Below are positions 1 through 64,000 of a stretch of 64,000 nt of DNA, in pieces; the first letter of the stretch is position 1, and every line of letters starts with the position of its first letter. The notes under the pieces are model-generated. The model searched no databases, was not told the origin of the DNA, and saw only the letters and a program-made list of their open reading frames with translations. Where the stretch lies: assembly GCF_002005465.1 (NCBI RefSeq), contig NZ_CP014691.1, forward strand, positions 620,001 to 684,000, written 5' to 3'. The translations under genes and the position numbers were made by a program. Source of the stretch: Neoasaia chiangmaiensis (lineage in GTDB: Bacteria; Pseudomonadota; Alphaproteobacteria; Acetobacterales; Acetobacteraceae).

Positions 1-687
1 GAGAACACCGATTTCCTGCTCCATATGCGCGAACACCTGCTCAAGGCGCTGCGTGACAGAGGCCGTCTCGAGGATATCCTGCTTTTCCGATATCTTCAGA
101 TTCAGATGGCTCGCAATCGTATCCGCCAGCTTGGACGAATCATCGATCTGATTGAGGGAGACCATCACCTCGGGCGCGATCTTCTTGTTGAGCTTGATAT
201 ATTGCTCAAACTGCGAAATGGCCGTCCGACCCAGCGCCTCGGTCTCGCTGTTGGCAGGATTTTCTTCCTGAACTTCCTCGATTTCCGCTTCGAAATGCCC
301 GTCAATGTCGTGGAACTCGGAAATACGCGCCCGACGTATTCCTTCCACCAGAACCTTGACCGTCCCATCCGGGAGTTTGAGCAACTGAAGAATTGTGGAG
401 ACCGTGCCGTAGCGATAGATATCATCGGCACTCGGATCGTCCTGCGAAGCGTTCTTCTGCGCGACAAGCAGGATCTGCTTATCCTCTTTCGTCACCGCCT
501 CAAGCGCCCGAACGGATTTCTCGCGCCCCACGAACAGGGGCACGATCATATGCGGAAATACGACGATGTCGCGAAGCGGCAGCACGGCCATCGTCGGGGC
601 AGGCGACGAAGCCTCCTTCGCTTTAACCGCCGCACTGCGTCCTGACCGCTTCGGTGCAGCCGCCTTTTTGTTGTCGTCTTCACTCAT
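1..687 (-). CDS. lon: Lon protease, N-terminal part (cut by left window edge)
   Basis: ATP-dependent cytoplasmic serine protease that degrades misfolded and short-lived regulatory proteins. About 229 residues are visible: a short Lys/Ala-rich leader, then the Lon substrate-binding (LAN) domain starting with A-V-L-P-L-R-D-I-V-V-F-P-H and containing V-G-R-E-K-S and the run V-L-V-E-G-I-R-R-A-R. The AAA+ and Ser-Lys protease domains lie beyond base 1. The ATG at 687 is preceded by GAGGAG nine bases upstream, a good ribosome binding site. It is the last gene of the tig-clpP-clpX-lon series on this strand, as in many alphaproteobacteria. Identification is firm; only the 3' part is missing because of the window edge. 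Confidence 0.95.
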   Translation of the reverse strand, partial: MSEDDNKKAAAPKRSGRSAAVKAKEASSPAPTMAVLPLRDIVVFPHMIVPLFVGREKSVRALEAVTKEDKQILLVAQKNASQDDPSADDIYRYGTVSTILQLLKLPDGTVKVLVEGIRRARISEFHDIDGHFEAEIEEVQEENPANSETEALGRTAISQFEQYIKLNKKIAPEVMVSLNQIDDSSKLADTIASHLNLKISEKQDILETASVTQRLEQVFAHMEQEIGVL

Positions 688-788
688 GTTTTTGATCTCC
701 TCAGGGACGATCCGAGCGACTGGCACCCAATATGGCATGCCATCGCCAATCAGCGGAAGAAATTCACCGCGACATATCGTTCATTGTC

Positions 789-817
789 ATATGTGGATGA
801 TGTCGCGGCGATGCAAG
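789..817 (-). promoter_or_regulatory. possible heat-shock (RpoH-type) promoter of lon
   Basis: On the minus strand, CTTGCA (817-812) is followed 16 bases later by CACATAT (795-789), about 100 bases upstream of the lon start. This resembles the alphaproteobacterial RpoH layout (CTTG, then a C-x-TAT-like -10), although the spacing to the exact CATAT is slightly long. lon is a classic RpoH target, so the context fits. The match is imperfect and was made by eye. Confidence 0.3.
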
Positions 818-847
818 TAAGTCCGCAGCACAGGCCGGACGGGGCGA

Positions 848-2116
848 TCAGGCGGATTGCTCGGCAGGAAGCGACTTGTTCGAACCGTACACATACACCG
901 GAGACGCCTTGCTCTCGGCAACATCGCGGTTGATTACAACCTCTTCGACATTTTCAAGACCTGGCAGATCGAACATCGTGCCCAGCAGGATATTCTCCAT
1001 GATGGAGCGCAACCCACGTGCACCGGTCTTTCGCGCAATCGCTCGTTGAGCAATCTGCGTCAGCGCATCATCCGTGAATGTCAGGCTGACGCCTTCCATC
1101 TGGAACAGGCGCTGATACTGCTTCACAAGAGCGTTCTTGGGCTTCGTCAGGATTTCGATCAGCGCTGCCTCGTCCAGATCTCCAAGCGTCGCAAGAACCG
1201 GAAGGCGTCCAATAAACTCCGGAATCAAACCAAACTTGAGCAAGTCCTCAGGCTCGACACTCTGCAAAACCGCGCCAAGCCGCTGGCGGTCAGGATCCTG
1301 AACATCGGCTCCAAAACCAATGCCCGAGCCTTTTCCACGCGAACTGATAATCTTGTCCAGACCGGCAAACGCACCACCGCAAATGAAAAGCATATTGGTG
1401 GTATCCACCTGCAGGAATTCCTGCTGCGGATGTTTACGACCACCTTGCGGCGGTACGGAAGCAACCGTACCTTCCATCAGCTTAAGAAGCGCCTGCTGAA
1501 CACCTTCCCCGCTGACATCACGGGTGATGGACGGATTATCCGACTTACGCGAAATCTTGTCGATCTCATCGATATAGACAATGCCTCGCTGTGCACGCTC
1601 AACATTGTAATCCGCAGCCTGCAACAGCTTCAGGATGATGTTCTCGACATCCTCACCCACATATCCGGCTTCGGTCAGCGTCGTCGCATCCGCCATTGTA
1701 AACGGCACGTCGAGAATACGCGCAAGAGTCTGCGCCAGAAGCGTCTTGCCCGAGCCCGTCGGCCCAATCAGCATAATGTTGGACTTGGCGATCTCGACGT
1801 CGTTGTTCTTCTGCGCGTGCGCCAACCGCTTGTAATGGTTATGCACCGCAACGGAGAGGGCCTTCTTCGCCTCGAACTGGCCGATGACGTAATCGTCCAG
1901 AACCTTGCAGATTTCCTTGGGAGTCGGCACGCCATCGCGCGACTTCACGAGATGCGTCTTATGCTCCTCGCGAATGATATCCATGCAAAGTTCGACGCAT
2001 TCGTCGCAGATGAACACCGTTGGGCCAGCAATCAGCTTGCGGACCTCATGCTGGGACTTTCCGCAGAACGAGCAATACAATGTGTTCTTCGGGTCGCCGG
2101 ATTTGTTGTTCATCAT
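848..2116 (-). CDS. clpX: ATP-dependent Clp protease ATP-binding subunit ClpX
   Basis: AAA+ unfoldase that recognises tagged substrates (including ssrA-tagged ones) and threads them into ClpP. The N-terminal zinc-binding domain has C-x2-C at residues 15/18 and C-x2-C at 37/40, followed by Walker A G-P-T-G-S-G-K-T, Walker B D-E-I-D-K, the R-K-S-D-N-P segment and a G-R-L-P arginine-finger region. With the start at 2116 the protein is 422 residues, the usual ClpX length. That ATG follows GGGAGAGGGAG closely. A longer reading to 2149 adds 11 unconserved residues and was not used; the adjacent ATG at 2113 is also possible. It lies downstream of clpP on the same strand and upstream of lon. Confidence 0.97.
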
Positions 2117-2178
2117 TGCTCCCTCTCCCCTTGGCGAAGGCTCTGACAACCAATCGGCAAAGGAACTCCAATTTCTAG

Positions 2179-2199
2179 GCCGAGCCTATGCGGCTCGGC
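2179..2199 (-). terminator. hairpin between clpP and clpX
   Basis: The arms GCCGAGCC (2179-2186) and GGCTCGGC (2192-2199) are perfect 8-base complements with a 5-base loop. A weaker 5-bp hairpin (2214-2229) lies between this and the clpP stop. No U-tract follows in the direction of transcription. It could attenuate read-through from clpP or act as an RNA processing site; clpX needs its own initiation or read-through. Confidence 0.4.
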
Positions 2200-2251
2200 A
2201 AGTCCCATCCTCGGCGTCATAATCGACGCTCACAAGGATAGGGACAACAAA

Positions 2252-2896
2252 TCAACCACGCTCGGCCAGACCGGGAGGACGCCGCTGCACAACCTCGTCG
2301 ATCAAGCCGAACTGAAGTGCCTCATCCGCAGAAAGATAGCTGTCACGCTCAAGCTTCTGCTCGATTTCCTCAAGCGTACGCCCGGTGTGCTCACGATAAA
2401 TCTCATTCAGTCGCTGGCGGATCAGCAAAATCTCGCGTGCCTGAATCTCGATGTCGGAAGCCTGCCCCTGTGCGCCGCCGGAAGGCTGATGCACCATGAC
2501 ACGCGCGTTCGGCAGACAGAACCGACGCCCCTTCTCTCCACCGGCCAGCAACAATGATCCCATCGATGCCGCCTGCCCGATGCAAACCGTGCTCACCGGG
2601 CTGCGGATGTATTGCATCGTGTCGTACATCGCCAAGCCCGCAGATACGACACCGCCTGGGCTGTTGATGTAAAACGAGATCTCTTTCGAGGGATTGACAC
2701 TTTCCAGATACAGAAGCTGCGCAGAGATAACTGCCGCCACCTGATCGTAAACCGGACCAGTCAGGAAAATGATGCGCTCCTGCAGAAGACGCGAGTAGAT
2801 ATCGAACGCACGCTCGCCGCGGGATGTCTGCTCGACGACCATCGGCACCAGCGCGTTGTTGAAAACCTCAACGGGATCGCGATCCCTCATGGCCAT
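2252..2896 (-). CDS. clpP: ATP-dependent Clp protease proteolytic subunit ClpP
   Basis: Barrel-forming serine protease that works with ClpX (and ClpA) in the cytoplasm. The catalytic triad is visible: Ser111 in G-Q-A-A-S-M-G-S, His136 in M-V-H-Q-P-S-G-G and Asp185 in E-R-D-S-Y. I chose the ATG at 2896, giving 214 residues, because AAGGA lies six bases upstream and the protein then begins [10 protein letters not shown] as in related alphaproteobacteria. The in-frame extension to 2986 has no conserved sequence. Trigger factor is encoded just upstream and clpX downstream, so the three are probably co-expressed. Confidence 0.97.
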
Positions 2897-3026
2897 TTCC
2901 GTTCCTTGATTGCCCGGACGCCATACGGGCGCCCAGGACGGGTCTAACATGTTGGTATGGCCACCATGAACTCCCAGAGCCTGCACGTCAAAAACTTGGC
3001 TCCGGGATTCGCCACCATGGCAACGA

Positions 3027-4358
3027 TCAGAGATCGGCAGGCGGAATTTCAGCCAGTTCCTCCGGCGTCACTTCCTTGTCCGTCACTTTCGCAAGCTCGA
3101 TAAGATAGTCGACGACCTTGTTTTCAAGGATCGGACCACGCAGCCCATCCGCTGCCTGCGGATTTTTGCCGAAGAATTCGAACACGGCCTGCTCTTGCCC
3201 CGGATAGCGCATGGCTTCCTGACGCACCGCCTGCATAAGCTCTTCGCGCGAGACTGTGATCTCCTTGGCACGACCGATTTCAGCCAGAAGCAGACCCAGC
3301 TTCACACGGCGTTCCGCAATCTTGCGATAGTCGGCGCGCAGCGTTTCCTCGTCCTTGCCTTCGTCTTCCTCATCCGTCTCGCCGTTCGCACGATCCTGCT
3401 CCACGCGCTGCCAGATCTGCGCAAATTCGGCGTCGATCATGCTTTCCGGTGCCGGGAAATCAGTTTTCTCGGCCAGAGCATCCAGCAGTTCGCGCTTGAT
3501 GCGCAGGCGGGAAAGCTGGGCATACTCGTTTTCGGCCTGCTTCGAGACCAGATCGCGAACCTGCTCGATGCCTTCGAAACCGATTTTCTTCGCCAGTTCG
3601 TCGTCCAGCGCCGGATCGACAGGCTTCTTGAGCGCGTTCGCCTTGATGTCGAACGTCGCGCCCTTGCCCGCCAACTCCTTGGCATTGTAGTCGGCCGGAA
3701 ACGTAACGTTGATTACCTTTTCTTCGCCCGGCTTCATGCCTTCGAGCTGCTCGGCGAAACCGGGAATGAACCCTTCCCCGCCGATCTCGACATTCACATC
3801 CTGCGCCGTGCCGCCATCGAAAGGCGTGCCGTCCAGCTTGCCAACGAAATCAACGTTCAGAACGTCACCCTGCGCCGCCGGACGATCTTCCTCGATGGAC
3901 TCGAAGCTGCGCTGGCGCTTGGCCAGCTCGTTCAACGCCTTGTCCACAACCTCGGCGCTGGGCTTCGCAGTCAGGCGCGTGAGCTCAAGGTTACTGAGGT
4001 CGGGCGTGGCGATGTCAGGCAGGATTTCGAAATCGATCTTGAATTCAAGATCACCCTTGCCTTCGGCACCGGAAACAAGCTCCACCTTCGGCTGCGTCGC
4101 CGGACGAAGCTTCTGATCCTCGATGACCTTGCTCGTGGTGTCGTTGACAGCCTGCTCCAGCACCTCGCCATCGATCGCCGCGCCATAGCGCTGCTTCACG
4201 AGCGAGACGGGAACCTTGCCGGGACGAAAGCCAGGCAGGTTGATGGTGCGGCCCAACTCGGCAAGGCGAGCGGCGCGACGCGCCTCCAGGTCGCCAGCCG
4301 GCACGGTAACGGTGAAGCCGCGCTTAAGACCTTCGGAATGCGTTTGCGTAACCTGCAT
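3027..4358 (-). CDS. tig: trigger factor (ribosome-associated chaperone)
   Basis: Ribosome-bound chaperone and peptidyl-prolyl isomerase that meets nascent chains at the exit tunnel. It has the N-terminal ribosome-binding domain with the signature region [11 protein letters not shown] (about residues 39-49), a central FKBP-type PPIase domain ([11 protein letters not shown] followed by [11 protein letters not shown]), and a long helical C-terminal domain. Its 443 residues are typical. It is first in the tig-clpP-clpX-lon series and lies downstream of tRNA-Leu on the same strand. The start M-Q-V-T-Q-T is the conventional one for the family, with GAGGA about 12 bases upstream. Confidence 0.97.
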
Positions 4359-4518
4359 CTGCCAGGCGATCCTCTTTGAATCGGGTTGCTGTCGTATGTT
4401 CAGGCCGTCGCAACACGATTTATCGCTCCGACAGGCCTGGACCTAGACCAGTTAATGTCGATGCCCTGACCAGACGGGACCAACTCCCAAAGGAGCCCGG
4501 CCGTGGCATTGCGACGTT

Positions 4519-4603
<85 letters not shown>

Positions 4604-4667
4604 TACGTACGTCGAACCTCGCCACACGAGGCATCAAGCGCGCGCCTTTACATGAACTCTTCGATCT

Positions 4668-6092
4668 TCACAAGCCGAGACGCACCGCCTTATCGCGTGC
4701 GGCACCCAGAAAACGGTCCAGATCCTCGGCAATCGGCCAGTCGCCAGCACGCAATCCGGCCTCACCATGAATCCACACACCGGCACAACACGCCTCCCAG
4801 ACCGGCATGCCGGCCGCCAGCATCGTTCCGATAATACCGGCCAGCGTATCGCCGGACCCCGCCGTCGCCAGGGCAGGACTTGCATGATCGTTGATCGCGG
4901 CCCGTCCATCAGGGGACGCAATGATCGTATCAGCCCCCTTCATGACCACGACGGCATTGATCTGCCGCGCAGCATCGCGCGCTGCCTTCAGGCGGTCGTC
5001 TCCGGGTTTGCCGAACAAGCGTGAGAATTCGCCAATATGTGGAGTGATAGCGGCAACACCCCGGAGCCGGTCCGGATTCTCACTTGCCCAACCCAATGCG
5101 CCGGCGTCCGCCAGAACCGTGCGATCAGCGGCAATCAGAACGGGAAGGCTCGCCGCCACCTCATCCGCCGTCAGGCCGGGACCACAAATCCAGACCCGTC
5201 GGCGGTCATCCTTCAACAGCGTCTCCAGCGGCGCGTCATCCACGATCAATCCCGGCGCGCCGAGCTTGTAGGCTGCTGCATTATTACCTGCGCTGATCCG
5301 CACCAGCCCGGCACCGCTCGCGCGCGCGCCGGCTGCCGCCAGGCGCGCTGCGCCCGGCATGGCACCCCCTGCACACAGGCTGACAGCGCCCCTGCTATAT
5401 TTATGGCTGAACGCCGCCATATCCGGCACATGCCATAATCCCGGCTCGTTGTGCCATGTCCTTATACCCTGCTCCTTGACCAACGCCTCCGGCATGCCGA
5501 TGTCGGCACAGATCACGTCGCCACACATCGGGCCACCCGGCGTCAGAATATGCCCGGGCTTCCGCCGCACGAATGTGACCGTCAAAGCCGCCGATGGCAC
5601 ATCCGCCAGAACTGCGCCGGTTCCACCCGATATCCCGGTCGGCATATCGATCGCGACGAGGTGCCGCGCTGCCCGCAGCATGTCGACGATCTGCGCACCA
5701 GGCGCACGGCTGAGACCCGCGCCAAAAATCGCGTCGATGACGATATCCGCACGTTTCACCTCATCGACCGAGAACGGCACCATCGGACCGAACCACCGGT
5801 TGGCGGCCATGGCAGCCGCCGACCCCTCCTGCGGTGGCCCGAGTGCTGCAACGGCCACGGGCCATCCGGCCTCGGCAAGAACTCTTGCCGCCACGTAACC
5901 GTCCCCTCCATTGTTCCCCGGCCCACAAAGCACCAGCACACGACCCGGACGAAAGCGGCGACGCACGGCCCGCGCGACGGCCCAGCCAGCGTTCGCCATC
6001 AGTTGCGAAATGGGCATGGCCTTGCTGGCCTGAATATCCAGCGCATGACATTCGTCTGGATTGGGCAACAACAGGTGTTGGTCGTTCATCAT
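4668..6092 (-). CDS. nnr: bifunctional NAD(P)H-hydrate epimerase / ADP-dependent NAD(P)H-hydrate dehydratase
   Basis: Repairs damaged NAD(P)H hydrates. The N-terminal YjeF_N half (about residues 1-215) epimerises R- and S-NAD(P)HX and contains C-G-P-G-N-N-G-G-D-G-Y-V and D-A-I-F-G-A-G-L. The C-terminal ribokinase-like half (about 225-474) dehydrates NAD(P)HX using ADP and contains I-T-P-H-I-G-E-F-S-R and the catalytic loop T-A-G-S-G-D-T-L-A-G-I-I-G. The ATG at 6092 is preceded by AGGTGG seven bases upstream; a start six codons earlier (6110) is possible. At 474 residues it matches the fused bacterial form. It stands alone, divergent from the small membrane protein. Confidence 0.95.
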   Translation of the reverse strand: MMNDQHLLLPNPDECHALDIQASKAMPISQLMANAGWAVARAVRRRFRPGRVLVLCGPGNNGGDGYVAARVLAEAGWPVAVAALGPPQEGSAAAMAANRWFGPMVPFSVDEVKRADIVIDAIFGAGLSRAPGAQIVDMLRAARHLVAIDMPTGISGGTGAVLADVPSAALTVTFVRRKPGHILTPGGPMCGDVICADIGMPEALVKEQGIRTWHNEPGLWHVPDMAAFSHKYSRGAVSLCAGGAMPGAARLAAAGARASGAGLVRISAGNNAAAYKLGAPGLIVDDAPLETLLKDDRRRVWICGPGLTADEVAASLPVLIAADRTVLADAGALGWASENPDRLRGVAAITPHIGEFSRLFGKPGDDRLKAARDAARQINAVVVMKGADTIIASPDGRAAINDHASPALATAGSGDTLAGIIGTMLAAGMPVWEACCAGVWIHGEAGLRAGDWPIAEDLDRFLGAARDKAVRLGL

Positions 6093-6191
6093 GTGACATC
6101 CACCTCGCACCGAAAAAGAAGAAGACTTGCGTTGATGTTACGAACGAACGAGAAACGGAACCGTTCGCGTTGCCTTTTCGTCAGGATTCCC

Positions 6192-6641
6192 ATGGCCGGT
6201 TCAATTCTATGGAGCCTCGTGCTCGCACTCCATATTCTTTGCATTGCGTATTGGGTGGGCGGCGGCGCCTTCCTCACGCTGACATTGCGCAACAGCATCA
6301 CACTGCTTGAACCGGCAGCCCGCCTCAACGTCCAGTTACAGACCTATTCGCGCTATTGTCGCGGGTTACGGCATATTGTCCCGGTAACGCTTCTGACCGG
6401 ATGGGCGCTTGTCTTCCACGTCGGTGGCTTCGCGATGGTGCCGTGGCCGATCAATGCCATGCAGCTGCTCGGGCTCGTCATGACCGCCGTCTACCTGAGC
6501 GTCGAACTGGGACCACTGCGCGCCGCACGCCGCGCGATCCGGCCGCAACCGGCCCTATTCAACACAATCCGCAACCGCATCGTTATCATGCTTGCGCTCG
6601 GCGCCCTGACCATTCTCTGCGCCGCCATGGGCACGATTTAA
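6192..6641 (+). CDS. small four-helix membrane protein, CopD-like
   Basis: A 149-residue inner-membrane protein with four hydrophobic segments at roughly residues 5-25, 57-78, 86-104 and 128-147. Histidines lie in the first segment (L-A-L-H-I-L-C-I-A-Y-W-V-G-G-G) and before the second (R-H-I-V-P-V). The layout recalls CopD/DUF2269-type integral membrane proteins, but I cannot name a function. The ATG at 6192 follows CAGGA five bases upstream. A longer in-frame reading back to 5451 runs through the opposite-strand nnr gene and is spurious. It is monocistronic as far as can be seen. Confidence 0.75.
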   Translation: MAGSILWSLVLALHILCIAYWVGGGAFLTLTLRNSITLLEPAARLNVQLQTYSRYCRGLRHIVPVTLLTGWALVFHVGGFAMVPWPINAMQLLGLVMTAVYLSVELGPLRAARRAIRPQPALFNTIRNRIVIMLALGALTILCAAMGTI

Positions 6642-6797
6642 TTTCGCTTCCCCGATGGTTGCATCATTGAAATACTTGATTTGTCGGACGAATGGCGATA
6701 ACGCACAGCCACCGTCATGGACCCACAACTCGAATATCGGCTGGCCAATACGTAGCGAATCGGTATTCGACACAATTGTGAAGCATTCGAGAGCAGT

Positions 6798-8957
6798 TTG
6801 AGCCCCAAGAAAACCGCAGCTTCCAGTTCGACTCGCCCCTCCCGGAAGCGCGTCGTCAAATCAAGCGTGTCAGAGGCGGCAACATCGCCGACGCCGGAAA
6901 TCGCCGCATCGCGGCCTGCTCCTGAAGAAGAGAATGCTTCTGCACAGAAGCCGTCGTCTCAGGTGTCCCCTGCTGCCGCCAAAGCGGAAAGCACGCCTGT
7001 GAAACGCGGTCGTGGTCGCCCAAGGAAAGCCGCCGTTGCGCCGGAGGTTGTCGCGGACGTTCCGCCTGCAACAAAGACGGCCGTCAAAAAGACGCGCAGG
7101 AAGACGGAAGCACCGTCAGTTGAAAATTCGCCGGTGAATCAGAAAGCGGCTACTCCTGCGAAGAAAACAGCAAAATCCGCCGCGACCAAACCACGTCAAT
7201 CCAAAACGAAGGTGGCAGGCGCACCGCCTGTCCCTAATGCGGCGGTCGAGGCCGTCGCCTCTCCGGAACCGGCCACCGAGGTCGAAACCACCGCTGTTGC
7301 AGCACCGAAGCGTCGTGGACGCCCACGGAAAGCCACAGCGGCGCCCGAGGCATCCGCGAGCGTAAAGCCGACGAAAAAAAACATACGTCCCAAACCAGTT
7401 CCAGAAACTGAAGACGTCGACGCACCGGTAGTTGCCTCCGAACACTTGGAAGACACGCCTTCCAAGGACATCGAGACGGTTGAAGAGAAGACGGACAGCG
7501 TCTCCTTGCCGCCCTTCTCGGAACTGGGTCTGTCCGAACCGATCATGCGCGCCATCTCTTCCATGGGCTATGAGCGACCGACCCCCATCCAGGCAGCGGC
7601 CATTCCGGTGGTGCTGAGTGGGCGCGACGTTCTTGGCGTGGCACAGACCGGCACCGGCAAAACGGCATCATTCACATTGCCGATGCTGGAACTGCTATCC
7701 GGTTCCCGCGCGCGCGCCAGGATGCCGCGCTCGCTTATTCTCGAACCAACACGCGAGCTGGCACTTCAGGTCGCCGAGAATTTCAAGTCATACGGTCAGC
7801 ATCTGCGTCTTAGCCATGCGCTGCTTATCGGCGGTGAAAGCATGGCGGACCAGCGCGCCGTCCTCAATCAGGGCGTCGACGTGCTGATCGCAACACCCGG
7901 TCGCCTGCTGGACCTGTTTGAGCGTGGCGGTCTTCTGCTGACCCAGGCGAGACTGTTGGTAATCGATGAAGCCGACCGCATGCTCGACATGGGCTTTATT
8001 CCCGATATCGAGCGCATCGTCGGCTTCCTTCCGACCGATCGACAGACGCTGTTCTTTTCGGCCACGATGGCACCGGAAATCCGCAAGCTTGCCGATGCGT
8101 TCCTGCGCACGCCAGAGGAAATCACTGTAGCCCGAGCGGCATCTGTCGCCGCGACAATCGAGGAAGCCCTGCTCGTCGTCGATGAGCACGACAAGCGACG
8201 CACCTTGCGCAAGCTGTTGCGCCATGAAGACGTGCAGAATGCGATCGTTTTCTGCAATCGCAAGCGCGATGTCGATGTTCTCTACAAATCACTTCACAAG
8301 CATCATTTTGCCGTCGGTCACCTGCATGGCGATCTGCCCCAGTCCGTGCGGTCGAGCACGCTTGAGCGTTTCAAAAATGGTGAACTGAAAATCTTGGTCT
8401 GTTCGGACGTGGCGGCACGCGGCATCGACATCAGCGGGCTGTCGCATGTGTTCAATTTCGATCTGCCGTTTCATGCGGAAGACTACGTCCATCGTATCGG
8501 ACGCACAGGTCGGGCCGGAAAACTCGGTCACGCCTACAGTCTGGCAACGCCCTTTCAGCACAATCTGCTGGAAGCGATCGAAAAGCTGACCCACAAGACC
8601 ATCGCACAGCCAGTGATCGACGGTATTGAAACACTGCCTTGGGCCGACCCGGATGCGGAACCGCCGCGTCGCGATCATCGCAGGAAAAACGATCGTAAGC
8701 ACGACAAACGGCGGACACGCCACGACGATGCCCGCCGGGAAGATAGTCGGACCGAGACGCAAGCGCAGCACCCCGAAAAGCCAAGCCGTCGCGCCCCTGC
8801 GCCCGTCGCACCGGCCGCCCATTTCGACCATGATGCGCCGGCAACAGGGTTCGGGTCCGAAACGCCCGCTTTCATGCTTCTACCACGTCGTACACCCAAC
8901 CGAGTTTCGGAGCCGGATCGTCAGGGCCCGGTTCAGCATCGTGGCGAATCCGCTTAA
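6798..8957 (+). CDS. DEAD-box RNA helicase with long basic N-terminal extension
   Basis: ATP-dependent RNA helicase of the RhlE/CshA type. The helicase core (about residues 230-610) has all motifs: Q motif (Y-E-R-P-T-P-I-Q), A-Q-T-G-T-G-K-T, P-T-R-E-L-A-L-Q, D-E-A-D, S-A-T, A-R-G-I-D-I and H-R-I-G-R-T-G-R-A-G. Ahead of it lie about 230 residues of Ala/Pro/Lys/Val-rich low-complexity sequence with AT-hook-like G-R-G-R-P-R-K-A and R-R-G-R-P-R-K-A motifs; after it is an Arg/Asp/His-rich basic tail. The start is a TTG at 6798 after GAGAGCAG. At 719 residues it is far longer than RhlE. The extensions probably bind nucleic acid (inference). The RNA methyltransferase gene follows closely. Confidence 0.93.
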   Translation: MSPKKTAASSSTRPSRKRVVKSSVSEAATSPTPEIAASRPAPEEENASAQKPSSQVSPAAAKAESTPVKRGRGRPRKAAVAPEVVADVPPATKTAVKKTRRKTEAPSVENSPVNQKAATPAKKTAKSAATKPRQSKTKVAGAPPVPNAAVEAVASPEPATEVETTAVAAPKRRGRPRKATAAPEASASVKPTKKNIRPKPVPETEDVDAPVVASEHLEDTPSKDIETVEEKTDSVSLPPFSELGLSEPIMRAISSMGYERPTPIQAAAIPVVLSGRDVLGVAQTGTGKTASFTLPMLELLSGSRARARMPRSLILEPTRELALQVAENFKSYGQHLRLSHALLIGGESMADQRAVLNQGVDVLIATPGRLLDLFERGGLLLTQARLLVIDEADRMLDMGFIPDIERIVGFLPTDRQTLFFSATMAPEIRKLADAFLRTPEEITVARAASVAATIEEALLVVDEHDKRRTLRKLLRHEDVQNAIVFCNRKRDVDVLYKSLHKHHFAVGHLHGDLPQSVRSSTLERFKNGELKILVCSDVAARGIDISGLSHVFNFDLPFHAEDYVHRIGRTGRAGKLGHAYSLATPFQHNLLEAIEKLTHKTIAQPVIDGIETLPWADPDAEPPRRDHRRKNDRKHDKRRTRHDDARREDSRTETQAQHPEKPSRRAPAPVAPAAHFDHDAPATGFGSETPAFMLLPRRTPNRVSEPDRQGPVQHRGESA

Positions 8958-8984
8958 GTCTTGTTCGTGGATGGTCATGACAGG

Positions 8985-10268
8985 ATGTTCGAACTCTCCA
9001 TCGTCGCGCTCGGCGCGGATGGAGATGGACTCGGCCATCATCAAAACGAGACAATCTTCGTTCCGGGCGCACTGCCTGGCGAAATCGTCGAAGTAGAACG
9101 CCAGTCACCCCGCGCAGCGGCGTTGCGATCGATCCTGCATGCCTCGCCGGCACGCGTGGTGCCCCCATGCCCGCTTTTCGGCGCATGCGGTGGCTGCACC
9201 CTGCAAATGCTGCGTCTCGATGCCCTGCTCGACTGGAAAGCCGACCGCGTGCAGCAAGCGCTTTCGGAAGCCGGCTTTATCGTCGTGCCCGAGCCGGTTC
9301 TCTTCCAAACCGCCGAGCGAACGCGCCGTCGGCTCGACCTTGGTATTCAGCGCGTTCCGAACGGCATGGTCATTGGACTGCATCAAAGGCATGGGCCACC
9401 TGTCGATATGACGACATGTCATGTGGCCAGTCCGGAAATCGTGGCATTGCTGGAACCATTGCGCCTGGTCTTCTCAACCCTTGGCGCCTTGACCGGTGTC
9501 GGCGATCTGCAAATCAATCTCCTCGCTACCGGTCCAGACCTGCTGTTACGAACCGCCAATGAGCCGACAGCCTCCGATCGTGCGAAATTGGCAGATTTCG
9601 CACGCAAGCATTCGATACCGCGCATATCCTGGGCATCGAGCGCGCGTTCGCCGCAGCGAGAGACGCTGGCGCAGATTGCACCAGTGAACCAAATCTTCGG
9701 GCCATTAACCGTGTCACCGCCGACAGGCGCTTTCCTGCAAGCAACGCCTGAAGGCGAGAACGCAATCGTTCAGGCTGTGCTGAGAGGCCTGCCGACGCTT
9801 AACAAGCGCGATATTATTATCGAGCTATACGCCGGATGCGGCACATTGACAGGCCCGCTGTCGCAAAAAGGGAAGGTCCAGGCCTACGAGGGCGATACTG
9901 CCGCTGCGACCGCCCTGCGCAAAGCTCAGGCGGGCCACCGTATCGATACATTCAACCGCGACCTTGTCCGGCAACCGCTCAGCGCACAGGAAATCGCCAA
10001 GGCGCGGGTTGTCGTCCTCGACCCACCGTATTCCGGTGCCGGTCCCCAGCTGGACGCGATCGCAGCGTCGGATATCGCCGACATCATCTATGTCAGCTGC
10101 AATCCGAAAGCTCTGGTCAAAGACGCACGATCCTTGAACAAAGCCGGATACGAAATTCTCGACCTCACAGTCATCGACCAGTTCCTCTGGTCGTCAGAGG
10201 TTGAGACCGTGGTGACATTCAGCAAGGACCGAAAACGCCTGCGCAAGCGTTACCCTGCCGCCGCCTGA
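8985..10268 (+). CDS. class I SAM-dependent RNA m5U methyltransferase (TrmA/RlmD family)
   Basis: Methylates a uridine C5 in rRNA (RlmD-like) or tRNA. There is an N-terminal TRAM-like segment (E-L-S-I-V-A-L-G-A-D-G-D-G-L-G), a probable 4Fe-4S ligand set C-P-L-F-G-A-C-G-G-C plus a later Cys (T-T-C-H-V), a Rossmann SAM fold (Y-A-G-C-G-T-L-T-G-P-L), D-P-P-Y-S-G-A, and the catalytic Cys in Y-V-S-C-N-P-K-A-L. It is 427 residues from the ATG at 8985; an upstream TTG at 8961 would add eight residues and neither start has a strong ribosome binding site. It follows the DEAD-box helicase within 30 bases, so co-transcription and a shared role in ribosome maturation are plausible. The exact target nucleotide cannot be read from sequence. 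Confidence 0.9.
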   Translation: MFELSIVALGADGDGLGHHQNETIFVPGALPGEIVEVERQSPRAAALRSILHASPARVVPPCPLFGACGGCTLQMLRLDALLDWKADRVQQALSEAGFIVVPEPVLFQTAERTRRRLDLGIQRVPNGMVIGLHQRHGPPVDMTTCHVASPEIVALLEPLRLVFSTLGALTGVGDLQINLLATGPDLLLRTANEPTASDRAKLADFARKHSIPRISWASSARSPQRETLAQIAPVNQIFGPLTVSPPTGAFLQATPEGENAIVQAVLRGLPTLNKRDIIIELYAGCGTLTGPLSQKGKVQAYEGDTAAATALRKAQAGHRIDTFNRDLVRQPLSAQEIAKARVVVLDPPYSGAGPQLDAIAASDIADIIYVSCNPKALVKDARSLNKAGYEILDLTVIDQFLWSSEVETVVTFSKDRKRLRKRYPAAA

Positions 10269-10291
10269 CCGACGGCAGCAAGGGATACTCT

Positions 10292-10657
10292 TCAGACGTG
10301 GAAACTCTCGCCACATCCGCAGCGACCTTTTTCATTGGGATTCGTGAAGGTAAACCCCGATTCAAGGTCTTTCGTTTCGTAATCCATGACGGTCCCGATC
10401 AAAAACAGTGTCGCACGCCGGTCGACCAGAAGCGTCAGATCGCCATCGACAATCTTCTCGTCATGCTCGGCGGGTGCATCCACGAAATTCATGTCGTAGG
10501 ACATGCCCGAGCAGCCTCGCGTCGAAACGGAAATTCGTAGTAACCGTCCCTGATGGGCGGTGGCATACAAAGACCTGAGGCGCGCGGCCGCGCGATCGGA
10601 AAGCGACATTAGAGGCGGAAGCGTCCGCTGAACCGTTGCGGCTTGCGTTTCAGACAT
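10292..10657 (-). CDS. sufA: A-type iron-sulfur carrier protein SufA/IscA family
   Basis: Receives Fe-S clusters from the SufBCD scaffold and passes them to apo-proteins. At 121 residues it has the three family cysteines: Cys49 in S-T-R-G-C-S-G-M-S-Y, and Cys113/Cys115 in G-R-C-G-C-G-E-S-F-H. It is last in the sufR-B-C-D-S-T-A operon, 16 bases after sufT. Its position at the operon end is usual in acetic acid bacteria and related alphaproteobacteria. Whether it should be called SufA, IscA or ErpA cannot be decided from sequence alone; the operon favours SufA. Confidence 0.93.
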   Translation of the reverse strand: MSETQAATVQRTLPPLMSLSDRAAARLRSLYATAHQGRLLRISVSTRGCSGMSYDMNFVDAPAEHDEKIVDGDLTLLVDRRATLFLIGTVMDYETKDLESGFTFTNPNEKGRCGCGESFHV

Positions 10658-10673
10658 CAGTTAGCTCCTCAGG

Positions 10674-11054
10674 TCAGAACATGTTCAGCGCAAGACGCGC
10701 ATCATCACTCATGCGGCTCATATCCCATGGCGGATCCCAGACGATATCGACCTTCACGTCACTAACCCCGTCCAGCTTCGCGATGGCGTCCCGTACCTGC
10801 TCAGGCAGCTCCTGCGCACTTGGGCAGTTCGGTGCCGTCAGCGTCATCTCCACGCCAACACGACCATCCTCGTGCAGATCAATGGCGTAGATGAGACCCA
10901 GTTCGTAGATGTTAACCGGAATCTCCGGATCGTAGACGGATGCGATCGCACCGATCACAGCGTCCTCGTCCGGTGCGCCCTGCGGCTTTTCCTGTTCATC
11001 GCGCATCGTCAGACTCCTGATCGATGAGTTGGTCATGGCGTTATCGTCCGACAA
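10674..11054 (-). CDS. sufT: SUF-associated MIP18/DUF59 protein SufT
   Basis: A small DUF59 (MIP18-like) protein that helps mature Fe-S proteins. It is 126 residues with the typical core D-P-E-I-P-V-N-I-Y-E-L-G-L-I-Y, then M-T-L-T-A-P-N-C-P-S and D-I-V-W-D-P-P-W. The chosen start is TTG at 11054: AAGGA lies six bases upstream and the previous gene ends only 9 bases earlier. ATGs at 11036 and 11006 would give shorter versions without loss of the domain. It lies between sufS and sufA in the operon. Confidence 0.92.
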   Translation of the reverse strand: MSDDNAMTNSSIRSLTMRDEQEKPQGAPDEDAVIGAIASVYDPEIPVNIYELGLIYAIDLHEDGRVGVEMTLTAPNCPSAQELPEQVRDAIAKLDGVSDVKVDIVWDPPWDMSRMSDDARLALNMF

Positions 11055-11063
11055 GCGCAGTCC

Positions 11064-12299
11064 TTAAATCAGCAGTGTTCTGGCACGCTTCAGCCCTTGG
11101 GCCAGCGCATCGATATCCTGCGTGGTCGTGTAGATGCCGAAACTTGCCCGGGTGGTCGCTGTCAGCCCAAGACGACGCAACAAAGGCTCGGCACAATGCT
11201 GTCCGGCACGCACGGCTATTCCCTGCTGATCCAGCAACGTCGCCAGATCATGGGGGTGGGCTCCGTCACATATGAAGGAGATCACACCGCCCCGACGCGC
11301 CGGAGCACCGATGATCTGCACGAAATCCAGATCATCGAGCACATCCAGCGCATATTGGGTCAAGCTGGCTTCATGCGCGGCAATAGCATCCATGCCGATT
11401 GCTTCCATGAACGAAAGTGCCGCACCCAGTCCGATTGCCTCGATAATCGCGGGCGTGCCCGCTTCGAACTTCTGTGGAATCGACGCCCAGGTGGAGCGCT
11501 CGAAGCTAACCGTTTCGATCATATCGCCCCCTCCCAGGAACGGCGACATGGCTTCGAGAAGCTCCCGACGCGCCCACAACACACCGATTCCGGTAGGGCC
11601 GTAGAGTTTGTGTCCTGTGCAGACGAAGAAATCGGCACCCAGCGTGGCGAGGTCAATCGGACTGTGAACGGCCGACTGCGAACCGTCCAACAGGATGCGC
11701 GCCCCGTGACGATGCGCGATCTCCGCCAGGATCGGCGCTGGCGTCACGGTCCCCAGGACATTGGACATATGGGTGATGGCGACGAGCCCGACCTTGCCAT
11801 CAGCCAGCAGCGCTTCGTAGCGCGCCATGTCGATATCGCCCGCGTCTGTTATCGGGGCTACACGCAGTTCGATACCGCGCCGGTCCCGCAACATCTGCCA
11901 CGGCACGATATTGGCGTGGTGTTCCATCTCCGAGATCAACACCGCCTGCCCCGGCTGCAACAGGTCGCCAAAGCTGTGCGCAACCAGATTGATGGCTTCA
12001 GTGCTGTTACGGACGAAGACGATTTCTCTGCGGTCGCCAACCCCCAGAAAGCGCGCAACCTGCGCACGGGATGCCTCATAGGCCTCCGTCGTGCGCTCGC
12101 TCATCCAGTGAAGGCCACGATGGATATTGGCGTATTGATGCCGCATCGTGTCGGCCATCGCATCGATCACACAATCGGGTTTCTGCGCGGAAGCGGCACT
12201 ATCGAGGAAAACGAACGGCTTTCCATGTACGCTCTCACGCAGAATCGGAAATTGCTTCCGAATGATCTGTGTTTCAAAGGCTGGCGTTGCAACATCCAT
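11064..12299 (-). CDS. sufS: cysteine desulfurase SufS
   Basis: PLP enzyme that takes sulfur from cysteine as an enzyme-bound persulfide for cluster assembly. It contains N-A-specific family features: H-H-A-N-I-V-P-W, the PLP lysine in C-T-G-H-K-L-Y-G-P-T-G, and the active-site Cys loop R-A-G-Q-H-C-A-E-P-L. It is 411 residues from the ATG at 12299, whose first base is the last base of the sufD stop codon, implying translational coupling. A longer reading to 12347 runs into sufD and is not needed. No sufE or sufU lies beside it, so the sulfur-transfer partner must be encoded elsewhere or be absent. Confidence 0.96.
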   Translation of the reverse strand: MDVATPAFETQIIRKQFPILRESVHGKPFVFLDSAASAQKPDCVIDAMADTMRHQYANIHRGLHWMSERTTEAYEASRAQVARFLGVGDRREIVFVRNSTEAINLVAHSFGDLLQPGQAVLISEMEHHANIVPWQMLRDRRGIELRVAPITDAGDIDMARYEALLADGKVGLVAITHMSNVLGTVTPAPILAEIAHRHGARILLDGSQSAVHSPIDLATLGADFFVCTGHKLYGPTGIGVLWARRELLEAMSPFLGGGDMIETVSFERSTWASIPQKFEAGTPAIIEAIGLGAALSFMEAIGMDAIAAHEASLTQYALDVLDDLDFVQIIGAPARRGGVISFICDGAHPHDLATLLDQQGIAVRAGQHCAEPLLRRLGLTATTRASFGIYTTTQDIDALAQGLKRARTLLI

Positions 12300-13519
12300 C
12301 AGGAAACACGCCTTTCCCACCACCGCGCGATCCGCCCATCCAGCCACGCGCGCAGGCTCTCATCCGTTACGAGATCAACGGCATCCTGCAAAAACGCACC
12401 GACAAGCATCGAGCGCGCTTGCGGCAGTTCGATACCTCGTGAGCGCAGATAGAACAGCTGCTCGTCATCCAGCGCGCCGACCGTCGCACCATGGCTGCAT
12501 TTGACATCGTCAGCATAGATTTCCAGTTCCGGCTTACTGTCGATCTGCGCCTTTTCAGACAGCAGCAGCGCCTGGTTCATCTGGTAGCCGTCTGTCTTCT
12601 GGGCAACCCGGTCAACGAAAATCTTACCCTGGAACACCGCATGCGCAGCGTCAGTAATCACATTCTTCACGGTCTGGCGTGAGTCGCAATCCGGTGCGGC
12701 ATGCGTGATTACGGACGTCAGATCGGCATGGCGATCCTCGCCCAGAAGCTGCGCCACGTTCGCATGAGCCGCAGCATGCGGGCCATGCAAATCGGCATGG
12801 ACTTCATGTCGGGCAAGCTTTGCTCCAAGCGTCAGCGTGAAGCTGTCATAGGTAGCATGCTCGGCCACCTGCGCCGCAACCAGTGCAAGATGCGTGGCAT
12901 CGTCACTTTCCTGTTGCAGCTTCACATGCGTCAACGTCGCGTTCTTCGCCACATCGAATTCGAAAAACGGATTGCTTAGATAATGACCCTTACCGACATG
13001 TACGTCGCGCAATGTCAGCCGCGCACCGGGTGCCAGACTGACGACATGGTGCGGATGCGTCGAGAACGGCGCAGCGCCATCGTTGATGCTGATGAGGCGA
13101 ACTTCGCCGGCATCAACGCCTTCCGGCACATGCAGATGAACCCCGTCCTGGCGCAACGCCGCATTCAGAATTGCAAGGGGATGCTCCTGCAACATCGGCG
13201 CAACCGTCGCCTTGAGTTCGACATCTTGGGGGAAAGTCGAATTCGCTGCCGAGAGGCGCCCATTGATGAATACGACACACGGACCATCGCAGTCGGCGGC
13301 CAATTCAGTCAGCAAATCACGCGCACGCGCCTCGTCAATCACCGGCGCATCGGCAAATGCGACCCTGTCGAGCGCTTGTAGGGACGTGTAACGCCATGCC
13401 TCCTGACGCCGCGACGGCAACCCGGCGCACCGCAAAAAATCGGCACGGTCGCTGGCGCGGGCAATGAACGATGCCAATGCCGCTGATGGTGCCGCCTCGG
13501 ACTTCGTCACGGCATTCAT
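12299..13519 (-). CDS. sufD: Fe-S cluster assembly scaffold subunit SufD
   Basis: Partner of SufB and SufC in the scaffold complex, with a role in iron acquisition. The 406-residue protein has a variable N-terminal helical part and a right-handed beta-helix core, and a C-terminal segment with D-D-V-K-C-S-H-G-A-T-V-G and F-Y-L-R-S-R-G-I. The conserved His (K-C-S-H-G-A) is present. It overlaps sufC by four bases (ATGA) and ends on the first base of sufS, so sufC-D-S are translationally coupled. Confidence 0.95.
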   Translation of the reverse strand: MNAVTKSEAAPSAALASFIARASDRADFLRCAGLPSRRQEAWRYTSLQALDRVAFADAPVIDEARARDLLTELAADCDGPCVVFINGRLSAANSTFPQDVELKATVAPMLQEHPLAILNAALRQDGVHLHVPEGVDAGEVRLISINDGAAPFSTHPHHVVSLAPGARLTLRDVHVGKGHYLSNPFFEFDVAKNATLTHVKLQQESDDATHLALVAAQVAEHATYDSFTLTLGAKLARHEVHADLHGPHAAAHANVAQLLGEDRHADLTSVITHAAPDCDSRQTVKNVITDAAHAVFQGKIFVDRVAQKTDGYQMNQALLLSEKAQIDSKPELEIYADDVKCSHGATVGALDDEQLFYLRSRGIELPQARSMLVGAFLQDAVDLVTDESLRAWLDGRIARWWERRVS

Positions 13520-14286
13520 GCGGCGGCCTCAAGATATTGCGTGTAGCCCTGCGCTTCGAGCTGACGAGCGACTTCAGGCCCTCCACTGTGGATAATCCTG
13601 CCCTTGGCCATGACATGCACACGGTCCGGCTGGATATAATCCAGCAAGCGCTGATGATGCGTAATGATCAACGCCGAGAACTCCGGACTGCGCAAGCTGT
13701 TCACCCCATCGGCGACGACGCGCAGCGCATCGATATCAAGACCGCTATCCGTCTCGTCGAGAATCGCCAGCGACGGCTGCAGCATCCGCATCTGCAGCAC
13801 TTCGTTTCGCTTCTTTTCACCGCCCGAGAAACCGACATTGACGTTCCGCTTGAGCATGTCGTCGGACATGTGCAGGCGCTTCGTTTCCGCCCGCACCGCC
13901 TTCAGGAAGCCGACAGCATCCAGCTCCGCCTCGCCACGCGCACGCCGAACCGCATTAACGGCTGTACGCAGGAAATTCGCATTGTTCACGCCCGGCAACT
14001 CAACCGGTGCCTGGAATGCGAGGAACAAACCGGCGGCAGCGCGCTCGTCCGGCTCCATGGCCAGCAGATCTGCATCCCGCAAGGTTGCCGACCCTGCCGT
14101 CACCTCGTAGTCCTCGCGACCCGACAGGACATAGGACAACGTCGATTTGCCGGAGCCGTTCGGCCCCATGATCGCATGGACCTCCCCTTTCGGTACGGCG
14201 AGATCGACACCGCGCAGAATGTCCTTAGGCGTTCCATTGTCGTCAATCCGCGCACAAAGGCCGGAAATTTTAAGAAAATCAGTCAT
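13516..14286 (-). CDS. sufC: Fe-S cluster assembly ATPase SufC
   Basis: ABC-type ATPase that drives conformational change in the SufBC2D scaffold; soluble, not a transporter. It has Walker A G-P-N-G-S-G-K-S, the signature F-S-G-G-E-K-K-R-N-E typical of SufC, Walker B L-A-I-L-D-E-T-D-S-G-L-D-I-D, and an H-loop I-I-T-H-H. Its 256 residues match the family. It starts 11 bases after sufB and overlaps sufD by four bases. Confidence 0.97.
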   Translation of the reverse strand: MTDFLKISGLCARIDDNGTPKDILRGVDLAVPKGEVHAIMGPNGSGKSTLSYVLSGREDYEVTAGSATLRDADLLAMEPDERAAAGLFLAFQAPVELPGVNNANFLRTAVNAVRRARGEAELDAVGFLKAVRAETKRLHMSDDMLKRNVNVGFSGGEKKRNEVLQMRMLQPSLAILDETDSGLDIDALRVVADGVNSLRSPEFSALIITHHQRLLDYIQPDRVHVMAKGRIIHSGGPEVARQLEAQGYTQYLEAAA

Positions 14287-14297
14287 TATCCGGCCCC

Positions 14298-15785
14298 TTA
14301 ACCAACACTGCCTTCTAGGCTGATCTGAAGCAGTTTCTGTGCTTCGACCGCGAATTCCATAGGCAGTTCCTTGAGAACATCCTTACAAAAACCGTTGACG
14401 ATCAGACCAACGGCATCCTCTTCCGACAGACCGCGCGAGCGGCAATAGAAAAGCTGATCCTCGGAAATCTTCGACGTCGTCGCCTCGTGCTCGACACGCG
14501 CCGTCATGTTCCGGTTTTCAATATACGGAACGGTGTGCGCCCCACACCGATCACCGATCAGCAAGCTGTCGCACTGCGTGAAGTTTCGTGCGCCACGCGC
14601 TTTCGGCATCATGCGGACAAGTCCGCGGTAGGTGCTGTCCGACTGTCCGGCGGAGATCGTCTTCGCGATGATCGTCGAACGCGTATTGGGCGCCAGATGG
14701 ATCATCTTGGTGCCGGTATCGGCCTGCTGATGATTGTTCGTCACCGCCACGGAGTAGAACTCGCCAACCGAACCCTCCCCCGCCAGGATGCACGACGGAT
14801 ACTTCCACGTGATTGCCGAACCCGTTTCGACCTGCGTCCAGGAAATTTTCGCGTTACGCCCGCGGCAGGCGCCGCGTTTCGTCACGAAATTATAGATCCC
14901 GCCACGACCGTTCTCATCGCCGGGATACCAGTTCTGCACCGTAGAATACTTGATGCTGGCATCATCCATGGCAACCAGTTCCACGACTGCCGCATGCAGC
15001 TGATTTTCATCGCGCATGGGCGCGGTGCAGCCCTCGAGATACGAAACGGAGGCACCATCCTCGCAGATGATCAGCGTGCGCTCGAACTGTCCCGTATTTC
15101 GCGCATTGATGCGGAAATAGGTCGAAAGCTCCATCGGGCACCGGACGCCTTTCGGCACGAACACGAAAGATCCGTCAGTGAATACAGCAGAATTCAGTGC
15201 CGCGAAGAAGTTGTCACCCGCCGGCACGACACTACCCAGATAGGCCTGAACCAGTTCGGGATGTTCGCGGATCGCATCGGAAATCGGACAGAAGATGACC
15301 CCCGCCTCGGCAAGCGTCTTGCGAAACGTCGTGACAACCGAAACGCTATCGAAAACCGCATCCACGGCGACCGGCATGCGGCTCTCGCCCTCCGGCGTCT
15401 CGACGCCGGCGAGAATGGCCTGCTCATGCAGCGGGATGCCGAGCTTCTCGTAGGTCCTGAGCAGTTCGGGATCGACCTCGTCCAGACTCTTCGGGCCGGG
15501 CTTGCGCTTCGGCTCGGCAAAATAATGCGCATCCTGATAGTCGATAGGCGGATAGTGCGGCTTCTGCCAGGTCGGCTCGACCATCTTGCGCCACGCATGG
15601 AAAGCCTTCAGCCGCCATGCAAGCATCCATTCCGGCTCCTCCTTGCGGGCGGAGATCAGGCGTATCGTATCTTCATTGAGGCCCTTCGGCGCGATATCCA
15701 TCTCGATATCGGTTTCGAAGCCCCATTTATACGTGGATTCACCGAGGTTTTCGACAGCCTCGCGAGTTTCAGTGACAGCGGGCAT
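14298..15785 (-). CDS. sufB: Fe-S cluster assembly scaffold subunit SufB
   Basis: Main scaffold on which the nascent Fe-S cluster is built. At 495 residues it is a full-length SufB, with an N-terminal domain (W-M-L-A-W-R-L-K-A), the beta-helix core carrying Y-L-E-G-C-T-A-P, and a C-terminal part with F-Y-C-R-S-R-G-L. The Cys in C-D-S-L-L-I-G (about residue 415) corresponds to the scaffold Cys of the family. Its ATG follows the regulator gene directly: the sufR stop and sufB start regions abut, with GGAGG in the sufR 3' end as ribosome binding site. Confidence 0.97.
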
Positions 15786-16289
15786 CTAAACCTCCTTTTC
15801 GGACCAGGCAGTCGCATCGGCATAGGAACGCGCGGATACGGGACCATCCGCCGGCTGAGCCGACGGCGGTAAATTCAAAAAAGCGTTGCGCTCAGGCGCA
15901 CGGGCCATTTCAGCCAACGAGATCGACAGCAGCGTGTTACGAATTGCGTCATTCACCATATCCCAGTGACCCGACAGATTGCACAAGGAGCGCGCTTCGC
16001 AGGCATTACCATCGACGCAGGCCGTAATGGCGATCGGACCGTCCACAGAGTGAATGACCGTCGCGACAGAGATTTCCGACAGAGCCCTGCCCAACCGATA
16101 ACCGCCCCGCGCGCCGCGATGGGAGACGACCAGACCGTCCGACGCCAGCCCCTTCAGCAGCTTGGCAACGGTCGGCTCCGGAACACCCGTCTCCGCCGAT
16201 AATGCCGTTGCCGTCACGACAGCATCATGCTGCCCCAACTGCACCAGCAGAACCGTCGCATAATCGGCCAGCTTCGATAGCCTGAGCAT
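15786..16289 (-). CDS. sufR: Rrf2-family Fe-S sensing regulator of the suf operon (SufR/IscR-type)
   Basis: Winged-helix transcription factor that senses cluster status and controls the operon it heads. It is 167 residues with an N-terminal Rrf2 helix-turn-helix (L-S-K-L-A-D-Y-A through T-V-A-K-L-L-K-G-L) and three cysteines at 91, 97 and 103 spaced C-x5-C-x5-C, the same spacing as the cluster ligands of IscR. GGGGAG lies four bases before the ATG at 16289. As first gene of sufR-B-C-D-S-T-A it is expected to autoregulate. The 89 bases upstream hold a small imperfect palindrome (TGAT-N5-ATCA on the plus strand at about 16345), too short to call an operator. The symbol sufR is used for position and role, not cyanobacterial SufR homology. 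Confidence 0.93.
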   Translation of the reverse strand: MLRLSKLADYATVLLVQLGQHDAVVTATALSAETGVPEPTVAKLLKGLASDGLVVSHRGARGGYRLGRALSEISVATVIHSVDGPIAITACVDGNACEARSLCNLSGHWDMVNDAIRNTLLSISLAEMARAPERNAFLNLPPSAQPADGPVSARSYADATAWSEKEV

Positions 16290-16378
16290 CGCGCTCCCCT
16301 TGAATAGACCCGATCGACATCGATAGCAGACCGATGCAGTCCTGATTGAGCATCAAATGCGCGCCGCAGGCTTCCACG

Positions 16379-17692
16379 TCAAGGCATAACCCCGAAAAAC
16401 AGCCGAGATATGACATCGAGTGCCGCACCGGCCAGGAAACCGACCAACGTGCCGTTGATCCGGATATATTGCAGATCGCGCCCGACCCGCTGCTCCAGCC
16501 GCTCAGCCATTTCGGCCTCATCCCAGCGGGTAACGACGGACGCGATATAGTGCGACAGCTTATCGCGCAATGTCGGCAGGACCCGGCGTGCCGCAAGTGC
16601 CGCACCTTGCGCGATACGATTGCGCAAAGCGCCGTCGCTGGCCATTTCGTCGACAAGATGCTCGATACCAGCATTGATGACCGCGGCACTCCAGCCCTCA
16701 TCGCGTGCGAGATCCTCCTGCATCATGTTACGCAGCCGAACCCACAACTCGCTGCTCCAGGCGCGCAGGCTGTCATGCGCGAAAACGCTGCTCACGGCCC
16801 CGACGAATTGCGCCCGCCGCGCCGGTTCGTATTCAATGCGATCGATCTCCTTGCGAACCCAGACCGTAAAGCCTTCACGCAGGCTGGAATCCCGCGGGTC
16901 CACGCGTTCCAGTTCCATGTTGAGCGCCGAGAGCACCCGACCCGCAACCGATGCGCCGATCGCCCAGCCGAGCACCCGGCCACCCTGTTCGCGCACCCGC
17001 GCTTCGATGAACTCGCGCAATATCGGTTCACGCTTCTGAAGTGCGGACTTTACCTTCGCCAACAGAAACGAGAGGACTTCCTGATGCAGTTCGCTATCGA
17101 CCAGCGCTCTCAGTGAGCGCGCGGCCAACCGCGCCGTGTCCTCCCCCTGGAGCAATACCGGCAATGCACGTTCCAGCGCCGAAACGGCGCGACCGTCCTC
17201 CAGCTGGTCGATAAGTCCCGGGATCGTCAACCTCAGCGTGCGGGCGAGCGCCTGCATGTTGTTCTCATCGCGCAGCGTATCCGCAATCACGCGCGGCAGA
17301 TCGACCTTTTCAAGCGCGCGCGTCACATCCGCTTCCGTGAAGAACTGCGTCGCCACGAACCGCCCCAACGCCTCGCCGAGACGATCCTTTTGCTGAGGCA
17401 GGATCGCCGTATGCGGAATCGGCAATCCCCACGGACGCCGGAACAATGCCGTCACGGCAAACCAGTCGGCAATTCCGCCGACCACCCCGGCACGGGCACC
17501 CGAGCGCAGAATCTGTAAAGCCGTCGTGTCCGCCACCCAGTGCCATGCCGGCAGCGCCGTGGTGACAGCCAGACCACCCGTCATTCCCAGCAGCAATCCG
17601 CTGGCCAGACGCCGCGCCGCACGAAAGGCCGCAAGACGTTCGGCATCCGGATCAGACTGAGCGGGCGCTGAAAGAAAACTGGAACGGATCAT
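16379..17692 (-). CDS. DUF445 family membrane-associated protein
   Basis: A conserved protein of unknown biochemical role. It is 437 residues from the ATG at 17692, with an N-terminal hydrophobic segment (L-A-S-G-L-L-L-G-M-T-G-G-L-A), the DUF445 hallmark G-G-I-A-D-W-F-A-V-T-A-L-F-R-R-P-W-G-L-P-I-P-H-T, a long helical middle and a C-terminal hydrophobic end (G-F-L-A-G-A-A-L-D-V-I). The conserved hallmark identifies the family (YjiN-like). A longer in-frame reading to 17863 overlaps the ppc start and has little to support it. The start is not fixed by a strong ribosome binding site. It is divergent from ppc. Confidence 0.85.
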   Translation of the reverse strand: MIRSSFLSAPAQSDPDAERLAAFRAARRLASGLLLGMTGGLAVTTALPAWHWVADTTALQILRSGARAGVVGGIADWFAVTALFRRPWGLPIPHTAILPQQKDRLGEALGRFVATQFFTEADVTRALEKVDLPRVIADTLRDENNMQALARTLRLTIPGLIDQLEDGRAVSALERALPVLLQGEDTARLAARSLRALVDSELHQEVLSFLLAKVKSALQKREPILREFIEARVREQGGRVLGWAIGASVAGRVLSALNMELERVDPRDSSLREGFTVWVRKEIDRIEYEPARRAQFVGAVSSVFAHDSLRAWSSELWVRLRNMMQEDLARDEGWSAAVINAGIEHLVDEMASDGALRNRIAQGAALAARRVLPTLRDKLSHYIASVVTRWDEAEMAERLEQRVGRDLQYIRINGTLVGFLAGAALDVISRLFFGVMP

Positions 17693-17823
17693 GTCTGACG
17701 CGATAGCATCCCGGCGTGCCCCTGTCGCCCCGAAGCGACAGTCCGCCATTGCGCGAGAATGGCGAACATGAAAGATACTCGCGATAAACCACTTGTTACC
17801 GACGCTTTCATGACGAGGTTGTT

Positions 17824-20616
17824 TTGCCCGAGTCAATCGCCGCTCACAATGAGAACACGACATCGCTGATCGCCGAGATACAGCGGCTGGAACAGCGCGC
17901 GACCTCGGAACGTCAATTTGGCGATCCCATTCAGGCGATGTGCGCCCAGATCGCCGACATGCTTGGCGAAAAAACCCTCTCCCCGGCTGATCTCGAACAT
18001 ATCGTCAGAGAATTGCGCGACAGGAAACTGCGCGATCGCGCCCTGCATCTGCGCCGATATCTCGCGCTGGACGACGACATATCACCGCGCGAGAAGCTGG
18101 AGGCCGCGGCACGCACCGTTGTTGAACGGCAACCCGATGTCGTCTCGCTCGCACAGGCACTTTCGAAACCGCAATTCGCCGCCGTTTTCACGGCACATCC
18201 GACATTTGCCCTTGCGGACCGTGTCTATCGTCTTCTGGAAGAAATCGCCGACGACCCGCAAAAACCGATCCCGTCACGGGCCACGCACCGTCGCTCCGGG
18301 CCGCCCACGCTTGCGCATGAACAGACGTTGGCCCTTGCCGCCATCCTTCGTGGGCGCGATGCGCTGGACATCTATACGACCGCCATCCTGCGCCATGCGA
18401 CAAATCGCTGGCCCGATACGCTGCTTTCGCCCAGTCCGATCGTGCTCTCCACGTGGGTCGGCTTCGATACCGATGGCCGTAGCGACATCACCTGGTGGGA
18501 TACGCTGCGCATTCGCCTGTCGCTGAAGCGCCTCCAGTTCGAGCGCCTGCATACCCAGCTGTCGCCCATCCTGCGACCCGATTCGTCACTTCTGACGCGC
18601 CTCACGCGTGCCATCGAAGCAGTATCGCGGCAGGAAGACGCGTGCCCCGATCAGCATCATCACGACATATCGCGCGTCGTTGCCTTCGCGAAGGCCATGA
18701 TCGCCGATCGGACGGCGGCGATCAGCGATGCCACGGAACTTCTTCCGTTATTCGAGGAAGCGATCGCGGAAACCGATCATGCCCAGCGCATCGATCTCCT
18801 CACGGCTCGTGCCGGCTTCCTCGCGCACGGCCTGAGTGTCGCACACGTCCATACACGGCTGAACGCGGTGCAAATCTACAATGTGGCCCGGCAACGTCTC
18901 GGTATCGAGGACGATCCGGCCATTCCATCCCGCCGGCGCGTCGTGCTCTCCCAGATCAACGAGGCACTGGATAATCTGACGCCCGTTGCCGTCGATTTCG
19001 GCGCCCTGATGATCGAGCAGTCATCCGCCGCGCGCCTGATGATGACCATGGCGCAGATGGTCAAGCATATCGATGCCGGAACGCCGGTCCGCTTTCTCAT
19101 CGCCGAGACGGAAAGCGGCTTCACCCTCCTCGCCACGCTCTGGCTCGCCAGGCTTCTGGGCATCGAGGATCGACAGATTCAGATATCGCCGCTCTTCGAG
19201 ACGCAAAGCGCGCTGGAGCATGGTGAAACCATCCTTGAGGAAGCTTTCCGCTCGGAGCACTGGCGACAGTATCTCCGTGCCAACGGAAAGCTCTGCCTGC
19301 AGTTCGGCTACTCGGATTCGGGCCGCTATATCGGCCAGCTTGCGGCGACCAACCTTGTCGAACGCCTCAGATTGCGCACCCTCTCCCTGCTCAAACGTCA
19401 CAAGATGCAGGACATCGAGGTCATTCTCTTCGATACCCATGGCGAGAGCATCGGTCGCGGGGCGCATCCGTTTAGCCTTGCCAAGCGGATGAACTATTTT
19501 TCCCCCGAACACACGAGCGCGCAATTCGCCGCCGCCGGCGTTCATGTCCGGGAGGAGACCGCCTTCCAGGGCGGCGATGGCTATACCCTGTTCGGGACAC
19601 CCAATCTGGCGCTGGCGACGATCGCCACCATTGCGGAACACACGCAGCGCGACCTGGATGCTTCGGAACCTGATCCGATCTACGATCAGCCCGATTTCTC
19701 CTCCGATTTCTTCTCGACCATCGCCCTGTCCATGAGCGCGCTGGTCGCGGACCCCGGCTATGCCGGGCTGCTCGGCGCGTTCGGTCCAGCCCTGATCGAT
19801 AAATCGGGCTCGCGTCCCTCGGCACGGCAGGGAGACGGCGTCACCGTGGTGCGCATCACGCACCCGAACCAACTTCGTGCAATTCCCAATAACGCAATTC
19901 TCCAGCAACTCGGCTGGTGGGCCAATGTCCTTCAGGGCTTGGGTGACGCCGCGACACGGCATGCGGAAGATTTCGATTTCTACGCCGCCCGAAGCAAACG
20001 CTTCGGACTTGCCATGGATTTCGCACGCCAGGCTCTGGCGCATTCCGATCTCGACGTCCTGCACAGCACCGTGCGCCTGCTCGACCCCGGTACGTGGCTG
20101 GATCGGGCGGCGGCTTCATCGGACGACGAGACACGGCGCCGCTTCATGGACCTGTCGAACGGGCTCGAAGGCCTGGAGTTCTGGGTCAGCCTGCCAGCCA
20201 TGTTCCGCCGCATCCAGGCAGATCATCTCATGTTGCGCATGGTCTGGCGCGACGCCCCCCAGATGCAATCGGATGAGCGGTTGCTGCATGCCATTCGTAT
20301 CGCGATCATCGAGCGCATATGGCTGCTTTCCACCCGAATTCCGTATTTCAGCCCTCGAAACAACGTCTCGCGCGAGGCGCTGACGACGATGATCCTGCGG
20401 CTGGAGATCGAGAACGCACTTTCCCACCTCAAGACGATTTTCCCGCTGGGCGGCGATGCCATCGACGACCTCGATTTCTTCGAGCCGACCGGCCCACGGG
20501 AGGATCATGGCTTCCGGCGGGAACATGAGGAAGTCTTCGAGCCGATGGCGCGTCTGTTTGCCTTGCTACGCGAAGTCGGCGTGGCGATCATGCATGCCAA
20601 CGGCGCGTTCGGCTGA
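17824..20616 (+). CDS. ppc: phosphoenolpyruvate carboxylase, divergent
   Basis: Expected reaction: PEP plus bicarbonate to oxaloacetate, replenishing the TCA cycle. The protein is 930 residues. Conserved: V-F-T-A-H-P-T with the catalytic His at 125, S-T-W-V-G-F-D-T-D-G, P-L-F-E-T, G-Y-S-D-S-G-R (about 494-500), S-R-P and L-R-A-I-P. Unusual: the glycine loop read in E. coli as F-H-G-R-G-G-S-I-G-R-G-G is here F-D-T-H-G-E-S-I-G-R-G-A (about 537-548), and the usual C-terminal R-N-T-G is replaced by A-N-G-A-F-G. The start is TTG at 17824 with GAGG five bases upstream. It is monocistronic and ends head-to-head with the PLP decarboxylase. Family membership is sure; full activity is not. Confidence 0.88.
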   Translation: MPESIAAHNENTTSLIAEIQRLEQRATSERQFGDPIQAMCAQIADMLGEKTLSPADLEHIVRELRDRKLRDRALHLRRYLALDDDISPREKLEAAARTVVERQPDVVSLAQALSKPQFAAVFTAHPTFALADRVYRLLEEIADDPQKPIPSRATHRRSGPPTLAHEQTLALAAILRGRDALDIYTTAILRHATNRWPDTLLSPSPIVLSTWVGFDTDGRSDITWWDTLRIRLSLKRLQFERLHTQLSPILRPDSSLLTRLTRAIEAVSRQEDACPDQHHHDISRVVAFAKAMIADRTAAISDATELLPLFEEAIAETDHAQRIDLLTARAGFLAHGLSVAHVHTRLNAVQIYNVARQRLGIEDDPAIPSRRRVVLSQINEALDNLTPVAVDFGALMIEQSSAARLMMTMAQMVKHIDAGTPVRFLIAETESGFTLLATLWLARLLGIEDRQIQISPLFETQSALEHGETILEEAFRSEHWRQYLRANGKLCLQFGYSDSGRYIGQLAATNLVERLRLRTLSLLKRHKMQDIEVILFDTHGESIGRGAHPFSLAKRMNYFSPEHTSAQFAAAGVHVREETAFQGGDGYTLFGTPNLALATIATIAEHTQRDLDASEPDPIYDQPDFSSDFFSTIALSMSALVADPGYAGLLGAFGPALIDKSGSRPSARQGDGVTVVRITHPNQLRAIPNNAILQQLGWWANVLQGLGDAATRHAEDFDFYAARSKRFGLAMDFARQALAHSDLDVLHSTVRLLDPGTWLDRAAASSDDETRRRFMDLSNGLEGLEFWVSLPAMFRRIQADHLMLRMVWRDAPQMQSDERLLHAIRIAIIERIWLLSTRIPYFSPRNNVSREALTTMILRLEIENALSHLKTIFPLGGDAIDDLDFFEPTGPREDHGFRREHEEVFEPMARLFALLREVGVAIMHANGAFG

Positions 20617-20619
20617 GAT

Positions 20620-22038
20620 TCAAGGCGTTGCGAGGTATCGCTCTCGCAACGCCAGCAGTGCATCGAGCATGCGATCGATTGTCCCGCATGTCGTGCGATG
20701 ATTGACGATTGCGGCGCGAACCGCCAGCCGTCCTGAAATCCGGGTCGTGGACGGCGCGGCAATACCGCTTTCCTGCAAGTCTTTCACCAACTCACCCACA
20801 TCGTGGTCGCTCAGGCCGCGAATACCGAAGCAGACGATATTGAGCGCGACAGGCGCCAGGCGCTCAAGCCGTTCATCATCGTCGACCCGTTGCGCCAGAT
20901 AGGCGGCAACAGCGCACGCGTTCTCGATCATCTCGCCCATGCGGTCCGCACCGTAATGAGAAAGCGTCATCCAGACTTTCAGCGCGCGGAATCCCCGTGA
21001 AAGATCGGGTCCGAAATCGCAGAACCATGGCGCGTTTCCCGCAAGTCCGCGATCTGCACGCTGAAGGTAATGCAGGGTCTGCGCGAATGCCTGTGCGTGA
21101 AGCCGTGCGTCGCGCACCATGACGCAGCCCGCGTCATAAGGCACCTGCCCCCATTTGTGGAAATCCACAGCCAGACTATCTGCACGCTCGATGCCATTCA
21201 GGAGGGAACGATATCGCGGCGAGAGGCATGCCAGAGCGCCGAACGCACCATCCACATGAAACCACAGCCCCTCATCAGCCGCGAAGGAGGCCAAGGCCGC
21301 AAGGTCGTCGATCGCACCGCAGTCGACTGTCCCTGCCGTGCCGACGATCATGAAAGGTGTCTTTCCAGCCGCCCGATCTTCCGAAACACGCCGCGCCAGA
21401 AGATCCAGCCGTATTCGATGATCCGCGTCGACGTCGATCAGACGCAGGGAATCGCTCCCGAAGCCCGCCAGATCAAACGCGCGGGGCAGACACCCGTGCG
21501 CCGTTCGGGCAGCATAGCCAACCAGACCCGACGCCCCCACCCCCTCATGCCGGTAAGTCATTGCATGGTGTCGGCTCGCAACGATAACGGAAATGAAATT
21601 CGCAAGAGACGATCCGGTGACGAGGCAACCGGAGGCGTCGGTCGGGAGGCTCATGATCTCGGCCGTCCAGCGAATGACCTGTCGCTCGACTTCAATCGCA
21701 GCATGGTCGCGGCCACCGCAATTGTCGTTCAGACCTGCTGCCAATAATTCCGCCAGCACACCGATCGGCGTGCCCGCCCCTTGCACCCACCCCATGAACC
21801 CAGGATGGGGATTGCCGTTGCTATAGGGCGCGATATCGCGTTGGAAGACGGTATAGATGTTCTCGGCATCCGTGCCGGTTCTCGGCAAATCCGCCTGAAA
21901 AGAAGCACGTATCGCAGGCGGCATCGGTCGCCAGACCGGCCCTTCTCCCAAATGCTCCAGACGATCGAAGATATCGTCGAGCATCCGGTGCCCTAACGAT
22001 CGCAGGGCTGAAAAGTCCTCCGGATCAAGTCCCGCCAT
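20620..22038 (-). CDS. PLP-dependent group II amino acid decarboxylase family protein
   Basis: Fold type I PLP enzyme of the aromatic-L-amino-acid/glutamate decarboxylase family. At 472 residues it shows the substrate-side segment H-P-G-F-M-G-W-V (about 78-85), the cofactor Asp in H-V-D-G-A-F-G, and the PLP lysine in V-D-F-H-K-W-G-Q-V-P. The motif set matches AADC/DDC-like decarboxylases rather than aminotransferases. The substrate (aromatic amino acid, glutamate or other) cannot be read from sequence. GGAGGGG lies upstream of the ATG at 22038. It lies 42 bases downstream of the flagellar DUF1217 gene on the same strand, with no obvious functional link. Confidence 0.85.
   Translation of the reverse strand: MAGLDPEDFSALRSLGHRMLDDIFDRLEHLGEGPVWRPMPPAIRASFQADLPRTGTDAENIYTVFQRDIAPYSNGNPHPGFMGWVQGAGTPIGVLAELLAAGLNDNCGGRDHAAIEVERQVIRWTAEIMSLPTDASGCLVTGSSLANFISVIVASRHHAMTYRHEGVGASGLVGYAARTAHGCLPRAFDLAGFGSDSLRLIDVDADHRIRLDLLARRVSEDRAAGKTPFMIVGTAGTVDCGAIDDLAALASFAADEGLWFHVDGAFGALACLSPRYRSLLNGIERADSLAVDFHKWGQVPYDAGCVMVRDARLHAQAFAQTLHYLQRADRGLAGNAPWFCDFGPDLSRGFRALKVWMTLSHYGADRMGEMIENACAVAAYLAQRVDDDERLERLAPVALNIVCFGIRGLSDHDVGELVKDLQESGIAAPSTTRISGRLAVRAAIVNHRTTCGTIDRMLDALLALRERYLATP
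20624..20653. terminator. 11-bp perfect hairpin at convergent ppc / PLP-decarboxylase ends
   Basis: The arms GGCGTTGCGAG (20624-20634) and CTCGCAACGCC (20643-20653) are perfect complements with an 8-base loop. The structure starts eight bases after the ppc stop and overlaps the last codons of the opposite gene. No U-tract follows on either strand. Position suggests a bidirectional transcription end or 3' RNA stabiliser. Confidence 0.5.
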
Positions 22039-22080
22039 GGCTGTGAAATCCCCTCCTGCGATGTCGGCGGGGATAATGCG

Positions 22081-22899
22081 TCAGGTCAACATCGAGAACA
22101 ACGAGGCCGAAGACGCGCCGCCCGATTGTCCGAACAAGGACAGGATGCCAGCCGACCCGCCGCTGGCGCCGTACAGGGATAATGTGGTCGCCGGTGTACT
22201 CGTGGGTTGGGGATTGACCTGCAACATGGCGAGATAACGCTGCGCATACCGCTGGATGCCGGCCGGACTGCTGAAATCCTTCATGTTGATTTTCGGCGTG
22301 AGAAGACGAACCTGCTCATCGTAGTCCAGAGCGCCGAATTGAGTAGAGTCGAACCCGGACACCGTTTCAACAACATTCAGGAGCTTCGGATCGGCCATGA
22401 TCTGGCTGACGCTGCTGACGTTCGACATCGTACGGGTAAAATAAAGAGCATTGCCGACGCCGGGCGTTTCGGCCTGCTTGGCCGTCTCGAACTGATTCGT
22501 CATATATTTCTGCGAAATCTGGGCAATCGCCTCCGCGGACCCCAACGGTGACGGCGACCAGCTCGCGAAACTCTTGGCAAAGCTGAGCCATTTCGCGTTG
22601 CCGGACTTGCGTGCCAACGATGTCGGCGCATCCGGATCCTGGGTCAGAAGATCGCGCACAACAGCCGTCTGCCCCATAAGCGAGGACAGTCCATTCGCGC
22701 CAAGAACCACTTTCAGCGCCTTGTAATTGGCAAGGAGCGCCTTCGCGGAGTCGATCGTCGGTGCAGTCGCCCGAAATGCCGCCACCTCGTGCTGATCCGC
22801 GGGCACGGTCTGTTCGTAGCGCGAAACCGACGCGGCCTCGTTCCGAACGATGGTCAGGTATTGCGGAATGGCCGGCATTACCGAGAGGCTGGACGACAT
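22081..22899 (-). CDS. DUF1217 family flagellar protein
   Basis: A 272-residue protein resembling the DUF1217 family, found in alphaproteobacterial flagellar gene clusters (often next to flgF or fliI genes). Features include Y-L-T-I-V-R-N-E at residues 14-21, the central repeat-like helices with L-T-Q-D-P-D-A-P-T-S-L-A, and Y-M-T-N-Q-F-E plus Y-A-Q-R-Y-L-A. The usual single domain covers most of the protein. No other flagellar gene is in the window, so it is detached from the main cluster. GAGG lies ten bases before the ATG. A TTAA-N7-TTAA box lies about 50 bases upstream, which fits CtrA control of motility genes. Confidence 0.8.
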   Translation of the reverse strand: MSSSLSVMPAIPQYLTIVRNEAASVSRYEQTVPADQHEVAAFRATAPTIDSAKALLANYKALKVVLGANGLSSLMGQTAVVRDLLTQDPDAPTSLARKSGNAKWLSFAKSFASWSPSPLGSAEAIAQISQKYMTNQFETAKQAETPGVGNALYFTRTMSNVSSVSQIMADPKLLNVVETVSGFDSTQFGALDYDEQVRLLTPKINMKDFSSPAGIQRYAQRYLAMLQVNPQPTSTPATTLSLYGASGGSAGILSLFGQSGGASSASLFSMLT

Positions 22900-22948
22900 G
22901 TGAAACGGTCCTCGAACGTTCGCGGAGCGTCAATGTGCATCCAAGTCC

Positions 22949-22963
22949 TTAACACGGCGTTAA
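22949..22963 (-). promoter_or_regulatory. putative CtrA box upstream of DUF1217 flagellar gene
   Basis: TTAA-CACGGCG-TTAA at 22949-22963 is an exact TTAA-N7-TTAA match, and the surrounding six bases form the inverted repeat CTTAAC/GTTAAG. It lies about 50 bases upstream of the DUF1217 start and about 104 bases upstream of the divergent ATP-grasp gene. CtrA controls flagellar genes in many alphaproteobacteria. Binding here is inferred, not shown. Confidence 0.55.
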
Positions 22964-23066
22964 GCCTTGCAGAACCGGATTGACGCACTCCTTCGACATG
23001 CGCCACAATTCGTTTCCAATTCATAATGTCTTGTAAAAAGATCAGTTGCGCCGCGGAGGTTCGTTC

Positions 23067-24530
23067 ATGGCACCTGCCTCAAATCCCGAACGACCCGATC
23101 TGTTCGCCACCTACAAAACAGATCGTTTTTTCTGCGAATTGATGAACAACGGCGGTCTGGATGACGAAGCCATCAACACCGTCCGCCAGCGCCTCGCGAT
23201 GATGACCCCCGCCCTCCTGAACGAACGTGCGCGTGCCGCCGAGGTCGAACTCTATAATCTCGGCATCACCTTCACCGTTTATACGGAGCGCTCCTCGATT
23301 GATCGCATTCTCCCCTTCGATCTCATCCCCCGACTCATCGTCCGGCAGGAATGGGAGAAGCTCGAACGCGGCATTCGACAACGCGTCACGGCGCTGAACC
23401 GCTTTCTGTGGGATATCTACCACGACCAGCGCATTCTGGCGGACGGCCTGATCCCACGCGAACTGGTCCTGACCAACCCCAATTTCCGCAAGGAGATGCA
23501 GGGGTTCGATCCGCCGTGCGGCACATATGTCCATATCTGTGGTACGGACGTCGTCCGGGACGAGACAGGCCGCTTCCTGGTGCTCGAAGACAACGCACGC
23601 ACGCCTTCCGGCGTCAGCTACGTCATCGAGAACCGCCACATGATGCGCCGCTGCATGCCCGATCTCATCGCGGATCTGGACGTGGTGCCTGTCGAGGAAT
23701 ACGGTCTGCGACTACGCCAGACACTTCTCGACGTGGCACCGGTCGGCATCATGGATCCGCAGATCGTGCTCCTGTCTCCCGGTGCCTACAATTCCGCCTA
23801 TTTCGAGCACGTCTTTCTGGCCCGGGAAATCGGTGCGCCTCTCGTGGAAGGCCGGGATCTGGTCGTTCAGAACGACCGGGTCTTCATGCGCACCATCGCC
23901 GGCCTCAAGCCGGTTCACACCATCTACCGCCGTATCGACGATGCGTTTCTCGACCCGGAGACATTCCTGCCGGACAGCATGCTCGGCGTACCCGGCCTGA
24001 TGCGCGCCTACCTTGCCGGCAATGTGACCCTGGCCAACGCGATTGGCACAGGCGTGGCCGACGACAAGGCCATCTATGCATATGTGCCGCGCATGATCCG
24101 CTATTATCTGGGCGAGGAACCCATTCTGGATAACGTCGAAACACGCATCTGCGCCGAACCCGACGATCTGGCTTATACTCTCGACCACATTGCGGAACTC
24201 GTGGTGAAACCTGTGGGCGAATCCGGCGGATACGGCATGATTATCGGGCCGCACGCAACACCCGCCGAGCGCGATGCTTTTCGCGTCAAGCTTCGGGCCA
24301 ATCCAGCCAACTATATCAGCCAACCGGTCCTGAAACTATCAACGACACCCACGCTCTGCGGTGACCGCGTCGAAGCGCGGCATGTCGACCTGCGTCCGTT
24401 CACCCTCACGGGCCAGACGTCCTGGACATTGCCGGGCGCCTTGTCCCGTGTGGCGATCAAGGCCGGTTCCCTTGTCGTGAATTCTTCCCAGGGTGGTGGC
24501 TCCAAGGACACATGGGTGATGGGCTCATGA
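23067..24530 (+). CDS. circularly permuted type 2 ATP-grasp protein
   Basis: A member of the COG2308 family, predicted to make peptide-like bonds with ATP but with unknown substrate. The 487-residue protein has V-L-E-D-N-A-R-T-P-S-G-V-S-Y, an R-N-R-like region around I-E-N-R-H-M-M, and the nucleotide/metal segment K-P-V-G-E-S-G-G-Y-G-M-I-I-G-P near residue 390, typical of this family. The ATG at 23067 has GGAGG seven bases upstream; an earlier in-frame start at 23046 is unsupported. It overlaps the alpha-E gene by four bases, as in most genomes with this pair. The transglutaminase and Anbu-like partners often linked to it are absent here. Confidence 0.92.
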   Translation: MAPASNPERPDLFATYKTDRFFCELMNNGGLDDEAINTVRQRLAMMTPALLNERARAAEVELYNLGITFTVYTERSSIDRILPFDLIPRLIVRQEWEKLERGIRQRVTALNRFLWDIYHDQRILADGLIPRELVLTNPNFRKEMQGFDPPCGTYVHICGTDVVRDETGRFLVLEDNARTPSGVSYVIENRHMMRRCMPDLIADLDVVPVEEYGLRLRQTLLDVAPVGIMDPQIVLLSPGAYNSAYFEHVFLAREIGAPLVEGRDLVVQNDRVFMRTIAGLKPVHTIYRRIDDAFLDPETFLPDSMLGVPGLMRAYLAGNVTLANAIGTGVADDKAIYAYVPRMIRYYLGEEPILDNVETRICAEPDDLAYTLDHIAELVVKPVGESGGYGMIIGPHATPAERDAFRVKLRANPANYISQPVLKLSTTPTLCGDRVEARHVDLRPFTLTGQTSWTLPGALSRVAIKAGSLVVNSSQGGGSKDTWVMGS

Positions 24531-25504
24531 GCGATACGGAAAGCAACATTTTCTACGCACCGCTTCTTTCCCGTTACGCGGAAAGCATGCTTTGGCTGGC
24601 ACGATATATCGAGCGCATCGAGAATCTGGCGCGTCTCATCGACGTGAACGAGACCTTCGTGCGCTTGAGAACCGCCGTGAACGGCTGGCAATGCATCATC
24701 GATATCAATGCCGATGCCGCCCCCTATTTCGCACATCATGACGGAATCAGTGGCGCGGAAGTCATTGCCTTCTATGTGCTTGATCCTGAAAATCCCAATT
24801 CGATCGTCAGCATGGCCCATGCCGCACGCGAAAACGCCCGCGCCCTGCGCCCGCTGATTTCGACCGAGATGTGGACGCAGCTCAACATTTTCACCGATAC
24901 GATCCGCCGTCTGACGCCAGCCGACATTGCCGGCAACCGTCTTTCGATGCTTTGCGCCCGCATCAAGCAGGAATGTCAGACCCACGCAGGAATCACGGAA
25001 GGCACGCTGTTTCGCGATCAGGCATGGCTGTTCCACCAGATCGGCAAGCATATCGAGCGTGCCGACCAGATCACACGCCTCATCGACATCAAATATCAAG
25101 CCCTCCTCCCGACGATTGACGCCGTGGGGTCGGAAATCGATTTGAGCCAGTGGACGGCGGTCCTGCGCTCCGCTGCCGCCTATCACGCCTTTCGGCGTCT
25201 CTGTCCCAACGACCTCTCACCGGCCATCGTGGTTGGTTTCCTGCTACAGAACAACGGATTCCCGCGTTCGCTCTCCACCTCGTTACGGCAAGCGCACTAT
25301 GCGGTCCATCTCCTGCGCAGTGACTACAATCTGCGTGGCACAGCACCGATCCTGGAACGGGTCGAGCACCTTCAGGCGCTTCTTCAGGGGCTCAGCGTGA
25401 ACGAGATCATCATCGGCGGCCTGCACGAATTTCTGGACGGCGTTCAGAGTGAGCTTGCAGACATCTACAATCATATCGCCGAAGCCTTCTGGCCCCAACC
25501 ATAG
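24527..25504 (+). CDS. alpha-E domain protein (partner of ATP-grasp)
   Basis: An all-helical alpha-E (COG2307) protein of 325 residues that nearly always accompanies type 2 ATP-grasp proteins. Typical features are the N-terminal A-E-S-M-L-W-L-A-R-Y-I-E-R (about residues 16-28), the later H-I-E-R-A-D-Q-I-T-R-L-I-D-I-K-Y, and the conserved E-R/D helix pattern. Its start ATG overlaps the ATP-grasp stop codon (ATGA), chosen over an ATG five codons earlier. The family is thought to act with the ATP-grasp enzyme in a peptide-modifying pathway, which is inference from gene linkage in the literature. Confidence 0.92.
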   Translation: MSDTESNIFYAPLLSRYAESMLWLARYIERIENLARLIDVNETFVRLRTAVNGWQCIIDINADAAPYFAHHDGISGAEVIAFYVLDPENPNSIVSMAHAARENARALRPLISTEMWTQLNIFTDTIRRLTPADIAGNRLSMLCARIKQECQTHAGITEGTLFRDQAWLFHQIGKHIERADQITRLIDIKYQALLPTIDAVGSEIDLSQWTAVLRSAAAYHAFRRLCPNDLSPAIVVGFLLQNNGFPRSLSTSLRQAHYAVHLLRSDYNLRGTAPILERVEHLQALLQGLSVNEIIIGGLHEFLDGVQSELADIYNHIAEAFWPQP

Positions 25505-25512
25505 GAACCGGA

Positions 25513-26469
25513 TTGCCTAGGCGCGCTTCTCGCGCCATGCTTCATCCCATGAAATATATCGCTCCCGGTATCACGGTGCTTCTGGCTTTCTCCGGTGTTG
25601 CCGAAGCGGCGCCGACCCTACCCGCTGCATGTATGGCCAGCCGCGCCCAATACGAACAGAACGTCGGCAACGACCTCAGCCAGTCGGGCTACCGCGCGCA
25701 ACTGGGCAATACGGCAGCCCAGATCAGGATCGATCAGGCCAGCCTCAATGATGCCGCGCACCGATTGGATACATCCCAGCTGAAACACGCGAACGATATC
25801 GCAGCTCTTGGCGCCCTGCTGGCACTATATGGCAAGACGACGCCAGCCTGCGATACGCCCCAAGCGCATCAGGCAGCCGAGGACATCGCCCGACGCATCC
25901 GGGAAGGCGCGCAACCGGAACTGACATGGCATAACGTCAGGCTCATGAAGGCCGACCGCTCCTATACCGCTCGGACCGCGCATATACGCTTCCTGCCTGA
26001 CACAGGCGCGCGGTCCGCACAAATCCGCGTTCAACTCAGTGTCTCGGGCATCGCAGAGGCGAGCGGAAAACTTGCGCCGCAAAGCTTTGCCGCCGATATC
26101 AGCGTGCCACCCCGCGCGCTCACGGATAACGACGGTTCAGAGGGGCAGACAATGACGGTTCGCCAGGGCGAGACTGCAACGATCAATAATCTCCATGCCG
26201 TCTTCGGTGCGAGCAACGTCGATGGTCACGGATTCGTGCAGCCCGGCGCCGACTGGCGAACCAGCACGAGCCAGATGCATCTGGAGATCACCAATATCGG
26301 CGATCTGCTCAATGCCGTTCGCGCCAACAGTTCTGCTGGCGTGACGACAGCACTGGCCATGGCCCAGTTCATGGGACACAGGGATGGCAACCGGCTTTCC
26401 TGGGATGTCGCCCTGGGCAACGGCACCGTGACGGTCAACAACGTGCCGTTGCCATTGCCCCTTCCCTAA
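25513..26469 (+). CDS. exported protein of unknown function, third gene of ATP-grasp operon
   Basis: I do not recognise the family. The 318-residue protein has a clear N-terminal export signal: basic n-region (R-R), hydrophobic core I-A-P-G-I-T-V-L-L-A-F-S-G-V, and an A-E-A-A cleavage region about residue 31-34. The mature part is rich in beta-type sequence and includes two Cys (about 37 and 115), possibly one disulfide. It is probably periplasmic. The TTG at 25513 has AGGA six bases upstream and sits only eight bases after the alpha-E stop; ATGs at 25537 or 25549 are alternatives. Tight spacing says it is co-expressed with the ATP-grasp and alpha-E genes. Confidence 0.8.
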   Translation: MPRRASRAMLHPMKYIAPGITVLLAFSGVAEAAPTLPAACMASRAQYEQNVGNDLSQSGYRAQLGNTAAQIRIDQASLNDAAHRLDTSQLKHANDIAALGALLALYGKTTPACDTPQAHQAAEDIARRIREGAQPELTWHNVRLMKADRSYTARTAHIRFLPDTGARSAQIRVQLSVSGIAEASGKLAPQSFAADISVPPRALTDNDGSEGQTMTVRQGETATINNLHAVFGASNVDGHGFVQPGADWRTSTSQMHLEITNIGDLLNAVRANSSAGVTTALAMAQFMGHRDGNRLSWDVALGNGTVTVNNVPLPLPLP

Positions 26470-26485
26470 GTTCCGTCCGCCCGAT

Positions 26486-27283
26486 CTAGCCCGGATTGCG
26501 CAACAGGCCGCCCTCAACCCGCAAGGCCGCGCCAGTTGTCGCCGATGCCAGTGGCGAGCAGACATACGCCACCATGTTCGCCACCTCTTCCGGCTCAATC
26601 AGACGCTGGATGATGGATGCCGGTCGATGCTGCGGGATGAATTCGGCAGCGATTTCTTCCGCCGGCCTTCCGGTCTGCTTGGCAGCCTCATCGAACATGG
26701 CCAGAACGCCCTCCGTTCGTGTCGGTCCCGGCAGGACACTGTTCACGGTAACGCCCGACCCCGGCACGGATTCGGCAATCCCACGCGCGATCGCCACCTG
26801 CGCCGCCTTGGTGAAACCATAGTGGATCATGTCCGGCGGTATGTTGAAGGCGGATTCACTCGCGATGAACACGACGCGCCCCCACTGCCTGTCGACCATG
26901 CCGCCCAGATAATGACGGGTCAGACGCACACCGCTCATGACATTGACGTCGAAAAATCGCTGCCATTCCGAGTCTGGTGTTTCCTCGAAAGAGGCCTGCG
27001 TGAAAATGCCCAGATTGTTCACAAGAACATCGATCTGCGGAAAAGCCGCGCTCACGGCCTCAAGGCTTTCCGGCTTTGCGAAATCCGCCGCAAATCCACT
27101 CACCGTGGCATCCGGCAACAAGTCCGCAATCGTTTTGACCGCCTCGTCGGTTCGCGCCTGCGTGCGGCCATTGACGATCACATGCGCGCCGGCTTCCGCC
27201 AGCCGTTTGGCAATGGCAAGACCAATGCCGGCGGTCGATCCCGTGACCAACGCCGTGCGACCTGTCAGATCCAGTAACAACAT
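26486..27283 (-). CDS. short-chain dehydrogenase/reductase (SDR)
   Basis: NAD(P)-dependent oxidoreductase of the classical SDR family, 265 residues. Cofactor motif T-G-S-T-A-G-I-G near residue 15, N-N-L-G near residue 85, and the active-site Tyr-Lys pair Y-G-F-T-K near 150 with an upstream Ser (I-A-S-E-S-A). The segment after the active site (P-G-P-T-R-T-E-G) is typical. The ATG at 27283 has GGAG eight bases upstream; upstream in-frame ATGs (27289, 27298, 27325) are inside or beyond a hairpin. The substrate cannot be read from sequence. It follows mfd on the same strand after 61 bases. Confidence 0.88.
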   Translation of the reverse strand: MLLLDLTGRTALVTGSTAGIGLAIAKRLAEAGAHVIVNGRTQARTDEAVKTIADLLPDATVSGFAADFAKPESLEAVSAAFPQIDVLVNNLGIFTQASFEETPDSEWQRFFDVNVMSGVRLTRHYLGGMVDRQWGRVVFIASESAFNIPPDMIHYGFTKAAQVAIARGIAESVPGSGVTVNSVLPGPTRTEGVLAMFDEAAKQTGRPAEEIAAEFIPQHRPASIIQRLIEPEEVANMVAYVCSPLASATTGAALRVEGGLLRNPG

Positions 27284-27294
27284 AACCATTTCTC

Positions 27295-27334
27295 CCATTC
27301 GCCATGTTCGACTTCCTTGGAACATAGCGAATGG
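27295..27334 (-). terminator. 15-bp hairpin after mfd
   Basis: Plus-strand arms at 27295-27309 and 27320-27334 (CCATTCGC-CATGTTC against GAACATA-GCGAATGG) pair 14 of 15 bases, the mismatch allowing a G-U pair, around a 10-base loop. The structure begins about ten bases after the mfd stop and ends just before the SDR ribosome binding site. There is no U-tract. It probably stops mfd transcription or separates mfd from SDR. Confidence 0.5.
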
Positions 27335-27344
27335 ATGAACCGCT

Positions 27345-30300
27345 TCAAGCGTCCACTTTCTCGACCTTGTCCACCAGCTTCTTCATCGCGCCCATGACCT
27401 TGCGCGCCATGGTGATTCGCTGCGCGTTCGTCATTTCGCGCACGACCGCCAGCTTGTGATCGGGTCGCAGTTTCACGCCCTGATCTCGATGACGCTCCAC
27501 CCACGACAGCAATCCGCCAGGGTTCCTGAAAGCACGGTTGCGGAACTGGATGACCATGCCCTTCGGCCCGGCCTCCAGCCGATCCACACCGGCAATCCGG
27601 CAGAGACGCTTGATTACGACCACGTCCAGCAGGTTCTCGACCTCGGGCGGCAAACTGCCGAAACGATCGACCAGTTCCGCCCGCATGGCGTCGACTTCCG
27701 CCTCACCGTTCAGCCCGGCGATACGCCGATACAGCCCGAGCCGCACCGGCAGATCCGGCACATAGGCATCCGGTATCAGCACCGGCAAGCCCAGCACGAT
27801 GTTCGGCGTCCAGTTCTCGTCTTCTGCGCGACGGCGGCCTTTTTCCGCGCGCAGATCGGCAACCGCATCCTCGAGCATCTGCTGGTAAAGCTCGATGCCC
27901 ACCTCCTTGATATGACCCGACTGCTCGTCGCCCAAAAGGTTGCCTGCACCGCGAAGGTCGAGATCGTGCGACGCCAACGTAAAGCCCGCACCCAGTGTAT
28001 CCAGCGTCTGCATGATCTCCAGCCGCTTTTCGGATGCCGGTGAGAGACGATGAGTCTGCGGCCACGTCAGATAGGCATAACCGCGTTGCTTGCCGCGCCC
28101 GACGCGACCGCGCAACTGGTAGAGCTGCCCCAGGCCGAACATATCGGCACGGTGGATAATCAACGTGTTGACGGCCGGCATGTCCAGCCCGCTCTCCACG
28201 ATATTGGTGGACAGCAGGACATCGAACTTGCCGTCCGAAAACTCGGTCATGACCCGTTCGAGTTCCGAGGGGGTCAGCCGTCCATGCGCCTGCACCGTCT
28301 TCGCATCCGGCACGATATCGCGCAGACGTTCGGCCATCCGGTCCATATCGTCGATGCGCGGCACGACGCAGAACACCTGCCCGCCACGAAAACGCTCCCG
28401 CTGGATGGCTTCGCGAATCATCACGCTGTCGAATGGCGTGATGAAGGTGCGCACCGCAAGCCGATCGGTCGGCGGCGTCGCAATCAGGCTCATCTCCCGG
28501 ACGCCGGAAAGCGAAAGCTGAAGCGTACGCGGCAGTGGCGTGGCGGAGAGCGTCAGCACATGCACGTCCTCCCGCAGCGATTTCAGTCGCTCCTTGTGCC
28601 CAACGCCGAAATGCTGCTCCTCATCGATGATGAGGAGACCCAGATTACCCAGCGCCACATTCCTGGCCAGCAGGGCATGCGTGCCGACGACGATATCGAT
28701 CGTCCCGTCCGCCAGACCTCGCCGGACCTCCGTCGCTTCCTTCGCCGTCACGAGACGTGACAACTGGGCCACCCGGACAGGGAAACCTTCGAAACGCGTC
28801 GAGAAACTGCGGAAATGCTGCCGGGCAAGCAGCGTCGTCGGCACCACGACAGCCACCTGCACGCCCGACAGAGCCGCCACGAACGCGGCACGCAACGCCA
28901 CCTCCGTCTTTCCGAACCCGACATCGCCGCAAACAAGCCGGTCCATCGGTCGACCGGAACTCATATCCTCCAGCACGTCCGCGATAGCCCGGGACTGATC
29001 GTCCGTTTCCACGAACGGGAAGCGGGCACAGAACTCGTCCCACAACCCCTCCGCCGGTGCGAGGGTCGGGGCATCCTTCAGGGCGCGGCCCGCCGCTGTG
29101 CGAATCAGTTCGGCCGCCATGTCCCGGATACGGGACTTCATCTTGGCCTTGCGCGCCTGCCACGCCTGCCCGCCCAGCTTGTCGAGTGCGACACCGCCCT
29201 GATCCGAACCGAAGCGGCTCAGCAGTTCGATGTTCTCGACCGGCAGGAAAAGCTTCTGCGCACCGTCATACAGAAGGCGGAGGCAATCATGCGGTGCCAC
29301 GCCGTCGCTGACGGTCTCCAGTCCCTCATAACGGCCGATGCCGTAATCGGCATGAACAACAAGATCGCCTTCGGCAATTTCGGAGGCCTCGGTAATGAAC
29401 TGCTCCGCACGGCGCTTGCGCCGAGGCGGCCGGGAAATACGCTCGCCAAGCAGATCCTGTTCCGACACCAGGGCAAACCGGTCGCCGACAAAGCCGCGCT
29501 CCAGGCCAAGGGTCAGCAGCCCGACCACACCCGGCGCGATTCCAGCAGCCGTGCTCCAGCTTTCATGCATCTCGCTGGCAATGTCGTGTTCGCGCAGCAG
29601 TGCGGCAATCCGCTCGCGAGAACCACGTGTCCATGCCGTGACATAGGTGCGTCGCTTCGCTTTCGCCCAATTCGCCACCTGCATCGCGAAAGCCTCGAAT
29701 ACGCCCTCCCGGTCGCCATCCTTGCCACGTGCGAAGAGCGGCCCTGGACGACCACCCGCATCGAATCCCTCCGTCAGATCAGGCTTGGCGAACGGGCTCA
29801 GCATCGCACGCGGCACCCGCGACAGCATCGCATCCCAACCATCGCGATCGAGATACAGCCGATGCGGCGGCAGGGGCCGATACGGCATTTCGCCCTCGCG
29901 CACCGGTGCCCGCCGTGCCTCGTAGTGGTCCGCGATCATCTCCAGCCGCGCCGCGAAAATATCCGGCACCTGATGGTCCGCGCTGACGGCGGCATCCGGC
30001 ATGTAATCGATCAGCGTGTCCGTGCCGTCGTGGAACAGAGGCAGATAATGATCCAGTCCCGGATAGCGCCGACCATCGGACACATTCTCGTAAATCGTGT
30101 CCGAGGCAGCCGCCGGGCCGAACAGATCGCGCCAGCCACTGCGAAACCGGCTGATGCTGTCCGGACCCAACGCGTATTCCGAAACCGGCCGCAGATCGAA
30201 TTGCGAAAGCGAGCCGGTCGAGCGCTGCGAACCAACATCGAAACGCCGGATGTTCTCGACCTCGTCACCGAAGAGATCGAGCCGGACCGGTTCGCTTTCC

Positions 30301-30806
30301 GCTGCGGGATACAGATCGAAAATCCCGCCACGCGTCGCGAACTCGCCCGCTTCCATTACCGTATCGGTGCGCGTGTAACCACTTGCGATCAACAGATCGA
30401 TCAACATGCCCTGATCGAGCGATTCGCCGGCGCGAATGCTGAGGGATTGCCCTTCGAACGCCTTTCGCGGCGGCACCCGCTGGATAAGCGCATGAACGGT
30501 GGTCAGGACGATACGCCGGGTGCTGGAAGGCTCCAGCAGGCGTGTCAGCGTCCCGGCCCGCTCGGCGGTGATCGACGGATTGGGCGAAACCCGATCGTAG
30601 GGAAGACAATCCCACGCGGGGAACCGCAGCACCTCGACTTCCGGCGCGGTATAGCCAAGCAATTCCGCCAGAGCCGCGACGGCGGCGTCATCCCGCGCGA
30701 TATGCAGGAGCGGCCCTGCATGTTCGCCGAGCCGATGGCGCAGCAGGAAAGCGGTGTAAGCTTCCGGCACGCCCCAGATGGTCGGCCAGGAGGTTGCGTC
30801 GTTCAT
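27345..30806 (-). CDS. mfd: transcription-repair coupling factor Mfd
   Basis: Double-stranded DNA translocase that removes RNA polymerase stalled at lesions and recruits UvrA. The 1153-residue protein has the UvrB-like N-terminal module (W-D-C-L-P-Y-D-R-V-S-P, residues about 65-75), a CarD-type RNAP-interaction domain (D-L-V-V-H-A-D-Y-G-I-G-R-Y), the helicase core with G-D-V-G-F-G-K-T, D-E-E-Q-H-F-G-V and the translocation motif region V-G-R-G-K-Q-R-G-Y-A-Y, and a C-terminal regulatory domain. The length is normal. It is divergent from recG. Confidence 0.97.
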   Translation of the reverse strand: MNDATSWPTIWGVPEAYTAFLLRHRLGEHAGPLLHIARDDAAVAALAELLGYTAPEVEVLRFPAWDCLPYDRVSPNPSITAERAGTLTRLLEPSSTRRIVLTTVHALIQRVPPRKAFEGQSLSIRAGESLDQGMLIDLLIASGYTRTDTVMEAGEFATRGGIFDLYPAAESEPVRLDLFGDEVENIRRFDVGSQRSTGSLSQFDLRPVSEYALGPDSISRFRSGWRDLFGPAAASDTIYENVSDGRRYPGLDHYLPLFHDGTDTLIDYMPDAAVSADHQVPDIFAARLEMIADHYEARRAPVREGEMPYRPLPPHRLYLDRDGWDAMLSRVPRAMLSPFAKPDLTEGFDAGGRPGPLFARGKDGDREGVFEAFAMQVANWAKAKRRTYVTAWTRGSRERIAALLREHDIASEMHESWSTAAGIAPGVVGLLTLGLERGFVGDRFALVSEQDLLGERISRPPRRKRRAEQFITEASEIAEGDLVVHADYGIGRYEGLETVSDGVAPHDCLRLLYDGAQKLFLPVENIELLSRFGSDQGGVALDKLGGQAWQARKAKMKSRIRDMAAELIRTAAGRALKDAPTLAPAEGLWDEFCARFPFVETDDQSRAIADVLEDMSSGRPMDRLVCGDVGFGKTEVALRAAFVAALSGVQVAVVVPTTLLARQHFRSFSTRFEGFPVRVAQLSRLVTAKEATEVRRGLADGTIDIVVGTHALLARNVALGNLGLLIIDEEQHFGVGHKERLKSLREDVHVLTLSATPLPRTLQLSLSGVREMSLIATPPTDRLAVRTFITPFDSVMIREAIQRERFRGGQVFCVVPRIDDMDRMAERLRDIVPDAKTVQAHGRLTPSELERVMTEFSDGKFDVLLSTNIVESGLDMPAVNTLIIHRADMFGLGQLYQLRGRVGRGKQRGYAYLTWPQTHRLSPASEKRLEIMQTLDTLGAGFTLASHDLDLRGAGNLLGDEQSGHIKEVGIELYQQMLEDAVADLRAEKGRRRAEDENWTPNIVLGLPVLIPDAYVPDLPVRLGLYRRIAGLNGEAEVDAMRAELVDRFGSLPPEVENLLDVVVIKRLCRIAGVDRLEAGPKGMVIQFRNRAFRNPGGLLSWVERHRDQGVKLRPDHKLAVVREMTNAQRITMARKVMGAMKKLVDKVEKVDA

Positions 30807-30970
30807 TCGCGATTCCGGCGGTCATGGCGCAGGGTGGACAACGTCGAATATACCGCACCCCACGCGATGGTTTCGTTTTGTTCCATGACGGGCTTGTCCT
30901 ATAGCGTCGGGACGATGTCCTGTCAGCCCATCATGCTTCGGTTGTACCCAACCATCTGGAATTCGATCCC

Positions 30971-33085
30971 ATGACGGAGACGCCAACCGAACCGCCAATC
31001 TTCGAGCGCATCCTGCATACGCTATCCACACCTCTCACGGCGCTGCCGGGTATCGGCACCAGGCAGGCAGTGCTGCTACAGAAGGTGACCGGCGGCAACC
31101 GGATCATCGACCTTCTGTTCACCCTGCCGGAAAACATGATCGATCGGCGAACCGACTGCACGCTTGCCGAAGCACGCCGCATGGTTCCGCCGGGCGGCGT
31201 TCTCACGACCCGCGTGGAAGTAACGGGGATCGATCGACCGCAACGGCCACGCCAGCCGTTCCGCATCCACGCGCATGACGGCACGGACGACATCGATCTG
31301 GTATTTTTTCATGCCCAGTTCATCCGACATATACGGATCGGCGACAGACTGGCCATATCCGGCAAACTGGAACGCTACGGTTCGCGGCTCACCATGCCGC
31401 ATCCGGACCATATGGTCGCAGCCGACCGCCGCGACGAGATCCCGGTGCTCGACCCCGTTTGGCCCCTGACGGCAGGACTTTTCCCCTCCGCCATGCGTCG
31501 CGCCGTGCATGGCGCCCTTGCGCTTCTGCCCCCCCTACCCGAATGGCAGGATCCGGCCTTGCTGGCCAAACGTCAGTGGCCCGATTTCACGACTGCTCTT
31601 CGTTTGTTGCACAACCCGTCTCGCGATGACGCCGAGCACTGGAGCGCACGCGCCGAACGCGCGCGTGCCCGCCTGTCGTGTGACGAACTCCTCGCGGACC
31701 AGCTGTGCATGGGTATTGCCCGCCTGCACGCCAGGGCGCGTCCGGGCCGGGCCCTGATCGGCAACAACACCTTGCGACAGGAAGCGCTCAGACGCTTCGG
31801 TTACAGCATGACCGGCGCGCAAGCACGCGCGGCAGGGGAGATCGCCGCCGATCTCGCAGCCCCACGCCCCATGATGCGACTGCTGCAAGGCGATGTCGGC
31901 GCCGGCAAGACGCTGGTGGCGGTTCTGGCGCTTCTGCAAACCGTCGAGGCTGGGGCTCAGGCCGCCTTCATGGCCCCGACGGAAATCCTGGCCCGCCAGC
32001 ATTATGCCGTCGTCGCCGCATTGTCGCCTGTGCCCTGCGTCTTTCTGTCCGGGAACGTCAAGGGCAAGGCCCGTCGTGACATTCTCGCCCGGATCGCGGA
32101 CGGAACCGCTTCGATCATCATCGGCACACATGCCTTGTTTCAGGACAAGGTCGTTTTCCACGATCTCGGCCTTGCGGTCATTGACGAACAACACCGCTTC
32201 GGCGTCGCACAACGCATGAAACTGGCCAACAAGGGCCATGCGAGCAACGTCCTGGTCATGACGGCCACCCCTATCCCGCGCACCCTGCTCCTGACGCAAT
32301 GGGGTGAGTTGCAGGTCAGCCGCCTCGATGAGAAGCCACCGGGCCGGCTGCCGATCGCCACGTCGATGCACGGCCTTTCCACACTTGAGGACGTCGTCGC
32401 CGGCATCGAACGCGCACTGTCCAGGGGCACGCAGGTATTCTGGGTCTGTCCTCTGGTCGAGGAAAGCGAAGCGCTGGACGTAGCCGCCGCCGAAGCCCGC
32501 TGGGCCTTTCTGTCAAAACGTCTGGACGCCCGGATCGGCCTCGCGCATGGCCGACAGGACATCCAGATACGTCAGGCCGCGCTCGATGCATTCCGCGACC
32601 ACGAGACCAGCCTCCTCGTCGCAACCACCGTCATTGAAGTCGGTGTCGACGTCCCCAATGCCGCCATCATGGTCATCGAGCACGCGGAACGCTTCGGCCT
32701 GGCGCAGCTCCATCAGTTGCGCGGTCGAGTCGGTCGTGGACAGGCGCGATCGTTCTGCCTGCTGCTGTTCGACGACAACGCCAGTGGCAATGCCAAATCA
32801 CGCCTGGCCCTTTTGCGGGAGACGGAGGACGGCTTTCGCATCGCAGACGAGGATTTTCGGACGCGCGGTGGCGGCGATCTTGCCGGCAGTCGTCAATCCG
32901 GCCTGCCGGGCTTCCGCCTCGCCGCGGGCGTCAACAGCGACAGGCTGCTGACGATTGCGTGGCAGGACAGCGAACGAGTGCTCCAACGCGACCCCATCCT
33001 CAAGGATGGGCGTGGCCCGGCACTACGCCTGCTTCTGTCAATTTTCGATCGGGACCGGCCGGACCGCATACTTCTTTCAGGATAA
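30971..33085 (+). CDS. recG: ATP-dependent DNA helicase RecG
   Basis: Branch-migration helicase that regresses stalled replication forks. The 704-residue protein has an N-terminal wedge/OB region, Walker A G-D-V-G-A-G-K-T, the DEAD-like D-E-Q-H-R-F-G-V, S/T-A-T as M-T-A-T-P-I-P-R-T, and the Q-L-H-Q-L-R-G-R-V-G-R-G motif followed by the RecG tail E-D-F-R-T-R-G-G-G-D-L. Length and motif order are normal. The gene is divergent from mfd with a 164-base intergenic region that holds no other gene. Confidence 0.96.
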   Translation: MTETPTEPPIFERILHTLSTPLTALPGIGTRQAVLLQKVTGGNRIIDLLFTLPENMIDRRTDCTLAEARRMVPPGGVLTTRVEVTGIDRPQRPRQPFRIHAHDGTDDIDLVFFHAQFIRHIRIGDRLAISGKLERYGSRLTMPHPDHMVAADRRDEIPVLDPVWPLTAGLFPSAMRRAVHGALALLPPLPEWQDPALLAKRQWPDFTTALRLLHNPSRDDAEHWSARAERARARLSCDELLADQLCMGIARLHARARPGRALIGNNTLRQEALRRFGYSMTGAQARAAGEIAADLAAPRPMMRLLQGDVGAGKTLVAVLALLQTVEAGAQAAFMAPTEILARQHYAVVAALSPVPCVFLSGNVKGKARRDILARIADGTASIIIGTHALFQDKVVFHDLGLAVIDEQHRFGVAQRMKLANKGHASNVLVMTATPIPRTLLLTQWGELQVSRLDEKPPGRLPIATSMHGLSTLEDVVAGIERALSRGTQVFWVCPLVEESEALDVAAAEARWAFLSKRLDARIGLAHGRQDIQIRQAALDAFRDHETSLLVATTVIEVGVDVPNAAIMVIEHAERFGLAQLHQLRGRVGRGQARSFCLLLFDDNASGNAKSRLALLRETEDGFRIADEDFRTRGGGDLAGSRQSGLPGFRLAAGVNSDRLLTIAWQDSERVLQRDPILKDGRGPALRLLLSIFDRDRPDRILLSG

Positions 33086-33100
33086 CACTCGGGAGAGAGA

Positions 33101-33135
33101 GATTATTACAAAAAATACATGATATAGTAATGATC
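33101..33135 (+). repeat. inverted repeat in AT-rich spacer
   Basis: GATTATTAC (33101-33109) and GTAATGATC (33127-33135) pair eight of nine bases across a 17-base spacer, with the one odd pair being G-U/T-C. It lies in the 142-base, unusually AT-rich spacer between recG and the GGDEF-EAL gene. A -10-like TATAAG (33192) lies further down, closer to the next gene. It may be an operator, a hairpin terminating recG, or chance. Confidence 0.35.
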
Positions 33136-33227
33136 AGAAAGCGTAAAAATTTCGTTATACGGCTTTGTTTCCGTGTATTCCAAATGCGCCCTATAAGAAG
33201 AAAAAATAAAGAGTTTCCGGAGTCGGT

Positions 33228-34952
33228 ATGAAAAACGTATCTGTAGCGTTGAGTGTGCCCAATGCCCTAAACGATACCCATACGGCCCGCCAGGCAGTGC
33301 TTCGTCTGACGACGCAACTCATGAGCTGTCCGTTCGCCGCGCTCGTATCGCTCATGCCTGACGGCGCATTTCATGAAACCAGCCACGTCGGGACCGCCCC
33401 TGCCAACGTATTGAAACCCCACCTTCTTCGGCTACTGGCCGAAGCGACGACACCCGTGGTTTTCCCTAGCGACAGCAGCGATGCGGCATGGTCGCTGGCG
33501 GGCGTCCAGATCGCGACGATCGGCCACGCCGAAACCCAGACGATGGAATTTCTCCTCGTCGCTTCGCCACCAAGCGATCCGCTCGATATCGCCTACCTTG
33601 CTCCCCTCACCGACCTGGCGGCATGCATGCGCCCACTTCTCCGCGAGACGACACTAAGCAGTGATCGCCGTACGATGAACGCGCGCCGGAGCAGATTGCC
33701 AAACCGCACGGCTTTCGGCGGCCATATCCAGAATTTGGTCAGCAGGGCCGCTCGCGAGACACGGGTCGGAAATTTTGGCGTCATACGCGTCGAGCTGGAT
33801 CATCTTGCGCAGATCAACGAACGTCAGGGTTGGGACACGGCCGACATCATCATCGATGAGATGATCGAGCGCATCGAGAGCGTTCTGCCTGAAAATGCAT
33901 ATCTGAGCTATTTCGGCGGGGGAAGCGTCGGTGTTGCGACCCCGCTCAACACCAGCCTTGTCAATACACGCTCGCTCGTGAACGCCATACAGCAGAAAAC
34001 CCAGGATCCGGTTACGCTGGGCACGGGTCCGCTGGGTCTGTCGATCTCGATCGGCTGGGCGATGTTCCCACAGGATGGCGATCAGGCCGAAGACCTGACT
34101 GCTGGCGCGCGTGCCGCGCTTGCCGAAGTCAGTCGCAATGGTGGCGGCCACAACCGAAGGGCGAATCAGGAGCTTCTGACGCGCTTCCGGGATGCGTCCA
34201 GCCTGGAACAGGATCTGGTTCAGGCCATCACGAACGAATGCCTTTCGCTCAACTGGATGCCCATCATCGAAGCAGGCTCCCAGCGCGTCGTCGCGTTGGA
34301 AGCGTTGCTTCGGTGGAACAGGCCAGGACATGGCACCATTTCTCCTGATCTCTTCATCCGTTGCGCGGAAGAAGCCGGCATCATCGAACAACTGGACGCC
34401 TGGAGCCTGCGCAACGCCTGCCTGGCGGCGCAGCGCTGGTCCAGTCCGCTGCGCCTGTGCGTCAATATCTCGCCGGTGTGGCTGGTCAACGAGCGTCTGG
34501 CAAACCTCGTGGCATCGGTCCTGAAAGAGACCGGCCTGTCACCGGATCGCCTCCAGATCGAACTCTCCGAGCGCCGCCCATTCGGCCCCCGCACCCTGGC
34601 GCATCGCGAATTATCTCGACTGCGCGCGCTCGGCGTACGCGTTGCACTGGACGATTTCGGCGCGGGTTACTCGTCTCTTGAACGACTCGGAACTTTCCCG
34701 GTCGACCAGATCAAGCTGGATCGGGCATTTGTGCGACGATTGGGTGACGACTCACGCGTCGACGATATTCTGCGCAGCATATTGCAGCTGGCATTGACCC
34801 TTGGGGTCACGTGTTGCGCAAAGGGCGTCGAAACCGAACACCAGTTGGCATTCCTGGATGCCTATGGCTGTGAGGAAATTCAGGGATACCTGTTGGGAGA
34901 GCCTGTCGCCGAATATGCTGATGCCCATGGTCTGACAGCCATGGCGGAATGA
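33228..34952 (+). CDS. GAF-like/degenerate GGDEF/EAL protein
   Basis: Cytoplasmic protein of cyclic-di-GMP signalling with three regions in 574 residues: an N-terminal GAF-like segment (about 1-145), a GGDEF-like domain (about 150-320) and an EAL domain (about 335-570). The GGDEF signature is replaced by G-G-G-S-V (near 227), so cyclase activity is unlikely. The EAL domain keeps E-A-L-L-R-W (358), C-V-N-I-S-P, E-L-S-E, D-D-F-G-A-G-Y and Q-G-Y, but the usual A-E-G-V-E reads A-K-G-V-E (about 530). Activity of the EAL domain is therefore uncertain. No membrane segments are seen. GGAG lies five bases before the ATG. Confidence 0.9.
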   Translation: MKNVSVALSVPNALNDTHTARQAVLRLTTQLMSCPFAALVSLMPDGAFHETSHVGTAPANVLKPHLLRLLAEATTPVVFPSDSSDAAWSLAGVQIATIGHAETQTMEFLLVASPPSDPLDIAYLAPLTDLAACMRPLLRETTLSSDRRTMNARRSRLPNRTAFGGHIQNLVSRAARETRVGNFGVIRVELDHLAQINERQGWDTADIIIDEMIERIESVLPENAYLSYFGGGSVGVATPLNTSLVNTRSLVNAIQQKTQDPVTLGTGPLGLSISIGWAMFPQDGDQAEDLTAGARAALAEVSRNGGGHNRRANQELLTRFRDASSLEQDLVQAITNECLSLNWMPIIEAGSQRVVALEALLRWNRPGHGTISPDLFIRCAEEAGIIEQLDAWSLRNACLAAQRWSSPLRLCVNISPVWLVNERLANLVASVLKETGLSPDRLQIELSERRPFGPRTLAHRELSRLRALGVRVALDDFGAGYSSLERLGTFPVDQIKLDRAFVRRLGDDSRVDDILRSILQLALTLGVTCCAKGVETEHQLAFLDAYGCEEIQGYLLGEPVAEYADAHGLTAMAE

Positions 34953-34954
34953 CA

Positions 34955-34995
34955 TGAGCACCATCGGGAGCGGGTTTCGCTCCCGATGGTGCTCA
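34955..34995. terminator. 18-bp perfect hairpin between convergent genes
   Basis: The arms at 34955-34972 (starting TGAGCACCATCGGG) and 34978-34995 are perfect complements over 18 bases around loop GGTTT. The structure begins three bases after the GGDEF-EAL stop and ends nine bases before the lpxR stop. No run of T follows on either strand. It should form an extremely stable RNA hairpin for both transcripts. Confidence 0.75.
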
Positions 34996-35003
34996 CTGCC
35001 ACT

Positions 35004-36023
35004 TCAAAACTTCACAGACAGCTTGAGCGAACCGTAGTTGAACAGCCCGGAACGGGACGTCTTGAATTCTGCGGTCTGCCAGTTCTGGCTGTACGACAGC
35101 CGAACGCCATGCCACATCACCGCCAGGCCGGCATGAATTTCGCCGACATCCCACGTCTTGCTGACGTGGGGCGAGTTGTTTCGCAACGTGTTGCCCTGAA
35201 GCGTCGCATCATAGGCAACGGCCTGCCCCTCGACGCCGCCATAGAAATACCAGTCGAACGGCTGGACGGGCGTGAACGCGTCCGTCCCATCCAGGCCGGG
35301 TCCAACTGTCGCGTTACCAAAATCGCTCTTCAGCCCCTGTCCGATGCGAATCGTGCCCGCGACATCGCCATAGGTACGATAATCGCCCGCCGCGCCGGAC
35401 ACGGCAGGCAGTACATCCATACCGAACCCATGGAAATTGACGATCGGAAGACGCCAGATACGCCCGGCCTGAACCTGAAAGACCGGCTGGTTGCCAATCT
35501 GATGAGCCCAGCCCTTGTTGGGCGTATCGCTGATGAGATTGTGAAAGCCGTTCTGCACCTGACGACCGAGGCCACCCGGACCCAGGACACCGAACTGAAT
35601 ACCCGCAACGCTGCGTGACAGATCGGTATCGTTGATGAAATTGACCGTCCCGAGCAGAACACCCGCATAAGGGTGATCGCCGGCAGGCGGATTCACCGCC
35701 TGTGTCGCATGCGGCGTGAAGATGGACTGCTGCACATCGAGACTGACACGTTGCACGCCCTGCCCCAGAAGGAACTGGTTAAGATCGTGAAACGGCTTGG
35801 GGAGATTATCCGTCCCCGATGTCCAGCCAACACGCAAGCCGGACGTATAATATTGGTCGGACGTGCCTTTCAGGGTCGAGACCGCATCGTTCTCACCCTG
35901 CACGGTCCATGTCCCATAGGGGTCCTGCAACGGCGTGGCATTTGCCGAACCGGCAGCGACTCCGGCCAACGCCACGAAAGACAACGGGCAAACCGTCCGA
36001 CGCCACACTTCCTCGAACCGCAA
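35004..36023 (-). CDS. LpxR-like lipid A deacylase family (DUF2219) outer-membrane protein
   Basis: Probable outer-membrane beta-barrel of the DUF2219/LpxR family, whose members remove the 3'-acyloxyacyl chain of lipid A. After a signal peptide (core C-P-L-S-F-V-A-L-A-G-V-A-A-G, cleavage near A-N-A) the mature protein has G-E-N-D-A-V-S with the family Asn-Asp pair, S-D-Q-Y-Y-T-S-G-L-R-V-G-W, H-P-Y-A-G, G-V-L-G-P-G-G-L-G and Q-N-G-F-H-N-L-I with the family His. The last residues S-L-K-L-S-V-K-F end in Phe, as in outer-membrane proteins. The TTG at 36023 is preferred because GGGGGAG lies seven bases upstream; a GTG at 36071 would extend it to 355 residues. Enzyme activity is inferred from family only. 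Confidence 0.82.
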   Translation of the reverse strand: MRFEEVWRRTVCPLSFVALAGVAAGSANATPLQDPYGTWTVQGENDAVSTLKGTSDQYYTSGLRVGWTSGTDNLPKPFHDLNQFLLGQGVQRVSLDVQQSIFTPHATQAVNPPAGDHPYAGVLLGTVNFINDTDLSRSVAGIQFGVLGPGGLGRQVQNGFHNLISDTPNKGWAHQIGNQPVFQVQAGRIWRLPIVNFHGFGMDVLPAVSGAAGDYRTYGDVAGTIRIGQGLKSDFGNATVGPGLDGTDAFTPVQPFDWYFYGGVEGQAVAYDATLQGNTLRNNSPHVSKTWDVGEIHAGLAVMWHGVRLSYSQNWQTAEFKTSRSGLFNYGSLKLSVKF

Positions 36024-36355
36024 TGCCCATCTCCCCCATGACTTTGCAATGTCCGCTCGTGTGTATGTCACGGCCAGACAAAAAACAACGCTCGCGAAGC
36101 GGACTTTTCGACGGTTGAAAAGGGTTTGATGTCGAGGTGGCGCGTACAGGACACATCAAATCGTCATCTTTCATCGGCCGAAAACGCGTTTTCATGTGGC
36201 AGCGCCGAGAATAAGCATGTTAAAGTCGCTGAGAAATCGAGCGAGGTCTGCTGTCCCGTTTTTAAAGCGAGCCGGTTCTCTCCTTGTCGTTTCGACTTAT
36301 GCCACGTGCGGTCTCTGGAAAAAGTGACCGCCTTATACATCTCGGGATCAGACCG
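36024..36355. other. 332-base divergent region between lpxR-like gene and cold-shock gene
   Basis: Contains no convincing gene; a 77-codon open frame (36126-36359) has no coding character and overlaps the next gene. Notable items are a 14-base palindrome GAAAACGCGTTTTC at 36180-36193, an 8-bp inverted repeat TTTGATGT/ACATCAAA at 36125-36132 and 36153-36160, and a weak -10-like TTAAAG near 36219. It probably holds divergent promoters and a long 5' leader for the cold-shock gene. Confidence 0.5.
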
Positions 36356-37039
36356 TTGAGAAGCAATAGAACCGACCGCAGCCCACGTTCCCCGCGCCGC
36401 GGCGGATTTGACGATGATTTCATGTCGCCGCCGTCGCCCTCTTACGGCGACCGTGGCGGTGCGCCGTTCCGTCGTCCGAGCGGTGGCCCGCAGGTCATCG
36501 CATCAGGACCTGAAATCAACGCCAGCGTTAAATGGTTCAACAGCGAAAAGGGCTTCGGCTTCGTCGAACTCTCTGACGGATCTGGCGACGTTTTCCTGCA
36601 TGCCAACGCACTCTCCAGCGCTGGCCATGATAGCGTAAACCCGGGCGCCACCCTCAACGTGCGCATCGGTCAGGGTCCGAAGGGTCGTCAGGTCGCGGAA
36701 GTCCTTTCCGTCGACGAAAGCACCGCGGAAGCGCCTCGTCCCCGTAGTGCCGGCTTTAACGCAGCACCTCGCAGCCCGGGTGGCTTCGGTGGCCCCCGCC
36801 AGTCGCGCCCGGCGCCGGATCTGTCGCAGGCTCAGGAACTGCGCGGCACCGTGAAGTGGTACAATGCCACCAAGGGGTTCGGCTTCATTACGCCGGAGAC
36901 CGGCGGCAAGGACATCTTCGTGCATGCGTCGGCTCTCGAGCGTTCCGGTCTGGTGTCGCTGAACGAAGGTCAGGCTGTCGACGTCAAGGTCGTACAGGGC
37001 CAGAAGGGTCCGGAAGCCGCTGGCATCAGCATTCCCTGA
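36356..37039 (+). CDS. tandem cold-shock-domain protein
   Basis: RNA/ssDNA-binding protein with two cold-shock domains: the first at about residues 60-122 (S-V-K-W-F-N-S-E-K-G-F-G-F-V, then D-V-F-L-H) and the second at about 161-226 (T-V-K-W-Y-N-A-T-K-G-F-G-F-I, then D-I-F-V-H). The RNP1 and RNP2 motifs are intact in both. An Arg/Pro/Ser/Gly-rich tail joins and precedes them. The start is taken as TTG at 36356 (M-R-S-N-R-T-D-R); it is not fixed by a strong ribosome binding site, and the open frame extends to 36284. Double-domain proteins are common in alphaproteobacteria. A canonical terminator follows. Confidence 0.9.
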   Translation: MRSNRTDRSPRSPRRGGFDDDFMSPPSPSYGDRGGAPFRRPSGGPQVIASGPEINASVKWFNSEKGFGFVELSDGSGDVFLHANALSSAGHDSVNPGATLNVRIGQGPKGRQVAEVLSVDESTAEAPRPRSAGFNAAPRSPGGFGGPRQSRPAPDLSQAQELRGTVKWYNATKGFGFITPETGGKDIFVHASALERSGLVSLNEGQAVDVKVVQGQKGPEAAGISIP

Positions 37040-37054
37040 TCGCCAGCATTTCTG

Positions 37055-37094
37055 AAAAGGGCCGGTTGAACAGATGTTCAACCGGCCCTTTTTT
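37055..37094. terminator. bidirectional Rho-independent terminator
   Basis: Perfect 14-bp arms GGGCCGGTTGAACA (37059-37072) and TGTTCAACCGGCCC (37075-37088) are flanked by AAAA on the left and TTTTTT on the right. It lies 16 bases after the cold-shock stop and 42 bases before the convergent smpB stop, so it can serve both. Confidence 0.92.
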
Positions 37095-37135
37095 ATGCGT
37101 CACCAGGACTACTGCTGCCCACCTGTAGCGCGATG

Positions 37136-37630
37136 TCAGTAATCGCGCCCCTTGCTGCGAAGCAACCGCGCCTTGTCCCTTTGCCAGTCCCGCTCGGCAA
37201 TGGCGTGTCGCTTGTCTTCCTTTTTGCGACCCTGCCCTAATCCAAGCGTAAGCTTCGCGACACCGCGAGCGTTAAAGTGAATGTCGAGCGGCACCAGAGA
37301 CGCACCCGCACGAGAAACAGCCCCGAGAAAATGAGCAATCTGTTTCTTGTGCAGCAGCAGTTTGCGCGGCGCACGTGTATCGAAGCGGGAAAGGACGCCG
37401 CCCTGATATTCCGGAATATATGAATTGAAGAGCCATATCTCGCCATCGCGCTCGCCGGCGTAGGCTTCGTTGATCGTGGCGCGACCCAGACGAAGGCTTT
37501 TAACCTCCGGACCTTTCAGGACAATTCCGGCTTCAGTGGTTTCCAGAATACTGTAATTAAAGCGTCCCTTGCGATTCTGCGCGGCAATACCGTGTGAAAT
37601 CATGCCGCTCTTGTTCTTTTTTTCTGCCAC
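37136..37630 (-). CDS. smpB: SsrA-binding protein SmpB
   Basis: Binds tmRNA and brings it to stalled ribosomes for trans-translation; tagged proteins then go to ClpXP encoded in this window. The 164-residue protein has the OB-fold start N-R-K-G-R-F-N-Y, G-P-E-V-K-S-L-R, N-S-Y-I-P-E-Y and the basic C-terminal tail with D-K-R that folds on the ribosome. Length is normal. It starts three bases after dapA on the same strand, so the two are co-transcribed. No tmRNA gene is seen nearby. Confidence 0.96.
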   Translation of the reverse strand: MAEKKNKSGMISHGIAAQNRKGRFNYSILETTEAGIVLKGPEVKSLRLGRATINEAYAGERDGEIWLFNSYIPEYQGGVLSRFDTRAPRKLLLHKKQIAHFLGAVSRAGASLVPLDIHFNARGVAKLTLGLGQGRKKEDKRHAIAERDWQRDKARLLRSKGRDY

Positions 37631-37633
37631 ACT

Positions 37634-38527
37634 CTACTCCATCAGACCCACGATCCGCAGGGCATCATCGATCACACTGCGGGACGCGACCGAAGGTTCC
37701 GTCATCGGCAACCGCACCGTTGGGCGACATAATCCAAGCCGCGACGCGGCATATTTTACCGGGATCGGGTTGGTTTCACAGAATAGTGCATCGTGCAACG
37801 GCATGAGGCGATCCTGGATCGCCATGGCCGCAGCGATATTCCCGGCCTGCCATTCAGCATGAAGCTGGGCGCAAAGTGCCGGCGCCACATTTGATGTCAC
37901 ACTGATACAGCCATTTCCGCCCGCAGCCAGAAAGGACACGATCGTGCCATCCTCGCCGGAAAGCTGGTTGAATTCCCTACCCGCCAGCAATCGCACCTGA
38001 ATCGGACGAACAAGATTGGCGGTCGCATCCTTCACGCCGACAATGTTCGGATGGCGCGCCAGCCGACCGATCGTCTCCGGCAAGACCTCCACGCCCGAAC
38101 GCCCAGGTACGTTATAGATATACAATGGCAGATCGGTCGCATCGGCTACGCTCATGTAATGCCGATACAAACCCTCCTGCCCCGGCTTGTTATAGTAGGG
38201 CGCCACCACCAGCAGTGCATCCGCGCCGACAGACTGCGCATGGCGCGCCATGCCGATCGCCTCATGCGTGCTGTTGGAACCCGCCCCGGCCATGACCCCG
38301 ACACGACCTGCCGAAGCCTCGACTGTATGAGCCACGACCAGAGCATGTTCTTCATGGCTGAGCGTCGGGCTTTCGCCCGTTGTCCCTGCCGGGATCAGGC
38401 CGGATGTGCCATTCTCGATCTGCCAGTCAATGAAACGTGTCAGAGCCGGGAGATCAAGATCGCCGTTCTCGGTCATCGGCGTCAGCAACGCGGTCAACGA
38501 TCCCTGGAAATTCTTGTCTCTCGCCAT
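37634..38527 (-). CDS. dapA: 4-hydroxy-tetrahydrodipicolinate synthase
   Basis: Condenses pyruvate with aspartate semialdehyde, the first step of lysine/diaminopimelate synthesis. The 297-residue TIM barrel has G-T-T-G-E-S-P-T (Thr pair near 45), Tyr near 134 (Y-N-V-P-G-R) and the Schiff-base lysine in V-G-V-K-D-A-T near 163. Sequence is typical of the family. It is transcribed with smpB, an arrangement common in alphaproteobacteria. Its ATG has a modest GGTGAG upstream. Confidence 0.96.
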   Translation of the reverse strand: MARDKNFQGSLTALLTPMTENGDLDLPALTRFIDWQIENGTSGLIPAGTTGESPTLSHEEHALVVAHTVEASAGRVGVMAGAGSNSTHEAIGMARHAQSVGADALLVVAPYYNKPGQEGLYRHYMSVADATDLPLYIYNVPGRSGVEVLPETIGRLARHPNIVGVKDATANLVRPIQVRLLAGREFNQLSGEDGTIVSFLAAGGNGCISVTSNVAPALCAQLHAEWQAGNIAAAMAIQDRLMPLHDALFCETNPIPVKYAASRLGLCRPTVRLPMTEPSVASRSVIDDALRIVGLME

Positions 38528-38621
38528 TGTCTCACCCGTCCCGGCCGGCGTCTTCCCCCGGCTTTGTTTTACCGCGCATCCCTTACGCAGGCCTCAGCCC
38601 GCGTCAAGTCGGCATCGCGAA

Positions 38622-39473
38622 CTAGGAATTTACGACGTGGTGAGGGCGGCTCGACGGATAAACCCCCAGAATACTCCACGCGTCACAAAGTTGCGGCAGG
38701 ATCGCCAAGGCTTGCGCCAATCCCGATTGCTGAGGATGGCCCTCGACGTCCAGCAGGAATTGCGTTGCGGCGAACGATCCCTCCAGCATGTAACTCTCCA
38801 GCCGCGTCATGTTGATTCCCGCATCGGCAAAAGCACCAAGCGCCCGATAAAGCATGCCAGGCGCATTCCGGACGCGAAAAAGAAGCGTCGTCATCATTGA
38901 CGACAAGGCCGGGTCCGGCCACGCCGCGTCCCGCGCGACGATGTAGAAACGCGTCGTGTTGTGGCCTGCATCTTCCACATTACGCCGCAAAACCGTCAGG
39001 CCATTGAGGTCCGCCGCCAGTTCCGAAGCGATCGCACCTTCCTCGATCCTGCCCCACTCGCGTATGAGTTCCGCCGCACCCGCTGTATCGAACGCCGTCA
39101 CGGGCGTGACGCCCAGTTCGGCAATCAACCGCCGCACCTGCCCCAGCGCGACCGGATGAGTATGAATACGACGGATATCGCCCAGCGCTGCGCCCGGCAG
39201 GGCAATGAGGCAATGCTCGACGCGCTGAAAATATTCGCCGACGATATGCAGCCCGGCCTCGGGCAGCAATGTGTGGATTTCCGGAACACGTCCGACAAGG
39301 GAGTTCTCACACGCCAGCATGGCGGCATCCGCCACGCCGTCATGCACGGCCTGAATGGCAGCGGGGAAACTCTCACACGGCAACGTCGTCCAGCCCGGAC
39401 GCGCTTGCCGGCAGGCCAGATCCGAGTAAGCGCCCGGGCGTCCCTGAAAGGCAATGATCGGCATGATCGGCAT
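38622..39473 (-). CDS. pheA: prephenate dehydratase
   Basis: Converts prephenate to phenylpyruvate in phenylalanine synthesis. 283 residues with the catalytic domain (F-Q-G-R-P-G-A-Y-S at the N-terminus, E-N-S-L-V-G at about residue 60, T-R-F-Y near 175) and a C-terminal ACT domain (G-M-L-Y-R-A-L-G-A-F and L-E-S-Y) for feedback by phenylalanine. It is monofunctional, with no chorismate mutase. The ATG at 39473 is the better start, since the in-frame extension to 39566 runs into kdsB; a second ATG nine bases later (39464) is also possible. It lies ten bases after kdsB and is probably co-transcribed. Confidence 0.95.
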   Translation of the reverse strand: MPIMPIIAFQGRPGAYSDLACRQARPGWTTLPCESFPAAIQAVHDGVADAAMLACENSLVGRVPEIHTLLPEAGLHIVGEYFQRVEHCLIALPGAALGDIRRIHTHPVALGQVRRLIAELGVTPVTAFDTAGAAELIREWGRIEEGAIASELAADLNGLTVLRRNVEDAGHNTTRFYIVARDAAWPDPALSSMMTTLLFRVRNAPGMLYRALGAFADAGINMTRLESYMLEGSFAATQFLLDVEGHPQQSGLAQALAILPQLCDAWSILGVYPSSRPHHVVNS

Positions 39474-39483
39474 GATCGTGTCG

Positions 39484-40212
39484 TCAGACGAAATGTGCGC
39501 GAACACGCGCAAGGTCGTCAGGCGTGTCGACGCCAAGGGGAGCCTGTTCGATCGCTGCACAGCCAATACTCATACCCGCCTCCAGCACTCTGAGTTGTTC
39601 AAGGGACTCCCGCTGCTCCAAGGGGGACGGCGACAACGCCACGAATCGACGGAGGGCCGCACGACGCCACGCATAGACACCGACGTGATGCCACAAAGGA
39701 CCAGCACCCCAAGGGATTGGCGCCCGGGAGAAATACAGCGCGCGTGCAACCCGGATATCGGCGGGAAAGGCGCAGGCCACCTTGACGATGGAATTCGCCA
39801 CCGTCTCACGCTCGTTCTCGATCGGCGCCACGAGCGTGCCGACGTCAAACGGCGTATCGTCCAGTGTTGATACCACGCGTTGCAGATCATTCGGCGCAAA
39901 AAGCGGCAGATCGCCCTGCAGGTTGACGACCCTGTCGAAGCTTTCCTCAGGATCGATGATTTCCAAAGCCGCGTGCACGCGGTCCGAACCGCTCGGCAAC
40001 AGGGGATCGGTCAAAATCGCTTTCACCCCTAGCGGCCTGACCGCCGTCGCGATCGCTTCATCCGCCGTTGCAACGACGACCGGACCGATATCCGCCGCCA
40101 GGGCCTGACGCACCACGCGCACGATCATCGGCTGACCGCCGATCTCGGCCAATGCCTTGTTCGGCAAACGTGTCGAACCAAGCCGCGACGGAATAAGGAC
40201 GATCGTGTTCAT
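39484..40212 (-). CDS. kdsB: 3-deoxy-manno-octulosonate cytidylyltransferase
   Basis: Activates Kdo to CMP-Kdo for lipopolysaccharide core synthesis. The 242-residue protein has the nucleotidyltransferase start I-P-S-R-L-G-S-T-R-L-P-N-K, L-P-S-G-S-D-R, N-L-Q-G-D-L-P, and G-V-Y-A-W-R near residue 180. Start at 40212 gives the typical length; the extension to 40314 is not conserved. It lies upstream of pheA and is divergent from hisN. Confidence 0.95.
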   Translation of the reverse strand: MNTIVLIPSRLGSTRLPNKALAEIGGQPMIVRVVRQALAADIGPVVVATADEAIATAVRPLGVKAILTDPLLPSGSDRVHAALEIIDPEESFDRVVNLQGDLPLFAPNDLQRVVSTLDDTPFDVGTLVAPIENERETVANSIVKVACAFPADIRVARALYFSRAPIPWGAGPLWHHVGVYAWRRAALRRFVALSPSPLEQRESLEQLRVLEAGMSIGCAAIEQAPLGVDTPDDLARVRAHFV

Positions 40213-40356
40213 AACGGAATAAGTCCGGGGAATGAGCCTGCAGGGCGGCAAGAAATGCCGCAGCGGCCCTGCACCGTCAATCATATCGTTGCCAAGACAA
40301 TGCGATCGGGACAATTAAACACAACATTCCCGCCCTCTCCCGGAGGATCATGTCCG

Positions 40357-41166
40357 ATGACCGTCATCCTGCCCGCCCATGCCCTGGAAACCGCCAGACT
40401 TTGCGCCGCGGCAGCCCGCGCGGCGACGCTGCCCCATTTTCGGGCCAGAACGGCCGTTGAAGACAAGTCCGATGATAGCCCGGTCACGGTCGCGGATCAG
40501 GGCGCGGAACGCGCCATGCGTGCCATCATCGCGCAGCATCATCCCGATCACGATATCCTCGGCGAGGAATACGGTGGCACTTCGACAAACCGCCGGCACT
40601 GGACCTGGGTGATCGATCCCATCGACGGCACACGCGCCTTCATCACGGGACGGCCAAGTTTCACGACATTGATTGCGCTTCTATATGATGGGCGTCCGGT
40701 ATTAGGGCTGATCGACCAGCCTGTGACGGGCGAACGATGGATCGGCATCGAGGGCCAGCGCACCACGTTCGAGGCGCGGACAATGCCGGGGGAAATCGGC
40801 ACGCGACCATGCCGCGCCCTGGACCGGGCCGAACTCTCCTGCACGTCTCCCGACATGCTGGTGCCCCCATTCGATGATCGCTTTGCATCGCTGAAGCGCA
40901 CCGTCAGGCGCACCAGCTGGGGCGGCGATGCCTATGGCTACGGTCTTCTGGCGCTCGGTCAGATCGATCTGGTGGCCGAATGCACGATGAAGCCATGGGA
41001 CTGGGCGGCGCTGGTGCCGGTCGTCACGGGTGCCGGCGGCAGCATGACGGACTGGGCGGGCGCGCCGCTCTCACTCGACGGCGACGGCACGGTGCTCGCC
41101 TGCGGAGACCCTGCCATGCACGCCGACGCCATAGCGGCGCTTTCCCCACGCGCCACGATCCGCTAG
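40357..41166 (+). CDS. hisN: histidinol-phosphatase, inositol monophosphatase family
   Basis: Removes phosphate from histidinol phosphate in histidine synthesis. The 269-residue protein has the Mg-binding motif set of the family: E-E-Y-G-G (near 67), D-P-I-D-G-T-R-A-F-I-T-G-R-P-S-F (near 86-101), and W-D-W-A-A-L (near 211). The F-I-T-G-R-P segment is typical of HisN-type phosphatases rather than general inositol phosphatases. GGAGG lies ten bases upstream of the ATG at 40357; a longer frame to 40255 is not needed. It precedes serA with a 34-base gap that holds a hairpin. Confidence 0.88.
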   Translation: MTVILPAHALETARLCAAAARAATLPHFRARTAVEDKSDDSPVTVADQGAERAMRAIIAQHHPDHDILGEEYGGTSTNRRHWTWVIDPIDGTRAFITGRPSFTTLIALLYDGRPVLGLIDQPVTGERWIGIEGQRTTFEARTMPGEIGTRPCRALDRAELSCTSPDMLVPPFDDRFASLKRTVRRTSWGGDAYGYGLLALGQIDLVAECTMKPWDWAALVPVVTGAGGSMTDWAGAPLSLDGDGTVLACGDPAMHADAIAALSPRATIR

Positions 41167-41169
41167 GAA

Positions 41170-41197
41170 ACGGCTCGCTGTCACCGACGGGAGCCGT
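41170..41197 (+). promoter_or_regulatory. hairpin that sequesters the serA ribosome binding site
   Basis: The arms ACGGCTC (41170-41176) and GAGCCGT (41191-41197) are perfect 7-base complements around a 14-base loop. The Shine-Dalgarno GGGAG (41189-41193) lies partly in the 3' arm, seven bases before the serA ATG. It could lower serA translation, or end hisN transcription, since it begins three bases after the hisN stop. Confidence 0.45.
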
Positions 41198-41200
41198 ATC

Positions 41201-42454
41201 ATGGACGCAACATTTTCCCTGCCCAAGGACAAGATCCGGATTCTTCTTCTGGAAGGCATCCATGAGAGCGCGGTTGCTCATCTCAACAGTCAGGGGTACC
41301 ACGAGGTAACCCGCCTGAAGACAGCGCTGGACGGCGATGCCCTGCGGGATGCACTTCGTGGCGTGCACATGGTCGGCATCCGTTCCCGCACGCAGCTGAC
41401 GTCCGAAATGATCGAAGCCGCCGACCGACTGATGGCGATCGGCTGCTTCTGCATTGGCACCAACCAGGTTGATCTCGACGCCGCAAGAATGGCCGGAATT
41501 CCCGTGTTCAACGCTCCTTTCAGCAACACTCGCTCCGTCGCCGAACTGGTGATGGGCGAAATCGTCATGTTGCTGCGCCGCATTCCGTCGCGCTCCGAAG
41601 AATGCCATCAGGGCGGCTGGGATAAATCGGCTGTCAATTCATGGGAGGTGCGAGGCAAGACGTTGGGCATCGTCGGCTACGGCTCGATCGGCTCACAACT
41701 TTCCGTCCTGGCCGAAGCGTTCGGCATGAGCGTGATCTATTACGATGTTCAGGACAAACTGCCGCACGGCAACGCAAAGCCCGTTGAAAGTCTGGAGGCT
41801 TTGCTGGCCCAGTCCGACATCGTCAGTCTCCACGTTCCCCAGACCGAGCAGACACGCAGCTTGATCGGGGAGAAGGAAATTCGGGCCATGAAGCCGGGCT
41901 CCATTCTCCTGAATAACGCCCGCGGCACTGTTGTCGATATCGACGCTCTCGCCGCGGCCCTGAAGGATAATCATCTGATGGGCGCTGCCATCGATGTGTT
42001 TCCGGTCGAGCCCAAAGGCGCGGGCGATCGTTTCGAAAGCCCGCTGCAAGGCCTGCCGAACGTTCTGCTGACGCCGCATATCGGCGGCTCCACGATGGAA
42101 GCGCAGGAGCGTATCGGCGTCGAGGTCGCACGTCGCCTCGTGGAATATTCCGACGTCGGCTCGACGGTCGGCGCCGTGAATTTTCCGATGGTCCAGTTGC
42201 CTGAACGCCCACGCGGCACGCGCTTCATGCACGTGCACCACAATCGCCCCGGCATCCTGCGACAGATCAACGAACTGTTCGCGCAGGAAGGGTGCAACAT
42301 CACCGGACAATTCCTCCAGACGGACGGCGATCTCGGCTATGTCGTCGTCGAAACCGATGCCGGACCGGACCTCGCGCTGGATCAACGCCTGCTGGAAAGC
42401 CTCCGTCATCTCGATGGTACCTTGCGCGCACGTCTGCTGTATCAACGAAGCTAG
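41201..42454 (+). CDS. serA: D-3-phosphoglycerate dehydrogenase
   Basis: First step of serine synthesis, oxidising 3-phosphoglycerate with NAD. The 417-residue protein has the Rossmann motif G-Y-G-S-I-G-S (about residue 160), A-R-G-T-V-V-D-I-D-A (about 240), the catalytic H-I-G-G-S near 290, and a C-terminal ACT domain beginning H-H-N-R-P-G-I-L-R-Q-I-N-E for serine feedback. The length matches the E. coli-like short form. The ATG at 41201 follows GGGAG by seven bases, inside a hairpin. comM follows after about 55 bases with its own CtrA-type box. Confidence 0.96.
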   Translation: MDATFSLPKDKIRILLLEGIHESAVAHLNSQGYHEVTRLKTALDGDALRDALRGVHMVGIRSRTQLTSEMIEAADRLMAIGCFCIGTNQVDLDAARMAGIPVFNAPFSNTRSVAELVMGEIVMLLRRIPSRSEECHQGGWDKSAVNSWEVRGKTLGIVGYGSIGSQLSVLAEAFGMSVIYYDVQDKLPHGNAKPVESLEALLAQSDIVSLHVPQTEQTRSLIGEKEIRAMKPGSILLNNARGTVVDIDALAAALKDNHLMGAAIDVFPVEPKGAGDRFESPLQGLPNVLLTPHIGGSTMEAQERIGVEVARRLVEYSDVGSTVGAVNFPMVQLPERPRGTRFMHVHHNRPGILRQINELFAQEGCNITGQFLQTDGDLGYVVVETDAGPDLALDQRLLESLRHLDGTLRARLLYQRS

Positions 42455-42469
42455 GAAAACCCAGGCTTG

Positions 42470-42485
42470 TTAACCACTCCTTAAC
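42470..42485 (+). promoter_or_regulatory. putative CtrA box upstream of comM
   Basis: TTAA-CCACTCC-TTAAC at 42470-42485 is a full TTAA-N7-TTAAC match, 24 bases before the ATG at 42510. CtrA is the alphaproteobacterial cell-cycle and motility regulator, and in Rhodobacter capsulatus it controls competence genes including comM. Binding here is inferred from the sequence match. Confidence 0.6.
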
Positions 42486-42509
42486 CCTATGCGATGGAGA
42501 CTGGGCGGC

Positions 42510-44018
42510 ATGTCGAATGCCGCCCCTGCTCCCGTCGCTCCCGCCGTTGCTCGCATCCAGAGCTTTGCCTTCGTCGGAATCGACGCGGTGCCGGTTACGG
42601 TGGAAGTGCAGATTGCCAGCGGACTGCCGGCGTTTTTAGTAGTGGGCCTCGCTGACAAGGCCGTCGGCGAAGCGCGGGAACGGGTTCGTGCCGCCTTGAC
42701 GGCGCTCGGACTGGCCCTGCCGCCGAAGCGCATCCTGATTAATCTGGTTCCAGCCGACCTGCTCAAGGAAGGCGCCCATTTCGATCTGCCGATCGCTCTC
42801 GCCCTGCTGGTCGGCATGGGCGTCATCCCGCACGAAAGCGCCTATGCCTACGCCGCCGTCGGCGAACTGTCGCTCGACGGACGAATCAACCCGGTCGCCG
42901 GCGTCCTGTCTGCGGCATTGGGCGCCGTGGAGAGCGACCTGGGCCTGATCTGTCCTGCTGCACAGGGTGCGGAAGCGCGATGGGCCGGCAGCGATCTCGA
43001 TATATTGGCCCCGAGGGATTTGCAGGCGTTGATCACGCATTTCCAGGGCCATCAGGTTCTCGATCCGATACCGGATCCCAAGCGTATTACCCTTCCGCCC
43101 TTACCGGACCTCGCCGATATTCGCGGCATGCCCGTTGGACGACGCGCGCTGGAAATCGCAGCGGCTGGCGGTCATTCGTTGCTGATGTGCGGCCCGCCGG
43201 GAGCCGGGAAGTCGATGCTCGCAGCCCGCCTGCCGTCGATCCTTCCCGATTTGACGCATGAGCAGAAGCTGGAAAGCAGTCGCATCCATAGTGTCGGCGG
43301 TCAATTGCCCGGCGGCATGCTTGTCTCCCGGCCGCCATTTCGTGAGCCGCATCATTCCGCCACACTTGCCGCCCTCGTCGGCGGGGGCGGAAAGTCACGT
43401 CCGGGCGAAGTCAGTCTGGCCCATCATGGTGTTCTCTTCCTGGACGAATTTCCGGAGTTTTCCCGCGCCTGCCTCGAGGCGCTTCGCCAACCGATCGAGA
43501 CCGGTCGTATGACCGTGGCGCGCGCCAGCCAGACGGTCACGTATCCAGCACGCTTTCAACTGATTGCGGCCATGAATCCGTGTCGGTGCGGCTATCTGGG
43601 GGATCCGGAACGACAATGTCGCAAGGCACCGCGTTGCGGCGAAGATTACGCCGGCAAGATATCAGGGCCGATGATGGACCGGATTGACCTGAACGTGACC
43701 GTCCAGCCTGTTTCCCCTCTTGAAATCAGCCGCTCCGCCCGGGGTGAAGACAGCGCGACCGTCCGCATGCGCGTCGCAGCGGCGCGCGAGCGCCAGATCG
43801 TGCGGCAGAACTGCTGCAACGCCGAAGCGGACGCCACCGCCTTTGTCATGACGGATGCCGCTCGCGAAACTGTCGAGCATGCAGCGGAAAAATTGCGACT
43901 ATCGGCTCGCGGCCTGACGCGCCTGTTGCGCGTCGCCCGCACGATCGCCGACCTCGACGAAAGCGAGGCGCTGGAACATCGTCATGTCGCGGAAGCACTT
44001 GGATTTCGGCGACGATAG
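42510..44018 (+). CDS. comM: YifB/ComM family Mg-chelatase-like AAA ATPase
   Basis: AAA+ helicase that promotes branch migration during natural transformation in species where it was studied. The 502-residue protein has an N-terminal Lon-C-like domain (R-I-Q-S-F-A-F-V-G-I-D near the start and L-P-A-F-L-V-V-G-L-A), Walker A G-P-P-G-A-G-K-S-M-L, Walker B H-H-G-V-L-F-L-D-E-F-P-E-F, and a C-terminal Mg-chelatase-type segment with a small Cys-rich region (N-P-C-R-C-G-Y and C-R-K-A-P-R-C). The ATG at 42510 gives the usual N-terminus; an ATG at 42489 would leave the start within 4 bases of the CtrA box. It ends seven bases before the convergent metC. Confidence 0.93.
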   Translation: MSNAAPAPVAPAVARIQSFAFVGIDAVPVTVEVQIASGLPAFLVVGLADKAVGEARERVRAALTALGLALPPKRILINLVPADLLKEGAHFDLPIALALLVGMGVIPHESAYAYAAVGELSLDGRINPVAGVLSAALGAVESDLGLICPAAQGAEARWAGSDLDILAPRDLQALITHFQGHQVLDPIPDPKRITLPPLPDLADIRGMPVGRRALEIAAAGGHSLLMCGPPGAGKSMLAARLPSILPDLTHEQKLESSRIHSVGGQLPGGMLVSRPPFREPHHSATLAALVGGGGKSRPGEVSLAHHGVLFLDEFPEFSRACLEALRQPIETGRMTVARASQTVTYPARFQLIAAMNPCRCGYLGDPERQCRKAPRCGEDYAGKISGPMMDRIDLNVTVQPVSPLEISRSARGEDSATVRMRVAAARERQIVRQNCCNAEADATAFVMTDAARETVEHAAEKLRLSARGLTRLLRVARTIADLDESEALEHRHVAEALGFRRR

Positions 44019-44025
44019 CGCAAGC

Positions 44026-45291
44026 CTATCCCGCCCATGAGGCGCGCAGCACCGCCAGACCGCCATCGAGGTCGGCAATAAGTTCATCGACGTCTTCAAG
44101 GCCGATATGCAATCTGAACGCCGGCCCTTGCAGCAGGCCGCCGGGAATATTGCGCCGAATACCACCCGTGGTGGGAAGAACGAGGCTTTCATAGCCGCCC
44201 CAGGACGCACCCAGTCCGAACATCGCCAGTGCGTCAATCATGTCATGCATGGCGGAGACCGGCATTTCCGGCTGGAGTTCCACGCCGAAGAGTCCGCTGG
44301 CGCCACTGAAGTCCCGCAGCCAGAATTCATGTCCGGGGCATTCATCGAACGCGGGATGCAGGACACGCGCGACCTCCGGTCGTCCGCGCAGCCATTCCGC
44401 AATACGCAAGGCCGATTTCGCCTGATGCCCGAGCCGCACCGCCATGGTGCGCAAACCGCGCAAGGTCAGCCAGCAGTCGTCAGGGCCGGCAACCTGCCCA
44501 AGCTGGATCGCCGCGTCACGAAGAACGCGCCAATCGGCCTCATCCGCCACCGTCACGCTCCCAATGATCGCATCCGAATGACCGGCCGGGTATTTGGTCA
44601 GCGCCTGGATGGAGACGTCCACGCCATGGTCGAAAGGCTGGAACACCCCAATGCCCCATGTATTGTCGAGCATGAGTTTCGCACCATGCTCATGCGCCAC
44701 GCGCGACAGCATCGGCACGTCCTGCACTTCGAATGTATGGCTCCCTGGACTCTCCGCAAAGACGATCCGCGTCTCTGGACGAATCAGGTCGCGCAACGCA
44801 GTTTCATCCAGAAGCGGCGGATAATAAGTCGTCTCGATCCCAAGACGACGAAGCATCGTATCGGCAAAGCGCCGCGTCGGAGAATATACGGCATCAGGCA
44901 ATAACAGATGATCCCCCGCCGCCAGAAACGCCAGAAGCGGCGTCGTGCAGGCAGCAAGGCCGGAGGAGACAACCTGGCAATGCGTTCCGCCCTCGATCTG
45001 CGCGATCAGCCGCTCGAGTTGATGCTGTATCGGCGTTCCCATCGCGCCATAGACCAGTTCGTGGTCATGACTGCGTGTTCCATTCTCCCGCATCGACGCC
45101 AGATCCGGGAACAGGACGGTCGATCCGCGACTGACCGGTGAGTTGACGAAAACACCGTCAGCGGAAGCCGCATCGGGCCGTCCGCCCTGCACCAATGTCG
45201 AGGCCAACCGCTTCCAGCCACCGGATACACGCGCCGAAGGATCGGCTTGCTCTTCACTCATTTCCCGGTCATTCCCATACGAGTTCGGCAT
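44026..45291 (-). CDS. metC: cystathionine beta-lyase (Cys/Met metabolism PLP enzyme)
   Basis: Splits cystathionine to homocysteine in methionine synthesis. Fold type I PLP enzyme of 421 residues: Y-G-A-M-G-T-P-I-Q (near 83), D-N-T-W-G-I-G near 208, the PLP lysine in Q-A-L-T-K-Y-P-A-G-H-S-D (about 233), and the C-terminal G-A-S-W-G-G-Y-E-S-L typical of cystathionine beta-lyase. It starts at 45291 with GAGGA five bases upstream and overlaps the sseA stop codon; an ATG ten codons later (45261) is also possible. Coupled to sseA, so the pair forms a sulfur-handling operon. Confidence 0.92.
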   Translation of the reverse strand: MPNSYGNDREMSEEQADPSARVSGGWKRLASTLVQGGRPDAASADGVFVNSPVSRGSTVLFPDLASMRENGTRSHDHELVYGAMGTPIQHQLERLIAQIEGGTHCQVVSSGLAACTTPLLAFLAAGDHLLLPDAVYSPTRRFADTMLRRLGIETTYYPPLLDETALRDLIRPETRIVFAESPGSHTFEVQDVPMLSRVAHEHGAKLMLDNTWGIGVFQPFDHGVDVSIQALTKYPAGHSDAIIGSVTVADEADWRVLRDAAIQLGQVAGPDDCWLTLRGLRTMAVRLGHQAKSALRIAEWLRGRPEVARVLHPAFDECPGHEFWLRDFSGASGLFGVELQPEMPVSAMHDMIDALAMFGLGASWGGYESLVLPTTGGIRRNIPGGLLQGPAFRLHIGLEDVDELIADLDGGLAVLRASWAG

Positions 45292-46130
45292 CAGTTTTCC
45301 TCAATCGGCAGCGCAGGGTCCGATCCCCATTCGACCCAGGAACCGTCATAGAGCCGCCCCGGGGGCAATCCCGCCAGAACAAGGCCCATCGTCAGTGTCG
45401 CCGCGGTGAGACCGGAACCACAGGTCGTAATGACCCGCTGCCCTTGCCAGCCTGCTTTTTCGAAACGCCCGCGCAACGCTGTCGCCTCCTTGTATCGTCC
45501 CCCTTCGGCCAGCAATTCGCCATACGGAATATTGACGGCACCCGGCATATGGCCGGCGCGCACCCCGGGGCGCGGTTCCAGTGCCTGCGCGGCGAAGCGC
45601 GCGGACGAGCGCGCATCCACGATCAGCGTCCCTGCATCGCCCAACGCGATCAGAACATCCCCGGCACCCGCCAGAAGGTCGTAGCGCGATCGCGTCCGAT
45701 AGCCATCGACAGGCATATGGGCAACCGGCACGCCCTGCTCGACCACACCTCCGGCGGCCGCATAGGCCGCAAGACCGCCATCGAGCACGAAAACCTTCTC
45801 ATGGCCGAAAAGCCTGGCGAGCCACCAGGCCCGGCTGGCGCCCACACTGCCCTGACGATCGTAAAATACGATCGGATCGTCATGTCGTATCCCAAGCAAC
45901 ATCATGCTCTTCGCGAAACCACCGGCGGTCGGCGCCATATGCGGCAGCCCCGTTTCACGATCCGACAGCCGATCGATATCGAAGCGTCGCGCATTCGGCA
46001 GACGCGCCTCGCGGAAATCAGCGTCGGGATCACCACTCTGGCCCGGCAACAGGATACTGGCGTCCAGATAAATAGTACCGTCCCCGATGCGTGCGTCGTC
46101 ATCAGGTCGGATCAGCGGTCCGGTCATCAT
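45291..46130 (-). CDS. sseA: 3-mercaptopyruvate/thiosulfate sulfurtransferase
   Basis: Two-domain rhodanese that moves sulfur from mercaptopyruvate or thiosulfate. The 279-residue protein has an inactive N-terminal domain (Y-D-R-Q-G-S-V-G-A-S-R in place of the Cys loop) and an active C-terminal domain with Cys in T-C-G-S-G-L-T-A (near 239). Active-site loop C-G-S-G-x-T is typical for the mercaptopyruvate type. It is followed by overlapping metC. The ATG at 46130 has AAGGG upstream. Divergent from the AI-2E-type gene. Confidence 0.93.
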   Translation of the reverse strand: MMTGPLIRPDDDARIGDGTIYLDASILLPGQSGDPDADFREARLPNARRFDIDRLSDRETGLPHMAPTAGGFAKSMMLLGIRHDDPIVFYDRQGSVGASRAWWLARLFGHEKVFVLDGGLAAYAAAGGVVEQGVPVAHMPVDGYRTRSRYDLLAGAGDVLIALGDAGTLIVDARSSARFAAQALEPRPGVRAGHMPGAVNIPYGELLAEGGRYKEATALRGRFEKAGWQGQRVITTCGSGLTAATLTMGLVLAGLPPGRLYDGSWVEWGSDPALPIEEN

Positions 46131-46265
46131 GCGCCACCCTTGCCTAAAACAGTCTCGTTTTGCACGATAGCAGGATGGTCGGCACCGCGGTCAATCCGAT
46201 ACGACGAACCGTGCGGAAGCCGCTGCGTTGATCGACCGACGGCATCTGGGAAAAGATCGAGGCAT

Positions 46266-47339
46266 TTGACGACGGAACGCATCATGTTGGGCCTGCTGCT
46301 GGTCGGTGTGGCTTATGGCTGTAGCGTCGTCCTCTGGCCCTTTCTCTCCGCCATCCTCTGGGCGGCGATCCTCACATTCACAACCTGGCCGCTCTATGTC
46401 CGCCTGCGCCGCTCGATCAGGCCGGTCCTTGCGGCATTGGTCATGATGGTCAGCAGTGCGATCGCGATCCTCGTGCCCCTCGGCTTCCTGACATCGACAG
46501 GAGTCGCCGATATCCCCGATGTCATACGCGGCATCGACCATGCACTGGTCCATATCGCAACGTCCGAACCCGCGCCGCCCTGGATTGCCCATATTCCACT
46601 TGTCGGCAACCAGGCCCAGGCGGCCTATCATTACTGGACCCACGATCTCCGCACCGTTGGACAGACGCTCCAGCCCTACGCCGGACAGATCGCGCGCTAT
46701 ATGCTGTCCGCGCTGATGCAACTCGCCAGTGGTATCGCCGAATTGCTGATGGCCCTCTTCGTGGCTTTGTTCTTCTGGATCAATGGCGATGCGCTCGGGC
46801 GCGTCATCCGGGCACTGCTGACGCGCATCACCGGCGATTACGCAGCCCGACTCATCGCGGTCATCGGCAACGTAATCCGCGGCACGGTCTACGGCATTCT
46901 CGGCACCGCCATCGTTCAGGGCGTGCTGACGGCGATCGGGCTGCTGATTTTCGGCGTATCGGACCCGGTTCTGCTTGGCGGGCTGGCGGCGTTCTTCGCC
47001 GTGTTTCCCGTCGGCGCGCCTCTGGTCTGGGTTCCAGCGGCCATCTGGCTCGCCGTCCATCACCATCTGGTCGCCGGCATCGGCCTCGCCGTCTATGGTA
47101 TCGTGCTCATTTCCGGCGCCGACCACATCATTCGCCCGGCCTTCATCGCGCGCGGCGCGCAATTGCCCTATCTGTTGACCGTCCTTGGCGTTCTCGGCGG
47201 CATTGTCGCTATGGGCGGACTTGGTATTTTTCTCGGGCCCGTCCTGTTGGGCGTCGGCTACACACTGACTGTCGAATTCGCGAACGGTCGGGCAGGCTCA
47301 TCCATGCCCGCCACGCAGGAGGTCAAGAAAGCATCATGA
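46266..47339 (+). CDS. AI-2E family (PerM-like) membrane protein
   Basis: Integral membrane protein of about eight helices in 357 residues, family AI-2E transporter/PerM. Helices start at the N-terminus (L-G-L-L-L-V-G-V-A-Y-G) and the C-terminal segment has the family pattern G-I-L-G-T-A-I-V-Q-G and L-G-V-L-G-G-I-V-A-M-G-G-L-G-I-F-L-G-P. The name refers to E. coli TqsA; AI-2 export by this protein is not implied. The TTG at 46266 with GAGG nearby gives M-T-T-E-R-I-M; an ATG at 46284 is an alternative. Overlaps the next gene by four bases. Confidence 0.88.
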   Translation: MTTERIMLGLLLVGVAYGCSVVLWPFLSAILWAAILTFTTWPLYVRLRRSIRPVLAALVMMVSSAIAILVPLGFLTSTGVADIPDVIRGIDHALVHIATSEPAPPWIAHIPLVGNQAQAAYHYWTHDLRTVGQTLQPYAGQIARYMLSALMQLASGIAELLMALFVALFFWINGDALGRVIRALLTRITGDYAARLIAVIGNVIRGTVYGILGTAIVQGVLTAIGLLIFGVSDPVLLGGLAAFFAVFPVGAPLVWVPAAIWLAVHHHLVAGIGLAVYGIVLISGADHIIRPAFIARGAQLPYLLTVLGVLGGIVAMGGLGIFLGPVLLGVGYTLTVEFANGRAGSSMPATQEVKKAS

Positions 47340-48061
47340 CGCATACCGTCCTTCATATGCCCGAGCGCACGGCTGGCCATCAGGCATCGCATCACGCGCC
47401 CGGTGTGGGACATTCATTCAAGATTCTCAGTTGGAACCTGCTGAATAAAAGCGGCGCCACGCTTGACGAGGTGATTGCACTCGCCCGCGAGCAGGCACCC
47501 GATATCCTTCTGATGCAGGAGGCCAAGGCAGAAATCGATGCCCTGCCCGCCGCCCTGCCAGGACACTATGCGCGCATTCCCCTGCCGGGCCGTGTTCATG
47601 GCACTGCCTGCTGGAGCCGGTTTCCGTTCGCCCGCCCGCCGGTATCCTGCCTTCTGCCATCCGGTCTCGTCGTCCGACGAACGGCTCAGCTGATTGACTT
47701 CGGCAGTTTCTCCATCGCGAACGTCCACCTTTCACATGGACAGATTCTCAACCGACGGCAGTTGCGTCGCATTGCAGAGATGCTTCGCCCGCGCGCGCTC
47801 GTCATGGGGGATTTCAACCTCGTGGGCCCCACCCTGCTGCCGGGGTTTCAGGATGTCGGCCCGCGCCTTCCGACCCACCGCATGATCGATCTCCTCCCGA
47901 TCCGCATCGACCGCTGCCTGACACGAGGCATGACACCCCTTTCCGCTGACGTCATGCCCAGCTTCAGTTCCGACCACCATCCGATCGTCGTGACCCTTCG
48001 TCTGGGCCAGAGCGCGCAGTCGTCATGGCGAACGCGCCTTGCCAAAGCCGCCTACAGATAG
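47336..48061 (+). CDS. endonuclease/exonuclease/phosphatase (EEP) family protein
   Basis: EEP-fold phosphoesterase of 241 residues; families using this fold act on DNA, phosphoinositides or phospholipids. Visible motifs: W-N-L-L-N (about 33), L-M-Q-E (about 60) for the metal Glu, N-V-H-L-S-H (about 128), G-D-F-N-L (about 160) and S-D-H-H-P-I (about 213). No signal peptide. Its start overlaps the upstream gene by four bases (ATGA), so the two are translationally coupled. It ends by overlapping the convergent cardiolipin synthase end by ten bases. Confidence 0.87.
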   Translation: MTHTVLHMPERTAGHQASHHAPGVGHSFKILSWNLLNKSGATLDEVIALAREQAPDILLMQEAKAEIDALPAALPGHYARIPLPGRVHGTACWSRFPFARPPVSCLLPSGLVVRRTAQLIDFGSFSIANVHLSHGQILNRRQLRRIAEMLRPRALVMGDFNLVGPTLLPGFQDVGPRLPTHRMIDLLPIRIDRCLTRGMTPLSADVMPSFSSDHHPIVVTLRLGQSAQSSWRTRLAKAAYR

Positions 48062-49467
48062 GGCATGAACAGGCGCACACCGGCGTTGCGCAGCTTCACC
48101 ATTCCGGACTGACTGTCCAGTGTGTGATGGGTCAGACGTCCATGCCGGTGCCGGTCAATGAACGCTATCAGTTCCCGCGCCAGATCCTTGTCATAGACTT
48201 CCATATTGATCTCGAAATTCAGGCGCAGGCTCCGCACGTCGATATTACTGCTGCCGACGAAGGACCAGTCCTCATCGACAACAAGAAGCTTGGCGTGGTT
48301 GAACGGGGGTTGCGCCATCCAGATACGACATCCCGCGTCAAGGAACGGCGCCAGATTCGCGTCACGTGCGTAGTCGATCAACCGATGATTGCTGCTCCCC
48401 GGCACGATGATATCGATTTCAACGCCTCGCAGGGCCGCGAGACATAGTTCGGACGTCAGGCGCTCATCCGGCAGGAAATATGGCGTCATCAGCCGCACGC
48501 TCCGTCTCGCCAGGGCAACGCCCTGCAACATCGCGAATTCGATCTTCTCAAGGTCATTATCCGGCCCCGACGTGACGATCCGCATCGGTATGTCGCCAAC
48601 GCTATCGAGCTGCGGAAAGTAAATCTCTCCATCAAGCTCCTCCTGACAGGTGAAGGACCAGTCGCGTGCGAACGCCTCCGTCAGCTGGTGCACGATCGGC
48701 CCCTCGATCCGGAAGTGCGTATCCGCAACCGGCACCTTCGTGCGCAGCCGCAACATATTTTCCTCGCCAATGTTCAGCCCACCCATGAAACCGACGCGAC
48801 CGTCCACCACCAGAATCTTGCGATGGTTGCGCAGGTTGATGAACGGCATTCGCCACGGCCATAGCGAGTGCATGAAGCGGTGGCAGGCAATATTGCGCCG
48901 CCTCAACGCCGATGCCACACCGCTGTGAAAATATCCGCTGCCGATTCCATCGACCAGCACATGCACCCGCACGCCCCGCGCCTGCGCATTGGCCAATGCC
49001 TCTATGAAACGGTTACCGACCTCATCCGCCCGGAAAATATACGAACAGAGCAGAACGGATTGCCGCGCGTTGTCGATGGCCGCCAGCATGACCGGATAGG
49101 TATTGTCGCCATCATGGAGGCACTGGATAACGTTGCCACCGAGAAGCGGTCGTTCGGTCAACCGCCCCAACATCCGCGCCAGAGGCGCGAACTGACCGTC
49201 CACCTGTTCGCGGTGCTGCACAAGGGCGCCACGCCCGTCCCATTGATGGCTGCCGATCAGCTTTCTCGCCAGACGCCGCACGCGATTGACGCCGAACATC
49301 ACATACAGTGCCGCCCCGGTAAGCGGCATCAACCACGCGATGCCGATCCATCCTGTGGACGCCGCCGTATCACGCTTGGTACGCAGCACATGGATCGTCA
49401 CGGCCAACGCCAATGCATAGCGCGCAAGGACGAGCAGGATATCGAGAACGGTATAGTGGTGGTTCAT
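48052..49467 (-). CDS. cls: cardiolipin synthase (phospholipase D family)
   Basis: Makes cardiolipin from two phosphatidylglycerols in the inner membrane. The 471-residue protein has two N-terminal membrane helices (L-D-I-L-L-V-L-A-R-Y and W-I-G-I-A-W-L-M-P-L), then two HKD motifs: H-R-K-I-L-V-V-D-G near 236 and H-A-K-L-L-V-V-D-E near 414. Both are intact. The ATG at 49467 fits the family; the extension to 49608 overlaps the divergent bpt. It ends across the EEP gene's 3' end. Confidence 0.93.
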   Translation of the reverse strand: MNHHYTVLDILLVLARYALALAVTIHVLRTKRDTAASTGWIGIAWLMPLTGAALYVMFGVNRVRRLARKLIGSHQWDGRGALVQHREQVDGQFAPLARMLGRLTERPLLGGNVIQCLHDGDNTYPVMLAAIDNARQSVLLCSYIFRADEVGNRFIEALANAQARGVRVHVLVDGIGSGYFHSGVASALRRRNIACHRFMHSLWPWRMPFINLRNHRKILVVDGRVGFMGGLNIGEENMLRLRTKVPVADTHFRIEGPIVHQLTEAFARDWSFTCQEELDGEIYFPQLDSVGDIPMRIVTSGPDNDLEKIEFAMLQGVALARRSVRLMTPYFLPDERLTSELCLAALRGVEIDIIVPGSSNHRLIDYARDANLAPFLDAGCRIWMAQPPFNHAKLLVVDEDWSFVGSSNIDVRSLRLNFEINMEVYDKDLARELIAFIDRHRHGRLTHHTLDSQSGMVKLRNAGVRLFMPYL

Positions 49468-49591
49468 TGCTGCCAACGATAAAGCAACATTGACGATTGA
49501 ACAGCCGCGAAGCTTACGCGAGGGATGCAATCCGGCGTATGATTGCCTAGATTGGACAGAGAGACCCACACCAGCCGAGGAGGACGCGAAA

Positions 49592-50341
49592 ATGACAGTC
49601 GCCACCACGCCCCGGTTGTTCTATACCACCACCCCCAGCCCGTGCCCCTATCTTCCGGATCGCCAGGAACGCAAGGTCATCACGGAACTGACCGGCCCGG
49701 ATGCCGGCGCCCTGCACGATCGCCTGTCCCGTGCCGGTTTTCGACGCAGCCACGCGATCGCCTATGCGCCCGTCTGTGCCGGCTGCCATGCCTGCATTCC
49801 AATTCGCATTCCCGTGCAGCGCTTCACGCCCGATCGTACGCAGCGACGTGTCAGACGTCGTCTGGCCGATATCACCCTCATGCAGATCGAACCACGGGCT
49901 ACCCCCGAGCAATATGCGCTCTTTCACGCCTATCAGTTCAATCGCCACGCAATGGGCGACATGGCGCAGATGAGCTTCGACGAATATCGCGCCATGATCG
50001 AAGACAGTCCCGTCCAGACATGCCTGTTCGAATTCAGGGATCGTTCGGACCGTCTGCTCTGCGTGTCCCTCGTGGACAAGCTCTCCGACGGACTATCGGC
50101 CGTCTATACCTTTTTCGATACGACCGACCCGTCGGCATCTCTCGGCACCTATTCAATCCTCTCGCTGATCGATGAGAGCCGTGCGCGCAGTTTACCGTAT
50201 CTCTATCTCGGCTACTGGGTCAAAGGCAGCGACAAGATGGCATACAAGTCACGCTACCATCCTGCCGAAATCATGACGGGCGGTCAGTGGCAACCACTCG
50301 ATGCCAGCACGCCCATCGAGCGCAGCATGCCACTCTTCTAG
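49592..50341 (+). CDS. bpt: aspartate/glutamate leucyltransferase (Bpt)
   Basis: Adds leucine from Leu-tRNA to N-terminal Asp or Glu, tagging proteins for the N-degron pathway through ClpS/ClpAP. The 249-residue protein has the C-x-Y-L-P-D-R-Q region at the N-terminus, the Cys pair C-A-G-C-H-A-C-I-P-I-R near residue 62, and the Y-L-Y-L-G-Y-W-V-K-G-S-D-K-M-A-Y-K segment near 215. The start ATG at 49592 has GGAGG eight bases upstream; a longer frame from 49490 is not used. It converges on parC, overlapping by four bases. Confidence 0.93.
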   Translation: MTVATTPRLFYTTTPSPCPYLPDRQERKVITELTGPDAGALHDRLSRAGFRRSHAIAYAPVCAGCHACIPIRIPVQRFTPDRTQRRVRRRLADITLMQIEPRATPEQYALFHAYQFNRHAMGDMAQMSFDEYRAMIEDSPVQTCLFEFRDRSDRLLCVSLVDKLSDGLSAVYTFFDTTDPSASLGTYSILSLIDESRARSLPYLYLGYWVKGSDKMAYKSRYHPAEIMTGGQWQPLDASTPIERSMPLF

Positions 50342-52548
50342 GCCTGCTTGCGCGTCATCCAGATCGGCGCGGTCTTGCCGGCATCGCCGCGCTTGCCATC
50401 CAGTGCCGCAAGATCGGCCGCACTCCGCGGCTTCGCCCCCGCGACCCACACCAATCCGGCTTCACGGTCGAACACACGCAGGTCGCGCAAGCCGCCCGAG
50501 GCGTATTTCTGAAGCGTGACACCCATGCCGCGCGTCATTTCCGGCATCTGATCGAGCGGGAAGATCACGGCGCGCCGGTTATCGCCCAGTATGAGCACAT
50601 GCGTGCCCATTGCCTCGGCGCATATAATGCCCTTATCACCTTCGCGCAGATTCAATACCTGCTTGCCGGTCCGCTTCTCCGCGACGAGATCGGCAGCGCG
50701 CACAATCATGCCCTTGCCTTTCGCGGTGGCAAGAAGACGCCTCTGCTCCGGATCGACCGCGAACATGGCAATGGTCGCCTCATCCTGGGGGATTTCCGCC
50801 AAAACCCGCACCGGCTGACCGAAACCCCGCCCACGCGGCAGATCGCTGGCCCGGAGCGTGAAGGCGCGACCGCCATCGGTAAACAGACATACCCGATCAG
50901 TGCTCTGGCACTCGACGGCCATGTGAAAGCCGTCACCTTCCTTGAATTTCTGCGCCTCGATATCGAGACCATGCCCGCGCACAGCTCGAATCCATCCTTC
51001 TCGCGAAAGCAGAACGGTTATCGGCTCGCGGTCCACTTCCAGCGCGGCGGTCAGATCGACCGGTTTCGGCGGCAACGCGATCTGCGTCCGACGCGCGCCG
51101 AGAGCACCATCGCCGAACTTCTTCGCCGTCGCTTCCAGTTCCTTGCCGATCCTGGTCCATCTTTTGCGATCGCTGGCGAGCAGGCCTTGGAGACTCGATC
51201 GTTCCGCCTCCAGAGCATCGCGCTCCTTACGAATCTCGATCTCCTCGAGACGTCGCAAGGATCGCAGACGCATGTTCAGCACGGCATCCGCCTGAAGCTC
51301 GGTCAGGGAGAATGCCGTCATCAATGCCGGCTTCGGCTCATCGCTTTCCCGGATGATCCGGATCACTTCGTCGATATTGAGGTAAACCGCAAGAAATCCG
51401 TCGAGCAGTTCAAGGCGCCGTTCAACCGCCTTCAGGCGATGATTGCTGCGACGCACCAGAACCTCATGCCGATGGTCGAGCCAGGCCCGCAGGACACCGC
51501 GCAGACCCATCACATTCGGTACACGGTCACCGTCCAGCACGTTCATGTTCAGGCTGAACTTGTTTTCCAGGGCCGTGAAACGGAACAGCGTCTCCATCAG
51601 CACTTCCGGCTCGCAGCCCTTGCTGCGCGGTTCCAGAACCATCCGGATGTCGGTCGTGCTCTCGTCGCGCACGTCACCCAGCAGGGGCAGCTTCTTCTGC
51701 TCCATCAACTCGGCAATCTGCTCGATCAACCGGGACTTCTGCACCTGATAGGGGATTTCAGTCACAATAATCGTCCAGGTGCCGAAACGCCCCTGCTCGA
51801 CCGCCCATGTCGCCCGCGTGCGGAAGCTGCCGCGGCCTGTCTCATAGGCCTGCAGGATGGCGTCCGGGTCCTCGACGATCACGCCACCCGTCGGAAAATC
51901 CGGTCCTGGCATATGCGCCAGCAACTCGGCTGTGGTCGCGTCGGGCGCGTCAATCAGATGGCGCGCGGCACGGCAGATTTCCGCCGCATTATGCGGCGGA
52001 ATGCTCGTCGCCATGCCCACGGCAATACCGGTCGCACCATTCGCGAGCAGATTGGGAAACGCGCCGGGCAAGACGACCGGTTCATGATCCTCGTTGTCGT
52101 AGGTCGGACGAAAGTCGACGGCGTCGTCCTCAAGCCCGTCGAGAAGGGCTTTCGCAACATCCGTCAGGCGCGACTCGGTGTAACGCATCGCAGCGGCGCC
52201 ATCGCCATCGATGGACCCGAAATTGCCCTGTCCCTCGACCAGGGGATACCGGACGGCGAAGTCCTGCGCCAGACGCACCAGCGCGTCATAGACGGCCACA
52301 TCACCATGCGGATGGAACTTACCGATGACGTCACCAACGACGCGTGCACACTTTTTAAACCCTGATGTGGGATCAAGGCGAAGCTGCTGCATGGCATAAA
52401 GCAGGCGGCGATGAACGGGCTTCAGCCCATCGCGGACGTCAGGAAGGGAACGCGACATGATCGTTGACATCGCATACGCGATATATCGCTCGCTCAGCGC
52501 ATCGGCGAGCATGGTGTCTTGAATATGACCAACCAGATCGCGGCTCAT
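50338..52548 (-). CDS. parC: DNA topoisomerase IV subunit A
   Basis: Decatenates daughter chromosomes with ParE. The 736-residue type IIA subunit has P-V-H-R-R-L-L-Y (about 45-52), the catalytic Tyr123 in M-R-Y-T-E-S-R-L, and a C-terminal pinwheel-type domain. In the region that determines quinolone sensitivity, the sequence H-P-H-G-D-V-A-V-Y-D puts Val84 and Asp88 at the positions of E. coli Ser80 and Glu84. Motif content supports ParC rather than GyrA (no GyrA box seen). Ends on bpt; divergent from a lipoprotein gene with a short overlap. Confidence 0.93.
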   Translation of the reverse strand: MSRDLVGHIQDTMLADALSERYIAYAMSTIMSRSLPDVRDGLKPVHRRLLYAMQQLRLDPTSGFKKCARVVGDVIGKFHPHGDVAVYDALVRLAQDFAVRYPLVEGQGNFGSIDGDGAAAMRYTESRLTDVAKALLDGLEDDAVDFRPTYDNEDHEPVVLPGAFPNLLANGATGIAVGMATSIPPHNAAEICRAARHLIDAPDATTAELLAHMPGPDFPTGGVIVEDPDAILQAYETGRGSFRTRATWAVEQGRFGTWTIIVTEIPYQVQKSRLIEQIAELMEQKKLPLLGDVRDESTTDIRMVLEPRSKGCEPEVLMETLFRFTALENKFSLNMNVLDGDRVPNVMGLRGVLRAWLDHRHEVLVRRSNHRLKAVERRLELLDGFLAVYLNIDEVIRIIRESDEPKPALMTAFSLTELQADAVLNMRLRSLRRLEEIEIRKERDALEAERSSLQGLLASDRKRWTRIGKELEATAKKFGDGALGARRTQIALPPKPVDLTAALEVDREPITVLLSREGWIRAVRGHGLDIEAQKFKEGDGFHMAVECQSTDRVCLFTDGGRAFTLRASDLPRGRGFGQPVRVLAEIPQDEATIAMFAVDPEQRRLLATAKGKGMIVRAADLVAEKRTGKQVLNLREGDKGIICAEAMGTHVLILGDNRRAVIFPLDQMPEMTRGMGVTLQKYASGGLRDLRVFDREAGLVWVAGAKPRSAADLAALDGKRGDAGKTAPIWMTRKQA

Positions 52549-52593
52549 TCGGTCCCCCTTTGTTCCAGTGCAGATAAAGCGTCAGCCCCGCGA

Positions 52594-53007
52594 ATGTCCA
52601 GCCGCTTCCGCCATACGCTTGCCGGTCTCGTTGTCTTCGGCATCAGCGCCTGCTCGCCCTACGCGCCGGCGCAACGTACGGAAAACGACCTTGCGCTCAG
52701 CGGCTTCGTCGCCCATCCGGCAGATACCACCGCACGGTGGCAGATGATGAATCTCCTGCCCCCCAACCATCTGGCCTATCGCATGTCCAGCGCTGGCCCC
52801 ATACTTCTCTACGCCGATCCCCTCGCCTGCGGCTGCGTCTATTTCGGCGATCGTCAGGCTTATCAGTCCTACACCGCCCAACATCGCCAGACGCCATTGC
52901 AGGAGAAACAGATGACCGCGGAGATCAACCAGCACCCGGGCTGGGACTGGAGCGTCTGGGCACCGACGGCTGATCCCGCTGCCGTCGAAGCCCGACGGGG
53001 TTACTGA
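52594..53007 (+). CDS. probable lipoprotein of unknown function
   Basis: I do not recognise this family. The 137-residue protein starts at 52594 with a lipoprotein signal: basic n-region, hydrophobic L-V-V-F-G and the lipobox I-S-A-C near 20, followed by S-P-Y-A-P-A. The mature part is polar with W-Q-M-M-N-L-L-P-P-N, a C-G-C-V-Y-F-G motif near 78-84, and ends near W-S-V-W-A-P-T. Possibly in the periplasm or outer membrane. The longer in-frame reading to 52519 overlaps parC and is less likely. It overlaps recO on the opposite strand by seven bases. Confidence 0.65.
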   Translation: MSSRFRHTLAGLVVFGISACSPYAPAQRTENDLALSGFVAHPADTTARWQMMNLLPPNHLAYRMSSAGPILLYADPLACGCVYFGDRQAYQSYTAQHRQTPLQEKQMTAEINQHPGWDWSVWAPTADPAAVEARRGY

Positions 53008-53765
53008 TCGTCCGCATCCCCCACTGGCGGCGAGATCGATCGCAGGCGCAACCGTTGCACCAGACGTTCGCGCGCATCTGGCAGGGGAACATGGCGAACA
53101 CCGTAAACATGCCGCGCCAGAAAATACCCGGTGAGGTCGAAACCCTTGACCCAGTCGTCCCCATGACCGGGATCGGCATCGTCCCGCAGCAATGCCGGCA
53201 TGGGCAGAAGTTTGTCACGCCACTCGCCCGCTGCATCGTCGGACACGGCACGACCGGTGCGCGGCGATACATAGGCCAGTCCGTCCGTCGCGCCGGTCAC
53301 GGCGCAACTCTCAAGACGCAGGCCATAGCCGAGAGCGGCCAGCAGATCCCGCTCCCAACGAATTGCCATCGCCATAGGCGGATCGTCAGGCATGACACCG
53401 ATCGCCGTCACCAGCCGAACAAGAGAAATGAACAAGTCGGGATGCGGCTCATGCTCGGGCAATGCACCGTCCGCCAGCGCCGTGACCGATGCCAGCAACG
53501 CTAGCGACAGCGGATGGTCGAGAAGCCGCGAAGCGGCGCTTTGCACCAACTCCGCCGTCACATGCCCAAGCTGGTCGGGCAAGCGTGCGCGCCAGCGCGC
53601 AAGAACGAGGTTGCCCGGCTGCCAGACGGCAACCTGGCGCCTGGAAACGCCACCGCGCACAAGACCCGCGGTCACGCCCTGCTCCTCGCTTAACAGACGA
53701 ACGATCGCGCTCGTCTCGCCGTAAGGGCGAGCGGAAAGAACGAAGGCCGGTGCCTCCCAGTCCAT
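53001..53765 (-). CDS. recO: DNA repair protein RecO
   Basis: Works with RecR in RecF-pathway gap repair by loading RecA onto SSB-coated DNA. The 254-residue protein has an N-terminal OB fold (A-F-V-L-S-A-R-P-Y-G-E-T-S-A-I-V-R-L-L), the helical body with a conserved E-L-V-Q region, and a C-terminal part. The usual zinc-binding Cys set is only partly visible (G-L-R-L-E-S-C-A-V-T-G), which is common in alphaproteobacterial RecO. It follows tsf by 24 bases on the same strand. Confidence 0.9.
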   Translation of the reverse strand: MDWEAPAFVLSARPYGETSAIVRLLSEEQGVTAGLVRGGVSRRQVAVWQPGNLVLARWRARLPDQLGHVTAELVQSAASRLLDHPLSLALLASVTALADGALPEHEPHPDLFISLVRLVTAIGVMPDDPPMAMAIRWERDLLAALGYGLRLESCAVTGATDGLAYVSPRTGRAVSDDAAGEWRDKLLPMPALLRDDADPGHGDDWVKGFDLTGYFLARHVYGVRHVPLPDARERLVQRLRLRSISPPVGDADDQ

Positions 53766-53789
53766 TCCACCCGTTCCCCGATCGGCTAA

Positions 53790-54695
53790 TCAGGCGCCAG
53801 CGGCAGCCGCCACTTCCGCCGCGAAATCGCTCTGTTCCTTCTCGATGCCCTCACCGAGATGGAAGCGCTCGAAAGCCACCAGCTTGGCACCGGCCTTTTC
53901 GATCACCTTGGCAACGCGCGTTTCGCCGTCATGCACCCAGACCTGCTCCAGAAGCACGACTTCCTCGTAGTACTTGCGGATACGACCATCGACCATCTTC
54001 TCGATGATCGCTTCCGGCTTGCCGGATTCACGAGCCTGCTCGATCAGAACGGCACGCTCGCGCTCCAGCGCTTCCGGGTCCACACCGGAGATATCCAGCG
54101 CGGACGGCCGCGTCGCAGCAACGTGCATGCCGACCTGGCGACCCAGCGTCTCCAGCGCATCCGTCTCTGACGGCGCTTCGATCGCCGCCAGAACACCGAT
54201 CTTGCCGATGCCAGGACGCAGCGCGCTGTGAACGTAGCTGGCCACCGTGCCCGACGAAACTTCCAGCACCTTGGCGCGGCGGATCGACATGTTCTCGCCG
54301 ATCGTCGCGATCAGATGGGTCAGTTCATCCGCCACCGTGCGACCGCTCGCAAGCTTTGCCTGCTTCAGCGCTTCCAGATCATCGCCAACTTCCAGCGCCG
54401 CATGGGCAACAGCTTCGACAAAGCCCTGGAACGCTTCGTTACGACCGACGAAATCCGTCTCGGCGTTGACTTCAACCATCGCGGCGCGCTGCGGCCTGGA
54501 TGCCACACCAATCAGACCCTCAGCCGTCGTGCGGCCCGACTTCTTGGCGGCCTGCGACAGACCCTTGGTGCGCAGCCAGTCGATCGCGGCATCCATGTCG
54601 CCAGCGGCCTCGGTCAGGGCTTTCTTGCAATCCATCATGCCCGCGCCGGTCTTCTCGCGCAGATCGCGTACCAGTGCTGCGGTGATTTCAGCCAT
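53790..54695 (-). CDS. tsf: translation elongation factor Ts
   Basis: Nucleotide exchange factor for EF-Tu. The 301-residue protein has the N-terminal domain start [20 protein letters not shown], the T-D-F-V motif (residues about 80-83: A-E-T-D-F-V-G-R-N), and the C-terminal dimerisation region. The ATG at 54695 has AAGGA nine bases upstream; three extra residues from 54704 are not needed. It is downstream of rpsB, the conserved rpsB-tsf order. Confidence 0.97.
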
Positions 54696-54822
54696 ATCCC
54701 ACATTCCTTCGATAATGAAACGGCGCGCCGGGCCATAACGCCCGACACGCCTTTAGATGATCTTTACCAATCGTCCTCACCCGTCACGACCTTGTCGGCC
54801 CTGACGAGCGGCAAGCCATTTC

Positions 54823-55602
54823 TCAGGCTTCAGCAGCTTGCGGCGCAGCTTCTTCGACAACGGTTTCGACCGGCAGTTCCTCGGAAGCACCGAAATCGAC
54901 ACCCGAAGCACCGAGCTCAGCCGAAATACCGTCCAGCACCGCCGATGAGATCAGATCGCAATACATGGTGATCGCACGGATCGCGTCGTCGTTGCCCGGG
55001 ATCGGGTAGGTCACGCCAGCCGGATCGGAGTTGCTGTCGAGCACCGCGATGACCGGAATGCCGAGCTTGTTCGCTTCTTCGACCGCCAGCTTTTCCTTGT
55101 TGGTGTCGATGATGAACAGGATGTCCGGCAGGCCGCCCATTTCCTTGATACCGCCGAGGGAGCGCTCAAGCTTCTCCTTGTCGCGGGTGATGTCGAGGAT
55201 TTCCTTCTTGGTCAGCCCCTGCGTGTCACCCGCAAGCATTTCGTCGATCTGGCGCAGACGCTTGATGGAGCCCGTGATGGTCTTCCAGTTGGTCAGCATG
55301 CCGCCGAGCCAGCGATGGTTGACGTAATACTGGCCACAGCGCTTGGCTGCATCGGCAACGTGCTCCGCCGCGGCGCGCTTCGTGCCGACGAACAGGACGC
55401 GGCCACCGCCGGCCACCGTGTCGCGAACCGCCTTCAGCGCACGGTCGAGCATCGGCACCGTCTGCTGCAGGTCGATGATGTGGACCTGATTGCGAACGCC
55501 GAACAGATATGGCGCCATCGCCGGGTTCCAGCGGCGCGTGTGGTGACCGAAGTGAACGCCGGCTTCGAGGAGCTGGCGCATGGTGAAGTCTGGCATCGCC
55601 AT
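54823..55602 (-). CDS. rpsB: 30S ribosomal protein S2
   Basis: Structural protein of the small subunit, at the head-body hinge. The 259-residue protein has the family starts [17 protein letters not shown] and [14 protein letters not shown]-type segment D-S-N-S-D-P-A-G-V, and an acidic C-terminal tail. AGGA lies seven bases before the ATG. The 190-base space to dnaE holds the promoter and leader; S2 often represses its own operon through this leader, but no specific structure was resolved here. 119 bases separate it from tsf. Confidence 0.97.
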
Positions 55603-55793
55603 GATGCTGAATTCCTATTCTTCTGGTTGAGCCTCCGCATGACATTGTTCCATCGGAACACCAGAAAGTCTGACGTCACGCGTGCGGATTATCGACGCCT
55701 CATGGAAGCGCCGCGCCGCGATATGGCGTTTTTCAGCACCAAAATCAACCATAACCCCGCCGTTTACGCGGAAATTTCATTCCGCGCGGCTTG

Positions 55794-58700
55794 TCAGCGA
55801 TGATCGACACGCTGAACGCCGGGAATGGCCCGCAGCATTTCGCCCAGTCGTGGCGTAACGGGATACCGCCCCCGCAATGCGACCTCGACGGCCGTGGTCT
55901 CGGTCACGGCAGGGACAAGGACGATCCGCCCCTTGCCGCCCTTCTGATCACTCAGCAGCGCCTGTATGCCGCGCGCGGCCTCCGGCTGGTCCACCCATAC
56001 CCGGATTTCACTTTCCTCCTGTGCCGCCGCACGTTCGAGGTCCACCACATCCTGCGCGGTGATCCGCAGCGCGTCGCCGTCGAGCTTGAGTTCAGCGTGC
56101 ACCAGCACCGCATGGCCAGCGATCAGCAGATCGCGGCAGCGCGACAGCACTTCCGAAAACAGCGTCACCTCGCAACCACCACCGGCATCGGAAAGACGCA
56201 CCCACGCCATCTTGCTACCGGTCCGCGTCGGCCGCTCCTTCCTGTCTACGACACATCCGGCGATCTTGACGCGAACCGCACCATTCTGCGCCGCGGCCAT
56301 GAGTTGCTGCGACGTCATCGCGCCGGTGCGACGCAACATCGGACGATAGGCATCGATCGGATGAGCGGTCATGTAAAACCCGATCGCCTCCGCCTCGAAA
56401 GCAAGGCGATCGAATGTGGCCCAGGGCGCAACCACCGGCAGACGCAACGGCTCCGGCGGAGCCGCCACACCGCCGAACATGCCGATCTGTCCGGACGCCA
56501 GTTCCTGCGCCTGCGCCTGTGCACGACGCAACATCGTTTCGGCCGAGCCGAAGACGACATGCCGTTGTGGCATGATAGAATCGAAGGCGCCGGCCTTGGC
56601 CAGATTCTCGATCTGCATCTTGTTCAGTTGCTTGGCATCGCAGCGCTGCGCAAAATCCGCCAAATCCTGAAATGGCCGATCGCCACGCGATTCAACGATC
56701 GCTTCCATCGCCGAAAAACCGACCCGCTTGACCGCTGCAAGCGCGTAGCGGATGGCATAACTGCCGTCCTCGCGCTTTTCGAGCGTGAAGTCAGCGCCGG
56801 AGCGATTGATATCCACCGGCAACACGTCAATCTTCATGCGACGCGCTTCCTGACACAACGCCGCCAACTTTTCCGTCTTTTCCCGCGCCAGCGACATGCA
56901 CCCGGCCAGAAACGCGACAGGGTGGTTCGCCTTCATCCAGGCGGTCTGATACGACACAAGCGCGTAAGCGGCGGCATGGGATTTGTTGAAGCCGTAATCC
57001 GCGAACTTCGCCATCAGGTCGAAAACTTCGGCCGCCTTTTCCGCACCGATGCCCCGCGCCGTAGCGCCTTCGACGAAGATCTCCCGCTGCTTGTCCATTT
57101 CCGCGCGGATTTTCTTGCCCATGGCCCGTCGCAGAAGGTCCGCAGCACCAAGGCTATATCCGGCCATCTTCTGCGCGATCTGCATGACCTGTTCCTGATA
57201 GACCATGATGCCATAGGTCTCGGACAGGATATCGCGGATTTCCTCGTGCGGCGGCTCCCATGCCTCGCCATGTTTGCGACGGCAATAATCCGGAATGTTC
57301 GCCATCGGACCCGGACGATAAAGCGCCACAGCCGCGATGAGATCCTCCAGCCGCGTCGGACGCATCTGTTTCAGAACGTCACGCATGCCCGCGCCTTCGA
57401 ACTGGAAAACGCCCCCCGCATCGCCACGGGCCAACATATCGTAAGTTGCTTCATCATTTAAAGGAAGAGATGAAAGATCGACGCTAATGCCCTGTTGCTG
57501 AATGAAATCGACGCCACGTTTCAAAATAGTCAGCGTGGTCAGCCCCAGGAAGTCGAACTTGACCAGACCGGCCTGTTCGACGAACTTCATATTATACTGC
57601 GTCACCAGCATATCGCTCTTGGGATCGCGATAAAGCGGCACCAGTTCCACCAGCTTGCGGTCGCCGATCACGACACCCGCCGCATGCGTCGAGGCGTGCC
57701 GGTACAGCCCCTCCAGCTGAAGTGCGATTTCCATCAGGCGGCGCAACGCCTCATCGTTGTCGCGCATCTCCTGCAGGCGCGGCTCACCATCGATGGCCTG
57801 CTTCAGAGTCACAGGCTTCGCAGGGTTGTTGGGGATCAATTCCGCGACGCGGTTCACCATACCGAACGGCAGACCGAGAACGCGGCCGACATCGCGAACA
57901 GCAGCCCGCGCCTGAAGCTTCCCGAACGTGATGATCTGCGCCACCCGCTCGCCACCATATTCATGACGGACGTAACGAATGACCTCATCCCGCCGGTCCT
58001 GACAGAAATCGATATCGAAGTCCGGCATCGAGACGCGTTCCGGATTGAGGAATCTCTCGAACAGCAGATTGAAGGGCAGCGGATCGATATCGGTAATCGT
58101 CAGCGCCCAGGCCACCAGCGAACCAGCGCCCGAGCCGCGTCCCGGCCCCACGGGAATGCCGTGATCCTTCGCCCACTGGATGAAGTCGGCCACGATCAGG
58201 AAATAGCCGGGAAACCCCATGCGCCCGATGATGCCGAGTTCCATTTCAAGACGCTCACCGTAACGGGCACGCGTCTCGTCATCCGCCTCCAGCTTGTCGA
58301 GCCGCCGCGCCAGTCCTTCCCGCGTCATGGCGCGCAGCGTTTCCTCCTCCGTCGCGCCTTCATGCACTTTCGGGCACACAGGCAGCAGCGGTGGCCGCGT
58401 CATAACCTTGACGGCACATTTGCGGGCGATCACCAGCGTGTTGTCACACGCTTCCGGCAGGTCCGCAAAAAGTTCGCGCATGGTGGCCGGCGGTTTGAAC
58501 CAGTGTTCACGCGTTACGCGACGGCGGTCTTCTTCCGCCATCGTCCGGCCCTGTGCGATGCACAGCAGGGCGTCGTGCGCCTCGTGCATGGTCTCCTTGG
58601 GAAAGAAGCATTCATTGGTGGCGACCAGCGGCACATTGCAACGGTCAGCCAACGCGATCAGCCCCGGTTCGATTGCCGCCTCCGCCGCCAGGCCATGCCT

Positions 58701-59216
58701 CTGGATTTCGACGGCAACGCGATCGCCGAATGCTTTCTGCAGGCGATCGAGAAATGCCCAGGCCTCTTCCTCCTGCCCCTCCGCCAACATGTTGAAGAGC
58801 GGTCCGTTGGTCCCGCCAGTCAGAACGAAAAGACCCTCGGCGTGGGCGCATATGGTTTCAAGCGGTACCGTCGGGTCGCCCGGGTCACCGTGCAGGAAAC
58901 TTTCCGACGACAGGAATTGCAGGTTCGCCAGCCCGTCCTCATTCTGCGCCAGCAAAACGATCGGCTCAGACGGAGCGCCAGGCTTCTCGATCCGTGGCGG
59001 CAACGCGATCTGACAGCCAACAATCGGCTGCACGCCTTTGTTTGTGCAGTATTGTGAGAACTCGAGCGCACCGAAAAGATTGCTCGTATCCGTCAATGCC
59101 ACCGCCGGCATGCTGTTTTCCGCGGCAAGTCCTACGAGGTCCGAGACACGGATGGCGCCCTGGCTGAGCGAGTAGGCGGAGTGATTGCGGAGGTGAATGA
59201 AATCGGCAAAAGGCAT
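55794..59216 (-). CDS. dnaE: DNA polymerase III alpha subunit
   Basis: The replicative polymerase. The 1140-residue protein has an N-terminal PHP domain (H-L-R-N-H-S-A-Y-S near the start), the polymerase core with catalytic Asp pair in P-D-F-D-I-D-F-C near 398-405, H-A-A-G-V-V and Y-G-F-N-K-S-H-A-A-A-Y, and C-terminal OB and tau-binding regions. DnaE1-type; no ImuB-like features. Located upstream of rpsB on the same strand; downstream of an MFS gene 44 bases earlier, so MFS and dnaE might share a transcript. Confidence 0.96.
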   Translation of the reverse strand: MPFADFIHLRNHSAYSLSQGAIRVSDLVGLAAENSMPAVALTDTSNLFGALEFSQYCTNKGVQPIVGCQIALPPRIEKPGAPSEPIVLLAQNEDGLANLQFLSSESFLHGDPGDPTVPLETICAHAEGLFVLTGGTNGPLFNMLAEGQEEEAWAFLDRLQKAFGDRVAVEIQRHGLAAEAAIEPGLIALADRCNVPLVATNECFFPKETMHEAHDALLCIAQGRTMAEEDRRRVTREHWFKPPATMRELFADLPEACDNTLVIARKCAVKVMTRPPLLPVCPKVHEGATEEETLRAMTREGLARRLDKLEADDETRARYGERLEMELGIIGRMGFPGYFLIVADFIQWAKDHGIPVGPGRGSGAGSLVAWALTITDIDPLPFNLLFERFLNPERVSMPDFDIDFCQDRRDEVIRYVRHEYGGERVAQIITFGKLQARAAVRDVGRVLGLPFGMVNRVAELIPNNPAKPVTLKQAIDGEPRLQEMRDNDEALRRLMEIALQLEGLYRHASTHAAGVVIGDRKLVELVPLYRDPKSDMLVTQYNMKFVEQAGLVKFDFLGLTTLTILKRGVDFIQQQGISVDLSSLPLNDEATYDMLARGDAGGVFQFEGAGMRDVLKQMRPTRLEDLIAAVALYRPGPMANIPDYCRRKHGEAWEPPHEEIRDILSETYGIMVYQEQVMQIAQKMAGYSLGAADLLRRAMGKKIRAEMDKQREIFVEGATARGIGAEKAAEVFDLMAKFADYGFNKSHAAAYALVSYQTAWMKANHPVAFLAGCMSLAREKTEKLAALCQEARRMKIDVLPVDINRSGADFTLEKREDGSYAIRYALAAVKRVGFSAMEAIVESRGDRPFQDLADFAQRCDAKQLNKMQIENLAKAGAFDSIMPQRHVVFGSAETMLRRAQAQAQELASGQIGMFGGVAAPPEPLRLPVVAPWATFDRLAFEAEAIGFYMTAHPIDAYRPMLRRTGAMTSQQLMAAAQNGAVRVKIAGCVVDRKERPTRTGSKMAWVRLSDAGGGCEVTLFSEVLSRCRDLLIAGHAVLVHAELKLDGDALRITAQDVVDLERAAAQEESEIRVWVDQPEAARGIQALLSDQKGGKGRIVLVPAVTETTAVEVALRGRYPVTPRLGEMLRAIPGVQRVDHR

Positions 59217-59260
59217 GCCGCCAGTCTAGCAGCAAAGCGTGTCGCGAAGGAGGGCTTTCA

Positions 59261-60421
59261 TCAACCTTCCGGCGCCAGATGGCTCCTTCGCGCCAATACC
59301 ACGAGAATGACGCCGATCATGGCCAGACCGAACCCCAGCGCCGATACCAGCGCATAACCCAGGCCAGCGGACAACACGATTCCCCCCAGCGCCGCCCCCA
59401 ACGCGTTACCAAGGTTGAATGCCCCGATATTCACCGACGATGCCAGACCCGGCGCATCATGGGCTGCCTTCATCACCCGCATCTGCAACGCGGGCATGAT
59501 GGAGAAGCTGGCCGCTCCCCAGATCAGCACACCGATCAACGCCCCTGCCGACGTCGTGGCCGCAAAGGGAAACGCAAGCATGATGACGCCCAGTATCGGG
59601 AAGAACGTCAGCAACGTGCCGTCCAGCGACCGATCGGCCGCGCGACCGCCAATCGCATTGCCGATGCTGAATCCCACGCCGATCAGCATCAGAGCCATCG
59701 CAATAAGCGTCGGCCCCGCATGCGTGATATGTTCCAGCATCGGTGCGATATACGTGTAGAGTTCGAACATGGCCCCCGCGCCGATGACCGTCACAGCCAA
59801 GGCCATCAGGACATTCCCGCGCATCAGGGCACGCAACTCACGCACTGCATCCGGACGGGGCCCCGCCTCCGCGAACGGCAATGCGCATTGTAACGCTGCC
59901 GCCGCGATCAGCCCCAGAATCGACGTCGCCACGAAAGCCTGCCGCCAGCCGAGCGTGTCACCCAGCCACGTTGCGGCGGGCACCCCGAAGATATTGGCGA
60001 TCGTCAGCCCCATGAACATGGTCGCGACAGCGCTGGCCCGCTTTGTGGGCGCCACAACGCTGGAGGCTTCCACGGCTCCGAGACCGAAGAACGCGCCATG
60101 GGCCAGGCTTGTCAGCACGCGTGACAGAAGAAGCAGGGTGTAATCGCCACTTGCCGCCGCCGCGAGATTACCCACCGTGTAAAGCAACATCAGCCCAATC
60201 AGGGCATGCTTGCGTGCGTATCGCGCCAAAACCAACGTCATCAGTGGCGCACCCGCCATCACACCGAATGCATAGGCACTAATCAGACCGCCTGCTTTCG
60301 GAACGCTGACATGCACGCCCTGTGCGATGACGGGCAACAGGCCCATCGGCGTAAATTCCGTCACGCCTATTGCGAACGCACCAGCAGACAAGGAGAGCAG
60401 CGCCCAGTTCGGTCCCGACAT
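59261..60421 (-). CDS. MFS transporter, sugar/drug efflux type
   Basis: Inner-membrane transporter of about 12 helices, 386 residues, similar to AraJ/YdhP-type drug-or-sugar exporters of the MFS. Helical signature G-V-T-E-F-T-P-M-G-L-L-P-V-I-A near residue 20, followed by A-Y-A-F-G-V-M-A-G-A-P and L-S-R-V-L-T-S-L-A-H-G-A-F-F-G, typical of this subfamily. Substrate not readable. The gene is divergent from the transaminase gene, with a 169-base gap. It may be co-transcribed with dnaE. Confidence 0.88.
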   Translation of the reverse strand: MSGPNWALLSLSAGAFAIGVTEFTPMGLLPVIAQGVHVSVPKAGGLISAYAFGVMAGAPLMTLVLARYARKHALIGLMLLYTVGNLAAAASGDYTLLLLSRVLTSLAHGAFFGLGAVEASSVVAPTKRASAVATMFMGLTIANIFGVPAATWLGDTLGWRQAFVATSILGLIAAAALQCALPFAEAGPRPDAVRELRALMRGNVLMALAVTVIGAGAMFELYTYIAPMLEHITHAGPTLIAMALMLIGVGFSIGNAIGGRAADRSLDGTLLTFFPILGVIMLAFPFAATTSAGALIGVLIWGAASFSIMPALQMRVMKAAHDAPGLASSVNIGAFNLGNALGAALGGIVLSAGLGYALVSALGFGLAMIGVILVVLARRSHLAPEG

Positions 60422-60590
60422 GAAAGCCTTTCAATGAAGATAAATGCCACCTCGCCGCAGGGCAGCGGCGGTTCTCCGGCCGATGCCCATCCCGTCCAAC
60501 CCGAGAAGGCGAGCACGAGACTGGCCCGACAGATGTCTTCATGCCACAGTCGGACACGAAACGAAAAACGCCGTTATCGGAGCCTCGACC

Positions 60591-61910
60591 ATGGACATTC
60601 CCTCGAATCACTCCAATCACGATGCTCTCTGGTTGCCATTCACCGCGAACCGACAGTTCCGCTCAACACCCCGCATGCTCGTTTCGGCGCACGGCATGTA
60701 TTACAAGGACGATCGCGGCCACGACGTTCTCGATGGATGCGCGGGCCTTTGGTGCGTGAACGCCGGGCATACACGCCCGCGTATCGTCGAAGCCGTGCAG
60801 AAAACCGTGGCGACGCTCGATTTCGCCCCGGCCTTCCAGATGGGCCACCCATTGGCATTCGAAGCCGCTGACCGCGTCGCGCGGCTGGCACCCGGCAATC
60901 TGAATCATGTCTTCTTCTGCAATTCCGGATCGGAAGCCGGCGACTCAGCCCTGAAGATCGCACTGGCCTATCAGCGCCTGCGCGGCGAAGGCACACGCAC
61001 ACGGTTGATCGGCCGGGAACGCGGCTATCACGGCGTCGGATTCGGGGGCATATCGGTCGGCGGCATCTCCGGCAATCGCAAGCTTTACGGAACGATGCTG
61101 GGCGGCGTGGACCATCTGCCTCATACCCTCGATCTTGAACGGAACGCATTTTCGCGCGGCCAACCCGAACATGGCGCGGAACTGGCGGATGCGCTGGAAC
61201 GCATCGTGACCCTGCACGATGCCTCCACGATTGCAGCCGTCATCGTCGAGCCCATGGCAGGATCCACGGGCGTTCTCCCCGCGCCGAAAGGCTATCTGAA
61301 ACGTTTGCGCGACATCTGCACAAAGCACGGCATCCTGCTGATTTTCGACGAAGTTATCACCGGATTCGGTCGCCTCGGCGCATCGTTCGCCGCTGAAAAA
61401 TATGGCATTGTCCCGGATATCATGACGGTCGCCAAAGGCATCACAAACGGCACCGTGCCGATGGGTGCGAACATCGTTTCCGATACGGTGTTCGATGCCT
61501 TTATGCAGGGACCACCCGAGGCAATCGACCTGCCGCACGGCTACACCTACACCGCGCATCCCATTGCTTGCGCCGCCGCAATCGCAACACTGGACACCTA
61601 CGCAGAGGAGCATCTGTTCGAACGCGCCGCGGCACTGACGCCTTACTTCGAAGACGCCGCCCACAGTCTTCGTGGCCTGCCGAACGTGGTCGACATTCGG
61701 AACGAAGGACTTGTCGCCGGGATCGAACTGGCACCACGCGATGCGAAGACAACCCGCGCCTACGAGATTTTCGATCGCGCGTTCCATGAAGGCGTCCTGC
61801 TGCGCTACACAGGCGATATCGTCGCCGTCTCACCGCCATTGATCGTTGAAAAGGCGGAAATCGATCGGATATTCGAGACAATCGGTCGCCTGATACGACA
61901 GGTGGCATGA
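60591..61910 (+). CDS. class III aminotransferase, omega-amino acid:pyruvate type
   Basis: PLP transaminase of 439 residues closest in pattern to beta-alanine/omega-amino acid:pyruvate aminotransferases. Features: D-A-L-W-L-P-F-T near the N-terminus, F-F-C-N-S-G-S-E-A near residue 114, the cofactor Asp in I-F-D-E-V-I-T-G-F-G-R-L-G, and the PLP lysine in V-A-K-G-I-T-N-G near 287. GGAG lies eight bases before the ATG at 60591. The NCS1 permease starts about 100 bases downstream on the same strand, hinting at use of a nitrogen compound. The substrate is inferred from motif pattern, so beta-alanine is only a candidate. Confidence 0.88.
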   Translation: MDIPSNHSNHDALWLPFTANRQFRSTPRMLVSAHGMYYKDDRGHDVLDGCAGLWCVNAGHTRPRIVEAVQKTVATLDFAPAFQMGHPLAFEAADRVARLAPGNLNHVFFCNSGSEAGDSALKIALAYQRLRGEGTRTRLIGRERGYHGVGFGGISVGGISGNRKLYGTMLGGVDHLPHTLDLERNAFSRGQPEHGAELADALERIVTLHDASTIAAVIVEPMAGSTGVLPAPKGYLKRLRDICTKHGILLIFDEVITGFGRLGASFAAEKYGIVPDIMTVAKGITNGTVPMGANIVSDTVFDAFMQGPPEAIDLPHGYTYTAHPIACAAAIATLDTYAEEHLFERAAALTPYFEDAAHSLRGLPNVVDIRNEGLVAGIELAPRDAKTTRAYEIFDRAFHEGVLLRYTGDIVAVSPPLIVEKAEIDRIFETIGRLIRQVA

Positions 61911-62009
61911 ACGGCCCCGGGGACAACCGGCCTCGCTCTTCGTCACGGACCAGGAACATTCCAATCTCCGTCTTCACCTCGTAACGATAGCGTGCCAATC
62001 TCGAAAACG

Positions 62010-63416
62010 ATGACGCACGCTACCGATCCCGCTCTCTACAACGACGATCTTGCGCCGATCCCCGTCGAGAAGCGGGACTGGACCTGGATCAACATGGCGA
62101 CGGTGTGGATGGGCATGGTCCATAACATCGTGGTCTATGAGGGCGCCGCCGGCCTCATGGCGCTGGGCTTTTCCGCCTGGGAGTGCATGGAAGTCGTTGC
62201 CGTCTCCTATATGGTCCTGTTCGTGGCCATGTGGTTCAATGCCCGCGCGGGAACGCGATACGGCATACCGTTCTGCGTCCTGATCCGCTCGGCCTTCGGT
62301 CCTTTCGGCGCTCAACTTCCTGTCGTATTGCGCGGATTTTGCGCGATTTTCTGGTTCTCGGTTCAGGCATTTGCCGCCACGCAGGCCATCGACGCCATTG
62401 TCGGAACCGTCTGGCCCTGGTGGAACACGCTCGCCATGCCCTTGCTCGGCATGTCGCTTCACCGCTGGGGCGCTCTATGCCTGGTGTGGGCGTTGCACGT
62501 CTGGGTGATGAACCATGGCGTCACGCGCATTCGCAACTTCGAGCTGGTCGCAGGTCCCCTCGTCATCGTCATCGGTGCCATGGCAACCGGGTGGGCCCTG
62601 CATGTCGGCCATGGTCTGGGGCCACTTTTCGCCGTGCCATCGCGCTTGCACGGTTCAGCTTTTACGCTGGCTTTCGCCGAGGGTGTCACAGGTATGATCG
62701 GCATGTGGGCAACCTTCGCCGTCAACATCCCGGACCTGTCACGTTTCGTCCGCTCACAGCGCGATCAGGTTCTGGGTCAGGCGATCGGCCTGCCCGTGAC
62801 CGCGTTGGTCTTCACGCCGATGGCGATCATCACAACATCCGCCACGGTATTGCTGTTCGGTCGACCGATCTGGAATCCCGTCGAGTTGTTGCTGGCCTTA
62901 AATCACCCGGTAGTCACGGTCCTGGGTGGTGCTGTCATCGTTCTGGCCACGCTGTCGGTCAACGTCGTCGCCAACATCATGCCGGCCTGTTACGACCTCA
63001 TCAATCTCGCGCCGCAAACGCTGAACTTCCGTCGCGCCGGGTTTCTCGTACTCGTTCTGGGATTGCTCTTCATGCCCTGGCTTTGGTTCAGCGAGGCCGA
63101 GAGCATCTATCGCGTGCTGGACATCATCAGCGGCCTGCTCGGTCCCGTCACGGGCATCATGCTCGCGGACTATTTCGTGCTCAGACGCCAAAATCTCGTC
63201 GTCGCCGACCTCTATCGCCGTGACGGGCGTTATGCCGGGCGTCACGGCTGGCACCTCCCGGCGCCAGTCGCATTTGTCGTCGGCGGCGTATGCGCCAACA
63301 TCGGAATCATCATTCCGGCCCTGGCATCCGTCGGCAGCGTTTCATGGTTCGTCGGACTTGGCGTCGCGGCCGCGCTTTACCTTGCGCTCGCCGGGAGGAA
63401 AGCGCGGCATGCGTGA
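62010..63416 (+). CDS. NCS1 family nucleobase/hydantoin-type permease
   Basis: Proton- or sodium-coupled importer of the NCS1 family (cytosine, purine, allantoin, hydantoin). About 12 membrane segments in 468 residues; the N-terminal Y-N-D-D-L-A-P-I-P, W-x-x-W-I-N and M-G-M-V-H-N segment is typical, and G-M-W-A-T-F-A-V-N-I-P-D-L-S-R-F lies in the substrate region. The ATG at 62010 is preferred; a GTG at 61992 adds six residues. It lies just after the omega-transaminase and overlaps the convergent cdh end by 40 bases. Substrate cannot be told from sequence. Confidence 0.87.
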   Translation: MTHATDPALYNDDLAPIPVEKRDWTWINMATVWMGMVHNIVVYEGAAGLMALGFSAWECMEVVAVSYMVLFVAMWFNARAGTRYGIPFCVLIRSAFGPFGAQLPVVLRGFCAIFWFSVQAFAATQAIDAIVGTVWPWWNTLAMPLLGMSLHRWGALCLVWALHVWVMNHGVTRIRNFELVAGPLVIVIGAMATGWALHVGHGLGPLFAVPSRLHGSAFTLAFAEGVTGMIGMWATFAVNIPDLSRFVRSQRDQVLGQAIGLPVTALVFTPMAIITTSATVLLFGRPIWNPVELLLALNHPVVTVLGGAVIVLATLSVNVVANIMPACYDLINLAPQTLNFRRAGFLVLVLGLLFMPWLWFSEAESIYRVLDIISGLLGPVTGIMLADYFVLRRQNLVVADLYRRDGRYAGRHGWHLPAPVAFVVGGVCANIGIIIPALASVGSVSWFVGLGVAAALYLALAGRKARHA

Positions 63417-64000
63417 TCCTGCAGAACCTCACCCGAAGCGCGATCCAGTCCATGTGCCGCATCATCCAGCAAGATGAAGCTTCCATGCGTCGGTATGACA
63501 ACCAACGTATGGGCGCGCATTTCGGTCTGGGGTGACGACAGGCTATCCGCCAGAACCCTGAACGGTGAACGATCCAGATCCGGCAGGCGAATGGCGCGAT
63601 AATGATGACCTTCGACCGCCTGTGGCAGGTCCGACCACATGGGCCCGATCAGCCCGTCCTGTGCATCCAGACTGCGCCGTGTCTCCGCCGTCATACAATC
63701 AATATGAATATGCAGTTGGTCTTGCGACCGACCGGGCTTTGAGTTGATGGCGAGCGACAGCGCATCGGTAGGAAGCGTGACGCCGTAGGCCTTCGAAACG
63801 CGATCTCGCTCCAGCCATGCCAACGCGAAATAATTCGGCGTCCCAGGCTGCAACAGGGCCGGGCTTTCGATGCCGCTCATCCTGACTGTCGGCATCAGCA
63901 GATACTGGCCCTTGCCTTCAAGACTATGAAGCAGGGCATAGCCGGCTTTGGCGTCATACACAGCGCATGGACGACCGCCGATCGCACAACGCTCGTGAAC
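63377..64000 (-). CDS. cdh: CDP-diacylglycerol pyrophosphatase, C-terminal part (cut by right edge)
   Basis: Hydrolyses CDP-diacylglycerol to CMP and phosphatidate. The visible 207 residues align in pattern with the HIT-like Cdh family: A-G-Y near the N-terminal visible part, Q-Y-L-L-M-P-T, P-N-Y-F-A-L-A-W, S-L-A-I-N-S-K-P-G-R-S-Q, and the H-x-H-x motif Q-L-H-I-H-I-D-C. The reading frame continues past 64000, so the signal peptide is missing. Its 3' end overlaps the NCS1 gene by 40 bases on the other strand. Confidence 0.9.
   Translation of the reverse strand, partial: VHERCAIGGRPCAVYDAKAGYALLHSLEGKGQYLLMPTVRMSGIESPALLQPGTPNYFALAWLERDRVSKAYGVTLPTDALSLAINSKPGRSQDQLHIHIDCMTAETRRSLDAQDGLIGPMWSDLPQAVEGHHYRAIRLPDLDRSPFRVLADSLSSPQTEMRAHTLVVIPTHGSFILLDDAAHGLDRASGEVLQDHACRAFLPASAR

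Follow-up and report, generated by a model that had tools for sequence, protein, structure and literature searches.

We found that the comM and dprA genes of Neoasaia chiangmaiensis are each preceded by a predicted binding site for the cell-cycle regulator CtrA, and that comparable sites precede both genes in related acetic acid bacteria. These promoter sequences most likely reflect a CtrA control of the DNA-recombination arm, comprising comM and dprA, that arose at the root of the acetic acid clade. In this way, acetic acid bacteria probably couple the processing of imported DNA to CtrA, as in Rhodobacter. The predicted sites extend the range of CtrA-controlled DNA-uptake genes from Rhodobacterales, where such control has been described, to acetic acid bacteria, and no earlier report of such control in the latter group was found in the open literature searched.

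CtrA-type Box Upstream of comM

The window, i.e., the whole 64-kb stretch of DNA that was analyzed, carries comM downstream of serA (Table 1). Inspection of the sequence agreed with the original prediction of an exact full CtrA site (TTAA-N7-TTAAC) directly before comM. The further statement that this box lies 24 bases before the comM start, within a short serA-comM spacer, holds with the likely ATG at 42510 and with the TAG stop codon of serA ending at 42454, and the box starts 15 bases beyond this stop codon. If translation began instead at an in-frame ATG at 42489, 3 bases would separate the start from the box; the start at 42510 was preferred because the spacing between box and start is kept in relatives.

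Table 1. Coordinates of the genes and CtrA-type boxes discussed here (window positions, or the locus identifier where one is given)
Feature	Position	Strand	Basis or remark
CtrA-type full box, TTAACCACTCCTTAAC	42470..42485	+	TTAA-N7-TTAAC, upstream of comM; conserved in relatives
serA, phosphoglycerate dehydrogenase, upstream neighbor of comM	41201..42454	+	PRK11790
GGAG, possible ribosome-binding site for the comM start at 42510	42496..42499	+	sequence
comM/yifB, Mg-chelatase-like AAA+ ATPase, 502 aa	42510..44018	+	ORF; TIGR00368, 502 bits (cut-off 362)
Second exact TTAA-N7-TTAA of the window, between divergent genes for DUF1217 (-) and ATP-grasp (+) proteins	22949..22963	+	DUF1217 gene starts about 50 bp away
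DUF1217 protein gene, start adjoining the second box	22081..22899	-	domain match
dprA	G000:C1:245133-246254	-	
ctrA	L007:1618-2343		adjoining fliI
Exact box before motB	L005:1501-1515		37 bp before the gene
Exact box before a GGDEF protein gene	L012:1501-1515		17 bp before the gene

Exact TTAA-N7-TTAA sites occurred twice in the window against an expectation of 0.04, and 14 times in the 3.41-Mb genome against 15 for a reversed-pattern control. The CtrA-type motif is without genome-wide excess in N. chiangmaiensis; therefore, the single comM box, taken alone, is not significant and not decisive without comparative data, and it is the relatives that settle its case. Apart from the comM box and the four sites by fliI-ctrA, motB, a DUF1217 gene, and a GGDEF protein gene described below, the genome sites are located near unrelated genes and may be background.

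Conservation of the Box in Related Genera

DNA upstream of comM was gathered from more than 120 Acetobacteraceae genomes. Exact TTAA-N7-TTAA preceded comM in 5 of the 41 acetic-acid-clade genomes, representing four genera, compared with a mean of 0.09 and a maximum of 1 in 300 shuffles, a control that, like the one used for dprA, ignores the relatedness of the genomes. With up to one mismatch, the count rose to 20 of 41 (shuffle mean 1.6, maximum 5), including G223, G291, and G180, whose mismatch sites stand at another distance and are probably due to chance. Exact TTAA pairs at any spacing other than N7 were found in at most one genome each. The original prediction had named non-conservation in close relatives as an argument against it; the box is instead conserved in related genera, at the N7 spacing and above the shuffled level.

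The exact boxes were TTAACCACTCCTTAA in this genome, TTAACCACCGCTTAA in G047, TTAACCGCGCCTTAA in G036, TTAACCGGCGTTTAA in G055, and TTAACCATGCTTTAA in G283, with the genera of G047 and of G036 represented by one genome each. One-mismatch boxes near the same place were identified in G022, G078, G250, G249, G355, G371, and G311, among others, and CtrA binds sites one base off the consensus in Caulobacter (PMC11264516). Additionally, G398, G334, and G410 retained TTAACCA before comM with a degraded second half-site. The distance from the comM box to the likely start codon was 22-25 bases in most genera and about 44 bases in genus g56.

dprA as a Second Gene with the Box

The dprA gene, for which the original prediction had proposed a scan as a possible co-target, is located elsewhere on the chromosome than comM and proved to have a box of its own. 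In this genome the dprA box (TTCACCGGTTGTTAACC) has one mismatch and ends 25 bases before the ATG, and one-mismatch boxes were also present in G078 (TTAACCACACCTTTACC) and G022 (TTAACTGCCTGGTAAGG). Exact dprA boxes were identified in seven g54 genomes, where all eight half-site letters are invariant and six of the seven spacer letters vary. An exact N7 box preceded dprA in 7 of 30 genomes against 0.013 in shuffles, and exact pairs at other spacings were absent except for two at N10. Taken over both promoters, comM/dprA promoter DNA totaling 6.4 kb contained 11 exact sites, compared with 2 for the 374 kb of further DNA from such loci, including the site between fliI and ctrA. By genome, eight had boxes before both genes, nine before neither, and seven before one only, an association that is weakly significant (p 0.047) and uncorrected for phylogeny.

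The import genes comEC and comF, which had been expected to share CtrA control, gave a different picture. No box with up to one mismatch was found before comF in this genome and the relatives scanned, or before comEC in this genome, and the relatives provided one doubtful comEC site (G249). An indirect control of comEC and comF by CtrA is possible.

ctrA and Other Boxes in the Genome

A ctrA gene, whose absence had been named as grounds for rejecting CtrA control, is present next to fliI. CtrA was the best NCBIfam match of its product at 318.6 bits, which is below the 350-bit cut-off of a model named for Rhodobacterales. This is the one CtrA-like match at E<=1e-45 in the genome, and several CtrA-like regulators occur in other family members, e.g., G032.

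The 14 exact sites include one between fliI and ctrA and those before motB and the GGDEF protein gene. The second exact box of the window adjoins a gene for a protein with DUF1217, a domain usual in alphaproteobacterial flagellar gene sets, so that the gene is presumably flagellar. Motility and c-di-GMP genes are targets of CtrA in other alphaproteobacteria. Flagellar genes of Dinoroseobacter shibae, for instance, have CtrA sites (PMC4046655). The set of fliI-ctrA, motB, DUF1217, and GGDEF boxes resembles these motility and c-di-GMP targets of CtrA elsewhere. Within ~50 bp upstream of ctrA, a different block resembling CAACCTTGGGTGGTAACCnTTnnTCAACAA is also kept across acetic acid genera (ctrA loci L125-L131), perhaps for autoregulation.

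Comparison with Known Systems

CtrA has been linked with comM, comF, comEC, and dprA in Rhodobacter capsulatus (titles of Brimacombe 2014, 2015, as cited in PMC10883770), and the com genes of D. shibae have predicted CtrA sites (PMC6473078). Five named Rhodobacterales-type comM loci likewise had near-consensus CtrA sites, e.g., TTAACCATTCCTAAA. The acetic acid bacteria resemble the control of competence and GTA reception in R. capsulatus in that comM and dprA are linked to CtrA, here by predicted sites, and differ from it in that comEC and comF are without a box. The TTAA-N7-TTAA(C) consensus is shared with the CtrA regulon of Caulobacter crescentus, as are flagellar genes among the likely targets, whereas comM and dprA were not met as targets in the C. 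crescentus CtrA literature covered.

Proposed Mechanism and Alternatives

TTAA-N7-TTAA is the binding sequence of phosphorylated CtrA, which in most cases activates from the -35 position (PMC11264516). Observed here are the sites, their exact N7 spacing and kept position, their restriction to one clade, and the ctrA gene; that CtrA binds, activates instead of repressing, and thereby serves DNA uptake is our inference. Phosphorylated CtrA would bind both TTAA half-sites upstream of comM and dprA, most likely at -35, and would activate these genes along with flagellar and motility genes. In CtrA-active cells, the single-stranded DNA that comes in would then be handled by ComM, a branch-migration helicase, and DprA, a RecA loader, and the import genes comEC and comF would stand outside direct CtrA control. 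We consider it quite probable that the box is a CtrA binding site working in this manner and that the wiring was gained once.

The same box could instead serve repression, in which CtrA covers the promoter core of comM and dprA and thereby silences both in CtrA-active cells; CtrA is known to repress as well as activate (PMC11264516). The short distance of 22-27 bases between the box end and the start codon in most genomes fits this proposal, as do ribosome-binding-site-like sequences (GGAG here and AGGAG before dprA in G249), which imply a leader and place the box nearer to -10 than to -35. However, most CtrA-activated promoters of Caulobacter have a single site, at -35 (PMC11264516), and leaderless transcripts, if they occur here, would make the spacing fit -35. 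The recipient genes are CtrA-dependent in Rhodobacter, judging by titles cited in PMC10883770, and activation is favored because of this precedent, so that repression appears rather unlikely.

Two further alternatives concern the box itself. A different regulator that recognizes AT-rich sites of this kind, e.g., an OmpR-class CtrA paralogue or MucR, might use it, or it might be a chance AT run in the spacer or a side effect of the serA stop codon. Another regulator is conceivable given the several CtrA-like regulators of family members such as G032, yet it seems very improbable: the N7 between two TTAA half-sites is the published CtrA consensus (PMC4046655, PMC11264516), this genome has its single CtrA-like match, and the box is also present by ctrA and fliI. 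Chance would accord with the equality of the genome-wide count and its control, and in G047 and some g54 species the first half-site does include the serA stop codon. In this genome, unlike those, the stop codon ends ahead of the box; the conservation across genera, the enrichment at comM and dprA promoters, and the occurrence of the same box before dprA, which does not adjoin serA, make an accidental origin hardly credible.

Distribution and Evolutionary History

In a 53-row ComM tree, all box carriers fell into one clade (support 100/96), consisting of the acetic acid group together with G055 and G070, and no comM box with up to one mismatch was found in the 18 rows outside this clade (other Acetobacteraceae and the outgroup). 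In a 100-genus sample, ctrA was found in the carriers and likewise in most non-carriers. Loss of the box does not track loss of ctrA, as most box-less members of the clade retain the gene. The two promoters (comM and dprA), with genera named that have or lack the box, allow direct natural-variation and knock-out tests.

Across the class, an exact comM CtrA box was present in 4 of 130 genomes (0 to 2 for other spacings), and most other families in this set were without one. An ancestral, class-wide link between CtrA and comM, which we considered as well, is not supported by these four exact boxes among 130 genomes. In the simplest history, the common ancestor of the acetic-acid clade and its sister lineage acquired the wiring once, apart from Rhodobacterales, and several branches later lost it. 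The carriers form a clade separate from Rhodobacterales, which makes an independent recruitment more likely than descent from a shared ancestral control. The original suggestion that CtrA-controlled competence is wider or older than usually described stands in its first part, with comM and dprA boxes outside Rhodobacterales, and finds no support in its second, given the single clade, the rarity across the class, and the LexA box of Rhizobiales. The finding of dprA as a second, independent putative target strengthens the CtrA reading, and the claim of age is weakened, with no sign of an ancient link.

LexA-type Boxes Before comM

Named Rhizobiales comM loci (L048-L122) served as a contrast. Most of them had a LexA-type GTTC-N7-GTTC box at about -60 to -200, and the CtrA box was mostly absent; in the class-wide set, the LexA-type box preceded comM in 9 of 130 genomes. 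The comM of the acetic acid clade is like the LexA-controlled comM of other alphaproteobacteria in probably combining a global regulator with a short bipartite promoter box, and unlike that of Rhizobiales in having a CtrA-type box at the place of GTTC-N7-GTTC. No LexA-type box was found before comM in this genome or in the acetic acid clade, and control of comM by LexA/SOS was rejected there on this basis.

The proposal that alphaproteobacterial comM and dprA have been repeatedly rewired between LexA (SOS) and CtrA, with the acetic acid clade as an independent CtrA gain covering the recombination step and not the DNA pore, seems to us evenly balanced. These patterns suggest that comM, by changing masters between LexA and CtrA, offers a tractable case of regulatory rewiring. 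At one locus (L410 of G480), the comM promoter had both a LexA-type and an exact CtrA-type box, and this double-box promoter is a possible intermediate of rewiring.
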